Shown one piece after another: positions 1 to 56,373 of a stretch of DNA of 56,373 bases. The stretch covers positions 202,973 through 259,345 of the forward strand of contig CASEFL010000001.1 of NCBI GenBank assembly GCA_949287245.1. The letters run 5' to 3'. Position 1 is the stretch's first letter. The number at the start of each line of letters is the position of its first letter. The position numbers and the translations under genes are program-made. The DNA comes from an uncultured Bacillota bacterium (lineage in GTDB: Bacteria > Bacillota_I > Bacilli_A > RFN20 > CAG-826). The notes under the pieces were generated by a model. It made no database searches and was not told the origin of the DNA. It saw nothing but the letters and a program-made list of their open reading frames with translations.

Positions 1-756
1 CCCTTCCGATTCTTGAAGATAAGGAAGTTCTTTTCCTTCTTTTTCTAAAATGAAATACGCTTTTCCTTCTTCTTTTTTTACTTTAATAGACAAAGGAATT
101 GGCAATAAAGAAGACATAATGGGAAGAGAAGATAATAAACGTTCTTCAAAAGGCATTAAGGCTTTTTCCTCAATTTTGTTCCCACAAATTAAGGAGGAAT
201 AAGGACTGCTCTCCTCCTTTAAAGGATAAAAAGAAAGATGATTTTTTATGGTCTCATAAAAGATTTGACTGTAGGGATCTTTTTGTTCTTTTAAGGCAGT
301 TCCCTTTAAGGATAAAGATCTTTTCCGAAGGAAAGAAATCTTTTTTCCCAATTTTTTCCCTTCTTCTTTTTGATAGGTGAATCGTTCTTCTCCAAAAGAC
401 TTTCCTTTTCTCTCTTTATGTATCGTTAATTCATAAGTCAAAAATCCTAAAGGATCACAATCATCCATTAACAAAGTATCAAGTACGATGGATGCTTTGC
501 TTGCTTTTGCGTGAATTAATTCTTTCCGCAAAGCAAAATCCTCTTTTTCTTGAAAGAAAGAAGAAAGAAGCCGTAAGGAATAAATTAAAGCGCTTTTTCC
601 TGAACCGTTATATCCATAAATTCCTAAAAATGAAGGAATTGAAGGATTAAAAGTTCCCTTTTTAAAGCGTTTTCGTTCTCCAAAATCAATCGCGCCTTTT
701 TCTAGTCCTAAAAGACCTTCAATTTTAAGGAAAGAGGGCCGAAGATACATGCTCAT
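1..756 (-). CDS. AAA-type ATP-binding protein, partial (C-terminus beyond the window)
   Basis: The reading frame is open from an ATG at 756 (second ATG at 750) to the left edge, 252 codons with no stop. The N-terminus runs through a beta strand into a Walker A motif, GYNGSGKSAL, at about residues 38-47. This placement of the P-loop after a short lead-in is typical of SMC/RecF/RloC-like AAA proteins that bind ATP early and carry the ABC signature and Walker B near the C-terminus, which here lie outside the window. No signal peptide or membrane segment is visible, so it is probably cytosolic. It could be a DNA-repair-type or defence-type (OLD/RloC-like) ATPase; the visible part does not decide. 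Confidence 0.75.
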   Translation of the reverse strand, partial: MSMYLRPSFLKIEGLLGLEKGAIDFGERKRFKKGTFNPSIPSFLGIYGYNGSGKSALIYSLRLLSSFFQEKEDFALRKELIHAKASKASIVLDTLLMDDCDPLGFLTYELTIHKERKGKSFGEERFTYQKEEGKKLGKKISFLRKRSLSLKGTALKEQKDPYSQIFYETIKNHLSFYPLKEESSPYSSLICGNKIEEKALMPFEERLLSSLPIMSSLLPIPLSIKVKKEEGKAYFILEKEGKELPYLQESEG

Positions 757-782
757 GCTTTAGTCTAGCATTTCTTCTTTAA

Positions 783-806
783 AAGAAAAAGGAGGGCGAA
801 CCCTCC
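783..806 (-). terminator. Rho-independent terminator of pnp
   Basis: On the minus strand a GC-rich hairpin (GGAGGG, loop TTCG, CCCTCC) is followed by a T-rich tract. It lies about 20 bases after the pnp stop codon. Confidence 0.8.
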
Positions 807-824
807 ATTCTTTTTATGACGACC

Positions 825-3044
825 TTAATGACGACGATCTTTTCCGCCTCGAGGACGTGAATCACGGCGAGAAGGACGTTCTCCTCGATGCTCAGAAGAA
901 GGGCGCTCGCTTCTTTCTTGATAGCCTTCTGGCTTTTCTAAGAACTCACGATGAGAAATTTTTACTTTGCCTTTTTCATCAAGCCCAATGACGACCACCT
1001 TCATTGTTTCGCCTACTTTGCAGAATTTTGTTGCATCCTCAATATAATCCCAAGATAAGCGTGAAACATGACATAAACCATCGGTATCTCCGAATAAGTT
1101 TACAAAAGCACCATACTCTTCTACACGGGTAATTTTCCCTTCAAAAATTTCTCCCACTTTCGCTTCACGAGTAATGTCATCAATCATGCCTTTTGCTTTT
1201 TCAATCATTTCTTTTTTGAAATGATAAATTGTGATTTTTCCGCTATCTTCGACATCGATTTTTACTTGATCACATTGAGCAATAATGTCATTAATCACTT
1301 TTCCTCCCGTGCCAATAACATCGCGAATCTTCTCAGGATCAATTTGGAAAGTGACCATTTTTGGCGCCCACTTTGAAACTTCTAAACGAGGTTCAGCAAT
1401 CGCTTTCTTCATAACCTCACGAATTTCTGCTCGAGCTTTATTTGCTTGCGCTAAAGCAAGAGATAAAACTTCCCGAGTAACGCCATGAATCTTAATGTCC
1501 ATCTGTAAGGCGGTAATCCCTTTCTCGGTACCAGCACACTTAAAGTCCATATCCCCAAAATGGTCTTCTAAACCTTGGATGTCTGTAAGAATCGTATAAG
1601 GATGTTCCTCGTCTAAGGGACCGCTACTAATTAAGCCCATAGCAATACCAGAAACGATTCCTTTAATGGGAACTCCCGCTGCCATTAAGGAAAGACAGGA
1701 AGCACAAATAGAGGCTTGAGAAGAAGAACCATTGCTTTCTACAACATCAGAAACGCAGCGAATGGTATAGGGGAATTCCTCAATACTAGGAAGAACGTAA
1801 GAAAGAGCGCGTTCCCCAAGTTTTCCGTGTCCAATCTCTCTTCTTCCTACAGAACCCATACGGCGAACTTCCCCAACCGAGAAGGGTGGAAAGTTATAGT
1901 GATGGAAGAAATGACGTTCGGTTTCTGTCGTAATGTTATCAATAATTTCAGCATCACTAAGAGGTCCTAAAGTCGTTGTGGAAATGACTTGCGTTTGTCC
2001 GCGGGTAAACATTGCCGATCCATGAGCACGAGGCAATAAATCCACTTGCGCATCTAAAGGACGAATTTCATCGACTTTTCTTCCATCGGGACGAATTTTT
2101 TCTTCCGTGATTAAACGACGTACTTCATCTGCGACCATTTTTTCTAAAATGTCATTGACCATGCGCATGGTGGCAACATGTTCTTTTTCAGAAGGATAGG
2201 TTCTTGTATCGTAATCTTGAATAATTTCTTGTTTTAAAGCATCGATAGCATCTTGTCTTTCAAGTTTATCAAAAATGGAAATGGCCTTGACCATTCTCGT
2301 CTTAATTCGCGCATCAATATCTTCTTTGATTGCAGGATCTGGGACATATAAAACAACTTCTCTTTTCGCCTTTCCTATTTCTTTGATTATTTTCTCTTGG
2401 AAAGCACAAAGTTCTTTAATGGCTTCAAAGCCAAACATAATGGCATCAAGCATTTCTTCTTCTGGAACTTCTCTAGCACCTGCTTCTACCATCATGATGG
2501 CATCTTTTGTACCTGCGACTGCTAAATCAATATCGCTTGCTTTTCTTTCTTCATCGGTAGGATCAATGATTAACTTTCCATTTACTCTTCCAACATAAAC
2601 GCCAGAAACAGGACCATCAAAAGGAATGTCCGAAATTCCAAGAGCCAAAGAAGAGCCAAACATCGCGGTCATTTCTGGGGTGTTATCGTAATCAACAGAC
2701 ATGACCGTATTCACAACTTGTACTTCATTACGGAACCCTTCAGGAAATAAAGGACGAATAGGACGGTCAATTAAACGAGCCGCTAAAGTAGCATGTTCTG
2801 TTGGACGTCCTTCTCTTCTTAAAAAGCTTTGAGGAATTCTGCCCACGGCATATTGCTTTTCTAAAAATTCAACAGTAAGCGGGAAAAAGTCCCCATCTTT
2901 TGGTTCATCTGAACCACAAACAGTAGAAAGAACTACTGTGTCGCCAAAGCGAACGAAAGCCGCACCATCGGCTTGTTTTGCGATTTCGCCAATTTCCACT
3001 TGAAGTTTTCTTCCTGCGAAATCGAATTCATAGACATGTTTCAT
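825..3044 (-). CDS. pnp: Polyribonucleotide nucleotidyltransferase (PNPase)
   Basis: PNPase degrades RNA 3'-to-5' with phosphate, giving nucleoside diphosphates, and works as a trimer in the cytosol. The 739 residues show two RNase PH domains (about 10-145 and 320-460), with the motif GRIPQSFLRREGRP in the first and active-site acidic residues in GDMDFK and LQMDIK in the second. An all-helical linker lies between them. A KH domain follows (VIGTGGKVI, about 565) and then an S1 domain (about 625-690). The C-terminus is an Arg/Ser/Glu-rich tail of about 40 residues. The family length is usually 690-720, so the tail accounts for the excess. It lies directly downstream of rpsO, as in many bacteria, but a terminator separates the two. 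The ATG at 3044 has only a weak purine-rich ribosome-binding region. Confidence 0.97.
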   Translation of the reverse strand: MKHVYEFDFAGRKLQVEIGEIAKQADGAAFVRFGDTVVLSTVCGSDEPKDGDFFPLTVEFLEKQYAVGRIPQSFLRREGRPTEHATLAARLIDRPIRPLFPEGFRNEVQVVNTVMSVDYDNTPEMTAMFGSSLALGISDIPFDGPVSGVYVGRVNGKLIIDPTDEERKASDIDLAVAGTKDAIMMVEAGAREVPEEEMLDAIMFGFEAIKELCAFQEKIIKEIGKAKREVVLYVPDPAIKEDIDARIKTRMVKAISIFDKLERQDAIDALKQEIIQDYDTRTYPSEKEHVATMRMVNDILEKMVADEVRRLITEEKIRPDGRKVDEIRPLDAQVDLLPRAHGSAMFTRGQTQVISTTTLGPLSDAEIIDNITTETERHFFHHYNFPPFSVGEVRRMGSVGRREIGHGKLGERALSYVLPSIEEFPYTIRCVSDVVESNGSSSQASICASCLSLMAAGVPIKGIVSGIAMGLISSGPLDEEHPYTILTDIQGLEDHFGDMDFKCAGTEKGITALQMDIKIHGVTREVLSLALAQANKARAEIREVMKKAIAEPRLEVSKWAPKMVTFQIDPEKIRDVIGTGGKVINDIIAQCDQVKIDVEDSGKITIYHFKKEMIEKAKGMIDDITREAKVGEIFEGKITRVEEYGAFVNLFGDTDGLCHVSRLSWDYIEDATKFCKVGETMKVVVIGLDEKGKVKISHREFLEKPEGYQERSERPSSEHRGERPSRRDSRPRGGKDRRH

Positions 3045-3128
3045 CTTTATTTTTTCTCTTTCTTATTTTTTAACGGGTGGATTTTAACATAGATAAACAA
3101 AGATAGAGATAAGAAATGCTTTTCTAAG

Positions 3129-3152
3129 AAAAAAGCTTCCCTTAAGGGAAGC
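3129..3152 (-). terminator. Rho-independent terminator between rpsO and pnp
   Basis: A perfect hairpin (GCTTCCC / GGGAAGC around TTAA, 3135-3152) is followed on the minus strand by six T residues. It would end or attenuate the rpsO transcript before pnp. Confidence 0.85.
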
Positions 3153-3166
3153 AAATTTCTTATGAA

Positions 3167-3436
3167 TTACTTTCTTAATCCTAAGGAAGCAATTAATTCT
3201 TCATAAGCAGGACGATCAGTTGCCATTAAATAGCCAAGTAAGCTACGTCTTTTTCCTACTAAAATTAGTAAGGAACGACGAGCACAAGCATCTTGCTTGT
3301 TCTCTTTTAAATGGGCAGTAAGATCTTCAATCCGCTTCGTAAGAAGAGCAACTTGTACAGCCGCGCTTCCTGTATCGGTAGCACTTTTCCCGTACTTTTT
3401 AATGATGGTGCTCTTTTCTTCTTTCTTTAAAGCCAT
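3167..3436 (-). CDS. rpsO: 30S ribosomal protein S15
   Basis: S15 binds the central domain of 16S rRNA early in 30S assembly. The 89-residue product is the usual family length and carries the S15 core, including the region reading RSLLILVGKRRSLLGYL. The start is placed at the ATG at 3436 because an AAGGAG Shine-Dalgarno lies about 6 bases upstream and the family begins MALKKEEK-like. The open frame extends 37 codons further upstream, but those codons are leader RNA, not S15. A hairpin-rich leader precedes the gene and a strong terminator follows it. Confidence 0.96.
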   Translation of the reverse strand: MALKKEEKSTIIKKYGKSATDTGSAAVQVALLTKRIEDLTAHLKENKQDACARRSLLILVGKRRSLLGYLMATDRPAYEELIASLGLRK

Positions 3437-3464
3437 CTTTTTCTCCTTTCCTTCTTTTTGGGCA

Positions 3465-3524
3465 GCCCTCTGGTCAAGTCGAGGAGAATCGGCATTGACT
3501 AGGAGTGTCGCGAGGGCAAGTATA
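3465..3524 (-). promoter_or_regulatory. Putative S15 autoregulatory leader and promoter of rpsO
   Basis: On the minus strand, GCCCTC (3517-3512) can pair with GAGGGC (3470-3465). An inner GTCAA/TTGAC pairing and a short CGA/TCG hairpin lie inside it, giving a multi-branch fold just ahead of the Shine-Dalgarno. S15 represses its own mRNA in several bacteria by binding structured leaders, so such a role is plausible. A TATACT -10-like box (3519-3524) abuts the outer stem, so the true transcript start may lie further upstream. The fold was made by eye. Confidence 0.4.
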
Positions 3525-3644
3525 CCTTTTTTTATAAGAAAAACCACTTTTTTCTTTCCTGTGTTTTTTCTTTCCTTATTTATAGAAATTAAGAAGATTA
3601 AAAAGGGAAAAATCTCTGCAAAATAAGAATAAATAATTCAAAAA

Positions 3645-5222
3645 TCATTCTTTAGGAAAGGCAGAATCATCTACTTTTCCTACAGCAGTCCGTTTTAATT
3701 TCTCCACAAAAAACACATTTTTTGGTTGATAATAAATAGGTAACTCTTGATGAATACGTTCCAAAATTCTTTTTTGGATAGTTTCTTCTTCCTCGGAAGA
3801 GTTTTTTTGTTTCACTAAAACAAGATTTAAAATTTCGCCAAAGCGCGGATGTTTTGACGCATAAGAATACGCTTCATAAATTCCCTTATCTTCTAAAGCT
3901 AACTTTTCTAAGTCACTTGGACAAACAATAACCCCATTAATTTTTGCGATTCTTCGTAAACGCGATTTAAAATGGAGATAGCCTTCTTCATCCAGAAATC
4001 CTAAATCTTTTGTTCGGACATACTTTTTCTTATTGATTTCAAGAAAAGTTTCTTTTGTTAACGCTTCATCTTCAAAATAACCATTCATTAAAGTAGGGCC
4101 GCTAATAAGGATTTCTCCTTCTTCATTTGGACCTAAAACATGCTGATCATCTAAAGAAATAACAATTTCTTCAATTCCTTTTAATGGTTTTCCTACCGTT
4201 CCTTTTTTGGAGGCAAAATCCGTATTTACATTGGAAACTGTGACCGTTTCGGTTAAGCCATACCCTTCATGAAGACGACAAATGCCACCAGAATCTTTGC
4301 TACATTCATCAAAAGAATCTAATAAAGTTTGAGTAACCGAGTCTCCCCCAACAAACGCCGCAACAAGATTTTTAATTGCCTTTCCTTTGAAGTCTTTATT
4401 ATGAAGAAGGGCATTATACAAAGCAGGTACCCCAATAATGATGCTAACTTCTCCCTTTTTCATTCTTTTAATGGCTTTCTCACTATGGAATTTTAAGTCA
4501 AGAATCACTTGGCCTCCGGCCTCTAAAGGGGTACAAACACCCATTGCCAAACCAAAACCGTGGAAAAGAGGAATAACCGTGTACATCTTGGCTTCTTTTC
4601 CGGATTTTAAGTTAATGATTTCAAAACCTCGGCTTGCTAAATTCGCAATCGCTCCGCTAGAAAGCATGATAATTTTGGGTTCTCCGTTCGTCCCGCCAGA
4701 ATTTAAATATACCGAAGTATCTTGAGGATCTTTTTTGCTTCTTTTTGCCTCTTTTAAAGGAAGCGAAGAGAAAGAAAGTACCTTCTTTGAAAGATGACTT
4801 TTTAAGGAAGATAACACCTTCATCAAAGGATTTCCTACCGAATAAGGATTCACCGCAATTACGGGGATATTAACAACCTTACGTAAACGATTCGCATCAA
4901 TATTTAAGCAAAATAAGGCTTTTGCCTTTGCTTTTTTTAAAAAGCCATCTAATTGTTGATCAGGAGTTAATGGGTGAATCATATAGGCAATCGCGCCTAG
5001 ATAATCTAAAGCATATAAAAGGTAGACACTTGTGACACAGTTTGGAAGGTTGGTCGCGACAACATCATTTTCTTGAATGCCTAAAGCCACCAATTTTTCT
5101 GCTGTTTTTTTCACTTCTTTGAATAATTTTTCATAAGTTATTTTTGCCTTTTCAAAACGAAGGGCAATTCCCTTTGGGTCGCGTTTTGTCGACCTTTCTA
5201 GTTGTTCATATATTTTTTCCAT
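3645..5222 (-). CDS. AMP-dependent synthetase/ligase (acyl-CoA synthetase-like)
   Basis: This is an adenylate-forming enzyme that would activate a carboxylate with ATP and pass it to CoA or a carrier. The phosphate-binding motif reads NSGGTNGEPK (about 180). The adenine-binding motif is GYGLTET (about 330), the hinge region contains RTKDLGFLDEEG (about 415), and the C-terminal catalytic lysine motif is KRTAVGKVD close to the end. Length (525) fits the class. The frame opens at a TTG at 5246, but the ATG at 5222 is preferred. It has no Shine-Dalgarno; a TATAGT box lies 7 bases upstream, suggesting a leaderless transcript. No signal peptide is present, and the substrate cannot be read from the sequence. 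Confidence 0.85.
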   Translation of the reverse strand: MEKIYEQLERSTKRDPKGIALRFEKAKITYEKLFKEVKKTAEKLVALGIQENDVVATNLPNCVTSVYLLYALDYLGAIAYMIHPLTPDQQLDGFLKKAKAKALFCLNIDANRLRKVVNIPVIAVNPYSVGNPLMKVLSSLKSHLSKKVLSFSSLPLKEAKRSKKDPQDTSVYLNSGGTNGEPKIIMLSSGAIANLASRGFEIINLKSGKEAKMYTVIPLFHGFGLAMGVCTPLEAGGQVILDLKFHSEKAIKRMKKGEVSIIIGVPALYNALLHNKDFKGKAIKNLVAAFVGGDSVTQTLLDSFDECSKDSGGICRLHEGYGLTETVTVSNVNTDFASKKGTVGKPLKGIEEIVISLDDQHVLGPNEEGEILISGPTLMNGYFEDEALTKETFLEINKKKYVRTKDLGFLDEEGYLHFKSRLRRIAKINGVIVCPSDLEKLALEDKGIYEAYSYASKHPRFGEILNLVLVKQKNSSEEEETIQKRILERIHQELPIYYQPKNVFFVEKLKRTAVGKVDDSAFPKE

Positions 5223-5267
5223 GAAGATAACTATAAAGGAATTCAAGGATATGAAAAGTTTTTCTTT

Positions 5268-5846
5268 TTAAAAAAGACAAGGATCAAAGGTGGCTAACCA
5301 AGTAATCGGAGTTTTTATAAAAGGTTCCCAAGCTTCTTCTAGTAAGGAAAAGTATCCAGAATCTTTGATAAATTCTTCTTTCTTTCCGTTATAGGTAAAG
5401 CGAGTTGCCATATCCTTTTCTTTTGAATAGAGAATCACACGCAATAAAAGTTCCTCTTCTTCCCCAAAATAAGAAATGGTTAAAGAAGAAATAGAAGGAA
5501 TGTCCAAAGGATAAGAACCTAAAGTATACTCTTGATAAGAAGACCCTTCTCCTCTTAACGTTGCCCCATAAAGGGTCGCTAAAGAAGAAATATTAGGAGG
5601 ATTTTCAATGGGAGGAGTAAACAAGGTTTCTCCTTTCATTTCTTCAACCTCTGATAAATAAGAAAGAGTTTCGTCCCATGTCGGAAAATAGGCAATTTCA
5701 TAAGAATTTGGAGCCGGTCCCACATAAGACATTGAAGTAGAGGAATCTTCACTCTTTAAAGAAGAGGGAATGCTTAATCCCTCAGGAGAACAAGATACTA
5801 GAAAGAGAAACGAGAAACCGAACAATAGGAATGACTTATGCTTCAT
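5268..5846 (-). CDS. Putative lipoprotein, unknown function
   Basis: The 192-residue product begins with a short basic segment, a hydrophobic core and a lipobox (LVSC, cysteine at about residue 19), so it should be lipid-anchored on the outer face of the membrane. The mature part is rich in Ser and Glu and has no motif I recognise. A strong GGAGGTG Shine-Dalgarno precedes the ATG at 5846. It is separated from the downstream ligase gene by only about 45 bases but probably has its own transcript, since a promoter-like pair and a leader hairpin lie upstream. Confidence 0.75.
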   Translation of the reverse strand: MKHKSFLLFGFSFLFLVSCSPEGLSIPSSLKSEDSSTSMSYVGPAPNSYEIAYFPTWDETLSYLSEVEEMKGETLFTPPIENPPNISSLATLYGATLRGEGSSYQEYTLGSYPLDIPSISSLTISYFGEEEELLLRVILYSKEKDMATRFTYNGKKEEFIKDSGYFSLLEEAWEPFIKTPITWLATFDPCLF

Positions 5847-5897
5847 AATTCACCTCCATGACAGAAATGCGGGCTTTAAAACTCTTTATAAAGTTCA

Positions 5898-5976
5898 AAA
5901 GAATTATGGTTGAGAAAAATGTTCCATCAAAAACCAAAAATTCTTTCTAGTTATAGTATAAAAAAATGACGGCCAA
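5898..5976 (-). promoter_or_regulatory. Promoter and leader hairpin of the lipoprotein gene
   Basis: On the minus strand, TTGTAC and TATACT (5956-5961) are spaced by 16 bases. The following leader contains an inverted repeat, AAAGAATT (5946-5939) and AATTCTTT (5905-5898), with an additional GGTT/AACC pairing inside. The leader is about 100 bases before the start codon. Its purpose is unknown; mRNA stability or attenuation is possible. Confidence 0.35.
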
Positions 5977-6093
5977 GTACAAGTTATAGTGCCAATCTAC
6001 CTTCATCATAATGAGCATGAAAACGATAATTAAAAAATTAAGGTTTATTTTTATAGGTTTTGATCACATCCGTCATTATAAAGTCATCTTGGA

Positions 6094-7455
6094 TTACTCT
6101 TTCCTAGCAGCATCCATCTTATCTTTCTTTTCTTCCACATTTCTTTTTACTTTTGCCCAACCAGCATTTGTAAAAATTCCTGCGATAATGCAAAAACCAT
6201 AAAAGACCATGAATAAAGAAGAAAGAAAGGCTCCCCTTTTTAGCCCTTTAATGTGATGAATTCCTAGTTTTTTCTTCACTAAGAAAATTGCTAAGAAGGT
6301 TTGAATGGTATAAAGCACTAAGAAGCTAAGAATAATAACTCCTGCCATCAACGCTAAGGAAAGAAGGGCATTTTGACTAGAAGCGGCAGCGCTTGCGGCA
6401 TCACTTCCAAGCCAAGGCAATACTTGTCCAGCAAAATCTCCAAAAGCATTCATGATGTGGCAAATCGCATAAGCAATGTAATAAAGAGGATACCAAAGGA
6501 AACAAATTACATCTAAAGGAACAAAGAATAATTGCCAAAATAAATCGATATTGCTCCACTTTCCGGATACGAAGAAATGGCCAAATAAACGGAAGCCATA
6601 ACGCCAAAAAACACGATTAATCCCATTCCCCATCCTGGATAAACGAGCATATGTATCTTTGGCAGTGCTTGGTTGATCTTCATAGACAATGGCGTCAGCC
6701 ACATAATGAATGCGTTTATTTTCTAATAATCTTTTTAAAGAATATTCCGTATCATCGCTGCGGGAATAAGCATCATAGCCTCCCACTTCACGAAGGACTT
6801 TCGTTGAAATCATCATTCCTGCACCCGTTAAAACAGAATCAAGATGGAGACGTTCACGGAAATTACAAGCAATTCGACCATCACGAATATAGTAGGCTGC
6901 CGATACCGCGGTCCATGTATTTTGGGTAGCATTTGTTGAAGCTTCAAAAGGTCGGGCAATTTCTACCCCTTCTTGATAAGCATCATTCATCACTTTTAAA
7001 TAATTTTTATCAGGAATATTGTCGGCATCAAACTTAATGGCAAAGTCATAACCAAGTTGTTCTTGCATGACATGCTTCATTAAAAAGTCTGTAGGATATC
7101 CTGCGGTTTTTTGCTGAGGATTATTCAGAATAAGAACATGGGCGCCTGCTTTTTCTGCACGCAAGGCCGTTTCATCGTGACAATTATGCGCACAAACAAA
7201 AACATCATATTTCTCTTTAGGATAATCAAGAGTCGTAAGCATAGTCTCTACTGTTTTAGCAATGACTTCTTCTTCATCATGTCCCGGGATACAAATGGCA
7301 ATTTTTGCGTATTTATCTGCCTTTTTAAAATGTTTTTCTTTTAAGAAAAAACAAAGAATCATAACAATTTGGAAAAGGAAACTAATAGAAGTAAGAATAA
7401 TAAAGAAGTAATTAATGATTTCAAAGATAAGCCAAGTAATTTGCGATGGAGACAT
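6094..7455 (-). CDS. Membrane glycosyltransferase, family 2
   Basis: A GT2-type inverting transferase that would use a nucleotide sugar to build or modify a surface glycan. The 453-residue protein has one N-terminal membrane helix (about 10-35), then the GT-A fold with the start motif ICIPGHDEEEV (about 54), the metal-binding DAD (KFDADN, about 142) and the acceptor-side motif RSDDTEYSLKRL (about 230). Three to four C-terminal membrane helices (about 300-430) follow. This layout matches processive or semi-processive enzymes such as poly-N-acetylglucosamine synthase-like proteins. The canonical QxxRW is not obvious; LSRMGNGINRVFWRYG stands in its place. An AAAGGA Shine-Dalgarno precedes the ATG. 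No other glycan genes are adjacent, so the product is unknown. Confidence 0.85.
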   Translation of the reverse strand: MSPSQITWLIFEIINYFFIILTSISFLFQIVMILCFFLKEKHFKKADKYAKIAICIPGHDEEEVIAKTVETMLTTLDYPKEKYDVFVCAHNCHDETALRAEKAGAHVLILNNPQQKTAGYPTDFLMKHVMQEQLGYDFAIKFDADNIPDKNYLKVMNDAYQEGVEIARPFEASTNATQNTWTAVSAAYYIRDGRIACNFRERLHLDSVLTGAGMMISTKVLREVGGYDAYSRSDDTEYSLKRLLENKRIHYVADAIVYEDQPSTAKDTYARLSRMGNGINRVFWRYGFRLFGHFFVSGKWSNIDLFWQLFFVPLDVICFLWYPLYYIAYAICHIMNAFGDFAGQVLPWLGSDAASAAASSQNALLSLALMAGVIILSFLVLYTIQTFLAIFLVKKKLGIHHIKGLKRGAFLSSLFMVFYGFCIIAGIFTNAGWAKVKRNVEEKKDKMDAARKE

Positions 7456-7613
7456 GAATTATCCTTTCTTACCTAAATTCGGTAGAAGAATTAAAGCACT
7501 TTATGAGGTCTGTAGCAATCAATGCTTATTTGAAATACTACTCTTTCTTTAAGAAAGCGGTTTTCTAAGAAAAAGTAACCTTTTTCTTCTCATTTTAAAA
7601 AAGAAAGTCCTAT

Positions 7614-7619
7614 AATCGG
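7614..7619 (+). promoter_or_regulatory. -10 box of typA
   Basis: A consensus-like TATAAT lies about 20 bases before the typA start, with no strong -35 element. An AGAGGGAG ribosome-binding site follows. Confidence 0.5.
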
Positions 7620-7640
7620 CCCGCAAAAGAGGGAGATACG

Positions 7641-9470
7641 ATGAAGATTAAAAATATCGCAATTATTGCCCACGTGGACCATGGGAAGACCACACTAGTG
7701 AATTCTTTGCTGGAATCCTCTGGCACATTTCGCAACAACGAAACGGTAAGTGACCGTATGTTAGATAGTAATGATTTAGAAAAAGAAAGAGGAATTACGA
7801 TTCTTGCCAAAACGACTGCGATTCATTATAAGGGCGCAAAAATTAATATCGTTGACACTCCCGGGCACGCCGACTTTGGTGGTGAAGTAGAACGGATTAT
7901 GCGCATGGTAGATGGTTGTTTGCTTCTTGTTGATGCTTATGAAGGAACCATGCCGCAAACTCGTTTTGTCTTAAAACAAGCTTTAGAAAACGGGATTAAA
8001 CCTATTGTGGTTATTAATAAAGTAGACCGTCCACATGCCGATCCTCGAAAAGCGGTTGACGAAGTTCTTGATTTATTTATCGAGCTTGGCGCCGATGAAT
8101 CGCAACTTGATTTCCCGACCTGCTATTGTAGTGCTCTTAGTAATACTTCTTCCTTATCTCCTAATCCAAATGATCAAAAGCCAGGCATGGCTCCTCTACT
8201 TGATTTAATTTTAAATGAGATTCCCGATCCAGCTTGCAGTGAAGGTCCCTTCCAGTGGCAGGCAGCTTTGCTTGATTACAACGATTTTGTAGGACGAATT
8301 GGTATTGGCACAATCCGCCGCGGTCATGTTAAGGTAGGAGATACCGTAACCGATGTTCGTCCAGATGGCTCCACAAAAACTTTTAAAGTTATAAAAATTT
8401 ATACCTTCTTTGGGATGAAACGTGAGGAGGTCAATGAAGCAGGGCCTGGGGATATTATTGGTCTTGCTGGATTACCCGATATTGGCGTTAGTGACACGGT
8501 TTGTGGTGATCTTTATCTTTCTCCATTGCCACCTCTTCGCGTTGATGAGCCAACCTTACAAATGGAATTTGGAACAAATAGTTCCCCTATGCGTGGACAG
8601 GATGGAAAATTTGTCACGGCAAGATTAATTGAAGATCGCCTATTTAAAGAAACACAAAAAGACGTTTCTCTTCGTTATCAACGTTTACCAAATCGCGAAG
8701 CATGGTTAGTTTCCGGGCGTGGTGAACTTCATCTTGGAGTTTTAATTGAAACAATGAGAAGAGAAGGCTATGAGCTTGAAGTATCAAAGCCGCAAGTTAT
8801 TGTTCGTGAAATTGATGAAGTGAAATGCGAACCTTATGAAGATTTACGAATTGATGTTCCTAATGAGTTTGTTGGGGATATTATGACAACTCTTGGTGAT
8901 CGCGGGGCTGAACTTCTTGATTTAGTTGATGATGGAGTCAATTCCACCTTAACTTATGTCATTCCTTCTCGTGGCTTATTAGGATTTGTCTCCAATTTCC
9001 TTACCATGACAAAAGGATATGGAATGATTAATCACACTTTTAAAGAATATCGTCCAATTTTCTCTAAAGAAGTAGGAGAAAGACAAATTGGTGTGCTTGT
9101 TTCTACAGATAAGGGTGCGGCTACTGCGTATGCTTTAGAAAAGGTAGAAGAACACGGAACAATGTTTATTACACCAGGCGAAACTTGCTATGAAGGAATG
9201 ATTGTCGGTGAACATCGTTATCCAAACGATTTAGCGGTCAACTGCACAATGAGTAAACCAATGACAAACGTTCGTAGTTCGACAAAAGACACAACCGTAG
9301 TCTTAAAAACTCCTCGAAAAATGGCTTTAGAAGCGTGTCTTGATTACATTAATCTTGATGAACTTGTGGAAATTACCCCACATGCGATAAGAATGCGCAA
9401 AAGAATTTTAAATACAGCGGAAAGAAAGAAATATGACGCTCATAAAAAGGCGTTAAAAGAAAATAATTAA
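7641..9470 (+). CDS. typA: Translational GTPase TypA/BipA
   Basis: TypA is a ribosome-associated GTPase related to EF-G, involved in ribosome assembly and stress adaptation. The 609-residue length is standard. The GTPase motifs are clear: [10 protein letters not shown] (10-19), DTPGHADF (about 74), NKVDRP (about 128) and SALS (about 167). A beta-barrel domain, two EF-G-like alpha/beta domains and the TypA-specific C-terminal domain follow. The ATG at 7641 has an AGAGGGAG Shine-Dalgarno about 6 bases upstream. It is a single-gene plus-strand transcript with its own terminator. Confidence 0.97.
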
Positions 9471-9493
9471 AAGAGGGTTCTCCCCTCTTTTTT
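9471..9493 (+). terminator. Rho-independent terminator of typA
   Basis: AAGAGGG (9471-9477) pairs with CCCTCTT (9483-9489), followed by a T tract. It sits directly behind the typA stop codon. Confidence 0.85.
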
Positions 9494-9601
9494 AAAAAAG
9501 AGATAGGCCAAACGGCCTATCCCCTTGAAAGAGAACGGAAATCGATTTTCCGTTATCTAAAGAAGAAGGCAAAGGCATAGCCGAATTGCTCTTCTCTTGT
9601 A
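9494..9601 (-). ncRNA. Candidate small RNA under cre-type control
   Basis: On the minus strand, a perfect TATAAT (9608-9613) predicts a start near 9601. The region up to a strong terminator (GATAGGCC / GGCCTATC, 9502-9521, then a U-rich tract) would give an RNA of about 107 nt. It contains a second perfect hairpin (AACGGAAAAT / ATTTTCCGTT type, 9533-9553) and a GGC/GCC hairpin nearer the 5' end. It lies between the converging typA and lipoprotein genes and no ORF of credible size fits inside the predicted transcript. It could instead be the 3' UTR of the lipoprotein mRNA. Confidence 0.4.
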
Positions 9602-9607
9602 GCGCGT

Positions 9608-9636
9608 ATTATAGAAAGCGCTTTCATTTTTGTATA
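9608..9636 (-). promoter_or_regulatory. Promoter with internal cre-type operator for the candidate small RNA
   Basis: A -35-like TATACA (9631-9636) and a perfect -10 TATAAT (9608-9613) are 17 bases apart. The spacer contains most of the palindrome TGAAAGCGCTTTCT (9613-9626), which matches the catabolite-responsive element (cre) bound by CcpA-type LacI-family repressors. An operator between -35 and -10 would repress. Confidence 0.55.
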
Positions 9637-9644
9637 GAGGGAAT

Positions 9645-10223
9645 TTATTTCAAAACATAAGTGACGTCTAAATGAGCCTCCACTCGGAGGTAACTTTCTT
9701 CCGAAAAGAAAATTTTTAAATCAAGATTCGCATTCGTTAATAAACCATCGCCATTAATTTGTGCGGTAAGAATCACCTCATCAAAAGTCAACTCAATTCC
9801 ATCAAAAGCAATTTCCCCTTCTAAGTCTTCTAGGCTACCTATGAATTCTTCTACATTCACTATAGCCCCAATACATAAAGCATTCTCGTGTTGATAAAAA
9901 GAAGCGTCATCCGGTATTTTCTCAAAGGAAGAAACATCCACAACAATCGCATCCATCCCTTCTGGATCACTTTCTTCGTATAAGATATCGCCTTCTTTTC
10001 CCATAAGAGAGGCAAGTTCTCCCTCGGATTCAACAATTGTCACAACGATGTCCATTTTTCCTACTGGTTCATATTTTGCATTTACGGTCTCTTGCGAATA
10101 GTTAGAAACTATTTCTAAAGCCTCTTCTTTGCTAATTTCTTTTCCAGGAAGACCGTATGCATTCCCACAACTAATGAGGAACAAACAAGGAAGAGTAAGA
10201 AAGACAAAAAGTTGTTTATTCAT
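9645..10223 (-). CDS. Putative lipoprotein, unknown function
   Basis: The 192-residue product has a lipoprotein signal (hydrophobic core, then LISC, cysteine at about residue 19). The mature part is acidic with alternating beta segments and no motif I can assign. Its size and layout resemble small surface lipoproteins that fold as one beta-rich domain. An AAAAGGGGG Shine-Dalgarno precedes the ATG at 10223 and a TATAGT box lies further upstream. Its position directly behind the membrane protein and the starch-binding-like genes suggests a role at the cell surface in the same block. Confidence 0.75.
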   Translation of the reverse strand: MNKQLFVFLTLPCLFLISCGNAYGLPGKEISKEEALEIVSNYSQETVNAKYEPVGKMDIVVTIVESEGELASLMGKEGDILYEESDPEGMDAIVVDVSSFEKIPDDASFYQHENALCIGAIVNVEEFIGSLEDLEGEIAFDGIELTFDEVILTAQINGDGLLTNANLDLKIFFSEESYLRVEAHLDVTYVLK

Positions 10224-10359
10224 AAAGAGCCCCCTTTTGCACTTTTACTATAGCAAATTAAAGAAAAAGGAAAAGTGTCTTTGTTTTCACTAGAATGACA
10301 AAGATAAATACACGAATAGTGAAGGAAATAACTAAGAATGAAAAGGATTTAAGAGAAAA

Positions 10360-10929
10360 TTACTTTTTAATGATTGCGGCCCCAAAAGAGGTTAAAGCAC
10401 CAGTTAAACCACAAATGGCAGGTAAATAACCACCAACTCCCAAAGTAAGAGAGGCCGCGCTAATGTTATTAATATTTAAAGCATTAACTAAATCAAGAAG
10501 GTCTTGACTCACTAAAGAAGGAATGCAGAAAAAGCCAATTCCCCCAACAAGCAAAGCAATTCCACTAACAAGAGCGAATACACGAGAAATTCCTGCCTTT
10601 TTCAATAAACGAGTAAGCAAAGCAAGAATGACCAAAAGTGCGCCAATTGCAAAAAGAATATAGAAAACAAGGACAGCCGTATTCGGATCGCTTGTGGTCA
10701 TGGAAATATGTTCATTTTCAATTGAAGTTCCAAAAGCAAGACCAAATCCCGTCATTAAAGCGGTAATTTCTTCGCTTACAACCTCCCCGTTAAGAGGATT
10801 GAGAAGTTTAAAATCAAACATTAAGGTATCAGCTGCAGGAGCGGCTAAACAAACAATAGCGGCGATAACACCAACAAGTAAGAAGATAACGGCAAGAAGG
10901 GAGAATTTTTTTGATTTCTTTTTTGACAT
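10360..10929 (-). CDS. Four-helix-type integral membrane protein, unknown function
   Basis: The start is set at the ATG at 10929, because GGAGG lies 5 bases upstream; the frame opens 4 codons earlier at TTG. The 189 residues begin with a Lys-rich stretch (MSKKKSKKF) and show four hydrophobic segments (about 9-32, 83-105, 112-140 and 165-187) with a soluble, mostly polar loop between the first and second. No enzyme motif is visible. It lies between a starch-binding-like surface protein and a lipoprotein in the same direction and may belong to that surface block. Confidence 0.7.
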   Translation of the reverse strand: MSKKKSKKFSLLAVIFLLVGVIAAIVCLAAPAADTLMFDFKLLNPLNGEVVSEEITALMTGFGLAFGTSIENEHISMTTSDPNTAVLVFYILFAIGALLVILALLTRLLKKAGISRVFALVSGIALLVGGIGFFCIPSLVSQDLLDLVNALNINNISAASLTLGVGGYLPAICGLTGALTSFGAAIIKK

Positions 10930-11000
10930 AAGAACCTCCAAATTTTTCTTTATTTTAAATAAAAATATATTAGTTTTGCAGAGTTTTTATAAAATTCTAC

Positions 11001-11025
11001 CAAAAAGGAGACCAAAACGGTCTCC
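11001..11025 (-). terminator. Rho-independent terminator of the 11036-12472 gene
   Basis: GGAGACC (11007-11013) pairs with GGTCTCC (11019-11025). The minus-strand transcript continues into five T residues. Confidence 0.85.
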
Positions 11026-11035
11026 TTATCTTTTC

Positions 11036-12472
11036 TTAAAGATGACGCGCTTTCTTCTTACGGTAAGAAAGATAAATACCTCCACCAATAAGAGTCAAAG
11101 CAAGAAGCAAAGCCCCAACAAGAAGAGTAATATCCGAGTTACTCATTCCACCTGCAAATGGTGCATATCCTGCTTCATTTCCCTTCCCATCAATAAATTG
11201 GCTAAGATATTCATAAGTTTGACCAATCGTTACACCTTCAATATCTGGAGCATTATAAACGAGGTTATATGTCCCTTCGGTAACGGTATCAATCGTGTTT
11301 TTGATCGTTTCCCACATGGTTTTACCCTCTGCGGTAGTTAACCAACAAACATCATCATTCACACGAATATAACTATGCCATAACTCAACAATTTCTAAGG
11401 CTGTAGCTCTATCCAAAGATTCCGCTTCCGTCCACCATCCACTTTCAGGATTTTCCTTTACACCATCTTGGCCCCAAATTGCATACACTCCATCTTCACC
11501 AATTTTTGTTGGATCAATAATTAAGTCAGGAGTTTGTGTTCCACTATTATTATGGAAAATAACACGGTTTACTTCGTATTCAGCAGGGAAAATCATGAAG
11601 TGAACGTTTTCATTATAGCGATAAGTAGGAATACCCATTTGCGCTTCGGCCCAAGGGAAAGGCTCCGCTCCAGAATCACTATTCCATCCATAGGCATGAG
11701 TGTATTCTCCTTCATGATAAATAACTAAATCATGCTCGGTACAAACTTCATATTTTCCATAAACGTTTGTATCTCCATTAACCACAAAGTTCGTGATTTG
11801 TGTTTCTAGTTCGGGATCGCTATACCATCCACGAAGAACATGATTTTCAACATACTTCCATGAAGGAGTATAAGTGCTTCCTTCTAAAGCTGTATCTTCC
11901 GCAATGACATCATTTCCGTTGTAATAAGTGATGGTAAACTCTTCAGGCTGAACCTCCGCAAGTTCCCCTTTTCGCCAAGCGTAAGCATCGCCATTATTGT
12001 CCTTCCAATTTTCCCAGCCATCTTTGACCGATAAAACATAGGTTCCAGATTTCTTAACTACCCAGTTATCGCCATCTGCCTTGCCAAAATACTCGGAATT
12101 TAAGCCAGCGGGATCTTCACATCCGCTTGCCCCTAGCCAATGTTTGTCCTCTTCTGATGTTGGAGAATACGCTTTAAATTGATTGCCTTCGTAAAGAGTA
12201 ATGGTAATGTCATACCATGTTTCATTTTCATAAGTATAACCTTCTCCAAAAGGCAAAGTGTCGCCTTGATTCCAACCTTGAGAAGTGCCAGTCCGCGGAT
12301 CAGTAAAGTCACCAATTAAACCATACTTAACCCAAGCCCACTCTTCTGATGCTGAATTTGTCTCACCTGCGGCGGCCTCCACCGTCAGTGGCGTAACTTC
12401 GCCATAAGAAGCGACACCAACTGCCAATCCTAGAAGTCCTACGAATAAGGTGAGGATAAATTTCTTCTTCAT
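11036..12472 (-). CDS. Anchored surface protein with starch-binding-like and InlB B-type modules
   Basis: The 478-residue protein has a signal peptide (cleavage near VEAAAG, about 34). Next comes a beta-sandwich module starting YGLIGDFTDPRTG (about 50-165) that resembles CBM48/SusE-like starch modules. An InlB B-repeat-like domain follows (about 177-240, with RGWYSDPEL), then a CBM26-like module starting DLVIYHEGEYTHAYGW (about 245-350) and a helical domain containing NDDVCWL (about 360-440). It ends in a membrane helix and YRKKKARHL tail, with no LPXTG. It is a paralogue of the next gene upstream. The role as a glucan-binding surface protein is inferred from the modules; no catalytic domain is present. 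Transcription is predicted from a cre-overlapped promoter. Confidence 0.8.
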   Translation of the reverse strand: MKKKFILTLFVGLLGLAVGVASYGEVTPLTVEAAAGETNSASEEWAWVKYGLIGDFTDPRTGTSQGWNQGDTLPFGEGYTYENETWYDITITLYEGNQFKAYSPTSEEDKHWLGASGCEDPAGLNSEYFGKADGDNWVVKKSGTYVLSVKDGWENWKDNNGDAYAWRKGELAEVQPEEFTITYYNGNDVIAEDTALEGSTYTPSWKYVENHVLRGWYSDPELETQITNFVVNGDTNVYGKYEVCTEHDLVIYHEGEYTHAYGWNSDSGAEPFPWAEAQMGIPTYRYNENVHFMIFPAEYEVNRVIFHNNSGTQTPDLIIDPTKIGEDGVYAIWGQDGVKENPESGWWTEAESLDRATALEIVELWHSYIRVNDDVCWLTTAEGKTMWETIKNTIDTVTEGTYNLVYNAPDIEGVTIGQTYEYLSQFIDGKGNEAGYAPFAGGMSNSDITLLVGALLLALTLIGGGIYLSYRKKKARHL

Positions 12473-12498
12473 GAATGAAATCTCCTTTTAATTCTTTT

Positions 12499-12536
12499 AT
12501 TTTAAGGATGGCTAGGTGTTTTAGCAAGCGCTTACA
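12499..12536 (-). promoter_or_regulatory. Promoter overlapped by a cre-type operator
   Basis: TTGCTA (12522-12527) and TAAAAT (12499-12504) are 17 bases apart. The palindrome TGTAAGCGCTTGCT (12523-12536) covers the -35 box. It fits the cre consensus and should allow repression by a CcpA-like protein. Confidence 0.65.
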
Positions 12537-12551
12537 TTTACTTTTTCAAAG

Positions 12552-12577
12552 AAAAAAAGGGCATTTCTGCCCTTCTT
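12552..12577 (-). terminator. Rho-independent terminator of the 12591-13955 gene
   Basis: AGGGCAGAAATGCCCT forms a tight hairpin followed by seven T residues on the minus strand. Confidence 0.85.
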
Positions 12578-12590
12578 TGAAAAGAAATGA

Positions 12591-13955
12591 TTAATTTTTC
12601 TTTTTCTTTCTTGTAAAGAAGAAGAGAAGGGCGAATACCAAAAGAAGTATCGCGCCTAAAGAAACACCAAGTGTGAGATAAAAACCATTTTGATAAGGAG
12701 ATAATTCAGATGGCCTTCCTTCCCCTTCAATTAAAAGAGATAAATAGGACATGGTTTCGCCAATGGTGCCTTCTCCATCTTTTACTCCATCAACAAGTGA
12801 GCTGGCAAGGCTATTTAAAGAAAGATATTTTTCTTTCAACACGTTCCAAGCTTCTGCGTCTTCTTCTAAATAACAAACATCGTTATTTATCCGCACTTCT
12901 TCTTGCCAATAGGTAACAAATGCAAGAGCGGAGTTTCTCGCCTCAGATTCCTCTAGAGTATACCAACCTTGATCATTCCCCCAAATAGGATAAGTGCCAT
13001 CTTCTAAAATCATGCTGTGATTAATGACTAAGTCCTCTGTTTGTGTGGCACTTATCGGATCATTAAAAATAATTCTTGAGGCTTCATATTCTGCAGGAAT
13101 CACAATTTTATGCACATTCCCCCATAAGCCATTCACACTCGTCATGCTTTCTCCTGGCCATGCTGTCCCAGTAGCCATAGAAACATCATTCCAATAATAA
13201 GCGTTACTTGCCTCCCCTTCGTGATAAATGACAAGGTCTGGACCAGCAAGAGAATATTTTCCATAAACTGAGGTTGCCTCTTCGACAAGAAAACCGGAAA
13301 CAATATAACTTTGATCATCCAAAGAAGGGTTTTTATACCATCCTTCTAGTACATAACCTTCTTGATAAACCCAATGGGGATTATAAATGGTTCCTACAAT
13401 CGCTTCATCGGTTTCAATAACCTCTTCCTCATGATAATAAGTAATTGTAACGCTAGCTAACTCGGTTACATTTCCTTTATCCCATACCGTCACCGTATCA
13501 TCTTTTGTCTCGGCTTGGTCCATTAAAGAGATTTCATAAACACCGGTTTCTAAGACCTTCCAGTTAGAATTCCATTTGTCGTTTTCATTTGCGAAAGTGA
13601 AATATTCTTCGTTTAATCCCCCGGTTTGATAACCAATCCACGTTCCGTTTTTAAAAACTTTGAATTCGTCACCTTCTTCTAGTTTTAAACTCCAGGTATA
13701 CCAAGTAATACCCGTTTCTTCATCGATAGTTTCCTCATCAAAAGGAAGAGTATCGCTAGAATTCCAATCTTGTGTATTCCCGGTTCTTGGATCGATAAAG
13801 TCACCAATTAAACCATAAGAATCCGGTTCAACAAGAGAACCTCCAAGCCCAGTATCGCTTGTTTCTGCCGCATCAACACTTATTAAATTAAGTGGGGCAG
13901 CTAGAAGTAACCCAAAAAGGGTTGTAAAGAAGATAGGAATCCATTTTCTTTTCAT
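12591..13955 (-). CDS. Anchored surface protein with starch-binding-like modules (paralogue of 11036-12472)
   Basis: The 454-residue product shares the whole layout of the neighbouring paralogue. It has a signal peptide (about 1-30), a first module with YGLIGDFIDPRTGNTQDW (about 48), an InlB B-type segment (about 175-235), a CBM26-like module with LVIYHEGEASNAYYW (about 240-330), a helical domain containing NNDVCYL (about 345-425), one membrane helix and a KKKKN tail. The two copies are clearly divergent, so the duplication is old or the copies are specialised. A separate promoter and terminator surround it. Binding to starch-like glucans is inferred from module similarity. Confidence 0.8.
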   Translation of the reverse strand: MKRKWIPIFFTTLFGLLLAAPLNLISVDAAETSDTGLGGSLVEPDSYGLIGDFIDPRTGNTQDWNSSDTLPFDEETIDEETGITWYTWSLKLEEGDEFKVFKNGTWIGYQTGGLNEEYFTFANENDKWNSNWKVLETGVYEISLMDQAETKDDTVTVWDKGNVTELASVTITYYHEEEVIETDEAIVGTIYNPHWVYQEGYVLEGWYKNPSLDDQSYIVSGFLVEEATSVYGKYSLAGPDLVIYHEGEASNAYYWNDVSMATGTAWPGESMTSVNGLWGNVHKIVIPAEYEASRIIFNDPISATQTEDLVINHSMILEDGTYPIWGNDQGWYTLEESEARNSALAFVTYWQEEVRINNDVCYLEEDAEAWNVLKEKYLSLNSLASSLVDGVKDGEGTIGETMSYLSLLIEGEGRPSELSPYQNGFYLTLGVSLGAILLLVFALLFFFTRKKKKN

Positions 13956-13973
13956 AACATTTCTCCGTTTTTG

Positions 13974-14001
13974 ATTTTAGTTCTTTTTAAAGCGCTTTCA
14001 A
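13974..14001 (-). promoter_or_regulatory. Promoter overlapped by a cre-type operator
   Basis: TTGAAA (13996-14001) and TAAAAT (13974-13979) are 16 bases apart. TGAAAGCGCTTTAA (13987-14000) overlaps the -35 box. The arrangement is nearly the same as at 12499-12536. Confidence 0.6.
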
Positions 14002-14029
14002 AGAAGGGAAAAAGAAAATTTATATAGCG

Positions 14030-15322
14030 TTAAAGACGGTTTTCTGCTTCTTGGTAAAGACGAGAGGTAATTTCTTGCGCTTTTTGGTAAATATCTTCTA
14101 CCTTTTCCCCTACATAAAATTTTCCCTCTTCATAAAGAATTTTTCCATTAATCATGGTTAAGGAAACAATATCTTTTGAACCACTATAAACTAGATTCCG
14201 TGCAAGATCATTTAAAGGCTGCATTGATGGCCGTTTTAAATCGCAAAGAATAAGGTCTGCCTTTTGTCCCACATCTAAGGTTAAACAATCGTGAAGTCCT
14301 AAAGCTTTTGCTCCTCCTATAGTTGCGGCTTTTAAAGCAAGCAAACCATCAAAAGCATCCGCCCGTCCTTCTTTAATCTTTTGTAAGACGGAAGCAAGAC
14401 GCATTTCATAAAACATGTCCAAAGCGTTATTGCTACCAGGACCATCCGTACCCAAAGATAAATTAATGTTTGCTTTTGTAAACTCTAAAAGAGGAGCAAT
14501 TCCCGAGGCAAGTTTTGCATTGCTTCCAGGACAAGAGACAATATGACATCCATGTTTTTGGAAAATCTCTATATCATGAGGAGAAAAATAAACGCAGTGA
14601 TATCCTCCTCCACCATAGTCAAATAGCCCTAAAGACTCCATATATTCTGTAGGAGTTAAGCCGTGGTGTCTTCTTTTACACGCTTCGACTTCCTCTTTTG
14701 TTTCGGAATTATGCGCCCAAGTAGGAAGTTTAAGTTCATGAGTAATTTTTGAAAGATTAATGAGCATTTTCTCGCTAGCAGTATATTCGGCATGAAATCC
14801 TGGAACAAAATAAGTTAAAGAATCTAGCTTGCTATTGCGGTTACGACATAAAGAGGCAAATTCATCTAAATCCTCGCCTTCGCCTTTTGGGGTTGCTACA
14901 AGAAGAAAACGGAACCCCATTTCTTCACCTGCCCTTGCAATTTCTTCCGGAAAATAATACATATCCGCAGAGGCAACAATTCCAGAAGTTAAATATTCTA
15001 AGATGGCTACTTTTGTCAGGGCATAAACATCGCCTTCCTTTAAATGATCTTCCAAAGGAAAAATTTTATCCTTAAGCCAAGAAGATAAAGGCAAATCATC
15101 CGAAGCACTGCGGGCAAAAACCATCGCAGAATGAGAATGACCATTTTTAAAACCGGGCAACAAAAGATTTCCTTTTCCTTCAATGACTCGGTCATAAGGG
15201 ATACTAGGAGCCTTTTTTCCTACATAAGAAATACGACGATCAGAAACGGCCAACTCTCCTTCTAGCACTTCACCCTTTTCAATATCTTTTAAAATCTTGA
15301 CGTTTTTAAATAAAATATCCAT
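14030..15322 (-). CDS. Amidohydrolase of the SAH/MTA deaminase (chlorohydrolase) family
   Basis: This metal-dependent hydrolase probably deaminates an adenosine-type substrate such as S-adenosylhomocysteine or methylthioadenosine. Metal ligands are visible in GHSHS (about 61-65), WAHNSETKEE (His, about 195), GGYHCVYFSP (His, about 235) and LGTDGPGSN (Asp, about 285). The length, 430 residues, fits the family. The start is placed at the ATG at 15322, which has TAGGAG 5-6 bases upstream and lies just behind the ribF stop; the upstream in-frame codons lie inside ribF. It is the last gene of a truB-ribF-amidohydrolase run. The exact substrate is not determined by the sequence. Confidence 0.88.
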   Translation of the reverse strand: MDILFKNVKILKDIEKGEVLEGELAVSDRRISYVGKKAPSIPYDRVIEGKGNLLLPGFKNGHSHSAMVFARSASDDLPLSSWLKDKIFPLEDHLKEGDVYALTKVAILEYLTSGIVASADMYYFPEEIARAGEEMGFRFLLVATPKGEGEDLDEFASLCRNRNSKLDSLTYFVPGFHAEYTASEKMLINLSKITHELKLPTWAHNSETKEEVEACKRRHHGLTPTEYMESLGLFDYGGGGYHCVYFSPHDIEIFQKHGCHIVSCPGSNAKLASGIAPLLEFTKANINLSLGTDGPGSNNALDMFYEMRLASVLQKIKEGRADAFDGLLALKAATIGGAKALGLHDCLTLDVGQKADLILCDLKRPSMQPLNDLARNLVYSGSKDIVSLTMINGKILYEEGKFYVGEKVEDIYQKAQEITSRLYQEAENRL

Positions 15323-15329
15323 AAATCTC

Positions 15330-16244
15330 CTATCGCAAGGAAGGAAGAGCATGATGTTTTGCCTCTTCTTTATCCTTTTTTAATTGTGCCTCAAGTTCAT
15401 CTAAGGAAGCAAATTTTTCTTCATCGCGCATGAAGGAAAGGAAGTCAACTTCAATTTCTTTTCCATAGCTTTCCTCATCATAACCAAGCAAATGCGTCTC
15501 AATACGGTTTTCTTTTAATAGACCAATTGTCGGATTTTTCCCCACATTCGTAATGGCGCGGTAAGGCTTCCCTTCAAGCCAGGCTATAGAAAAATACACA
15601 CCGGGTTTAGGAAGTAAATAAGAAGCATTTAAAGATAAATTCATCGTAGGAAAACCCATTTTTTTGCCATTATGGAAGCCAGGAATAATTTTTCCTTTCA
15701 CCGCGTAATAATGACCAAGCATAAAATTGGCTTTTTCAATCTCTCCCGCTTCTAAATAATTTCCAATAGTTTGGGTAGAGGCTTTCTCCCCATTTATACA
15801 AAAAAGAGGCACCTCTTTTAGAGAGAAAAATTCTCTTAAATAGGAAGGTGTACCTTCCGCGCCTTTTCCAAAACGATAATCCTCCCCAAAAACAAGAAGA
15901 GAGGGTTTTAATGGCAAAAGAACTTTTGTTAAGAACTCTTCTTTGCTCATCGCATAATAATCTTTACTTGGAGTCAAAATATAGGCAATTTCCACTCCAT
16001 TTAACGCAAAATAAGAAAGTTTATCTTCTAAACTTGTTAACACTTCTTTTCGTTTATGAATAGGAAGAATAAAAGAAGGAGGCTCTTCAAAAAGCAAAAC
16101 GGCAAGAGGATCAAATCCATCAAGACGCGCTTGTAAAATTACTCGTTGATGACCGCGATGCACTCCATCAAAAGTACCAAGAAGCAAAGTACCCACTTTT
16201 TCTTCTTTGATTTGTTCATTAAAAGGAAGATAAATTACTTTCAT
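15330..16244 (-). CDS. ribF: Bifunctional riboflavin kinase / FAD synthetase
   Basis: It converts riboflavin to FMN and FMN to FAD in the cytosol. The 304 residues show the N-terminal nucleotidyltransferase with GTFDGVHRGHQ (about 23-33) and a YILTPSKDYY-type second motif. The C-terminal riboflavin kinase has GKKMGFPTMN (about 193-202) and the usual TNVGKNPT segment. The ATG overlaps the truB stop (ATGA, 16241-16244), so the two are translationally coupled, as in many Firmicutes. Confidence 0.95.
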   Translation of the reverse strand: MKVIYLPFNEQIKEEKVGTLLLGTFDGVHRGHQRVILQARLDGFDPLAVLLFEEPPSFILPIHKRKEVLTSLEDKLSYFALNGVEIAYILTPSKDYYAMSKEEFLTKVLLPLKPSLLVFGEDYRFGKGAEGTPSYLREFFSLKEVPLFCINGEKASTQTIGNYLEAGEIEKANFMLGHYYAVKGKIIPGFHNGKKMGFPTMNLSLNASYLLPKPGVYFSIAWLEGKPYRAITNVGKNPTIGLLKENRIETHLLGYDEESYGKEIEVDFLSFMRDEEKFASLDELEAQLKKDKEEAKHHALPSLR

Positions 16245-17095
16245 AACCGAAAACCTCTAAGGCAAACATACATTCCTTTCTCTTCCTCTTTATATAAGGC
16301 AAGAGGACGATTTTGATAAGTAAAATATATTTTATCGCTTGGGTAGGAAGAATGAATTTTTCTCCCATTTTCCACAAGAAAAAGAAGAGAGGAATCTTGA
16401 ATATCAACATGATAGAAAGGAAGGATTTTTTCTACCTCAACAAAAGAAAAATCATTAATTTCATCTAACTTTTGCGCATATTTTAAAGAAATATTCCCGA
16501 TTGCGATTCGCCTTAAAGAAAGCAAATGACCAATGCGCGATAAATAAGAAGCAAAAGTTTCTCCCAAAACACGAATATAAGTCCCTTTAGAAACTTTAGT
16601 TTGAAAAGTGATGGTACATTCCTTTTCATCATAAGAAACAATTTTAAAAGAAAAAACACGAATCGGACGAGCCTTTCTTTCCTTCTCTTCCCCTTTTTGG
16701 AAATAACGATAAAGAGGGACACCATCTTTTTTAATTGCGCTAGTCATCGGAGGAATTTGTTCTTTTAAAAGAAGCATTTTCTTTGCTGCTTCTTCAAGTT
16801 CCTCCTTTTTGGGAAAGGAAAGATTCTCCTCTTTTATCCTATTTCCCGTTAAATCCCCTGTATTTGTTTGGATATTAAGTTTTAAAGTTGCTTCGTATTC
16901 TTTTTCTTCATCGGGAAGAAAAGGAAAAAACTTTGTTCCTTGTCCGATTCCGCAGATAAGTAAGCCTGTCGCAAAAGGATCTAACGTTCCTAAATGTCCC
17001 GCTTTTTTTGTTTTAAAAAGGTGCTGCAAATAATTGTCCACTTTTCTTGAAGTTAAACCTGCACTTTTATCAATAAGAAGAATGCCCTCTTTCAT
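16241..17095 (-). CDS. truB: tRNA pseudouridine-55 synthase
   Basis: TruB isomerises U55 in the T loop of tRNAs. The 284-residue protein begins with KEGILLIDKSAGLTS and has the catalytic aspartate in GHLGTLDPFATGLL (about residue 40). Later motifs typical of the fold, such as GTYIRVLGE (about 183), are present. No Shine-Dalgarno precedes the ATG at 17095. A TATACT box ends 7 bases before it, so the mRNA may be leaderless. Its promoter region overlaps that of the divergent TtcA-like gene. Coupled to ribF downstream. Confidence 0.94.
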   Translation of the reverse strand: MKEGILLIDKSAGLTSRKVDNYLQHLFKTKKAGHLGTLDPFATGLLICGIGQGTKFFPFLPDEEKEYEATLKLNIQTNTGDLTGNRIKEENLSFPKKEELEEAAKKMLLLKEQIPPMTSAIKKDGVPLYRYFQKGEEKERKARPIRVFSFKIVSYDEKECTITFQTKVSKGTYIRVLGETFASYLSRIGHLLSLRRIAIGNISLKYAQKLDEINDFSFVEVEKILPFYHVDIQDSSLLFLVENGRKIHSSYPSDKIYFTYQNRPLALYKEEEKGMYVCLRGFRL

Positions 17096-17102
17096 GTAGC
17101 AA

Positions 17103-17110
17103 AGTATAAT
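17103..17110. promoter_or_regulatory. Overlapping divergent -10 boxes of truB and the TtcA-like gene
   Basis: TATACT on the minus strand (17103-17108) and TATAAT on the plus strand (17105-17110) overlap by four bases. Binding of polymerase in one direction should exclude the other. Confidence 0.5.
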
Positions 17111-17129
17111 ACATTTGGAGTGATTAACG

Positions 17130-18242
17130 ATGAAAACAATTCGCCGTATCTTACGAAATCTCCGCCAAGCGGATGAAAAATTCTCTCTTATTCATGAAAA
17201 GGATAACATTGCTGTTGGTGTCTCGGGAGGGAAAGACTCTTTAGTTCTTCTTCGGGCGTTAAAAGAATATCAATATTATGGAGGCAAAAAGTTCAAACTT
17301 TTTCCTATTTTTATTGATTTAGGGTTTGGGGCAAATCCTACTTACCTTAAGGAATATTGCGCTTCTTTAGGTTTATCTTTAACCATTGATGATTCACGTT
17401 TTGTCTATGATGTTTTAAAAGAACATCAAGGAAACGATTCTCATCTTCCTTGCTCAATTTGTTCAAGGATGAAAAAAGCCGCTATAGCAAACGCAAGTAA
17501 AAAGCTTCACTGCAATGTTGTTGCCTTTGCCCATCATGCTGATGATGCCATTGAGACCATGTTTATGAACATGACTCATGGAAGCAGAGTCGCTACTTTT
17601 GCCCCAAAAATGTATTTAAAACGGGCCAATGTCCTATTTATTCGCCCTTTGTTTCTTGCTCGTGAATCCGATATTTCTTTAATGGCAAAGGAAGAAAATT
17701 TACCGATAATGCCTTCTTCCTGCCCTGCAGATGGGTATACCGAAAGAGAAGAAATAAAGAATTTTTTAGAAAATTACTACACAAAACATCCAGAAGCAAA
17801 AGAGAATTTTATCTCTCTTCTTTTAAATCAAGATGCTTTTTACCTTCCATTTTTAAGCGAAGAACTCACGTGGCGAAATAGCGCGTATTCTCTTAAGCCA
17901 ATAATCACTGCGGAAGACTTACGTTCTACTTCCTTTGCCACGCGTAAGAAAAAAGAAGGAGAAAGCGAATTTTTAGTTTTACAAAAAAATAAAGTTGTAG
18001 GAGAAATTCTTCTGACCTCTTTAGGAAGGAAACGTTATGAAATTAAACCCTACAAAGGAGAAGAAGAAGCCCTTATTTTCGCGATTGATTTTCTTATGAA
18101 TAAAAAAGCAAGAGAAGAAAATCCTCTTCTTTTTCTTTTGAAAGGGAAAAAGTCTCTGGCCTTAAAACTAGGTTTTGAAGAAACCATTGTTCAAGGAAAA
18201 AAGAGTTACCGAAAACGCATGAATCATGGTTTAACCCATTAA
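17130..18242 (+). CDS. TtcA-family PP-loop tRNA-thiolation-like enzyme with a GNAT-like C-terminal extension
   Basis: The N-terminal 230 residues match the TtcA family, which uses ATP and an iron-sulfur cluster to thiolate cytidine-32 in tRNA. Visible are the PP-loop SGGKDS (about 33-38), the CxxC pair in LPCSICSRMKK (about 110) and a third cysteine in PSSCPADGY (about 193), the expected cluster ligands. The C-terminal part (about 245-370) is not TtcA. It has a GNAT-like pattern: KVVGEILL, then a helix, then ALKLGFEET. The 370-residue length exceeds the family's usual 250-310. The ATG at 17130 has TTGGAG about 10 bases upstream. Single-gene transcript, bounded by a two-way terminator. Confidence 0.8.
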   Translation: MKTIRRILRNLRQADEKFSLIHEKDNIAVGVSGGKDSLVLLRALKEYQYYGGKKFKLFPIFIDLGFGANPTYLKEYCASLGLSLTIDDSRFVYDVLKEHQGNDSHLPCSICSRMKKAAIANASKKLHCNVVAFAHHADDAIETMFMNMTHGSRVATFAPKMYLKRANVLFIRPLFLARESDISLMAKEENLPIMPSSCPADGYTEREEIKNFLENYYTKHPEAKENFISLLLNQDAFYLPFLSEELTWRNSAYSLKPIITAEDLRSTSFATRKKKEGESEFLVLQKNKVVGEILLTSLGRKRYEIKPYKGEEEALIFAIDFLMNKKAREENPLLFLLKGKKSLALKLGFEETIVQGKKSYRKRMNHGLTH

Positions 18243-18272
18243 AAAAGGCGAGAAGCTCGCCTAGTTTTATAA
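18242..18272. terminator. Bidirectional terminator between the TtcA-like gene and rbfA
   Basis: GGCGAG / CTCGCC form a hairpin with A residues on one side and T residues on the other, so it can end both converging transcripts. Confidence 0.8.
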
Positions 18273-18284
18273 GAGAGGAATTTT

Positions 18285-18650
18285 TTATTCCTCATGATGA
18301 GGAAATTTACTAAGTTCTTCCCCTTCTTCTTTGATTAAGTTTTCAAGACGTTCTGCCTTATCAAAAGAATCATCAAGAAGGAAGGTTAAATCCGGAACTT
18401 TATAAATATCTAGTTTCTTAGCAAGAAGTGAACGAATGAGTCCTTTTTTCTTTTTTAGTTCTTCAAAGTTCTCATAAGGATTTTTACTCCCTAAAAAAGA
18501 AACATAGCATTTTGCATGTGAAGCATCCGAACTTAAATGCACTTCATTGACACAAGGATATCCAATGGCTTTGCTTTTAATTTCAAAAGCTAAAATATCC
18601 GCAAGATCGCGTTGAATAATTGCCTGTAGCCGTGCTTGACGATTAGCCAT
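18285..18650 (-). CDS. rbfA: 30S ribosome-binding factor A
   Basis: RbfA binds the immature 30S subunit and helps 16S rRNA maturation. The 121-residue product starts MANRQARLQ at 18650; the ATG lies inside the last codons of infB (8-base overlap, ATGGCTAA). The KH-like fold is visible from the HLSSDASHAKCYVSFLG segment (about 43-60), and the C-terminus carries VPDLTFLLDDSFDKAERL. It is the last gene of the nusA-infB operon. Confidence 0.93.
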   Translation of the reverse strand: MANRQARLQAIIQRDLADILAFEIKSKAIGYPCVNEVHLSSDASHAKCYVSFLGSKNPYENFEELKKKKGLIRSLLAKKLDIYKVPDLTFLLDDSFDKAERLENLIKEEGEELSKFPHHEE

Positions 18651-20511
18651 TTTTTTCTTCCTTCTCAATCACTTCAAAGCATTCAATGATGTCCCCTTCT
18701 TTAATGTCTTGATAATTGCTCAAGGTGACACCACATTCATACCCTTTATTTACTTCCTTCACCCGGTCTTTAAAACGGGCTAAAGAATTAATTTTTCCTT
18801 CATAAACAACGACTTGATCACGAATTAAACGCGCATGAGCATTCACGCGCAATAAACCATCAACAACATAAGAACCGGCAACCACACCAACATCCGTTAA
18901 TTTATAACGATGTCTTACTTCGGCAGAACCTAAAATATGTTCAACCATTTCGGCTTGATACATACCTTTAACGACCGCTTCAACCTCTTCTAAGATTTCA
19001 TAAATGATGCGGTAAGTACGAATTTCTACATGTTCTTCTTTTGCTTTTTCTTGAACACGAGCATCAGGACGTAAATTAAAGCCGTAAATAATGGCTTTTG
19101 AAGCGCTGGCAAGTAAAACGTCAGAATCACTAATCGCCCCTGCACGAGCTTCTAATACCTTAATCCGCACTTGATCATTTGAAAGTTTTTCTAAGTTCGC
19201 TTTTAAAGATTCCGCTGAACCTTGTGTATCGGCTTTAATTAAAATATTAAAATCTTGAATTTTCCCAGAATTTACGATGTTATTTAAATCCGCAAGAGTT
19301 AAAGCAGCCGTTCCAGCACGTTCTTCTTCTTTTTTCTTTAAAGCACGAGCCGTTGCCACTTCTCTTGCCTCTTTCTCGCTAGGGAAAGCCATGAAGCGGT
19401 CTCCGGCTTCCGGCACTTCTTCTAGACCAATAACCGAGACAGGAGAAGAGGGACCCGCACTTTTTAAAGCCACTCCTAATTCATTATTCATTCTTCGAAT
19501 TTTGCCGTAAGTTGTTCCTACAACAACGTGATCCCCTTGATTTAAAGTACCATTTTGAATCAAAAGAGTTGCTTTTGGACCTTCCCCTTTATCTAAGTTT
19601 GCTTCTAAAACCGTTCCAATTGCGTAACGATTTGGATTGGCTTTTAATTCCATCATTTCCGCTTTTAAAAGAATAGCGTCGAGTAAATCATCTAAGCCTT
19701 GTTTTGTTTTTGCGGATACTTCAACGGTTAAAATGTCTCCACCAAAATCTTCAGCAACAATTTCTTGAGCCATTAATTCATTTTTGACACGATTCGGATT
19801 TGCTCCTGGTAAATCCATTTTATTAATCGCGACAATAATTTCGCTTCCTGCCGCTTTTGCATGATCAATAGCCTCGATTGTTTGTGGCATTACTCCATCA
19901 TCAGCAGCTACGACTAAAACAACAATATCCGTAACCGAAGCGCCCCGTGCCCGCATGGCAGTAAATGCCGCATGCCCCGGAGTGTCAATAATGGTCACTT
20001 TCTTCCCTTTCCACTCCTTTTGATAAGCACCAATGGCTTGTGAGATTCCTCCGGCTTCTTTTCCCGCAACGTTAGTATGACGAATCGCGTCAATAATCGA
20101 AGTTTTCCCATGGTCTACATGACCCATGACGGTAACAACAGGCGACCGTTCTTCAAGTTTGGATGGATCATCTTCGATTTCAAGTTCTTCAAAATGAGTC
20201 GCGTCCACGACTTTTTCCTTTTTAAAATCGTAACCAAACTCCAAACAAAGTTCCCCAATCATGTCATCATCTAAAACTTGGTTAATGGTGACCATTTTTC
20301 CTTGGGCAAATAAATATTTAATGATCGCGTTTATCGGAGTATTTATAGCCTCAGATAACTCAGAAACGGAAAGAGGCTTAGAATAGATAAAAACGCCCCC
20401 ATTAACTTTTGGTGCTTCCCCATTTTTCTTTGGACGCATTTCAAAGTTACTTTGACGGGATTTGTTGTTTTCGTTCTTTTTCCCGCTAAATCGCTGACTT
20501 TTCTTATCCAT
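18643..20511 (-). CDS. infB: Translation initiation factor IF-2
   Basis: IF-2 delivers fMet-tRNA to the 30S P site and promotes subunit joining. The 622-residue form is short at the N-terminus: only a Lys/Asn-rich tail and one IF2_N module (about 45-100) precede the G domain. GTPase motifs are GHVDHGKTS (about 132), DTPGHAAF (about 178), NKMD (about 232) and a SAK motif. Domains II to IV follow, ending with the fMet-binding domain ([19 protein letters not shown]). Such short forms occur in Mollicutes-related Bacilli. The start has GGAGT upstream. Confidence 0.96.
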
Positions 20512-20528
20512 ACATACTCCTTTCGTGA

Positions 20529-20837
20529 TTATTTTGTGAAATAGGCTTTTGCCGCTTTCTTATCAAGAATGCCTACAAAGGCTAAAGGAGACATCCCTAA
20601 GGCCGCTCCTAATTCTTCCTCTGTTATGGTTTCTTTGAGATAAGGAATGTTTTCGCGTTCAACTTTCTTTCGGAAGCGGAGACGCTCGCTAGAGGAAGGG
20701 CCTTCGCTTTCAATAACAAGGGATAAAGGTCGCTTTTCTTTTTTTAAGGAAGGTCCAACAACAAGTTTCCCTCCTTTATTTAATAACCCTAGGAACAAGA
20801 GGCGTTCTTTTTGACCCACTTTTGAATTTCCTCCCAT
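20529..20837 (-). CDS. ylxQ: L7Ae/YlxQ-like RNA-binding protein
   Basis: The 102 residues fit YlxQ, a small L7Ae-family protein of unknown cellular role encoded between ylxR and infB in Firmicutes. The pattern LLFLGLLNKGGKLVVG (about 13-28) corresponds to the YlxQ N-terminus, and the C-terminal LGMSPLAFVGILDKKAA to its last helix and strand. It overlaps ylxR by about 49 bases in another frame, which is longer than usual; a GTG at 20819 would still leave an overlap. Confidence 0.8.
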   Translation of the reverse strand: MGGNSKVGQKERLLFLGLLNKGGKLVVGPSLKKEKRPLSLVIESEGPSSSERLRFRKKVERENIPYLKETITEEELGAALGMSPLAFVGILDKKAAKAYFTK

Positions 20838-21046
20838 TCTTCCTTACCCCACGAGGTGTGTAGTCTTTTTTCTAATCGATTTTTTATCTCTCTTTCCTCA
20901 AATAAAGAGTAAGAGACATAAACGCCTCTCCCTTCTCCTTTTAAGGAAGGAAGATATGTTCCATCCTTCTTTTTTAAGCGGAGAAGGAGAGATGGATCTT
21001 TCTTTTCACGCGTTAAGATACACATTCTCGTGTTGAATTTTTGCAT
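20789..21046 (-). CDS. ylxR: YlxR (RnpM-like) nucleic-acid-binding protein
   Basis: A small protein of the YlxR family, recently linked in other Firmicutes to RNase P modulation. The start is set at the ATG at 21046, one base after the nusA stop codon, giving 85 residues. The motif RMCILTREKKDPSLLLRL near the N-terminus corresponds to the family pattern of Arg-x-Cys-x-(V/I)-(T/S) followed by basic residues, and GEGRGVYVS to the Gly-rich loop. The codons further upstream lie within the acidic tail of nusA and are not part of this protein. Confidence 0.82.
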   Translation of the reverse strand: MQKFNTRMCILTREKKDPSLLLRLKKKDGTYLPSLKGEGRGVYVSYSLFEEREIKNRLEKRLHTSWGKEEWEEIQKWVKKNASCS

Positions 21047-21047
21047 A

Positions 21048-22910
21048 TTAGTTCTCGTCGTAATATTGATCGTAATCCTCGTAATCGAAGTCCTCATCGA
21101 AGGAATCATCTTCTTCAAGTTCTGCTTCTTCCTTCTCGATTTCCTCTAACTCTTCCTGAGAATAAATCGGCATTGCAGGAATAATGCCCTCGCTAGGTTT
21201 GGCATGCGCAATTTCTTCTTCCGAAATATGGTGAGGACGCTTTTTCGAACCTTTCTTTCGGTCATCTCTTTCTTTCTTTGTTGGCGTGGCAAGTTCTTTT
21301 TCTAAGTCTTCTAAAGTGGTTGTCGTCTTCACTTGTAAAGTCGCTTTGCTAGACGTTTCTTCCTCTTTGATAACCTCTTCTTTCTTCTCTTCAAGAGGAG
21401 TTTCTTCTACGCTAGTTGCTTCCTCCTCCATCTTTGGCGAATAAGTGGAAATTTCTTCCAATTCTTCCTCTTCTTCATCAGAGACTTCAGGAAGAATCAT
21501 TTCTTTTGCTTCTTCTTTCTTATTCTCCATAAGTTTGGCCCTTCTTGCCGCGTCTTGACGACTCTTTTCCGCGTATTCTGCCATTTCTTGACGAAGTTTT
21601 TCTTCGGAGGCTAAACGTTTCAATTCTTCAATACCTACCCAAGAGATACCCTTTTCTTGAGCTTCTTTCGGGGTAAGAAGAATAATATGAGTTCCGGTTA
21701 AACGGCTGGCAAGTTTGAGGTTGGAACGCTTTTTCCCATACGCTTTATGAATTTGTTCCTCATTTACCACAACATAAGCATCGGGATACTTTTTCCCTTC
21801 TTCATGAACAAGATATACCCCCATAACATCGGCAGGACGCAAAGCATCCGCGACATATAAAGGCAAATAAGGACTATAAGAAATAATATCAATCTTTTCT
21901 TTTTCACTACTATTATGACCAAGTTGATCAATCACTTTCGCAATTCTTGAACCTTGAGGACCAATACAAGCCCCTGTTGGGTCAATCGCATCGTCTTTTG
22001 ACATCACGGCAACCTTGCTTCTTGTCCCCGCTTCCCGAGCAATTCCTTTAATAAAGATAGTTCCGTCATAAATTTCCCGGATTTCTTCTTCAAAAATTCT
22101 CTTAAGGAAGCCTTCAGAGGAACGCGTTGCCTGTACTTGTGGACCTTTACTTGGTTTATTTGGATCGCTTGTCGGCTTAACCTCTTCAATATAAACCTTG
22201 ATTTGATCCCCAGGTTTAAAAGTTTCATCGCCAATCAACTCTCGCCGAGAAAGTTCTGTCACACCGTGTCTTAAACGAATGACAACCGCACGATCATCTG
22301 CTTTTTCGACAATACCGGTTTCCATTTCCCCGATATGATCTTTGTATACATCATATAAAGCCTCACGTTCGGCTTCCGCGATTTGTGTTCGAAAGTTGCT
22401 TGAAATAATCTTAATGATAATTTGCGATAAATTATCAATATCGCAATATAAAGGATATTTCCCTCCAAAGCGGATATTTTCTTTCGCTTCTTTAACCTTT
22501 AAAGAAAGATTTTCAATTTCGGCTAAACGGAAATTAATTTCTTTTAATAAAGCGGCTTTCTTTGGGCTCTTTTTTAAAGAATTTGCGTTAGCAAGACGTT
22601 CTTCTGCTTCTTTTTTCTCATCCTCTAAATTTTCTAAGAATAAATCCGCATCTTCTTTGGCATCATCATAATCAATTTCTAAGGCATCATCGGTGATTTT
22701 TTCATCAGGAGTTACTAGTTTTAACTGGGCAACCGTAACAAAGCCTTTTTCAAAATCTAAGTCAACTTTGACTTCGGCATCGGGAGTTTTAATTTCCTTT
22801 TTATAAGCGATTTGGATAGCATTTTCTAAAGCCGCAATAACCGCTTTCTCCGTTAAATTGTGGTTGTTTGCGATATCTTTAATCGCCTCTTTTAATAACG
22901 TCAAATCCAT
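21048..22910 (-). CDS. nusA: Transcription termination/antitermination protein NusA, extended form
   Basis: NusA binds RNA polymerase and nascent RNA, modulating pausing and termination. Recognised parts are the N-terminal polymerase-binding domain (about 1-185), an S1 domain (about 192-260, MEXGIVEK-type start), KH1 with IGPQGSRIAKV (about 320) and KH2 with AYGKKRSNLKLA (about 398). The protein is long, 620 residues. Two additions explain this: a charged, coiled-coil-like insertion within the N-terminal domain (about 85-150), and a Glu/Asp-rich tail (about 430-620). Second gene of the operon, 20 bases after rimP; it has a normal GGAGA ribosome-binding site. Confidence 0.93.
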   Translation of the reverse strand: MDLTLLKEAIKDIANNHNLTEKAVIAALENAIQIAYKKEIKTPDAEVKVDLDFEKGFVTVAQLKLVTPDEKITDDALEIDYDDAKEDADLFLENLEDEKKEAEERLANANSLKKSPKKAALLKEINFRLAEIENLSLKVKEAKENIRFGGKYPLYCDIDNLSQIIIKIISSNFRTQIAEAEREALYDVYKDHIGEMETGIVEKADDRAVVIRLRHGVTELSRRELIGDETFKPGDQIKVYIEEVKPTSDPNKPSKGPQVQATRSSEGFLKRIFEEEIREIYDGTIFIKGIAREAGTRSKVAVMSKDDAIDPTGACIGPQGSRIAKVIDQLGHNSSEKEKIDIISYSPYLPLYVADALRPADVMGVYLVHEEGKKYPDAYVVVNEEQIHKAYGKKRSNLKLASRLTGTHIILLTPKEAQEKGISWVGIEELKRLASEEKLRQEMAEYAEKSRQDAARRAKLMENKKEEAKEMILPEVSDEEEEELEEISTYSPKMEEEATSVEETPLEEKKEEVIKEEETSSKATLQVKTTTTLEDLEKELATPTKKERDDRKKGSKKRPHHISEEEIAHAKPSEGIIPAMPIYSQEELEEIEKEEAELEEDDSFDEDFDYEDYDQYYDEN

Positions 22911-22930
22911 ATTGATTCTCCTTTTTCTTT

Positions 22931-23395
22931 TTAAAATTTCACCGCATAACGCGCTTTTTGAATATCGTTAAGGTTTAAACTTGCCTTTTTAATTTGCCCT
23001 TTTTGGTTAAAGGATAGAACAATTTCTTTTTCCTTAGGGCTTTCTAAGAGAGTTCCTTCTAATTCATCAAACCCTTTGTATGATTTATTTAAGGTCAAAT
23101 GAACATAACTTCCGACTTTCTCTTTTAATTTCTCAATCGGAATTGGTTTTTCCACTCCTAAGGAAGAGACGTCTAAGGTATAAGCCTCATCCCCAATATT
23201 CTTCTTATCAAGAAGTTCTCCGATAAAGTTTGACATTTCAATAATGTCATCAAGAGAAATTGCTTCTTCTCGATCTAAGATGATTTCAAGGGTTAAGGCG
23301 CCATCTTGTATGTGTTTTTTAACCAAAACGAGAGAAAACCCTTTCTCCTTTAATGGCTCTTCAAGAATGTCTTGAATAATCTTTTCTTCTACCAT
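22931..23395 (-). CDS. rimP: Ribosome maturation factor RimP
   Basis: RimP helps assemble the 30S subunit. The 154-residue product has the two-domain family layout, with LTLEIILDREEAISLDDIIE-type sequence in the N-terminal domain (about 30-50) and a YTLDVSSLGVEKPI motif (about 72-85), the most conserved RimP signature (LEVSSPGLDRPL in many bacteria). It is the first gene of the rimP-nusA-ylxR-ylxQ-infB-rbfA operon. The AAGGGAG ribosome-binding site follows directly behind a terminator-like hairpin of the leader. Confidence 0.93.
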   Translation of the reverse strand: MVEEKIIQDILEEPLKEKGFSLVLVKKHIQDGALTLEIILDREEAISLDDIIEMSNFIGELLDKKNIGDEAYTLDVSSLGVEKPIPIEKLKEKVGSYVHLTLNKSYKGFDELEGTLLESPKEKEIVLSFNQKGQIKKASLNLNDIQKARYAVKF

Positions 23396-23400
23396 GTTTC

Positions 23401-23482
23401 TCCCTTAACGAGAAAGAGCGACCCCTGAGGGCCGCTCATCAGATTGTTTTGAGCGTCCGTGAAACTCCGAAGAATTTCACTA
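23401..23482 (-). promoter_or_regulatory. Leader of the rimP-nusA-infB operon with competing hairpins
   Basis: On the minus strand the leader holds three elements in order. First is a 9-bp stem capped by TTCG (GTGAAATTC / GAGTTTCAC). Second is a CGCTC segment able to pair with a later GAGCG. Third is a hairpin in which the same GAGCG pairs with a second CGCTC, followed by TTTCTC. The last two are mutually exclusive, as in a transcription attenuator. A plain terminator of the upstream surface-protein gene is the alternative reading. Confidence 0.45.
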
Positions 23483-23487
23483 GGCAC

Positions 23488-23516
23488 ATGATAGAAGAGA
23501 GAAACTCTCTTTACAA
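23488..23516 (-). promoter_or_regulatory. Promoter of the rimP-nusA-infB operon
   Basis: TTGTAA (overlapping the stop codon of the 23511 gene) and TATCAT are spaced by 17 bases. A transcript from here would contain the complete competing-hairpin leader. Confidence 0.5.
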
Positions 23517-24761
23517 GGAAGATTTTCTCTGATTCCGCTTTTTAAAGAAGAAATATCCTCCAAGAAGAAGAATGAAACCAAAAGATAGCCCTAAAACAAG
23601 AAGAAGTGTAGTTTCTTCTTTATCTCCATTAAAGGCAAAGAAAGGTTGTACATCTTTAGAAATTCTTCCTTGGAGATCGGAAATTGTATTTCCTATAGTA
23701 CAAGTACCATCATCGTTTAACCCACTTACAAGAGTTTCTACCTCGCTATATTTTGTGAATAAATCATTAAGTTCATCTTTATGAGCATCTTCTAAAAGCC
23801 AACAAATCGAATTTTCTTTTCCATCATATGGCTTTCTTAAGGAGCGATAATAACGGAGGAAATCATAGGCTTTTCTTCTTGTTGCCCCATCATCTAATAA
23901 ATAAGCACGACTAGAGGCACCAGAAGATGGTCCACTCGATTCTACTTTAAAGACAAGGTTAGGATTATTTGCCCAATTACTTAAAGTATCTGTTTGAGCA
24001 TTCCCATTCCCGTTGTTGAAGATTAAGCCATTATATTGACCATCATAATTGATGTTAAAAAACTTAAATTCACCAAAATAAAGGGAATAGTCATCCTCTA
24101 GTTCATAATTGTAGTCGTCTTGAACTTTTGTTAAAGCAACACCAGGCCATTCGGTATCAAAAGTCTCTTTCTTCTCTCCAGACTGAGTTCCATACGACCC
24201 AAATTCTTGCCAGCGATGAACGTGTGGTGTTTCCCAAGAAGACGGCATTTCCGCTAATAGATGATAAGTATCTAGCGAATTAATGGAGTAATCATTAAAC
24301 CAATCCCGACTCACATTAAAGAAGAATTGATTCCCACTTAATGTAGAACCATTTTCGGTATCCGACCAACGGTCACACCGATGCCATGGATTACCACTAA
24401 AATCAGTCGTCCCTGGTGCCCAACGACTAAAAATTAAATGAAGAGAGGAGGAATCAAATTCATCGGTATATAAAAGATTCAATTCTGAATCGTATTCTAA
24501 TTTAACGCCAGGCCATGAAGTGGAAGTATTCCCACCCCAATAGTGAACATAGATATCGGCATCCGCCTCACCCCAAAAGAAATCACTAAGGACAACGTAC
24601 AAATAATTATCCGGTACCTCTTCCCTAGTAATGACATCCGAAACCTCATAACTAGCAGCCTCCGCAACAATAGGAGCCTGTTTTTCAAGACTGACCCCCC
24701 CAATTATTCCAAGAGAGACTGCTCCAAGGAGAGTAAACAACAAAGTACGTATCTTTTTCAT
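23511..24761 (-). CDS. Anchored surface protein with two starch-binding-like (CBM25/26-type) modules
   Basis: The 416-residue protein has a signal peptide (cleavage near VAEAAS, about 36) and two beta modules. The first, about 50-165, has YVHYWGGNTSTSWPGV; the second, about 180-285, carries the EWPGVALTK pattern. The tryptophan-proline-glycine signature after an aromatic strand is typical of CBM25/26 starch modules. A helical domain with SICWL (about 305-370) and a C-terminal membrane helix with a basic tail (KKRNQRKSSL) follow. The last two parts are shared with the proteins at 11036 and 12591. No catalytic domain. A cre-like site is in its promoter. Confidence 0.82.
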   Translation of the reverse strand: MKKIRTLLFTLLGAVSLGIIGGVSLEKQAPIVAEAASYEVSDVITREEVPDNYLYVVLSDFFWGEADADIYVHYWGGNTSTSWPGVKLEYDSELNLLYTDEFDSSSLHLIFSRWAPGTTDFSGNPWHRCDRWSDTENGSTLSGNQFFFNVSRDWFNDYSINSLDTYHLLAEMPSSWETPHVHRWQEFGSYGTQSGEKKETFDTEWPGVALTKVQDDYNYELEDDYSLYFGEFKFFNINYDGQYNGLIFNNGNGNAQTDTLSNWANNPNLVFKVESSGPSSGASSRAYLLDDGATRRKAYDFLRYYRSLRKPYDGKENSICWLLEDAHKDELNDLFTKYSEVETLVSGLNDDGTCTIGNTISDLQGRISKDVQPFFAFNGDKEETTLLLVLGLSFGFILLLGGYFFFKKRNQRKSSL

Positions 24762-24779
24762 ATCGAGAACCTGCTTACC

Positions 24780-24821
24780 ATAATAAACGGATTATCAATT
24801 TCGTCAATGAAAACCCTTACA
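24780..24821 (-). promoter_or_regulatory. Promoter with adjacent cre-like site
   Basis: TTGACG (24802-24807) and TATTAT (24780-24785) are 16 bases apart. TGTAAGGGTTTTCA (24808-24821) directly precedes the -35 box and differs from the cre consensus by one central base (G for C). Confidence 0.5.
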
Positions 24822-24831
24822 TTTTTATATA

Positions 24832-24856
24832 AAAACCTCTCCACTAGGAGAGGCAA
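24832..24856 (-). terminator. Rho-independent terminator of the DegV-family gene
   Basis: CCTCTCC / GGAGAGG form a perfect hairpin followed by five T residues on the minus strand. Confidence 0.8.
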
Positions 24857-24873
24857 GAAAGGGAAGAAAAGTT

Positions 24874-25749
24874 TTATGCGATAGGATGCTCTCCGTCGCA
24901 GAAATAAAGAACCCCCAGAGTGTTTGGACCACAATGGGAAGAGATGGTTGCTCCCGCGGTGGCGCGATAGACATTACGGAACCCATAATCTCTTAATTGT
25001 TTTTCGGCTGCGTCTAGTACTTCAATGGGAGCGCTACTATAAGTTAAGAAAACCATCTCTTTATCGGAATTGGGATTTTCTTCTAAGGTGTCTTGGATTA
25101 ATTGGGGAACCCATTTTTTCATGATTCCTTTATATTTTTTTGCTGAGGTCAGTTTCCCATCTTTCATAATAATTTGTGGACGAATCTTTAATACATTGGC
25201 AGCAAAAGCTACAACAGAAGGGCAACGACCGCCGGCAGCAAGATAGTTCACCGATTCGGTAGCAAAACTTGTTTGGGTATAAGGCACTCTTGCACGCACC
25301 ATATCCACAATTTGGTCATAGTTATACTTTCCACTTTCAACAAGTTTTGCCGCATATATAGCAAGTAAACTTTGTCCAGTAGATAAAGATAAAGTATCAA
25401 TAACGGTAATTTTCTTTCCTAATTTTTCACTCATCTTCGCCGCACTTTCTATCGCATGAGGACAAGTGGCGCTAATTCCACTTGATAAAGAGAAGTGAAT
25501 AATCGAATCTCCGTCTTTGGCAATCTTTTCAAAATATTGATCAAAATCTTGGACATTAAAACAAGAAGTCCGAGGAAGTTTTTTTGTCCGTTCAAAATAG
25601 GCAAAAAGATCTTCACCACTGACTTCCCCATCATGTACGATATCGTCTCCTAAAATTACAATTGCAGGAATCATTTTAAAGCCATATCGTTCAAATAAAT
25701 CCTTTGGCATATCACAAGTGCCTTCAACGCTAAGAATAATTTTTTCCAT
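24874..25749 (-). CDS. DegV-family fatty-acid-binding protein
   Basis: DegV-type proteins (FakB relatives) bind a fatty acid between two alpha/beta domains; in Firmicutes some present it to the FakA kinase. The 291-residue product carries the N-terminal pattern VEGTCDMPKDLFERYGFKMIP (early strand and helix) with the Ser/Thr pocket (LPRTSCFNV, about 57) and the central IHFSLSSGISAT motif (about 100). No fakA is next to it. The ATG has an AAAGGAAAGGAAAA Shine-Dalgarno. The first residue of the classical DegV motif, usually SD(S/T), is replaced by GTCD here. Confidence 0.88.
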   Translation of the reverse strand: MEKIILSVEGTCDMPKDLFERYGFKMIPAIVILGDDIVHDGEVSGEDLFAYFERTKKLPRTSCFNVQDFDQYFEKIAKDGDSIIHFSLSSGISATCPHAIESAAKMSEKLGKKITVIDTLSLSTGQSLLAIYAAKLVESGKYNYDQIVDMVRARVPYTQTSFATESVNYLAAGGRCPSVVAFAANVLKIRPQIIMKDGKLTSAKKYKGIMKKWVPQLIQDTLEENPNSDKEMVFLTYSSAPIEVLDAAEKQLRDYGFRNVYRATAGATISSHCGPNTLGVLYFCDGEHPIA

Positions 25750-25844
25750 AATTTTCCTTTCCTTTTGGCCCCTAACGTATTAAATGATGAAGAGAAAAGA
25801 AGGAAGAAGCAAGATAAGGCTTCTCTATTTTTGGAGGGAAAAAT

Positions 25845-26309
25845 GTGGAATTAAAAAATTGCATCGAATTAAGACATAGTTGTCGTGCTTATCAGAAGGA
25901 ATATGGTTTAACAAAAGAGGAAAAAGACGCTCTTCTTTTTGCCGCTACCCATGTCCCTTCGGCCATGCATAAATATCCTTTAAAAGTGGAAATTCTTGAA
26001 AATCGCATGGAAATTGCAAGAATTTTGCAAGAAAAAGGGCAAGAATCTATTGGGGAAGCTAGTGCGTTAATCGTGATTTATGGAGACCTAAGTATTCAAG
26101 AATATCTCCCCTTTATTGATCAAGAAGCGGGAGCGGCTACACAAAACATTCTTCTCATGGCAACCTCTCTTAATCTGGCTTCTTGTTGGTTAGGAATCCA
26201 TCAAGGTGCTGCTTTTGAAAAAGAAATGCTTCTTTTAAGAGAAACATTTCATTTATCTAAGAATGTTCTGCCTCGCGTTGCTATCGCTATAGGAAAGAAG
26301 AAAGAATAA
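25845..26309 (+). CDS. Nitroreductase-family flavoprotein
   Basis: An FMN-dependent NAD(P)H oxidoreductase of the nitroreductase fold. The N-terminus shows the ELRHSCRAY pattern (FMN phosphate-binding Arg/Ser region, about 8-16), then FAATHVPSAMHKYPLKVEI (about 30-48) and the C-terminal ATQNILLMATSLNLASCW segment (about 97-115). At 154 residues it is a short family member. The start is GTG at 25845, with GGAGG 7 bases upstream; an ATG two bases earlier is in another frame. Isolated plus-strand gene converging on the GH31 gene. Confidence 0.82.
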   Translation: MELKNCIELRHSCRAYQKEYGLTKEEKDALLFAATHVPSAMHKYPLKVEILENRMEIARILQEKGQESIGEASALIVIYGDLSIQEYLPFIDQEAGAATQNILLMATSLNLASCWLGIHQGAAFEKEMLLLRETFHLSKNVLPRVAIAIGKKKE

Positions 26310-26313
26310 AAAG

Positions 26314-26345
26314 AAAAAGGAGGATTAATTCCTCCTCTTTTTTTA
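26314..26345. terminator. Bidirectional terminator between the nitroreductase and GH31 genes
   Basis: GGAGGA / TTCCTCC around TTAA, with A-rich left and T-rich right flanks, gives a functional terminator in both directions. Confidence 0.8.
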
Positions 26346-28925
26346 TTCTACTTTGAAACGAAGACGCATCTCTCCTACATTAGTAAGTGGGATATCGGCT
26401 TCCATCTCATAAACATCACCATCTGGCGCGGCACCCTTTCCTTTTAAAGGGAAAGCGTCCTTCTCTTGGGGGATGTAAGTAATGGGAAGAACTTGCCCAT
26501 CTCCAGGATCATAACAATAAACACACTTTTTCCCCATAAGAGGATGGAGACGGAACTTCACATGACGAGAAGTACAATATCGTTTCCCACTAAATGATCC
26601 TTTAGGAATCCCAAAGGTAAGTTCTGCTTCCTTTTCGTTAAGATAAGAGAAAGTGTAGGTTGTAAGACGATATTCTCCTTTTTGATAGGCAAGAGTTTCC
26701 CCATCATCTTCATATAAAGTAAAGGAGGTTTTTCCTTCTTTTTCTCCCATAAAAAGTTCAAAGATTAACGTATGATTTTCCGCATTTTGAATATTCTTCT
26801 CTTCTTCATAAAGAGGAATAATTCCCCAATCTTTCACGTAGAAAGGAATACGCATCGGGTCATAAGTGTCTTTATATTCTTTGCCCCCGATTTTTCTTTC
26901 GCCGGTGAATAAATCTTTATAGAAAGCGCCTTTTGGAAGATAGCTTGTCGCCTTATCTTCCTTTTCGCTTAATAAACGTAACATTAAGGAGAATCCTGCA
27001 CCTCCAGCGTCTTGATAATAATGGACTTCAAAATGATGCTTTTCATGAGGAGAGACAAGCGCGATTTCATCAAAAGCAAAACCACGATTTACCCATGTTT
27101 CGTCAACAAGTTTTCCATCCATATAAACACGGATTCCATCATCCGAACCAAGCAAAAGTAAGGCCTTCTCCTCTAAAGGAGAAACAAAATCAAAAGTAAT
27201 TTTTGCCGAGTACTTTTCTAGTCCATGTCCAGGAATTGGACATTTCTTTGACCAATCAAATTGACAAACCTCTTTTGTTTCTTCAAAGATTGGTTCTCCT
27301 TTTAATTCGGTTCCCTCGTAATAAGTAAAATGGATGCCATTTGGATAAGAGGCTTTACTTGGCGCGAACATCTTATCTTCATGCTCTACAAGACCAAAAT
27401 ACAAGTTCTCCCCTAAAGCGGCCATATTTTCTCTACGAGCCTTTTTGCTTTTATCGTAATAATCTAAAGAACGGAGAATTGGCCAACCCTTTTCATAGGC
27501 TTCATGCGCTAAAGAGTAATATAAAGGAAGTAAACGATAACGAAGAGTACCGTATTCTTTGGCAACTTTTAAACCAAGTTCGCCATAATTCCATGGTTGA
27601 CGGTAACGCTTATTCCCTTTCGTGCTATGAAAACGATAAATAGGAGATAAGGCACCAAACTGAATCCAGCGGGCATATAAATTTTCCGAACCATCGCCAA
27701 TATGGCCGGATAAATCGCTATTAATGTAGGTAATTAAATCATTCCCGCCCCGAAGCATATTCGCAAACTCTTGGACAAGATCACTATTTCTCATCCAGTT
27801 ATCCCCGGTCCACTGAATTCCAAAACGGTGGGAGGCAGAATCACAAATCCCTTTCCAAATGCCGTTAGTTACTTCATTTACATTCCCCATCATTAAACTT
27901 CTTTTCGGGGAAGAAGGATTCATCTTTTTATGATAATCCTCTGTAATATCTTGGTATAAATAAAGTCCCCATGTTTCTGGACGAATAAATGGCCCTGGAA
28001 CTTTTAGTCTTGTCCACCAGTTCCGGTCATACCACCAATAATCAAGACCTAAAGATAAATAATGGGTTAAATTTTCTTTTCTGTAAGTCGATTCTTTTTC
28101 ATCCATTAACGAACGTGCCCCCATCACAGGCTCTGGATGATCATTAAACATTACCGCAATTCCCTTCTTATGAAGGTAAGAAAAAGTACTGGGTAAATCA
28201 GGGAAATCTTCAACATTTAAATCATATCCTGCCCCATCATCCCCAGGCTTCCGCCAATCGGTATCAATAACAAAATTATCTAAGGGAAGATTGTACTTTT
28301 CATAAAGTTCAACTTCTTCTTTTACCGTTTCATCCGTGTATTCAAAGTAACGAGAATCCCACACCCCAAAAGCAGAAAGAGGAACTAAAGGGGTTGCCCC
28401 TGTTAAAGCTCTATATGATTCACGCAAAAGGAAGGGGTCCTTATGTGCTAAAAGAAGATAGAAAGCAAAGCCATCTTTATGAAGTTTTAGCCCTCCTTTT
28501 CTTCCTTTTCCTTCCCCATAGGGAACATTAGGGAGATAGTAACGAGGACTATCAACAAGCATAAAAACATCAGGAGTTAAGCTAGGTGCAGGAAGATGAC
28601 CTGAATTTTTAAGGACTAATGGAGCTTGATAAAAAAGTCCTTTTGGTCCTTCAAGAGTCACGAGAATCTCTTTGCCTGGAGTTAAAGTTAAAACATATCT
28701 TCCCTCTTTTGTTAACAAAGAGAAAGTTGTCTCATTTATCGCTTTTCCTTCTCCAATGCGTGCTAATTTTGAGGCATTCGGAACAAGAAAAGTATCCCCC
28801 TGCGGATAATTCTTTTTTTCCTTTGCTTCGACACGAATAATGTTTTTTTCTAAGATTTCTACTCGAAAGGTGTATAGAGGATGCCGAGTTACATCCATCG
28901 TAACAAATTTTCCCTTTTTGGGCAT
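26343..28925 (-). CDS. Glycoside hydrolase family 31 alpha-glucosidase-like enzyme
   Basis: GH31 enzymes release or transfer alpha-linked glucose or xylose. The 860-residue protein has an N-terminal beta-sandwich (about 1-180), then the catalytic barrel with NFVIDTDWRKPGDDG (about 215-230), the nucleophile aspartate in WWYDRNWW (about 298) and the acid/base in WTGDNW (about 393). After the barrel there is a segment resembling a PA14-type beta module (GSDDGIRVYMDGKLVDETW, about 610), then C-terminal beta domains. It has no signal peptide, so it is probably cytosolic and acts on imported oligosaccharides. Start at the ATG with AGGAGG upstream. Whether the enzyme is a glucosidase, xylosidase or transferase is open. 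Confidence 0.88.
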   Translation of the reverse strand: MPKKGKFVTMDVTRHPLYTFRVEILEKNIIRVEAKEKKNYPQGDTFLVPNASKLARIGEGKAINETTFSLLTKEGRYVLTLTPGKEILVTLEGPKGLFYQAPLVLKNSGHLPAPSLTPDVFMLVDSPRYYLPNVPYGEGKGRKGGLKLHKDGFAFYLLLAHKDPFLLRESYRALTGATPLVPLSAFGVWDSRYFEYTDETVKEEVELYEKYNLPLDNFVIDTDWRKPGDDGAGYDLNVEDFPDLPSTFSYLHKKGIAVMFNDHPEPVMGARSLMDEKESTYRKENLTHYLSLGLDYWWYDRNWWTRLKVPGPFIRPETWGLYLYQDITEDYHKKMNPSSPKRSLMMGNVNEVTNGIWKGICDSASHRFGIQWTGDNWMRNSDLVQEFANMLRGGNDLITYINSDLSGHIGDGSENLYARWIQFGALSPIYRFHSTKGNKRYRQPWNYGELGLKVAKEYGTLRYRLLPLYYSLAHEAYEKGWPILRSLDYYDKSKKARRENMAALGENLYFGLVEHEDKMFAPSKASYPNGIHFTYYEGTELKGEPIFEETKEVCQFDWSKKCPIPGHGLEKYSAKITFDFVSPLEEKALLLLGSDDGIRVYMDGKLVDETWVNRGFAFDEIALVSPHEKHHFEVHYYQDAGGAGFSLMLRLLSEKEDKATSYLPKGAFYKDLFTGERKIGGKEYKDTYDPMRIPFYVKDWGIIPLYEEEKNIQNAENHTLIFELFMGEKEGKTSFTLYEDDGETLAYQKGEYRLTTYTFSYLNEKEAELTFGIPKGSFSGKRYCTSRHVKFRLHPLMGKKCVYCYDPGDGQVLPITYIPQEKDAFPLKGKGAAPDGDVYEMEADIPLTNVGEMRLRFKVE

Positions 28926-28989
28926 ATAAGCCTCCTATGGTTGTCTATATCAATCGTAATAAAAAGTAAGAAAAGACGAAAGAGGGAAC

Positions 28990-29253
28990 TTAAGACAAAG
29001 CAATAAGCATTGTGTATAAAACTAGATACACAATTAAGGCTACTATCGATAAAAGAAGGGCAAGGCTACCACTAACAGACCCAAAAAAAGTCACCATTTT
29101 TCTACTTTTCTTCACCCTGCGGTGATGAAGAGAAAAAAGAAGAGAAAGCAAACCAAGAAATAAAGAAAGCAAAGCAACCCACCAATCCGTAAAAAAGGAG
29201 GTCACACCAATTGCAAGAGAGAGTATTCCACAAACTAGCCAAAAGATATCCAT
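28990..29253 (-). CDS. Small integral membrane protein
   Basis: The start is placed at the ATG at 29253, preceded by GGGGAAG; a second ATG four codons earlier is possible. The 87-residue product has about three hydrophobic segments, with a short basic loop (LHHRRVKKSRK) in the middle. It resembles small DUF4190-type proteins. Function unknown. It stands between the SGNH hydrolase and GH31 genes in the same direction, with a TATAAT box just upstream of its own start, so it may begin a short transcript with GH31. Confidence 0.6.
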   Translation of the reverse strand: MDIFWLVCGILSLAIGVTSFFTDWWVALLSLFLGLLSLLFSLHHRRVKKSRKMVTFFGSVSGSLALLLSIVALIVYLVLYTMLIALS

Positions 29254-29292
29254 CTTCTTCCCCATTTCTATTATAAATTCAAAAGCAAGAGT

Positions 29293-29937
29293 TTAGGAAA
29301 GAAGGAGTGTAAACCACTTCTCAAAGATCGGTGTCCACCACTCCAAATAGCCTTCTTTTGTCGGATGAATAGAGTCTGCCATATAAAGAATTCCCTTTTC
29401 TTTTCCTTCTTCATTAAAAGGAAGATCTTCATATAAATTGAAAAAATGAATCTCTTTTTGAATCGAAGCAAAATGGTTCATAAAATTCACCATTTTTTGA
29501 TAGAAACAATTTTCGTAATAAGGATTGGAATAAAAACAAATAGGAAAATTTCCTTTGTCTTTTAAAAAAGCAACCATTGTTTGAATCGCCCCACAAATCG
29601 TTAAATCATCATAAGGAGGTTCTTTTCTTTCTTCTCCTAACGTTTTTTGTTTAGAAGCATCGTTTGTGGATAATTGAATAAGAAAAGCATCAAAAGGATG
29701 AGAAAAATCCATTTTCTTCAAGCGTGCAACATAAGAAGAAGAATCTTCGTTCACTAAAGTGGTTCCGCTTACGGCTTCTTTCACCGCGATGATTTTTGCT
29801 TTCTCTTCTAAAGCATCAACAAAAGAATATCCATTTGAAGCCCATCCATAAGTAACGGAAGAACCTAAAAAACCAATGCGTTTTTCTTTTAAAGAAGAAA
29901 GATCTCCGCTAGGAAGCTTAGAAGGATAATAAATCAT
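29293..29937 (-). CDS. SGNH/GDSL-family hydrolase
   Basis: An esterase or acylhydrolase of the SGNH fold; these remove acyl or acetyl groups from sugars, lipids or glycans. The catalytic serine lies in IGFLGSSVTYG (about 21-31), the oxyanion asparagine in LSTNDAS (about 87-93) and the Asp/His pair in ADSIHPTKEGY (about 190-200). At 214 residues it is of usual size. No signal peptide, so it works inside the cell. No good Shine-Dalgarno stands before the ATG; a TAGATT box ends 7 bases upstream, one of several leaderless-like starts here. It follows the pepF gene. Confidence 0.88.
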   Translation of the reverse strand: MIYYPSKLPSGDLSSLKEKRIGFLGSSVTYGWASNGYSFVDALEEKAKIIAVKEAVSGTTLVNEDSSSYVARLKKMDFSHPFDAFLIQLSTNDASKQKTLGEERKEPPYDDLTICGAIQTMVAFLKDKGNFPICFYSNPYYENCFYQKMVNFMNHFASIQKEIHFFNLYEDLPFNEEGKEKGILYMADSIHPTKEGYLEWWTPIFEKWFTLLLS

Positions 29938-29990
29938 AATGGAAAATCTACGTAAATCCTCACTCTTTTTTTTGGATTAACCATATTTAG

Positions 29991-31769
29991 CTATTCGATT
30001 CCAAGGAGATTTTTTAATTCCTTCACTAAATAGGCAAGACGTTTTGGGACGGCCTCAAAGGCTTCTTTTTTTGTTAAATCAACACCAGCTTCTTTTACTT
30101 CAAGAACAGGATATTGACTCCCTCCAGCTTTTAAAAGATTTTTATAGGAGAGGAAAGCCTCTTCTCCTTCTTGATTTACTTTTTGATATAAAGCAAGAGA
30201 GGTCGCAAAACTTGTCGCGTATTGATAAACATAAAATGGGGTGTAGAAAAGATGAGGAATATAGCACCACACAAGAGGCTTCAGCCTTTCTTCCTTAATA
30301 TCAATCCCATAATAGTCTTTGTATAAAGAAATCATAATATCGGAAAGCACTTGATAATGAATCGGTTCCCCCTTTTCTTCTAAATGGGAGATAAGAAGTT
30401 CATATTCGGCAAAAAGAGATTGTCGGTAAAAAGTAGAGGCGATTTCGTCACATTCTTTTTGCAAAAGGGCAATCTTATCTTCCTTACTTAAAGAGTCAGA
30501 TTTCAAAAGATAATCAAGTAAATTATGTTCATTAAAAGTAGAAGCAATTTCCGCGACAAAAATCGTGTAATGTTCTTTCATTAAGGGTTGAGATTCCATG
30601 GAATATAAGGTGTGGGTACTATGTCCTGCTTCATGCGCTAAAGTAAAAGCGTCTTCTAAAGACCCTTGGAAATTTAACAAGATATGAGGAAATACTCCTC
30701 CACCTCCAGAAGAATAAGCGCCACTTCTTTTTCCTAAACTAGGATATACATCAACCATTCCATATTTTGTCGCCTCATGGGCTTTCTTTTGAAAATCTTC
30801 ATCAAATCGTTTTATGGAGTCATAAAAGAGGTCTTTTGCCTCTTCATAAGTTAATTTTTTCTCGGTTTTACCAAGAGAAAGGAAACGGTCATAAGAACGG
30901 TGTTTTGCCAGTCCTAAAGCCTTTCTTCTTACCTCATAATATTCTTTTAAGGGAGCGCTTTGATGATGGGCAACATCGATTAAAGATTCATAAACAGAAG
31001 TAGGAATTTTATTTTTCTCAAGATGCGATTCTAAGATAGAGTGATATCCTCGTGCACGCATATTCGCAAGCTGGGCATCTAAGCCTGCTTTTAGTATCGC
31101 GGCATAGGTATTTTTCCGTTCATCATAATAAGAATACAAAGCCTCAAAAACTTTCTTTCGATCCTCAGGAAGCGATAAATCTTTGATAAGAGTTGTCCAA
31201 TTCGCAGTAGTAACCTCAACTTCCTTTCCATCCGATAAAGTTACTTTAGAAGGGGTGTAATCACTAACGGTAAGTTTGCTATATAAATCGCCCCCTACGC
31301 CCATAAGGGGTGAATAGTTCGCCAGTAAATTTTCCGCTTCTTTGGATAAGATGTGTTCTTGAGAGTCAAACATCTTTTGAAACGTAAAATCATATTCCCT
31401 AAATTCAGGATATTTCGTGAGGAAAGCGTCTAATTTTTCCTTGCCTAAAGATAAATATTCTGGTGTATCAAAACTTGTCGCCCGAACAAGTTCATGCAAA
31501 ATCGCCTCAACTTTTGCTTCTCTTGTATTTCTTTCTACGCTTCGCCGGTCTAAATCAGCAAGTCCCGAAGCATAAGAATATAAACGATTTAACAAAACTT
31601 CGACTTCTTTATTCAAACGTAAGTATTCCGTAAGACTTTTTTCTTCATGAAGTTTCCCTTGATAAGAAGCCATCTTTTGTACATAAGAAGAAAGAGTTTG
31701 TAAATCCTTTTCAAAGTCTTCTTCTTTTTCGTAAAGGAAAGAGAAATCCCAACAATATTTTTTATCCAT
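29991..31769 (-). CDS. pepF: Oligoendopeptidase F, M3B family
   Basis: A cytosolic zinc endopeptidase that cuts oligopeptides. The 592 residues cover the whole M3 fold, with the metal-binding motif AHEAGHSTHT (HExxH, about 370) and the third ligand in VAEIASTFNEHNLLDYLL (about 400-417). The usual length is about 600. The ATG at 31769 has TGAGGTG upstream. Other genes nearby are not peptidases, so it probably has a housekeeping role. Confidence 0.93.
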   Translation of the reverse strand: MDKKYCWDFSFLYEKEEDFEKDLQTLSSYVQKMASYQGKLHEEKSLTEYLRLNKEVEVLLNRLYSYASGLADLDRRSVERNTREAKVEAILHELVRATSFDTPEYLSLGKEKLDAFLTKYPEFREYDFTFQKMFDSQEHILSKEAENLLANYSPLMGVGGDLYSKLTVSDYTPSKVTLSDGKEVEVTTANWTTLIKDLSLPEDRKKVFEALYSYYDERKNTYAAILKAGLDAQLANMRARGYHSILESHLEKNKIPTSVYESLIDVAHHQSAPLKEYYEVRRKALGLAKHRSYDRFLSLGKTEKKLTYEEAKDLFYDSIKRFDEDFQKKAHEATKYGMVDVYPSLGKRSGAYSSGGGGVFPHILLNFQGSLEDAFTLAHEAGHSTHTLYSMESQPLMKEHYTIFVAEIASTFNEHNLLDYLLKSDSLSKEDKIALLQKECDEIASTFYRQSLFAEYELLISHLEEKGEPIHYQVLSDIMISLYKDYYGIDIKEERLKPLVWCYIPHLFYTPFYVYQYATSFATSLALYQKVNQEGEEAFLSYKNLLKAGGSQYPVLEVKEAGVDLTKKEAFEAVPKRLAYLVKELKNLLGIE

Positions 31770-31799
31770 AAATTCACCTCAAAATAATTTTACCATTCC

Positions 31800-32345
31800 C
31801 TAAATTAGAGAAAAAAGAAAACGAAAAACTTTTCTTTTACTCCTTTTCTTTTTATGCGCGAATAAACTTAACTTATTAATTTTAAAAGGAAGGCCAAAAA
31901 GATTTGCTTCTTCGGTATCTCCAATAATTTCCGTAGACAAAGTAATGCTATCAATTTGATTAAAACCTAAGGAATGATAAAGCTTTACGGCCTTTAAATT
32001 ACTTGGATTCACCTCAATTTGCACCCTCTCCTCTCCAGAAGAAAGAAGGACATTGCGAATTTCTTTTAAAGCGAAAGAACCAAGCCCCAATCCACGATAT
32101 TCTTTCTTTACATAAAGATATTCAATATTGTTCATATAACCATATTTTTCATTTACATAAATAAAGCCCGCGATGGAATCATTATACATAAGCAAATAGG
32201 CAAAACATTTTGGACTTAATAAACGCCGAATATCTTCTAAGATGTCTTCTTTCGAGGCGTCAACGAGTTGAGTCTTCCAAAACTCTTTAAGCATGATTTC
32301 AAGTTCCTTTAAATCATCGAGTTCAATTTTCTTAAAACGCATCAT
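31800..32345 (-). CDS. GNAT-family N-acetyltransferase
   Basis: The acetyl-CoA-binding signature is visible in VKKEYRGLGLGSFALKEI (about 79-96, R/Q-x-x-G-x-G/A), followed by EVNPSNLKAVKLYHSLGF (about 115-132), so this is a GNAT. The last 35 residues (KKKRSKRKVFRFLFSLI) are basic and hydrophobic, and are not part of the usual fold. ATGATG at the start leaves two candidates; the second (32342) has better spacing to GGAGG. Substrate unknown. Confidence 0.85.
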   Translation of the reverse strand: MMRFKKIELDDLKELEIMLKEFWKTQLVDASKEDILEDIRRLLSPKCFAYLLMYNDSIAGFIYVNEKYGYMNNIEYLYVKKEYRGLGLGSFALKEIRNVLLSSGEERVQIEVNPSNLKAVKLYHSLGFNQIDSITLSTEIIGDTEEANLFGLPFKINKLSLFAHKKKRSKRKVFRFLFSLI

Positions 32346-32371
32346 AAACCTCCAAGATGAAAAGGCATGCT

Positions 32372-32394
32372 AACAAAAACCCCTAGGGTTTTGC
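32372..32394 (-). terminator. Rho-independent terminator of the Sel1-repeat gene
   Basis: AAAACCC / GGGTTTT around TAG is followed by a T-rich tract on the minus strand. It lies 40 bases behind the stop codon. Confidence 0.7.
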
Positions 32395-32430
32395 AAGGAA
32401 AATGCTTATATGTAAAGTTTTTTAAGGATT

Positions 32431-33756
32431 TTAAATTTCAAAATCCCCAAAATCAGAGGGTCCTAATTCCTCTTCAATTTTTTGCTTAAGTTTTAAAAAT
32501 GGTTGATGCCAGGGGTTCTCTTTTTTAAACCCATTTTGTTTTGCGTTCCAATTTTCAAAATAGACAATATTTTCTAACGCACTTTCGCAAATGGATAAGG
32601 CTTCTTCTAATCTCTTAGTTGTTCCTTGAGCGTAAAAATCCGCTTTGGCTAAGCGATATAAAGAAGAATCCTCTGCGCGAGGAAAATAGGGTTGATTAGG
32701 GTGTTCATCGTATAGCGATCGATAATAGGCATAACCCCTTTTTTCATCTTTAGGAACAAGTTTCCCTTCCATATATAAATCACCTAATTTTTCAATTGCA
32801 CGGTAATTTCCAGAAACATGCGAAGAAAAAGAAGTTGCCGCGCGATTTAAGTAATAAAGCCCTTTTTGGATATCTTGTTTTAGTTGATATCCCCCTTCTA
32901 AATAGGGAAGACCTAGATAATATAAAACAAATTGAGATTCTTTCTCTACCATTAACGATTTTTTGTAATATTCTACGGCTTTATCGTATCTTTTTTCGCA
33001 TCCGTTCCCTTCATAATAATTAAGTCCAACAGAAAATAAATCGTAGTCATTTTGCGAAATATCCGCGGCTTTTTTCAGCCAAAGAAATTCTTGCGTGTGG
33101 TCAATAGGATAACCATTCATCCCAAAGCGATACCAACTAGCAAGAGTGCTCATACAATAGGGAATATTTAATGATGCACCTTTCTCCATCATTTTCCGCC
33201 ATTCTTCTTCACTTGAAAAAGCATTAGGATAAAAACGCACAAGACGATAAATGGCTTTGGTGTTGCCTTTTTTTGCTGCCTCTAGCAAAAGTGCTTGCCC
33301 TTTTTCATAATCAACAGGATAAAAGTCTTGATAACTAGAATTATATAAATTTCCTAGTTCAGCCATAGCTTGGCTATCTCCTTGACTGACTAATGAAGGA
33401 AGGCTACGTACCCGTGCTTCATATTCTTTTTTTGAGCTATCAAGGAAATTTTGAACCGTTTTTCTTGTATTTTCATCTAAGGGGAACATTAAGCTATGTT
33501 CGAAACAATGAATTGCCGCGACATAATTTTTCTCTAAATAAAGAAAATAGCCAAAACGCCAACTGCATTCATAATCACGAATTCCTTCCTTCTGGCCAAA
33601 GGCATACCAATATTTTGCTTCTTCCTTATCAATACTTACTCCATACCAACCAAAGTCATAGGCATAAGCCATTTGTCTTATAGAAGGAATATCGTGAAAA
33701 AAGATTGCTTTTTCATAAATTGGTTTAAGGTTTTCTGGATATTCAAATACCATCAT
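32431..33756 (-). CDS. Sel1-like (TPR-type) repeat protein
   Basis: The 441-residue protein consists of alpha-helical repeats of about 36 residues. Characteristic units include DYEKGQALLLEAAKKGNTKA, and ALY/AIYRL-type ends occur. Sel1 proteins act as protein-protein interaction scaffolds. No signal peptide or membrane segment, so the protein should be cytosolic. The AGAGGAG ribosome-binding site stands before ATGATG; the second ATG (33753) has better spacing. It lies 16 bases behind the cytidine deaminase gene and may share its transcript. Confidence 0.82.
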   Translation of the reverse strand: MMVFEYPENLKPIYEKAIFFHDIPSIRQMAYAYDFGWYGVSIDKEEAKYWYAFGQKEGIRDYECSWRFGYFLYLEKNYVAAIHCFEHSLMFPLDENTRKTVQNFLDSSKKEYEARVRSLPSLVSQGDSQAMAELGNLYNSSYQDFYPVDYEKGQALLLEAAKKGNTKAIYRLVRFYPNAFSSEEEWRKMMEKGASLNIPYCMSTLASWYRFGMNGYPIDHTQEFLWLKKAADISQNDYDLFSVGLNYYEGNGCEKRYDKAVEYYKKSLMVEKESQFVLYYLGLPYLEGGYQLKQDIQKGLYYLNRAATSFSSHVSGNYRAIEKLGDLYMEGKLVPKDEKRGYAYYRSLYDEHPNQPYFPRAEDSSLYRLAKADFYAQGTTKRLEEALSICESALENIVYFENWNAKQNGFKKENPWHQPFLKLKQKIEEELGPSDFGDFEI

Positions 33757-33771
33757 CGTCTCCTCTTAATA

Positions 33772-34173
33772 TTATTTTTCCCAAGGGTAAGGAAGAAATT
33801 CCTTTAAATAATGAATTTCATAAGGATTATCGCTTGTTAAAATCTCAATTTCCCCATAGTTAACAGGCATAAGTTGATGAATGAGTTCTAAACACGCTCC
33901 ACAAGGAGAAAGATATTCACCTTTTTCATTTAAAACAAGAAGCTTAGTAAAAGTATATTCATGATTGGTAATCATTTGAAAAATTGCGTTTCTTTCTGCA
34001 CAAACGCCAAGATTGCATAAAGAATCAATACAAATTCCTACATAAAAGTTTCCCTTTTCAGAAAGAAGAGTAGCGGCAACCGTGCCTGCTTCAAGATAAG
34101 GAGAAATTGTTACTTCTTTTGCGGCTGCAAACGCTTTCTTTTTCATTTCTTCCCAAATTTCATTTTCCTTCAT
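33772..34173 (-). CDS. Cytidine deaminase-family protein
   Basis: The zinc site is complete: CAERNA (His replaced by Cys, as in the Cdd group, about 77-82) and PCGAC (about 111-115). The length, 133, fits the small tetrameric cytidine deaminases, which convert cytidine and deoxycytidine to uridines in pyrimidine salvage. Blasticidin-S-deaminase-like members are hard to tell apart from sequence alone. It overlaps the end of the cca-type gene by about 14 bases, so translation is coupled. Confidence 0.88.
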   Translation of the reverse strand: MKENEIWEEMKKKAFAAAKEVTISPYLEAGTVAATLLSEKGNFYVGICIDSLCNLGVCAERNAIFQMITNHEYTFTKLLVLNEKGEYLSPCGACLELIHQLMPVNYGEIEILTSDNPYEIHYLKEFLPYPWEK

Positions 34174-35512
34174 TTTTCTCTCCTTTCTTTAAAAACTCAT
34201 TAAGATGACTAAGCAAATATTCTTTATTATTGTCTATAGGTTCATCAAGAATATGCATAAGCATCGTTTCTAAAACCTTTCCAATATTCTTTCCTTGTAT
34301 CCCATTTTTTAGTAAATCGTCTCCCTTAACGGCTAAATCTTTAAGGGATAAACAATCTTGCTCTTCCATGATTTCGTTAAAAAGAGTCGTGATTTGCGCG
34401 TTTATTGCCAAGGCTTCCTCTTTTTTATAGTCACTTTGCGCAAGAATATCCGCTTTTTGAATGGCAAGATAATAAGGGAAAAGCGCGGGTGTTATCTTAT
34501 GGATAGCACGCCGAACATACTTCTTCTGTGGAAGAAATTCATCGTTATGGTGGTAAACTAGAAACGTTACAGTTTCGCTTATTTTTTTGGGAAATTTAAG
34601 ACGATTTAAGATCTCTTTTACAGCAAAAGCACCTTTTGGAGCGTGATTATAAAAATGAGCAATTCCGTTTTCATCTATCGTTTTTGTTTTTGTTTTTCCA
34701 TAATCGTGAAAGAAAAGCGCTAAACGAATGATTTCATCTTGTGGAGAGGCAAGGATTGCTTTAATCGTATGCTCTCCTACACTACATTCATGATAAGGAG
34801 TTTCTTGACTTGTATTCATCATCTCATCAAACTCGGGAAGGATAATTTTTGTTACACCTAGTTCATAAGCAAGAAGGAAACGTTCTGGATGAGGAGAAAG
34901 AAGAATTTTTAAAAATTCTTCCTGAATTCTTTCTTTTGATATGTAGTGAAGGCGGTAGGCTTCTTCCTTTATCGCTTTTTTGGTTTCTTCTTCAATTTCA
35001 AAACCAAGTTGAGCGCTAAAACGAATCGCTCTTAACATTCTTAAGGCGTCTTCTTCAAACCGTTTTTTAGGGTCTCCTATGGCGCGAATCCGTTTATCTT
35101 TTAAATCTTTTAATCCATTAAAATAATCGATAAAACCTGTCCTTTCACTATAAGCAAAAGCATTAATCGTAAAATCTCTTCGTTTTAAATCTTCCTTTAA
35201 GGAAGTGGTAAAAGTAACTTCTTTTGGATGACGGGAATCTATATATTCCGAATCAATACGGTAAGTAGTAACTTCAAATTGTTTTTCGTTAACTTTAATC
35301 GTTAATGTTCCGTGTTTTATGCCAGCATCAATGGTGTCAGGAAATATTTTTTTCATCTCAAAAGGTGTAGCAGAAGTTGTTATATCAAAATCTTGAGGAG
35401 TAAGTCCTAATAACTCATCACGAAGGGAACCTCCAACAAGAAAGGCTTCAAAACCATTTTCTTCCAGTTTTTGGAGAATCTCTTGAGCTTCCTTTGGATA
35501 AGTAATTTTCAT
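34160..35512 (-). CDS. cca: CCA-adding tRNA nucleotidyltransferase
   Basis: The enzyme builds or repairs the CCA end of tRNA. The nucleotidyltransferase head shows VGGSLRDELLG (about 24-34) and the metal-binding aspartates in QDFDITT (about 38-44), the second motif RRDFTINAFAY (about 112) and a C-terminal HD domain (FFHDYGK, about 265). At 450 residues it is of the Firmicutes CCA-adding type with an HD extension, though some poly(A) polymerases look similar. No Shine-Dalgarno precedes the ATG; TAAAAT ends 6 bases upstream. Confidence 0.9.
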   Translation of the reverse strand: MKITYPKEAQEILQKLEENGFEAFLVGGSLRDELLGLTPQDFDITTSATPFEMKKIFPDTIDAGIKHGTLTIKVNEKQFEVTTYRIDSEYIDSRHPKEVTFTTSLKEDLKRRDFTINAFAYSERTGFIDYFNGLKDLKDKRIRAIGDPKKRFEEDALRMLRAIRFSAQLGFEIEEETKKAIKEEAYRLHYISKERIQEEFLKILLSPHPERFLLAYELGVTKIILPEFDEMMNTSQETPYHECSVGEHTIKAILASPQDEIIRLALFFHDYGKTKTKTIDENGIAHFYNHAPKGAFAVKEILNRLKFPKKISETVTFLVYHHNDEFLPQKKYVRRAIHKITPALFPYYLAIQKADILAQSDYKKEEALAINAQITTLFNEIMEEQDCLSLKDLAVKGDDLLKNGIQGKNIGKVLETMLMHILDEPIDNNKEYLLSHLNEFLKKGEKNEGK

Positions 35513-35557
35513 ATTTCCATTTTAAAGAAAATTATCGATATAAGCGAAACAATTAAT

Positions 35558-37060
35558 TTAAAGGGACATAAAAATAGAAATCCATATAAGAAGGAATAAA
35601 ACGGTGATTACGAAAATGACACTTTCTACCAAAACTAAAGAGACATGCCAAATTCTTTCTTTCTTTTTATAAAACGCGATTTGTTCATCTTTTAAAACCT
35701 CAATATCCCCAAAATAGTTTTTAACCTTAGAATTTGCGGATCGATAAAAAGAACGACGATTTTTTGAAAAAAGATAGCAAAAAAGAACAGCAAGAAGTCC
35801 CAAAAATAACCCCAAAAATATTAAAGAACCAGGGAACGTAAAAAGAAATTTAAAAGGCTCACTCATCATCGCTCCCCCATTTTCCGTTAAATAAGTATTG
35901 AATACGATGCCTAAGATAAAGTGAAGAAGCCAAAAAAGAGAAAACACACCAATAGTAACAGAGTGAAAAATGTTTCGTTCTTTAATAACTTCTCTTAAAT
36001 CTTTACTCTTTTCTGTATTCAATTTTTCTTTTTTTATCGATATTTCTGCTTCTTCTTCTAATCTTTTTTCAGCCATGCTTTCATAGGTGGCAAAATCAGG
36101 GTTTAAATCAAAATTACGAAAAAAATTGCCACTCAATTTATCGATATCCAATTCATATTTTTTCCCTTTATAAGTAAAAGACACGATGTACGTATAATGA
36201 TTGTCTAAAACATAATTTATCGAATTTGTCGCAACACTTTTTAATGAAACATTTTCGGAATATATGTGGGGATTATACTCACCAAGTTCTTCTTCTATAC
36301 GGCGTTTATCTGCTGCCTTTTGATTAGAACTTGGAGATTTTTCATAATACTTATAAACGGCATTTGTTACATCATTACTTGAGGGAAGAGTTAAATTGCT
36401 TACAAAAGAAAGATTACGAAGCTCATCTAAATTACTTAACCGATAAGACTTGCGGAAATAATTGGTACTTTTAGGAGAGGTTGGCCATATAGAAGCGCCA
36501 TCACAGCATTGAGCGTCTTTATCATCCAAAATTTGACCGTTTTTATCGCAAGAAAATACACCAATATAATTGTGAACAAAAGTCATCGAATCATAATTGG
36601 TTTTTTGAGAAGAAGTATATGTAGGAACAATTTCATAATCGCTATCTTTGTAATAAATATCCCTTACATCATTTACTTTGTATCCTTCAAGCTCATAGTG
36701 CGTTGTTACATAATTATAAGAGTATTTTATATTGACACTGTAACCCACAATCACATAAAAACTATTCGTGCTTGTTATATTTACGAATAAGTTTTTCTTA
36801 TTTCGAATGAAATTTAAAAATTCATCGGACAATATATTGCACTTCCCTGAGGCTAAAAATATCGCCCTTGCAAAAATTTTGTCAGAATTAATTTTCTTGT
36901 CATAACCATAGATATTATCAACGTGAAAAACAGAATCCCCATTTCCGTAAGCAAAACTATGAACAAAATGCCCTTTATTCATTTCCTCAATATGCTTGAT
37001 AAAAACATCACGAACTTCGTTACCAGTTAAGCGTTTTTGATCTCGACAATATAGATTCAT
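35558..37060 (-). CDS. Membrane protein of unknown function
   Basis: The ATG at 37060 is preferred, because AAAGGAG lies 6 bases upstream; the frame opens six codons earlier at TTG. The first 380 residues are polar, with many Tyr, Asn and Ser residues and no recognised motif. The last 120 hold three hydrophobic helices (about 387-410, 425-450 and 470-497), so the soluble part is on one face of the membrane. A charged stretch (EEAEISIKKEKLNTEKSK) precedes the first helix. Its base use is AT-rich, unlike the cca neighbour. I cannot assign it to a family. Confidence 0.65.
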   Translation of the reverse strand: MNLYCRDQKRLTGNEVRDVFIKHIEEMNKGHFVHSFAYGNGDSVFHVDNIYGYDKKINSDKIFARAIFLASGKCNILSDEFLNFIRNKKNLFVNITSTNSFYVIVGYSVNIKYSYNYVTTHYELEGYKVNDVRDIYYKDSDYEIVPTYTSSQKTNYDSMTFVHNYIGVFSCDKNGQILDDKDAQCCDGASIWPTSPKSTNYFRKSYRLSNLDELRNLSFVSNLTLPSSNDVTNAVYKYYEKSPSSNQKAADKRRIEEELGEYNPHIYSENVSLKSVATNSINYVLDNHYTYIVSFTYKGKKYELDIDKLSGNFFRNFDLNPDFATYESMAEKRLEEEAEISIKKEKLNTEKSKDLREVIKERNIFHSVTIGVFSLFWLLHFILGIVFNTYLTENGGAMMSEPFKFLFTFPGSLIFLGLFLGLLAVLFCYLFSKNRRSFYRSANSKVKNYFGDIEVLKDEQIAFYKKKERIWHVSLVLVESVIFVITVLFLLIWISIFMSL

Positions 37061-37227
37061 AACGTACTCCTTTATCAAGGCTCAACCATGACAATAAAAA
37101 AACAATTTTGGTTACCGCAAGAACGAATATCTAAAAATGTTTCTTTTCATTTTTTTATCATCGCAAAGAGGCGAGGAATGTTCAAGAATGTAAAGATAGA
37201 TGAGATATAGGGTTAAAAAGGAAAAGA

Positions 37228-38499
37228 TCACTTTTTTCCTACATATCTTGCCATAAACGTAATGGGATTAAGTTCAAAATGATCTTCAATCGCACCTTTT
37301 ACGCGATATAACTTAGGAGAAATAGAGGCTATGTCATAAACTCGATAAACAAAATATGTTTTTCTTTTTTCAATGGATGTATTCACTTCTTTTAAAGTAA
37401 CGGGAAATTCGCGGTCTACACGTGATTCTGTCGACTTCACTTCAATTTGAATCTTTTGCCATTTCTCATCGATTTCATCAAAAGATTCAATGTCATAACC
37501 AAAGGCATCGCTTCGTTGAGAAATCCATGTTATTTTATCCGCTAAATCAAGACGACCTAACTCCATAAGACGATTCCTTTCAAACTCTAAAACAAGTTCT
37601 TCTCCTCTAAGGCCAATTTTGGCATCTTTTGCCGCTCGACTTAAATAATCAATCTTTGATAAATTAGCCTTAGATTCTAAAGCTTTATACGCATGAGATA
37701 TTTCCGCTTTTGGTTCAACTTCTTGAAGAGAAACTTTTACTTCGCGCGGCATAAGTTCATGATTCGGGTTAATCGCCACATTAATTTTTTTAATCGCATC
37801 CTCCGAAGAAAGATGAAATTGATGAAATTTTTCTCCTTCTTCAAGATGAATATAATCTAAGACTTGCTCAACAATCTCTTCATATCGATTCGTTAAGAAA
37901 TGTTTTGTTAAATCATCATAAATATTTAAAAATTCTTGCAAATCCCTTATTAATTCCTCGTTTTTAAAATGATGAATGGGATAAAACTTCGATAAGACAT
38001 TTGTTTTCATATACCCATATCCAAGATCCCCTCTAGGGCTTACAAGGTCAATTTCTTCTTTTGAAAAAGAAGAGTTTGTAATTTCTTTTTGGAAATAAGA
38101 GGCAACTTCTTTTGCTGCCTCATACTTCTTTCTTCCATATCGTTCATTAAAATAAGTAATTCCTTGATTTAAACTTAAATAGAACCCTTGCATATCGGCA
38201 CGGAATAAATAAACAAGATAAATCCCTTCTTTGGTCGAAGTCGTAATCTCTTTTTTTAATAAGGCTACCCATGGGCAGCGGCACATATTCCCTTTTCCCA
38301 TTGAACCAAAAACTTTAATATCGCTTCGTTCTCCAATAATCTCTTTTATGGCTTTAGGAATTTGATAACAAATCACTTGATATAAAGAATTTTGATTGCT
38401 CACTTTTTGTGGCTTAAAGCGGTAACGATCTAATACATACTCAAAAAGCTCTTCCATGACTTCAGGATAGCTTCTTCGATCTTCCTGATCAAGCTTCAA
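37228..38499 (-). CDS. McrB_N (DUF3578)- and DUF3883-domain protein, possible defence nuclease
   Basis: The 423 residues split into two parts. The N-terminal part (about 15-190, with CRCPWVALLKKEI and YLVYLFRADMQGFYLSLNQG) resembles the DUF3578 DNA-recognition domain of McrB-type restriction proteins. The C-terminal part (about 295-415) has GLRGEELVLEFER, FGYDIESF and QIEVKST, the pattern of DUF3883, a PD-(D/E)XK-like nuclease fold. The start is TTG at 38499 with a weak ribosome-binding site. Domain pairs of this kind are common in defence loci. No GTPase McrB partner is nearby, so a stand-alone role is inferred. Confidence 0.7.
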   Translation of the reverse strand: MKLDQEDRRSYPEVMEELFEYVLDRYRFKPQKVSNQNSLYQVICYQIPKAIKEIIGERSDIKVFGSMGKGNMCRCPWVALLKKEITTSTKEGIYLVYLFRADMQGFYLSLNQGITYFNERYGRKKYEAAKEVASYFQKEITNSSFSKEEIDLVSPRGDLGYGYMKTNVLSKFYPIHHFKNEELIRDLQEFLNIYDDLTKHFLTNRYEEIVEQVLDYIHLEEGEKFHQFHLSSEDAIKKINVAINPNHELMPREVKVSLQEVEPKAEISHAYKALESKANLSKIDYLSRAAKDAKIGLRGEELVLEFERNRLMELGRLDLADKITWISQRSDAFGYDIESFDEIDEKWQKIQIEVKSTESRVDREFPVTLKEVNTSIEKRKTYFVYRVYDIASISPKLYRVKGAIEDHFELNPITFMARYVGKK

Positions 38500-38569
38500 A
38501 ACGATTCTTTTTTAAAGAGAAAATAAGGGTTTAATTGGAAATTTAACGAAGACACATTTGGATATAACG

Positions 38570-38631
38570 CAATATTTCTTCATACGTTACAAGATTTTTC
38601 CCTGTTCTCACTCTACGTATGGAAGATGTTG
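38570..38631 (-). repeat. Long imperfect inverted repeat between the Hint gene and the DUF3883 gene
   Basis: A 17-18 base arm (38570-38587) and its partner (38615-38631) share the ACGTAT core and most flanking bases. The loop is 27 bases. There is no T tract, so it is not a standard terminator. It may be a stability hairpin or a protein target. Confidence 0.4.
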
Positions 38632-38710
38632 TATCACTTCTCATTCATAAAACGAACAAAGTAGAAAAAACTATTTCTGTGATTCTTTCATTTATCTTTA
38701 AAAATCCAAA

Positions 38711-41700
38711 TTAAAACTTATCAGATAAAGGTTCCCATTGAGTCCAATCAAATGGAATTTTTTGATACTCATACATCGGTTTAGCGTATTTCTTTAACCA
38801 ATAATTCACTTTTTCATAGGAAATTAATCCCATACCAATGAATGTTTTAAAGTATTGGAAATTTAATACTTTAAAGAGATATCCATGAATAACAGAAGAA
38901 AGTTCATCTTCTTTATAAACACCATACTTTTCTACTTTGGACGCAAAATCTTCTACGTCTATTTTTAACCCCGTTTCAAAAGAGGAATACTTAAAATCAT
39001 CAAACATTCCTTCAATATCATCAGGAATGGTTAATAAGTCATCGGTTGCACAATTAATGTTATATTCGGAAACTGGAGATACTTTAATTGTTTTTTCTTG
39101 TTTTACTTTTACATCCACAAGAACAACCTTTTTAAGAGTGAAAGTACCTTCCACTTTTTTTACAGCCACAAACTCTTCGCCAAGATGATCCATAAATTCA
39201 TCGCCATAATAAATTTCGTATCGATGGCGATTTAAATTAAACAAACCATGTCCACTTGCAATGGTAAGAATTGACCCGTCATTAAAGGTTAAAGTAACAA
39301 TGTCAAATAGTTGTTCCTCAAAAACAACATTTGCTAAAATCTTCTGTGCTTCAAAACAACCTTTAGTGTGATTATAAGTTAATAAAGAATCTCCTTGTTT
39401 TAAATCTTTGGCTAATTTGACGGAACCATCGGCCATTGTAATTTTTGTGTTGGGGAGTAAACAAGAACTCCGTTTGTGATTAATAACAAATTGCGCTTCC
39501 ACAACATTAGTAGAATCTAGACCTACAACTTTGACATTTAGATGGGGTTCGTCATCGCCGGAGCCAGTATTACCACCAAACGTAACGGTAACGGAATCTA
39601 TTCCGGAAACAATTTCTGGATCCGATGTGTTATTTTTATCTATCCATTGCCTATCTGTAGCAGTTTTATCTAAAGACCATGTAATTTGAGAATAGACAGC
39701 ATCACTAGGATAAATCTCAATAGAAAAAATCACAGCATCCCCACTTTCATACTGAGCATGGTAATCTTTAGTATAGGGGTTACCTTCTATAAAATTATCG
39801 TCCTTAAAGTCGTTTCCAGCTACAACATCAGATCGATGTCCCTGGTTATCAACAATAACAACTTTTTCAATTTCTTTAACTTCTTGCTCTTCTAGCACCT
39901 CAGTTTTATAAACCGCGGTAACTCCGCCAATCGATGCAGTAATTTCAACTTCTCCAAAAGAAACGCCTGTTACAACTCCTGATTGATTAATTGTGGCTAC
40001 CTCAGGATTGCTACTTTCCCAAACAATAGTTTTGTCATAAGCCTTCTCCGCATCAATAACGTCGGCAACTAATGAAATGTTTTTTCCAACATATAAAGGA
40101 TCTTTACCATCTGGCAAAGTAGGGCTTAATGACCGGATAGATAAACTTTGTATCTCAAACTCATTTATCCCATTATTGTCGGAACTAATAGACATTGCTG
40201 ATGGTATTGAACATACAGAATTCGTTCCTGATGAATTGTAACTAATAATTGAATCTTTTTGATATCTTGTCGAATTGCTTATGAAATTTGAAATGTTTGA
40301 TAAAAACTCTATCGAATAGTTTTCTGGGCTATCTAAAAATATAACACCTTGATTCTTATTAAACGAAAAAACATTCTCAGAATCTGTAATGATATTAAAA
40401 GCGGGAAAATATTGCGTAGTATCGTCTTTATAAAAGTTGTTAATACCAACATATATCTTTGGTCTATGGTAGTCCGTTAAAGGACGAATATCTAAAGTCT
40501 CATATAGTTCCAAATACGTGTTAATTATGGTAACAGGTATAGGAATTAATGAGGGATTATTAACATTTTTCCAAGCTTCATTTGCACAAATAGAGGTATT
40601 CCCTTCAACAGTAATGTTTTCCTCGTTGCCGTAAACTACCCCTGCTAAATTATTAACAGTCAAAAAACCACCTTCTTGAACAATGAACTCTGCTCCAGGT
40701 TTTCGTGGATAAGCTTTTGCGCTATAAGCACAGTTACCAATAAAACTCGCACTACCGAGACTTCCATCGTAAAAAGCACTATAAACCACAATATCTAAGG
40801 CGTTTAGCTGAACATTTGAACCAACTTCTAAATAAGAACCAGGCAAAAATTTCATCCGCTGCTTTGATAAATTGTATACGACGTTTTCTGAAGGACTTGT
40901 CTCGGATTTAGAAGATAACAAATGAATCCTTTGATGATAAGAAACTGGGAAAAATGCGTTTTTAGTAGATAAGTTTACTTCCCTGTTAATGCCTTCAAAG
41001 ACAACACTAAAAGTCATTTCTAAATTATTTAGAGTAACGCCGCCATAAAAATATAAATCCGCTACATCAGAAGAAGGATCATAATAATAGTCCAATGAGG
41101 ATGTATTTGAATTAAATTGAATTAATGCGTCATTGGAAGACGCAAGTATTTTCATTGTTTTTGGAGATGTTCCTTGATATGCGTTTCGATAATCAATATA
41201 AAGATTAATCACGCCATATACAGTCGAATCATAATTAAATTCTGAGAAAACACTAATGTTTTGGAGTTCAAACTGATTAAAAGGAGAACATCTTTTATCA
41301 TCAATTGCTCCATCCGTCATTGCCCACGAGAAGTCAATCCCACGGAAATCATTAACGACAAAAGGAACATAAATATTTCCTTTTTTGAATTGACAAGAAG
41401 AGTTGTTATTTTTTGAAGATTCAGAAATAAAACCAAAACAATAGGTTTCTGGTGTGTATTCCGTACTATTTGTGTCTTGAACAATTTTTGCTCCTTCTTC
41501 TAAAAGAATTTCAGAGTAACTATGTGAAGTTTGACCCATAGAGCAAACATTTGAAGTGCCACCAGATAAATTACCAGAAACAACAAGAGTGCCTTGATTT
41601 GTTAAAGTTACCTCCTTTTTAATGGTTAAAGTAACTCTTAGCCATCTTGAGGGATTATTCTTAGCAAAAGCAGCATATGTGGTAGCATTTCCTTTTGTGT

Positions 41701-42136
41701 GATCGTCTTCCCTCATCGAATTAATATAAGTTGATAAAGAAGAGGCGTCATTAACGCTTGCAACAGAATCTTCATCCGTTGGTAGCACAAGAGAAACACC
41801 AGGTTTTATCGTACAGTCTTCTGTAATCTCATAAGAAACTTTATCGGGATTATTGGGATTGTTTGTTGGGTGGTAATTTGGAAGTTTTGGCGGAATTAAA
41901 ACAACAATATCTCCACTTTTAGCCATTCTTAAAGCCGATTCAATCTTTACAAATGGATTAGCCTCTTGCCCAACAATATAAGCTTTCGGTGTAACGTCGG
42001 TTGCTTCAGGATAGGCATAATTAACATCAATTGATGATGAAAGAAACCAACTTGAAAAACCAATTGTGGTTAAAAAAGCCGCGCCTGATAACAAAAAGAT
42101 ATAGGAAATCTTACTTGAGGTTTTCTCCTTTTTCAT
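38711..42136 (-). CDS. Large exported surface protein with Ig-like domain and C-terminal Hint self-processing domain
   Basis: The 1141 residues start with an export segment (about 10-34, ending in GFSSWFLSSS). A large beta-rich region follows, then a BIG_2 Ig-like domain (about 700-780, with SSNPEVATINQSGVVTG). A Hint (hedgehog/intein) domain starts at Cys892 (SSCLLPNTKITMADGS). Its second motif is LTIASGHGLF with His963, and the last block is EYNINCATDDLL (about 1024-1035). No His-Asn end follows, so cleavage rather than splicing is expected. About 100 further residues end the protein. It overlaps the upstream small gene by ATGA; GGAGG precedes the ATG. Confidence 0.8.
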   Translation of the reverse strand: MKKEKTSSKISYIFLLSGAAFLTTIGFSSWFLSSSIDVNYAYPEATDVTPKAYIVGQEANPFVKIESALRMAKSGDIVVLIPPKLPNYHPTNNPNNPDKVSYEITEDCTIKPGVSLVLPTDEDSVASVNDASSLSTYINSMREDDHTKGNATTYAAFAKNNPSRWLRVTLTIKKEVTLTNQGTLVVSGNLSGGTSNVCSMGQTSHSYSEILLEEGAKIVQDTNSTEYTPETYCFGFISESSKNNNSSCQFKKGNIYVPFVVNDFRGIDFSWAMTDGAIDDKRCSPFNQFELQNISVFSEFNYDSTVYGVINLYIDYRNAYQGTSPKTMKILASSNDALIQFNSNTSSLDYYYDPSSDVADLYFYGGVTLNNLEMTFSVVFEGINREVNLSTKNAFFPVSYHQRIHLLSSKSETSPSENVVYNLSKQRMKFLPGSYLEVGSNVQLNALDIVVYSAFYDGSLGSASFIGNCAYSAKAYPRKPGAEFIVQEGGFLTVNNLAGVVYGNEENITVEGNTSICANEAWKNVNNPSLIPIPVTIINTYLELYETLDIRPLTDYHRPKIYVGINNFYKDDTTQYFPAFNIITDSENVFSFNKNQGVIFLDSPENYSIEFLSNISNFISNSTRYQKDSIISYNSSGTNSVCSIPSAMSISSDNNGINEFEIQSLSIRSLSPTLPDGKDPLYVGKNISLVADVIDAEKAYDKTIVWESSNPEVATINQSGVVTGVSFGEVEITASIGGVTAVYKTEVLEEQEVKEIEKVVIVDNQGHRSDVVAGNDFKDDNFIEGNPYTKDYHAQYESGDAVIFSIEIYPSDAVYSQITWSLDKTATDRQWIDKNNTSDPEIVSGIDSVTVTFGGNTGSGDDEPHLNVKVVGLDSTNVVEAQFVINHKRSSCLLPNTKITMADGSVKLAKDLKQGDSLLTYNHTKGCFEAQKILANVVFEEQLFDIVTLTFNDGSILTIASGHGLFNLNRHRYEIYYGDEFMDHLGEEFVAVKKVEGTFTLKKVVLVDVKVKQEKTIKVSPVSEYNINCATDDLLTIPDDIEGMFDDFKYSSFETGLKIDVEDFASKVEKYGVYKEDELSSVIHGYLFKVLNFQYFKTFIGMGLISYEKVNYWLKKYAKPMYEYQKIPFDWTQWEPLSDKF

Positions 42137-42787
42137 GAGATTACCTCCAAGCGATAAGAAAAACCGCTATCTCCTTTACTCAATGGAACATATACTAAAT
42201 TTTCGAAGTCACTAGCAGCAGAACTAAAATCAATTTGAATCAATAGAGAACAATAAACATATATATTTGGAAGAGAAGAGAAGGAATACTGAATACTTGT
42301 AGCATATTTCCCTTCAAAGTTGAGAGTTAAAGCTACTTTGTTACTTGGATTATTTGTATATCCTTGAGTGGAGAATTGAAAAAATAGTTGTGGATTGCTT
42401 CCCAAATAAGATTCGTTAAAAAGATTAAAGGATCCGTAATTTGAAAAACTTAGTAAAAACGTAATTTCCGAATCATCAGTGTAAATAGAAGCCCCTTGAT
42501 CAGAGGGATTAAAATAAAAACCGAAACTTAATTCACCCTCATAAACAATTTGATCATTTTCATTAATAATGCCATCTTTTGAATACGAAAAGTTTGCTAA
42601 ATTCTCACGAGGATGAATCCATTCTGCCGTGATAACATCGCCGACAGACAAATCAAACAAATCATGTTTTAAAGAATGATCAACAAGATAAGAAGAAAAC
42701 GCAACACCAATTAAACTAACAGAAAGAAGAAGAGTTGATAAACTCCCCCCCCCAAAGAATTCCTTTACGATACTGATGTCTTCTCAC
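42133..42787 (-). CDS. Small exported protein interrupted by a G9 tract (putative phase-variable gene)
   Basis: Read as found, only 42133-42660 is open, from a TTG, giving 175 residues without an export signal. Upstream, the same frame continues through a hydrophobic stretch up to nine G residues (42745-42753). With eight Gs, a GTG at 42787 joins the frame. The product is then 217 residues with a basic start (RRHQYRK) and a membrane/signal segment ending in AFSSYLV, like the export segment of the next gene. The mature part is beta-rich and unrecognised. The next gene overlaps the stop. The GTG has no Shine-Dalgarno; TAAAAT ends 7 bases before it. Confidence 0.7.
42745..42753 (-). repeat. G9 homopolymer tract (C9 on the plus strand)
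   Basis: Nine identical bases stand in the coding part of an AT-rich gene. Such tracts mutate by slippage. The tract separates the start codon and signal segment from the rest of the reading frame. Confidence 0.9.
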
Positions 42788-42794
42788 GGGCGTG

Positions 42795-42823
42795 ATTTTA
42801 TCTTACTTTCTTTCACTGAGCAA
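42795..42823 (-). promoter_or_regulatory. Promoter of the small exported protein and Hint operon
   Basis: TTGCTC (42818-42823) and TAAAAT (42795-42800) are spaced by 17 bases. The -10 ends 7 bases before the GTG at 42787, so the transcript would begin at or next to the start codon. Confidence 0.4.
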
Positions 42824-42868
42824 AAAGAATTGTTAAGAAAAAACAATATCTATGCAAAACCTCATTCT

Positions 42869-44599
42869 TTAACGGAAAATAACAAATCCATCTTGTTTTA
42901 AGCAGTGTTTTTCCATGTTATTACTTAAAAGAATGGTTTTATTTTGAATAATCTTTGCAATATCCTTATCTTTTCTTAGATTAATGACTTCCGTTAAAAG
43001 AATGTTCTCCTCCTCATCTCGTGGATGAAGGGTGTAGAAAAGAAGATCATCATGGAAAGATAAGGTAAATTCATAATGGTTAAGGTTATATTGTTTATGA
43101 AGATAAATGAGGTTCTTAATGAAAGAGAATCTTTCTTTGTTCCAAGTATTCTCATCCCACGTGAACATCTTCCGACAATCAGGATCATAAAAACCCGTTA
43201 AACCAATTTCATCGCCATAATAAAGCATGGGGATGCCAGGATATAAATAAAGAAGAGAGAAGGCAATGCGTGTACGGTTTTCATTAAAGCCACTTTCATT
43301 GATGAACCTCGCTTTATCATGACTATCGATTAAATTTAAAACGTTGTGATTTGTTGCGTCTTTATACTTCACTTTTAATAAATTTAATCGGTCCACAAAT
43401 TGATTTTCATCAATATCACTTAATGCGAGTAAATCTAATAAAGCAGAGGTAAAAGGATAATTCATCACAGAATCAAATTCACTTTGATCATGAAGGAAAG
43501 CATAACTATCGTGCCAATCCTCCGCGATCAAAAATAAATTAGGATCCACTTTTAAAAGTTCTCTTCTTAAAGCTTTCCAAAAATCATGCGCGACTTCATC
43601 GGCAACATCCAAACGATATCCATCCACATGATATTTCTCTACATAATGTTTGCACACTGAGATGATATATTCCTGGGCGGCTTTGTTATTCATGTTGAGT
43701 TTTGGCATAAACTTCCCAAACCCAAAGGATTCATAATTAACGTGTTCTAAATCAACTTTCTCGGCCTGATTATGAAGAATAAACCATGAAAAATAAGGAC
43801 TTTCTTTGCCGTTTTTTACAACATCTTGGAACAAGGGAGAATAGAAAGCAATATGATTAAATACCCCATCTAAAACAATAAGAATGTCTCTTTTATGAGC
43901 CTCTTCTACCAGTTCTTGAAAGGTTGTTTCATCGCCAAAATCTTCCGCGATTTTAAAATAATCATAAGTTTCGTATTTATGGTTTGAATAAGCTTCAAAT
44001 ATCGGTGTGAGATAAAGGGCATTAATTCCTAACTCTTTTAAATAATCGAGTTTTGCAGTAATTCCCTTTAAATTACCTCCCGCGAAAGTCATGCGGTCTA
44101 TATGTTCATTCTCGCCCCACTTTACATTAATCTTTTTATTGGTCGGTTCTCCCCCAATAAAAAACCGATCAACAAAAATTTGATAGAAAGTACGGTCTTG
44201 GAATTTTGGATTTACTTTCACAATGTCGTTTTCATTAATATAAGCAATTTGAAAATACTCATAATGTGCTTTGTGGAAATCAAATTTGTCTTCAAAAATA
44301 CGGTTTTCGCTTAAGAAAACAGTTTTCCCTTCCTTACTAACAAGTTTAAAAATATAGCCTACACGAACATCGATAACAGGAAGATAAAGATAATAATAAT
44401 CATGATAAGCAGTAGAAATTTTCCGTGTCATTTCCACTTCTTTTTGTTCATCAAGAATCCGATATTTTGAGTTATAAATTAAATAAACATGGGCAATATC
44501 ATCATCCTTTTTTGTACGTAAAGTAATTTTTAATTCATGACTTGAAGTTGGGTAACAATATAAAGATTCTGCGCGGTGATATAAAGCTGCTAAATCCAT
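42869..44599 (-). CDS. GH13 neopullulanase/cyclomaltodextrinase-like enzyme
   Basis: The enzyme would hydrolyse short or cyclic alpha-glucans. The 576 residues show an N-terminal CBM34-like sandwich (about 1-125), then the (beta/alpha)8 barrel of GH13 subfamily 20 type. Conserved regions are VLDGVFNH (about 245), DGYRLDVADE (nucleophile Asp, about 326), LIAEDWH (acid/base Glu, about 359) and NLIDSHD (about 420). A short C-terminal beta domain ends it. There is no signal peptide, so it acts on sugars already imported. AAGGAG precedes the ATG at 44599. A weak cre-like core (AAAGCGTT) lies in the upstream region but is not convincing. Confidence 0.92.
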   Translation of the reverse strand: MDLAALYHRAESLYCYPTSSHELKITLRTKKDDDIAHVYLIYNSKYRILDEQKEVEMTRKISTAYHDYYYLYLPVIDVRVGYIFKLVSKEGKTVFLSENRIFEDKFDFHKAHYEYFQIAYINENDIVKVNPKFQDRTFYQIFVDRFFIGGEPTNKKINVKWGENEHIDRMTFAGGNLKGITAKLDYLKELGINALYLTPIFEAYSNHKYETYDYFKIAEDFGDETTFQELVEEAHKRDILIVLDGVFNHIAFYSPLFQDVVKNGKESPYFSWFILHNQAEKVDLEHVNYESFGFGKFMPKLNMNNKAAQEYIISVCKHYVEKYHVDGYRLDVADEVAHDFWKALRRELLKVDPNLFLIAEDWHDSYAFLHDQSEFDSVMNYPFTSALLDLLALSDIDENQFVDRLNLLKVKYKDATNHNVLNLIDSHDKARFINESGFNENRTRIAFSLLYLYPGIPMLYYGDEIGLTGFYDPDCRKMFTWDENTWNKERFSFIKNLIYLHKQYNLNHYEFTLSFHDDLLFYTLHPRDEEENILLTEVINLRKDKDIAKIIQNKTILLSNNMEKHCLKQDGFVIFR

Positions 44600-44732
44600 A
44601 AATACTCCTTAAAAACGAAGATATTCTACAAGGTGATTTTTCTTTTGCTAGAGGGGAACGCTTTTCCTACCTTCCGTTAAGATAGAACGTTTTTTCTCTT
44701 CTTTCTTTTCCTTAACTCGATAAAATGGGGAT

Positions 44733-47033
44733 ATGGAATTTATAAAACTTTCAATCCATAAAGAAGAGGCCCATCTTTCTTCTTTAAAGCCCTCTATTGA
44801 TTTCTCTTCTATTTTCTCACGGGCAAGAAGAAAGATTAAAGTTCTTAAAATAGAAGAAGGAATTCGTCAAATTGACAATTTTTCTTTGTCCTTTTTCCCT
44901 CACGTAAAAGTATTATTTCTTCCTTCGACATTAAAATTCATTTCTTTTGCGGATTTTCATCACTTAGAAGATTTAGAAAAAATATCCATCCCCTTAAGCA
45001 ATCCCTCCTTAACTTCTGGTCCAAAAGGAGAATATTTATATCAAAAAAAGGAACGTTCTCTTTTCTATAGTCAGGGAGAAATTCCTGAGGATTGTTTAAC
45101 CATTAAAGAAATTGGCATTACTTCAAAAACATTAGAATCTTTAACGATTCCTTCTTCTGTAGAAGAGATGTATCCTTACACCATCGTAAATTCTCCTTTG
45201 CTAAAAGAGGTGACTTTTCTTGGTGATCTTTCCGCGGAACCTTTTCTTTTAGGAACCTTATTTTTTGCAACTCCCTCCTTAAAAAGATGTTATTTCTCAC
45301 GGGATGCGGTTTCTTTCTTAGAGTTTTGTAAAGATCAAATAGGAAAAACTCCCATTCAGTATTTTGTAAGTGAAGAAAATCCAGATTATGCAAGTTATCA
45401 TGGTTCTTTAATTCAAAAGAAAAGCCGAACTTTAGTTTTCGGTGGAGGAAATCCTAAGATTCCCGAGGGCATAGAGAAGATTGCCTCACATGCTTACTAT
45501 AAAGATAAAAGCCTTACGAATATTCATCTTCCGAAAAGTTTAAGAATTATTGGCGAAGAAGCTTTCGCCGATACCAAAATTAGGCATTTATTTCTTCCGA
45601 AAAATGTGGAACGGATCGGCGAACGGGCTTTCGCGATTCCTACGTTAGAAACCATTGAGGTGGATAAAGAGAATCCTACCTTTACGGATTATTCTTCCCA
45701 TATCATCATGAGGAAAGATACGCATGATGTAATTGTAGGGGCAAAAAAGACCATCTTTTCTTCAGGAATTGAAGGCATTCGTTCGGATGCTTTTTATAAA
45801 AATACTCCCAAAGACCTTCTTTTCCCTTATGGCTTAAGCGAATTAGAAGTGGACGCCATACAATTTCCAAGAAAAATTCGTACTCTTTCTTTGCCTCATG
45901 ATAATTACGCTTCTCTTTTTCCCTTTTTAACTCATCCTTCTTCCCTAGAAGAAGTATTTGTCCCAAAAGACTCTCTTCCCCATCACCTAAAAGAAAAGCA
46001 TGAGGAGGAAGAAACTTGGTATTGGGGTATTGAAGATCTTTCTTCTGCGGATGTTATAAAGGTAGAAAATGGCCATCCCCTTTTTGATTCGCGTGAGCAA
46101 TGTGGAGGCATTATTGAAACATCCACGAATACTTTACTTGTTGGATCAAATCATTTTCTTTTCCCTTCTTCTCTTCATAAGATTGGCAAAAAAGCCTTTT
46201 ATGGAAATAAAAAGAAAATAGAGATTGAACTCCCTTCCTCGATTGAAGCCATTGGCGAGGCTTCTTTTAGTCACATGATAAATTTAAAAAGAGTCGTGAT
46301 TCCTGGCACTTGTAAAAGAATTGGAAAATACGCTTTTGCGGGAGATGAAAAATTAGAAGAAGTTCTTCTTGAAGAAGGAATTGAAGAAATTGAAGACGGG
46401 GCTTTTGCCGGCTGCTTTGCGATAAAAAAGCTCACCCTCCCTTCTTCCTTAAAAAAGATTGGATCTGGGGCTTTTGCCGATTTAATTCATTTAGAGAAAA
46501 TTTCTATCCAAAATTCTCCTTATTTTGAAGTTCATGAAGGTTATGGTGTGTTACTTCGAAAAAAGGATAACGCGGTTGTCGCCGCTTTTGGAAACGGAAA
46601 AATTCCTGAGGGAACAAAGAAAATTTTAAGTAACGCCTTTAGTTCAGGTTTACCTTTCGAAAAAATCGTTGTTCCAAACTCTGTTTATGAAATCAAGCCT
46701 CTTAGTTTTCGTGCTTTGAGGGCAAAAGAAGTGCTTTTATCCTCAAATCTTACCATTATTCCGGAAGCTGCTTTCCTTTATATGGAAGTGAGAAAACTTA
46801 CTTTGCCTACAGCCATTAGAGAAATTCACCAAAGCGCTTTTTGGAATAGTAAGTTACGGGAAATTACTTTATCTCCCCATTTAGAGCTCATTAAAGAAGA
46901 TGCTTTTAAAGCGTGTCGTTATTTAAGAAAAGTTCATTCTCTTCCTGAAGGGTGTTTTATCTCTTATGACGCCTTTGATGAAAGCTTTCTAAAAAAGAAC
47001 CTTGATGTCTTTTCTCATTCTCAATTTTTCTAA
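44733..47033 (+). CDS. BspA-type leucine-rich-repeat protein without an export signal
   Basis: The 766-residue protein is built from LRR_5-type repeats of about 23 residues. Units such as KIPEGIEKIASHAYYKDKS, SLRIIGEEAFADTKI and NVERIGERAFAIPT show the I-x-x-x-A-F pattern typical of BspA proteins. Most BspA proteins are secreted; this one has neither signal peptide nor membrane segment, so it is probably cytosolic or lost its export signal. The start codon has no Shine-Dalgarno; TAAAAT ends 6 bases upstream. It begins a plus-strand run of three genes, but 110 bases separate it from the next gene. Confidence 0.85.
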   Translation: MEFIKLSIHKEEAHLSSLKPSIDFSSIFSRARRKIKVLKIEEGIRQIDNFSLSFFPHVKVLFLPSTLKFISFADFHHLEDLEKISIPLSNPSLTSGPKGEYLYQKKERSLFYSQGEIPEDCLTIKEIGITSKTLESLTIPSSVEEMYPYTIVNSPLLKEVTFLGDLSAEPFLLGTLFFATPSLKRCYFSRDAVSFLEFCKDQIGKTPIQYFVSEENPDYASYHGSLIQKKSRTLVFGGGNPKIPEGIEKIASHAYYKDKSLTNIHLPKSLRIIGEEAFADTKIRHLFLPKNVERIGERAFAIPTLETIEVDKENPTFTDYSSHIIMRKDTHDVIVGAKKTIFSSGIEGIRSDAFYKNTPKDLLFPYGLSELEVDAIQFPRKIRTLSLPHDNYASLFPFLTHPSSLEEVFVPKDSLPHHLKEKHEEEETWYWGIEDLSSADVIKVENGHPLFDSREQCGGIIETSTNTLLVGSNHFLFPSSLHKIGKKAFYGNKKKIEIELPSSIEAIGEASFSHMINLKRVVIPGTCKRIGKYAFAGDEKLEEVLLEEGIEEIEDGAFAGCFAIKKLTLPSSLKKIGSGAFADLIHLEKISIQNSPYFEVHEGYGVLLRKKDNAVVAAFGNGKIPEGTKKILSNAFSSGLPFEKIVVPNSVYEIKPLSFRALRAKEVLLSSNLTIIPEAAFLYMEVRKLTLPTAIREIHQSAFWNSKLREITLSPHLELIKEDAFKACRYLRKVHSLPEGCFISYDAFDESFLKKNLDVFSHSQFF

Positions 47034-47082
47034 TGTAAGTACTTAAACCCATAAAATGTTTACAAGAAAAATAGGAAAAAGA

Positions 47083-47118
47083 CATTTCATAGAATATTTC
47101 TAATTCCCTCATGAAATG
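47083..47118. repeat. Inverted repeat upstream of the PP-loop gene
   Basis: CATTTCAT (47083-47090) and ATGAAATG (47111-47118) are perfect complements 20 bases apart. They flank the promoter region, with a GAGG ribosome-binding site 13 bases behind, so an operator or leader hairpin is possible. Confidence 0.4.
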
Positions 47119-47143
47119 GTAAAGTTAAGCGAGGAAATAAAAC

Positions 47144-48538
47144 ATGTATGTACTTCAATCCCGTTATCAAATCGAAAATGGTTTTTTGCATTATTACGGC
47201 TTAAGAAATAAAGAAAATCTTTTTAAAAATTTTATTAAGTTAAATAAAAAACAATTAGCGATTATTCAACAATTGCCAAAAGATTTATCTTTGAAAGAAA
47301 AAACAATTTTAGGAAAGAAAATTCTTAATATTGCGGTTGTTTTAAAAGAGAACTATCGAGAAGTTCCTACTTCTTTAAAAGAGGCACATTTTTGTAAAAA
47401 TTGCGCGGCGAATGACTTCATCATTCCGGGAATTGAATTTAATGAAGAAGGCTTATGCCCGATGTGCCAAACAAAAGAAGAAACTAAAGAGATGAAGGCG
47501 GTTGTTCCTGTGTTAAACGATATTCCTCATTCAAAAAAGTCTCGTTTTGATGTCGCGGTTTTCTATACCGGTGGGAAAGATTCTACTTTTTTACTTTACT
47601 ATCTTTCGAAAATAAAAAATTTACGAGTTTTAGCCTTAACTTGGGAAATTCCTTATATGTCTTTATCCTCAAAACTCTCCATAGAGGGGGCAAAAAAGAG
47701 TTTGGATAAAGTAGAATTTATTTCTCGTAAAATCGATAACGAATCGTTAAAAAAGATTTATACAAAACTTTATGAATTAAGCGAGAATACATGCGCCTGT
47801 CCTTCTTTGGCCTATATTTTATTTTATGAAATCCTTGTAGATGAAAAAATTCCTTATTTTGTCGCCGGGAACGAACCTGCTCAATTGAAGGGACTTTATT
47901 ACAACAATATGGCGCCTAAATTTGCCTATAAATTCGCGGATTCTAAATTTTTAAATTTTCTTATTTCTTTAGGGAGAATCTTAACTTTCCATCCCCCTTT
48001 TAAAAATGGACAACTTCAAACTCTATTAACAATGAAACAACTTGCCTATGGCGATAATATCTTTAAGAGATTATCTGGCTATAAAAATGATTTAGTGGCG
48101 AATGTTTGTACTGCGATTAAAGAAGCCCCTTCTCTTTTAAAGCCTCTTAAAAGAGCGATTCGGAGAAGTTCATGGAGCGGTGATATCCCCTCTTTTATCC
48201 AAGTCGATTTAAATGATGTCTCAAAAGATGGAATTTACCATTGGCGAAAAGTGATGGATATCTTAAAAGAAGAATGCGGTTATGTTGCAGCAGAAAGCAT
48301 GTCGAAAGGTTTACATACCTCCTGTCAAATTGAAAAATGCAAAGAATATAGTCAATTTATTCGTTTTTATCAGATGAGATCCTCGATGATTCCTTTTAGT
48401 GCTTTAGAAATTTCTTTAGCAAGTCGCGATCAAAATATTTCCAAAGAAGAAGCCATAAAAGAAATGGAAGAGAATTTAGGATTTTCTTTAAAAGAAGTAG
48501 AAGAATGTCAAATCATGAAGAAGTATTTCCAAAAATGA
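47144..48538 (+). CDS. PP-loop ATP pyrophosphatase with Zn ribbon and extra cysteines
   Basis: The 464-residue protein has an N-terminal cysteine ribbon (C84, C87, C105, C108), then an N-type ATP pyrophosphatase core with the PP-loop YTGGKDSTFLL (TGGKDS 142-147). The layout is closest to N-acetyl-sugar amidotransferases (WbpG/PseA) and to tRNA-thiolation enzymes of the TtuA/Ncs6 type. Four more cysteines (C217 and C219 in NTCACP, C394 and C399 in TSCQIEKC) could hold an iron-sulfur cluster, which favours a sulfur-transfer reaction. ATP-dependent activation of a substrate carbonyl is the class reaction. It is coupled to the ferredoxin gene below. Substrate unknown. Confidence 0.75.
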   Translation: MYVLQSRYQIENGFLHYYGLRNKENLFKNFIKLNKKQLAIIQQLPKDLSLKEKTILGKKILNIAVVLKENYREVPTSLKEAHFCKNCAANDFIIPGIEFNEEGLCPMCQTKEETKEMKAVVPVLNDIPHSKKSRFDVAVFYTGGKDSTFLLYYLSKIKNLRVLALTWEIPYMSLSSKLSIEGAKKSLDKVEFISRKIDNESLKKIYTKLYELSENTCACPSLAYILFYEILVDEKIPYFVAGNEPAQLKGLYYNNMAPKFAYKFADSKFLNFLISLGRILTFHPPFKNGQLQTLLTMKQLAYGDNIFKRLSGYKNDLVANVCTAIKEAPSLLKPLKRAIRRSSWSGDIPSFIQVDLNDVSKDGIYHWRKVMDILKEECGYVAAESMSKGLHTSCQIEKCKEYSQFIRFYQMRSSMIPFSALEISLASRDQNISKEEAIKEMEENLGFSLKEVEECQIMKKYFQK

Positions 48539-49227
48539 ATGTTTGCATTTATTTATCTTGCACATCGAATAGCAAAAAAGTCGCGAATTTTTGTAATGAT
48601 TTTTTGCATTATGAACTCCTTGAAGCAAGAAAGGTGAATCAAAACATTTCTTATAACAACGTCTTACTCGTATACCCCGTTCATAGTCAAAATATTCCCA
48701 AAAATCTTCTTCCTTTATTAAAAAACATTCAATGTAAGAAGATGATTGCGATTGCCACATACGGCAGAATAAAACACGGGAATTCTTTATTTGCCTTACG
48801 TTATAAATTTCAAATGCCTTTAATTGGAGCGTGTTATTTTTTAACAAAGCATTCCTATTTAAAAAACGATGGTTACGAACCCAATTACCTCACTTTACTT
48901 CCTCTTTTAAAACGATTTCAGGATGAGAATTCAAAAGTAATTGAGATGAGGAAAAGCCCAAGTACTTTTGGTTACAACCTTCTCCCTACATTAAGAGCGC
49001 AACTTGGCCTGAAAATTACTTTTGATAAGAGGAAATGTATTTCCTGCAATTTATGTGGGCTTACTTGCCTAAATAAAGCCATTACGAATGGAAAAATTAA
49101 TCGTCACTGTATTCGTTGTTTGGCCTGTATTTCAAATTGTCCGACAAAAGCCCTTGATTTTAAAATGAAGAAAATATTAGAAATTTATTTAAAAAATCAA
49201 AAAGACATCCCAAGCGAAATTTATTAA
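48535..49227 (+). CDS. EFR1-type flavodoxin-ferredoxin protein
   Basis: The preferred start is the ATG at 48535, inside an ATGA overlap with the PP-loop stop; an earlier ATG at 48505 adds ten residues that are not flavodoxin-like. The 230-residue product has an N-terminal flavodoxin-like part (VCIYLSCTSNSKKVANF, phosphate-binding turn; later IATYGR). The C-terminal ferredoxin has two [4Fe-4S] motifs, CISCNLCGLTC and CIRCLACISNC. Such proteins pass electrons to an acceptor. Coupled translation with the PP-loop enzyme makes that enzyme the likely partner. Confidence 0.85.
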   Translation: MNVCIYLSCTSNSKKVANFCNDFLHYELLEARKVNQNISYNNVLLVYPVHSQNIPKNLLPLLKNIQCKKMIAIATYGRIKHGNSLFALRYKFQMPLIGACYFLTKHSYLKNDGYEPNYLTLLPLLKRFQDENSKVIEMRKSPSTFGYNLLPTLRAQLGLKITFDKRKCISCNLCGLTCLNKAITNGKINRHCIRCLACISNCPTKALDFKMKKILEIYLKNQKDIPSEIY

Positions 49228-49790
49228 TGGCACTTAAAAAGTCTGCAAAAAGCCCATAAAAGATTTGATTTTTCTATATCATTAAGACACGATGGCTGCT
49301 TTAACCTGTATTCATTTCTATTGACAGTTACTTTTTAAAAGCCACTTCTATCTTTTTTCCTATCAAATCTTATTTGATCATAGGCTTTAAAACTTCAAGA
49401 ACTCCCTAACCAGTTTGCTGAACGTATTTTAACTCTGGCAAAAGTCGTGTGAGTTCTAAAAAACGGAGAGAAAATATTTTTCTTTTTGATAAATCTCAAT
49501 CTTTTCCTATAAAAATGAAGGATATTTAAATAAAGAGGATGGAGATACTTTCCCGTTCATTTTGAAATTGAAAAGAATCCTAAAATAGGATACACATAGT
49601 GAGCACGAATCTATAACGCTTAAAGATAAGCAGAACTGTGCTTAAAACGCTTTAAATGGATAAAAATATATAAAGTCTTTTTCCCTTTAAATTATTTCAT
49701 TACAAAGAGAAATATGGTAATTTGGCTATTAATCCTACAAATATTTTTTCTTGAATATTCAATGAATCGTCTAAGGAAATATTTACGGTA
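49228..49790. other. Gene-free stretch of 560 bases between the EFR1 and AAA/DUF4143 genes
   Basis: No credible ORF on either strand. It holds a perfect hairpin (ATCAAAT / ATTTGAT, 49363-49379) and an imperfect inverted repeat of about 20 bases (49246-49265 with 49366-49392). Short broken frames on the plus strand cannot be assigned to any family. It may be a decayed gene or insertion. Confidence 0.5.
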
Positions 49791-51002
49791 TCAAGACAAA
49801 AGAAAGTCTATGATATTGACAATTTTGATTCCGTTTACATTGGTGATGTATGTCTTATCCCCAGTAATAATTGTCTTTTCATAGAAATCGTGTGTGGAGC
49901 GCAATGGGGCGATTTCTCGCTCTTGCGTCGCTTTACCAGCAAGCGTTTCTGTGACTTGAAAATATCGTATTTCCTCTTTGCTTATGGCAACAAAATCTAT
50001 CTCTTTCGTGTCGTTTTTACCAACGTAAACTTGATAGCCACGGCGAAGAAGTTCTAGATACACGACGTTCTCTATCGAATGGCCGTAATTTTCAAGATTG
50101 TATCCGACGATGGTATTTTTTAAACCTGTATCCGCGAGATAGTATTTTTCAAGTGACTTTAAGACTTCTTTGCCTTTGACGTCATAACGGTTAGCGCGAT
50201 AAACGATAAATGCATTCTCAAGCATTTCGAGAATATTACCAATCGTAGCAGGCCGCAAAGCCCTATCAAGCTTTGCCTGGTTTGCAATATATTTTGACAT
50301 GCTGTTCGTCGAGGTTATGCGACCTACATTTCCACACAAAAAGGCATACACGCGTTTTAATAGATCAATGTCTTTGAGTTTGTTTCTTCCAAGTACATCT
50401 TTTAAAATGACCGTATCATAAATGCTAGACAAAAATGTTCTTATCGTCAATTCGTCCTGCGGTAAAGACAAAAGCTGCGGCATGCCGCCATATTTTAAGT
50501 AGTTATTGAAAAGTTCTTCTCGACTTTTTCCTATACCGCGGTAATAGCTATAATACTCTTTAAAAGATAAAGGCAACATTTTGATTTCTACATACCTACC
50601 AGATATTAGGGTCGCAAGTTCTGAGGATAGCAGATATGCATTGGAGCCTGTAACATAAATATCTACATCGCATTCGAGCGAAAGCGAATTGATTGTTTTT
50701 TCCCAACCACTTACCTGCTGTATCTCGTCAAAAAATAGATAATTCTTTTTCTCTAGCAAAATCTTTGCTAAAACCAAATCATAGAGTTGCTTATAGTTGC
50801 GGACGCAGTCGTACTTCATAAGTTCAAAATTGATGTATTGTATTTGCTCGAGTTGGACGCCGGTTTCTAAAAGTTCGTCACGGAACATTTCAAGCAATGT
50901 GGATTTCCCTGAACGTCGTAGCCCCGTAATCACTTTGATGATTTTGTTGTCTTTGAACGCCTTCAAGCGTTGCATATACTCCGTTCTGTATATCATACTC
51001 AT
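49791..51002 (-). CDS. AAA_14 ATPase with C-terminal DUF4143 domain
   Basis: Proteins of this kind occur in many copies in gut Firmicutes and archaea. Their function is not known. The 403 residues show Walker A GLRRSGKSTLL (about 27-37), Walker B YLFFDEIQ (about 88-95), a sensor-like VTGSNAYLLSSE (about 116) and a C-terminal DUF4143 part whose EIDFVAISKEEIRYFQV (about 345-361) is a nuclease-like core with D and ...Q in place of ExK. The ATG at 51002 has a weak ribosome-binding region. Base use is richer in GC than its neighbours, suggesting transfer. A divergent paralogue is at 51898. Confidence 0.85.
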   Translation of the reverse strand: MSMIYRTEYMQRLKAFKDNKIIKVITGLRRSGKSTLLEMFRDELLETGVQLEQIQYINFELMKYDCVRNYKQLYDLVLAKILLEKKNYLFFDEIQQVSGWEKTINSLSLECDVDIYVTGSNAYLLSSELATLISGRYVEIKMLPLSFKEYYSYYRGIGKSREELFNNYLKYGGMPQLLSLPQDELTIRTFLSSIYDTVILKDVLGRNKLKDIDLLKRVYAFLCGNVGRITSTNSMSKYIANQAKLDRALRPATIGNILEMLENAFIVYRANRYDVKGKEVLKSLEKYYLADTGLKNTIVGYNLENYGHSIENVVYLELLRRGYQVYVGKNDTKEIDFVAISKEEIRYFQVTETLAGKATQEREIAPLRSTHDFYEKTIITGDKTYITNVNGIKIVNIIDFLLS

Positions 51003-51139
51003 TTCTCCGTTAGTTAAATTATATGTCTAAAGGGGGCAAAAACTAGTAGTTTTTACTCTCTATCGTAAAAACTTAACGATATTAACAAGTTCTTACAAGT
51101 TTCTGAAGTATACATCATACCTATAGCATTCATAAGAAT

Positions 51140-51770
51140 ACGGAAGAAAGAACGATAATCCTCACCATAAACTTTAACAACAGAAGGGACACCATGACCA
51201 CTTTCTTCAGCAAAATTACACGCTCTAAATAGATCAAATAGTTGTTTATTTACAGGTTCACTTTTGCCACGTAGAAATTGTTTCTTGGTTAAAAGGCTAG
51301 GTATTCCACCAAACGATTCAATCTATAAACGTATATACCCGGATGATTGCTTTCGCTCCATTTGTTATGCACACATGCGTTAATCCACGCTTGTTCAAAC
51401 GCCTCAGTATCAAACATTTTTCTTTCTTTTCGCGGTGTTGTTGTAACATATACAAATGTTTGATTAATTGAATTCACATAATTTTTCGCCTGTTCCACTA
51501 CCAATAGCAAACATTTCCCACCAAACTCTTCTCTTCTTAAATATTTCGTTTTATCCGAAGAGGCAAATGTCGCAACATTTATAACGATGTCGTTTTTATC
51601 TACTAAAAGCTCTGCTAAATAGTTAAAATGCCCATCTTTTGTTAGCAAATGGTAGTTTTCTAAAAAAGTATCATCTGAAATATGGTTATCATTCGACAAT
51701 AAATAGTTTTTTAAAATCTGGAATGTTAGATTATTTTTTCTAGAAGGAATATCAACAATGTTCGTTGTAG
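51140..51770 (-). pseudogene. Broken AlbA_2/Schlafen-type ATP-binding protein (middle part only)
   Basis: The frame from 51699 to 51289 gives 136 residues (NHISDDTFLENYHLL to IYVYRLNRLVEYLAF) that match the middle of the intact gene at 54500. Upstream the similarity continues to about 51770 without a start codon; the N-terminal DNA-binding domain is gone. Near 51310 about 13 bases are missing compared with the intact gene and the frame shifts. Beyond that, the matching segment IESFGGIPSLLTKKQFL ... ESGHGVPSVVKVYGED runs in the second frame to about 51150. So this is a pseudogene with at least two lesions. Confidence 0.75.
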
Positions 51771-51897
51771 TATTTCATAATGAGGGGATGAATTTTTTAT
51801 TCGTTATAAAAGAACCCCTTTTTAAATGTGATTATTAGGAATTTTATCTATGTTATTTACACAATCTAAAATATGTTTAAAGTGCTACTTTTAATGT

Positions 51898-53226
51898 TTA
51901 TAAATCAAGTGAATGGATATCTGTTAAAAAATCCAATAGATTAATTCTTAAAAAACCTTCACTTGTATAAAAAGGTTTCGCATCGTTTTTAACAATGATG
52001 ATTTTTTTAAAAGAATCGTTAATCTTTCTTAACGAACGATATTCTTGTTCTTTTTTCTCCTCGTTATTTATTTCTAATGCAACTTGGATGTAATATTTCT
52101 TACTGCCTTTCGTTGCAATGAAATCTACTTCAGTTTCTTTTTCTATATAAATAGGTTTTTTGTTTTTATCTAATCTATCCGTTTTACAATAAAATTTAAT
52201 TGAACCAACATCGACACTAAACCCTCGATATCTAAGTTCGTTATAAACGATATTTTCTATTAAATCAGTTTCATCAACGTCTCTAAAATTTAAAAACGCA
52301 TTTCTAATCCCTATATCTTCAAAATATATCTTAAAAGGGGTGCCAATATAAGTTCTGCCTTTTACATCGTATTTTAAAACTTTATTTATTAAATAAGCTT
52401 CTTCGAACCATTTTATATAGTCCTTGACAGTATCATCCATAACCGCAAGATGATAATTGCTTTTAAATGTGTTCTCTATTCTCGTAGGATTTATAGGTGT
52501 GGAGATCATAGAGGCAATGACCCTTAGAGTTTCTTCAAGATTATCCTTATTGGCGGTAGGGTGCCTTTCTTCTAAATCTTTCAAGTAGGTTTCTTTTCCT
52601 ATTGAAATAGCTTGATTTACCTTATTGACATCACTCGATTGTAATTGCACAAGTGGAATTCCCCCATAACGAATATATTCATCGAATGCCTCTTTTTTAT
52701 CGATGTCTACCCCTTTTAAATATTCATTAAAAGATAAGGGCAATAAATGAATTCTATATCCTCTTCCGCCAAATTCAGTATCCACTTCACTAGATAAAAA
52801 TCTAGAATTACTGCCCGTTACATAAACATCGAAGTTCTCTTTATATAGAAAAGAATTCAAAACTCTAACAAAATTTTCTAGATTCTGAATTTCATCCAAT
52901 AAAAGATAATAAACGCCATCCTCTTTTGTATTATCATCGATATACGATAAAAACTTCCTACTGTCGATTAAAAGCTGACCTCTAACTTTTTTTGTAGTTG
53001 GTTTATTGGGAAAATAAGAATCTAATTTCATTATGTCTTCTTCGTTATCAAAAGCAAATCGAATTATATGTTTAGGATCAATGTTTTTTTCTTTAATCAA
53101 ATAATTGTAAAAAATGCCATTTAACAAAAAAGATTTTCCACATCTTCTAATGCCTGTGATTACTTTAACTAATTGATTGTTTTGGCCTTCAATTAATTTG
53201 TTTAAATATATATCTCTATTAAACAT
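51898..53226 (-). CDS. AAA_14 ATPase with C-terminal DUF4143 domain (paralogue)
   Basis: The 442 residues have Walker A GIRRCGKSFLLNG (about 25-37), Walker B YLLLDEIQ (about 107-114), VTGSNSRFLSSEV (about 133-145) and a C-terminal DUF4143 core with ETEVDFIATKGSKKYYIQV (about 378-396). It is a diverged paralogue of the protein at 49791, but more AT-rich. An AGGAGATATT ribosome-binding site precedes the ATG. The upstream region carries two 25-base direct repeats containing -10-like elements. Function unknown. Confidence 0.85.
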   Translation of the reverse strand: MFNRDIYLNKLIEGQNNQLVKVITGIRRCGKSFLLNGIFYNYLIKEKNIDPKHIIRFAFDNEEDIMKLDSYFPNKPTTKKVRGQLLIDSRKFLSYIDDNTKEDGVYYLLLDEIQNLENFVRVLNSFLYKENFDVYVTGSNSRFLSSEVDTEFGGRGYRIHLLPLSFNEYLKGVDIDKKEAFDEYIRYGGIPLVQLQSSDVNKVNQAISIGKETYLKDLEERHPTANKDNLEETLRVIASMISTPINPTRIENTFKSNYHLAVMDDTVKDYIKWFEEAYLINKVLKYDVKGRTYIGTPFKIYFEDIGIRNAFLNFRDVDETDLIENIVYNELRYRGFSVDVGSIKFYCKTDRLDKNKKPIYIEKETEVDFIATKGSKKYYIQVALEINNEEKKEQEYRSLRKINDSFKKIIIVKNDAKPFYTSEGFLRINLLDFLTDIHSLDL

Positions 53227-53242
53227 AATATCTCCTTTTTTC

Positions 53243-53267
53243 TTAGAACTGAGGATTTTATCGATAT
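53243..53267. repeat. 25-bp direct repeat, copy 1
   Basis: An exact copy of the stretch at 53317-53341. It lies 17 bases upstream of the AAA/DUF4143 start. On the minus strand it includes ATCGATAAAAT, with a possible -10 box TAAAAT. Confidence 0.85.
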
Positions 53268-53316
53268 CATTATAATTATTTTACGGAAAAAATGTAAATA
53301 CATATATATTTTTTTA

Positions 53317-53341
53317 TTAGAACTGAGGATTTTATCGATAT
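53317..53341. repeat. 25-bp direct repeat, copy 2
   Basis: Identical to copy 1, 74 bases apart start to start. The intervening bases are AT-rich and unlike the repeat. Confidence 0.85.
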
Positions 53342-53836
53342 ATATACTAGTGTTTTATAGTGTGATTAACAAATAGAGCAACATGATTGAATTCATCAAT
53401 AACATTAATTTTTCAAAATCACACAAGAATTTTCCTCAATTATTTCTTCTTAATAACAATATAATTCCCTCTTTCTTTATATCAAATTTCTATCAAATGG
53501 GATTCGAACACGTTACGCTATTGCGATCGTTCGATTTGTTAACTATTTTTGATGAAAATGCTAAAACACAAAATTTTAAGATACGACATAGCGAATCCAT
53601 AAACTTGTGATTTTCCGTGATGGAAGATTGGAGTCCAAGATATAAGATTGAATTGTTTTAATATTGGTTTTTATCACTGAACTTCATTTTGCTTTCTAAT
53701 AGGTGTAATTAACGATTGCATAGATGAATAAATTCTTTATTGATTTTAATAATAAAATTAGGTATAGGACTTATCTTTGTGTTTGAAAACGCCTTAAATT
53801 CTCTCAAAATCGATAAGCAACGCCTTTAATAGAGAC
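53342..53836. other. AT-rich stretch of about 500 bases with no convincing gene
   Basis: One plus-strand frame (53383-53610, 75 codons) is open but has no ribosome-binding site and looks like random AT-rich coding. A short GATTCGAAC-like segment resembles a tRNA T-arm but lacks a matching stem. Nothing else was seen. Confidence 0.5.
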
Positions 53837-54165
53837 TCAATCTTCTTTTTTGTCGATTATTTCCCAATGTCCTGTTTTCGATGAGCCAACGAATTTTATT
53901 TCATCGCTGTTCTTGATAGCGCGGGTAATCGTGGCTTTGGATTTTGAAAGCTTTTCAGCCAATTCTTCGCGCATTATAGAAGGATTCTTTCTAATTTCGG
54001 TTTTGATTAAATCAACAATTGCAATTTTTTGGGTGTCATTTTGGGTGTCATGAGTACCTATTGGGTTCAAACTACGCAAAGTAACCATGAAATAACTCTT
54101 GCTGACATAGAACTCCGGTTGAAGTTCTGAGCGTTGATGAACTTAAAAATTATCTCCCCATTTAA
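53837..54165 (-). pseudogene. Orphan C-terminal winged-helix module of an AlbA_2-type protein (copy 2)
   Basis: The open part from 54088 gives 83 residues. Upstream the same frame extends to a stop near 54150 and reads ...ELQPEFYVSKSYFMVTL, a segment typical of the hinge before the C-terminal module in AlbA_2 proteins. The winged helix (IMREELAEKLSKSKATITRAI, about 40-60) ends in SSKTGHWEIIDKKED, closely matching the end of the intact gene. The N-terminal domains are absent. No proper start is seen, so this is a gene fragment or stored module. Confidence 0.6.
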
Positions 54166-54183
54166 AATAGCACTAATAAATCA

Positions 54184-54513
54184 TCAATTTTTCAATGTCC
54201 ACTTGTCGTGTTTATTTTCTCTATAGCCAACGATTACTCCTTTTTTCTTCAATGCAGAAAATATACGTCGAACCGTAGCAATCGATACTCCTAACTTGGC
54301 GGAAACATCATCGTACGTAATATATGGATTATCCTTTATCCTTTGAATTACAAAATTTTCTCTATCGGTAGCTTTTATTTCTAGGTGCTCATTTAGGTGC
54401 TCATCTTGATTTAATTTGGAAACTACATCGAGATCATATGGCAAGGTTACCAATATGAAACTATCGATACTATCAAAGATTTTACAACATAGGATGATTC
54501 TAATCCTCTTCAT
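54184..54513 (-). pseudogene. Orphan C-terminal winged-helix module of an AlbA_2-type protein (copy 1)
   Basis: The 109-residue frame opens immediately behind the intact gene, overlapping its stop by 14 bases. From residue about 12 (IFDSIDSFILVTLPYD) it matches the hinge of the AlbA_2 protein (TNTITVTIPFD), and then has a winged helix (ITYDDVSAKLGVSIATVRRIF, about 65-85) ending in KHDKWTLKN. The first residues are unlike the family and probably not native. It is therefore a module without its own N-terminal domains. Confidence 0.6.
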
Positions 54514-55795
54514 TTTTTTCCACTATTTGCCAGTGTCCAGTTTTATCAGAACCAACTCTATAAATTAAGCCTTTATTCTTAAGTGAATCTAGCGTTCTTG
54601 CGACTGTGCGAAGAGATAGATTTGTTTGCTCACACATCTCTTTTCTAGTAAGATTGCCATTCAAAGAGATAACATTCATTATTCGTTTTTCAGAGTTGGA
54701 CAACATATCATCATTTACAGTGCCATTTACAGTGCCATCTTGATTAAATCCAGTCTTATCAAAGGGGATCGTTACAGTAATTGTATTAGTAGAGAACTTA
54801 TAGGCATTCTTTCCATAAACTTTCACCACTTCAGGAACACCATGTCCAGAACGTTCAACGATACGGCATGATTTGAATATGTCCATAAGATCAGGATTAA
54901 CCGGTTTAGAAATACCTGCTAAAAATTCTTCTTCAGTAAGGCCATAAGGAAGTCCGCCTTGGGATTCTATTTCCATCCTATCTTCATAAATATAGATTTG
55001 CGGGGAAATATGTGTATCCCATAAGTTGTGGACACAGGCATTGATCCAAGCTTCTTCAAATGCTTTATTATCAAACATTCTTTTTTCTTTTCGAGGTCTA
55101 CTACTAACATCAACATATGTAGGGTTAATTGCCTCACAGTAATTTATCGCATCTTTATAGCCTTGAATAAGTGACTTATTGTCATATTCATTACGCATTA
55201 AATATTCCGTTTTGTCTTTGCCTTTAAAAACGCAAACCGCTATGGAGATTCTATTTTCATCTGATAATAAATCTGCCAATAAATTAAACTTTCCTGAGTG
55301 TGTTACGAGATTAAAATTATTAAAGAATGTATCGTCATTAATATGAACATCATTCGAACGAAGTTTATCCCTTAATGTTTCAAATTTTAAATCGGTTCTA
55401 TTAACAGGCATTTCGCTTAACAAGGTGCGCTTATAATTTAAAGAAGCAAAGAATCTTCTATCGATCTCCTCTTCACTCATAGGAGTTGAGGAAGTTCCAT
55501 CTCGATAAAAGCAACCAGTCGCACTTCTTCCCTCTTTCTTGATGTAATAAAGTTTAGTTCCTTTCGTCACTTTAACAACAATGACTGTCTTATCATCTTC
55601 AAGTAAGGAGCCTATTTCACATAAGCCTTCTGTAGATGGGAGAATTTGATCTCGAATAATGTCTCTTATTTCCCTCATTGTTTTATCGACATTAGAAATA
55701 CCTAAAACATCACCATTATCGTCAACACCAATATAAATTGTTCCGTTTCGAGTATTTAAAAAAGCGACGACCTCTTTTGCAAAGTCTTTCGTCAA
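54500..55795 (-). CDS. AlbA_2 (Schlafen-type) DNA-binding and ATPase-like protein
   Basis: The 431 residues include an AlbA_2 domain (about 1-95, KEVVAFLNTRNGTIYIGVDDNG), a HATPase_c_4-like domain (about 150-330, with AWINACVHNLWDT and SGHGVPEVVKVYG) and a C-terminal winged helix (about 365-425, with LSLRTVARTLDSLKNKGLI). Proteins of this type are putative transcriptional regulators or defence proteins. The reading frame begins at a TTG at 55795. However, conserved family sequence (QEFEIIELKRT) lies upstream in frame with no ATG, so the true start is unclear or the gene is damaged at its 5' end. Confidence 0.75.
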   Translation of the reverse strand: MTKDFAKEVVAFLNTRNGTIYIGVDDNGDVLGISNVDKTMREIRDIIRDQILPSTEGLCEIGSLLEDDKTVIVVKVTKGTKLYYIKKEGRSATGCFYRDGTSSTPMSEEEIDRRFFASLNYKRTLLSEMPVNRTDLKFETLRDKLRSNDVHINDDTFFNNFNLVTHSGKFNLLADLLSDENRISIAVCVFKGKDKTEYLMRNEYDNKSLIQGYKDAINYCEAINPTYVDVSSRPRKEKRMFDNKAFEEAWINACVHNLWDTHISPQIYIYEDRMEIESQGGLPYGLTEEEFLAGISKPVNPDLMDIFKSCRIVERSGHGVPEVVKVYGKNAYKFSTNTITVTIPFDKTGFNQDGTVNGTVNDDMLSNSEKRIMNVISLNGNLTRKEMCEQTNLSLRTVARTLDSLKNKGLIYRVGSDKTGHWQIVEKNEED

Positions 55796-55849
55796 TGTTC
55801 TTTTAAGTTCTATAATCTCGAATTCTTGAAACTTTATTGTAAAAAAAGT

Positions 55850-56185
55850 TCTTCTGTTAAATTTTATATAGAAAAAACGGCAGAATATCTAGGAATTTAA
55901 GGTTTTTGTAACGGAACATATCGTGTGAGAAAACGAATAAAAAAGATACTGGAAACATTTTTTATTGGAGAATATTTTTCATGGACATTTTCCCTTTTCT
56001 CAAATATCACTTGCTTTTCAGTGGACATAAAATTGATGACCACTTCACCTGTTTCATAAAGTGTTTGATATCAATGTCCGTATTTATTGACAGAAGAAAC
56101 AATCGCAAAGTAGCCTTTTTCCCACCTGTGAATATTATCTAGGACTGCATATAGGCGTTAGGTTGTCCATTGCTTTTCTATGAAA
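55850..56185. other. AT-rich stretch with only broken reading frames
   Basis: Minus-strand frames here are interrupted by stops (for example a readable stretch with LYAVLDNIHRWEKGYFAIV, then a stop). They look like decayed coding sequence, family not recognised. No hairpins of note. Confidence 0.4.
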
Positions 56186-56373
56186 TCATGATGTAAAGCG
56201 GAGAAGGAACTGTTCCTGTTCCCTTCTATTAGACATTGTTTCGTTGTAATAATGAATATAACTATGAACGGCCTTTTCTAAGTCTTCTAGTAATTTCTTA
56301 TATTCTCTTTCAAGTACTTTATCATCATGATGTTTATAGGCGTCTCGAGAATAAGTATCTTGGATGGCTTCTT
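56186..56373 (-). CDS. C-terminal end of an unidentified protein, partial
   Basis: A frame entering from the right edge is open for 61 codons, ending TGA at 56186. It contains a heptad-like stretch (EREYKKLLEDLEKAV) and VHSYIHYYNETM, which is similar in style to the end of IS3-family transposases, but the match is too short to decide. The start lies outside the window. Confidence 0.4.
   Translation of the reverse strand, partial: EAIQDTYSRDAYKHHDDKVLEREYKKLLEDLEKAVHSYIHYYNETMSNRREQEQFLLRFTS

What the first reader, a model, noticed from the sequence alone, without database searches (positions are those of the whole stretch)
42133..42787. G9 tract splits a signal-bearing surface gene: likely phase-variable switch ahead of a Hint protein
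Nine G residues in an AT-rich gene separate a start codon plus signal segment from the rest of the frame. With eight Gs the frame joins to a 217-residue protein with a basic start and a clear export segment. As sequenced (nine) translation stops after 23 codons. Slippage would switch it. The gene overlaps the Hint-domain gene by ATGA, so the downstream protein may be affected too.
Basis: partly seen in the sequence, partly recalled or inferred. Interest (0 to 1): 0.82.

Follow-up and report, generated by a model that had tools for sequence, protein, structure and literature searches.

The report
Poly-G on/off switch in export signal
A run of nine Gs in the export signal of a surface-protein gene from an uncultured gut Bacilli bacterium sits where many related species also carry a long G run, sometimes in and mostly out of reading frame, so it is very probably a slippage-driven on/off switch for a two-gene surface operon in a lineage where such switches do not seem to have been described.

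Summary
C9 at 42745-42753 is a G9 on the minus strand. It splits a GTG-started gene (42787) so that translation stops after 23 codons; one G fewer gives 217 aa, and the stop overlaps the next gene by ATGA. Phase variation is strongly supported by comparison, though not by reads. Across the family, 41 homologous small-gene/Hint-gene operons were found through the Hint protein, not through the tract. Fourteen have G8-G11 at the same place in the signal peptide, in five genera; 3 of 14 are in frame, close to one third. In 203 kb of family loci fetched without regard to tracts, all five G>=8 runs are at this spot. Two relatives have the run interrupted by one base and in frame. Orthologous pairs with an out-of-frame allele show purifying selection (dN/dS 0.19 and 0.30). 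No genome of the genus has MutS1 or MutL above cut-off. The genus also carries poly-G in -35/-10 spacers, several ahead of similar exported proteins. Mechanism: slipped-strand mispairing switches export of the small protein, and probably dampens the Hint protein by polarity. Same kind as the Bifidobacterium breve pilus G-tract; new locus family and lineage. Within-population length mixture remains untested.

The parts
42818..42823 (-). weak -35-like hexamer TTGCTC, 17 bases from the -10
   Evidence: sequence read; 8 of 12 with the -10, below the scanner's threshold
42795..42800 (-). -10-like hexamer TAAAAT, 7 bases before the GTG; suggests a leaderless transcript
   Evidence: a similar 6-8 base spacing from TATAAT-like hexamer to start in G023, G024, G030, G033, G034, G051, G137 operons
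42133..42787 (-). small exported-protein gene, GTG start at 42785-42787; out of frame as sequenced (stop after 23 codons), 217 aa if the tract is read as eight
42745..42753 (-). G9 tract between the basic n-region and the hydrophobic core of the signal peptide: the proposed switch
   Evidence: homologous tracts
42136..42744 (-). open frame after the tract, 203 aa: hydrophobic core, GFSS(W/F/Y)-like cleavage region and exported domain
42143..42148 (-). Shine-Dalgarno GGAGGT of the downstream gene, inside the end of the small gene
42133..42136 (-). ATGA overlap of small-gene stop and Hint-gene start (overlap conserved in most relatives)
38711..42136 (-). 1141-aa exported protein with signal segment, Big_2 domain (aa 683-736) and C-terminal Hint domain
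39017..39466 (-). Hint domain (about aa 891-1040), Cys892 at its start invariant in the five compared

Best explanation
The G9 run is a simple-sequence contingency switch (translational phase variation). Replication slippage changes the run by one base. At lengths that join the GTG-started n-region to the hydrophobic core, the cell makes a SipW-type exported protein of about 217 aa; at other lengths translation stops after 23 codons. As assembled the locus is OFF. The downstream exported Big_2/Hint protein shares the transcript and overlaps by ATGA, so in the OFF state about 600 untranslated bases precede it and its output probably falls by polarity and lost coupling, although it keeps its own ribosome-binding site. 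Shown here: tract, frames, overlap, recurrence of the tract at the same site in five genera, mixed frames, purifying selection on the open frame, lack of MutS1/MutL. Inferred: slippage in living cells, expression change, polarity on the Hint gene, any benefit to the cell.
For: Tract and frames. Operons collected through the Hint protein only: 14 of 41 have G>=8 at the same signal-peptide place, in five genera of the family. All five G>=8 runs in 202,903 bp of loci fetched by the Hint gene lie there; about 2e-12 if placed at random. 3 of 14 in frame: fits one third (p 0.41), not a fixed coding run. Orthologues in opposite states: G030:C6 out, G034:C58 in. Interrupted in-frame forms GGGGTGGGG (G023:C29) and GGGGGAGGG (G075). 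dN/dS 0.19-0.30 in pairs with an out-of-frame allele, 0.22 in a tract-free control pair. GGG is only 19% of Gly codons. No MutS1 over cut-off in 37 genomes and no MutL over cut-off, with controls ringing. Related records carry contig names of short-read assemblers. A SipW-like signal peptidase is present. Second switch type in the genus: poly-G in promoter spacers, 14 found against 1.4 in shuffles.
Against: No reads or second strain of this species could be examined, so length variation inside one population is not shown. MAG consensus at G9 can be off by one. About two thirds of the operons lack a G>=8 tract, so the switch is not essential to the system. The own genome has fewer G>=8 runs than a Markov model predicts. 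A few tract-bearing genes carry further damage (G030:C6:17524, G033:C30, the end of G034:C40), so some alleles may be decaying.
Confidence: 0.83

Rival explanations
1. Assembly or sequencing error: the true run is eight and the gene is always on.
For: G9 in one MAG; homopolymer lengths are error-prone.
Against: 11 of 14 unselected tracts from different assemblies (SPAdes-, MEGAHIT- and IDBA-type contig names in three related records) are out of frame; an error at each is unlikely. Even if this one length were wrong, the long run at a conserved place remains.
Confidence: 0.07
2. Programmed slippage of RNA polymerase or ribosome at the G run makes some full-length protein whatever the DNA length, so the run sets a ratio rather than an on/off state.
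For: Long homopolymers can do this (general knowledge); purifying selection in pairs with an out-of-frame allele fits.
Against: Programmed sites keep one length and one frame relation; here lengths run 8-11 with all frame relations, and interrupted in-frame forms exist.
Confidence: 0.07
3. Pseudogene: the operon is inactivated and decaying in this strain.
For: As sequenced the gene stops after 23 codons.
Against: 203 codons stay open after the tract; dN/dS 0.19-0.30 in orthologous pairs of relatives; the only lesion is at a run that recurs in relatives.
Confidence: 0.03
4. Glycine-rich signal peptides written with GGG codons by chance, with no selection for mutability.
For: Gly-Gly(-Gly) recurs before the hydrophobic core; the lipoprotein tract at G000:C4 may be such a case.
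Against: GGG is 19% of Gly codons; tract-free operons use mixed codons there such as GGAGGA; a pure coding run would always be in frame, observed 3 of 14.
Confidence: 0.03

Closest known systems
Bifidobacterium breve UCC2003 sortase-pilus G-tracts bbr_0113 and bbr_1889 (PMC9187656)
   Same: Gut commensal; a G run separates an ORF with the Sec signal from the rest of a surface gene; replication slippage; polarity on later genes of the cluster reported there.
   Different: No LPXTG motif in either protein here and no pilin; partner is a Big_2/Hint protein; unrelated phylum; tract recurs in five genera at one signal-peptide spot.
Neisseria pilC and other poly-G phasome genes (PMC5953494)
   Same: Intragenic poly-G (9-20 in pilC), frame-dependent on/off switching of a surface function.
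   Different: Different proteins and envelope type; PilC is a pilus-associated protein of a diderm.
TasA/camelysin proteins with SipW signal peptidase (Bacilli)
   Same: Basic n-region, long hydrophobic core, G(F/V)(S/A)S(W/F/Y) region, SipW-like peptidase gene in the genome.
   Different: No Pfam, NCBIfam or PDB sequence match of the small protein; structure model too poor to compare.
Hint domains: hedgehog, inteins, bacterial intein-like domains
   Same: C-terminal domain matches by profile (6tmm 3e-5, 1at0 1e-4) and by fold (E about 1e-9 to 1e-8).
   Different: Sits at the C-end of an exported surface protein with an extra helical tail; splicing or cleavage activity untested.

Membership tests
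Simple-sequence contingency locus (translational phase variation by homopolymer slippage) | Hypermutable run inside the 5' part of the reading frame | tested here: met
   G9 starting 34 bases after the first base of the GTG; mutability itself not measured
Simple-sequence contingency locus (translational phase variation by homopolymer slippage) | Change by one unit joins or breaks the frame | tested here: met
   23 codons as sequenced, 217 if read as eight
Simple-sequence contingency locus (translational phase variation by homopolymer slippage) | Run kept at the same site in relatives with differing lengths and both frame states | tested here: met
   G8-G11, 3 of 14 unselected cases in frame, five genera
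Simple-sequence contingency locus (translational phase variation by homopolymer slippage) | Mixture of lengths within one population | not testable with these tools
   no reads, one genome per species
Simple-sequence contingency locus (translational phase variation by homopolymer slippage) | Expression of the product follows tract length | not testable with these tools
   needs cells or reporter
Bifidobacterium sortase-pilus G-tract family | LPXTG pilin subunit | tested here: not met
   no LPxTG-like motif in small or Hint protein
TasA/camelysin (Peptidase_M73) family | Match to the family profile | tested here: not met
   no match at E<=1 for 16 members or by NCBIfam
SipW-dependent export | SipW-type signal peptidase in the genome | tested here: met
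   TIGR02228 68.2 bits over cut-off 51.85 at G000:C4:72744
Hint domain superfamily (downstream protein) | Profile and fold match with N-terminal Cys | tested here: met
   (pLDDT 87)
Hint domain superfamily (downstream protein) | Autoprocessing activity | not testable with these tools
   needs biochemistry

The most novel reading that the evidence does not exclude
This family of uncultured, mismatch-repair-deficient gut Bacilli runs a poly-G phasome for its exported surface proteins, using two interchangeable switch positions (signal peptide and -35/-10 spacer). Losing MutSL would make short G8-G10 runs fast enough to act as switches, and leaderless transcripts would tie the switch tightly to translation. 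The signal-peptide switch decides whether a small exported partner is made for a Hint-bearing surface protein, so that the processing or display of the Hint protein is itself phase-variable.
Probability: 0.4. Interest if true: 0.75.

Novelty: new member of a known kind. Interest (0 to 1): 0.62.

Why it matters
Slippage-driven surface switching is best known in pathogens and in Bifidobacterium. Here it recurs at one precise position across several genera of uncultured gut Bacilli, together with absent MutS1/MutL. This makes a testable prediction for any metagenome with short reads: G-run lengths at these loci should be mixed within single hosts, and would report how commensals vary their surfaces under immune or phage pressure. 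It also warns annotators that these genes look broken in most assemblies but probably are not.

Tried and rejected
Same-species copies were sought in viral contigs: none. The first genome-contig scan with the single Hint protein found nothing; the alignment found four relatives. GGGG=G as a reading code also altered a second site, so TGGG=W was used. AlphaFold of the small protein failed (pLDDT 37), so no fold claim is made for it. The Pfam hit Glyoxal_oxid_N for the small protein is noise (E 0.14). Excess of G runs genome-wide was considered as an argument and dropped: the number is below Markov expectation. A rule-based scan for signal-peptide-like tracts found 13 of 86 on the G strand against 2 on the C strand but missed several true cases and took in two doubtful ones, so the homology-based count is used instead. 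The reading of TGA as Trp in G033 was considered (L148) and not pursued because small genes there end in the ATGA overlap.

Full report
OBSERVATION. On the minus strand a G9 run (42745-42753) starts 34 bases from the first base of a GTG (42785-42787). As sequenced, translation gives VRRHQYRKGILWGGEFINSSSFC and stops; read as eight, the frame continues to 42133 for 217 aa, with a basic start and the hydrophobic stretch SLSTLLLSVSLIGVAF. The small-gene stop and the next ATG overlap as ATGA. The downstream gene has GGAGGT six bases before its ATG. The start is GTG; a TAAAAT hexamer ends seven bases before it, with TTGCTC 17 bases further up. A similar 6-8 base distance from a TATAAT-like hexamer to the start occurs in several relatives, so a leaderless mRNA is likely (inferred; the promoter is too weak for the scanner).

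CHANCE. A first-order model expects 0.07 G>=9 runs in the window; the observed spectrum falls much faster than that model. The genome has three G>=8 runs, all in signal-peptide segments: this one, a lipoprotein (C4, in frame) and another two-gene exported operon (C6, G9, in frame). Number alone proves nothing; position does.

RELATIVES SELECTED BY TRACT. In 37 genomes of the genus, 86 G>=8 runs were fetched. A group of them lies at the same place: roughly 10-20 codons into a small exported-protein gene followed by a large exported gene. Examples: G024 (G8, out of frame), G023:C31 (G8, out), G029 (G8, in) and its orthologue G031 (G9, in), G030:C50 (G8, out), G030:C6 (G9, out) against its orthologue G034:C58 (G9, in, with flanks differing), G034:C40 (G8, out), G033:C12 (G11, out).

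RELATIVES NOT SELECTED BY TRACT. To remove the selection bias, operons were collected by the Hint protein and by a three-sequence profile of it across 224 genomes of the family. In 41 operons with a visible small upstream gene, 14 have G>=8 at this place: nine in the genus and five in four other genera (G072 G10 in frame; G137 G8, G087 G9, G088 G10, G051 G8 out of frame). Three of 14 are in frame; one third is expected for a free-running run, nearly all for a coding constraint. In the 202,903 bases of further family loci fetched through the Hint gene alone there are five G>=8 runs on either strand, and all five are at this spot, about 2e-12 if placed at random. Two relatives have the run broken by one base and in frame, GGGGTGGGG and GGGGGAGGG, which look like locked forms. 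Tract-free operons use mixed glycine codons or none there. The counts of 14 and 41 were made by hand.

NOT A PSEUDOGENE. dN/dS over the open frame is 0.30 for an out/in pair, 0.19 for an out/locked pair, 0.30 for an in/in pair and 0.22 for a tract-free pair, all in relatives. A few alleles do show other damage (G030:C6:17524, G033:C30, end of G034:C40).

WHY SLIPPAGE IS CREDIBLE. No genome of the genus has MutS1 above the curated cut-off (the hits cover the C-terminal ATPase part of proteins of about 775 aa, as MutS2 would) and none has MutL above cut-off, while B. subtilis, E. coli and other controls ring. Three of the related records bear SPAdes-, MEGAHIT- and IDBA-type contig names, assemblers used mostly for short reads, so a shared long-read homopolymer artefact is not the likely explanation; the technology of the window's own assembly is unknown.

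THE OPERON. The small protein has no match in Pfam, NCBIfam or PDB sequences and its model failed, but its N-terminus looks like SipW-type substrates and a SipW-like peptidase is encoded. The 1141-aa protein has a signal segment, a Big_2 domain and a C-terminal Hint domain: profile matches to a bacterial-intein-like (BIL) domain and hedgehog, Pfam Hint in relatives, and a confident model (pLDDT 87) whose best folds are inteins, BIL and hedgehog Hint domains. Cys892 and the His of the HG[LIV]F-like motif are conserved in the five aligned members. Two exported proteins made in overlapping frames suggests that they act together; what they do at the surface is unknown.

MECHANISM. Most likely: replication slippage at the run toggles export of the small protein; in the out-of-frame state some 600 bases go untranslated before the Hint gene, so polarity and loss of coupling should lower it, as was reported for the B. 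breve pilus clusters (PMC9187656). Switching itself, expression and polarity are not shown here.

SECOND SWITCH TYPE. Fourteen of the 86 genus runs sit in the spacer of a promoter-like pair, against 1.4 in shuffled flanks and 1 on the complementary strand. Several precede the same sort of exported small protein (G036:C7, G035:C1:647717, G031:C2:413857, G022:C95, G033:C12:36528). This suggests a genus-wide poly-G phasome.

NOVELTY. The mechanism is a known kind (Neisseria pilC G9-20, PMC5953494; B. breve pili). The locus family, the lineage and the pairing with a Hint surface protein were not found in the papers searched, which is a limited library.

Noticed in passing
G035:C1 (L112, L114, L116, L119, L121), G029:C1 (L104, L105), G022 (L093, L097), G031:C2 (L137), G036 (L123, L124), G033:C12 (L144): Poly-G (8-10) between -35-like TTGxxx and -10-like TAxxxT hexamers, 14 of 86 runs against 1.4 in shuffles; several ahead of exported small proteins: likely transcriptional switches.
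   Followed up: partly
L088, L094, L106, L130, L135, L142 (G022, G029, G031): Recurrent element G8(G9)TGAAAT, often after AAAA, outside obvious genes; two copies share a long flanking sequence. Unexplained.
   Followed up: partly
L106 (G029:C1:261950) and L089 (G022:C10:6126): Gene with a C5-DNA-methyltransferase-like ENV motif carries G8 or G9 in frame at the same place in two species: possible phase-variable methylase.
   Followed up: no
L105 (G029:C1:233565), L139 (G031:C3:56065), L103 (G026:C6:49133): Poly-G just upstream of a large gene (about 725-740 aa) shared by three species, N-terminus with TPIADxFxxPCL and FxALFGFFSS-like motifs; possible phase-variable defence gene.
   Followed up: no
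genus of the window, 37 genomes: No MutS1 or MutL above curated cut-offs: mismatch repair appears absent.
   Followed up: yes
L148 (G033:C30) and L028 (G033:C31): In-frame TGA where a Trp would fit (GWAS*LIYGE) in the small gene of L148, and one TGA reported inside the Hint-gene match of L028; pseudogene or unusual reading.
   Followed up: no
42724-42753: The G run and the following GAGTTTATCAACTC form a terminator-like hairpin on the minus strand, which might add to polarity when untranslated.
   Followed up: no
L126 (G000:C6, tract at 58895): A second exported two-gene operon in the same genome has an in-frame G9 in the signal peptide and an overlapping TGATG, with a different downstream protein.
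   Followed up: partly
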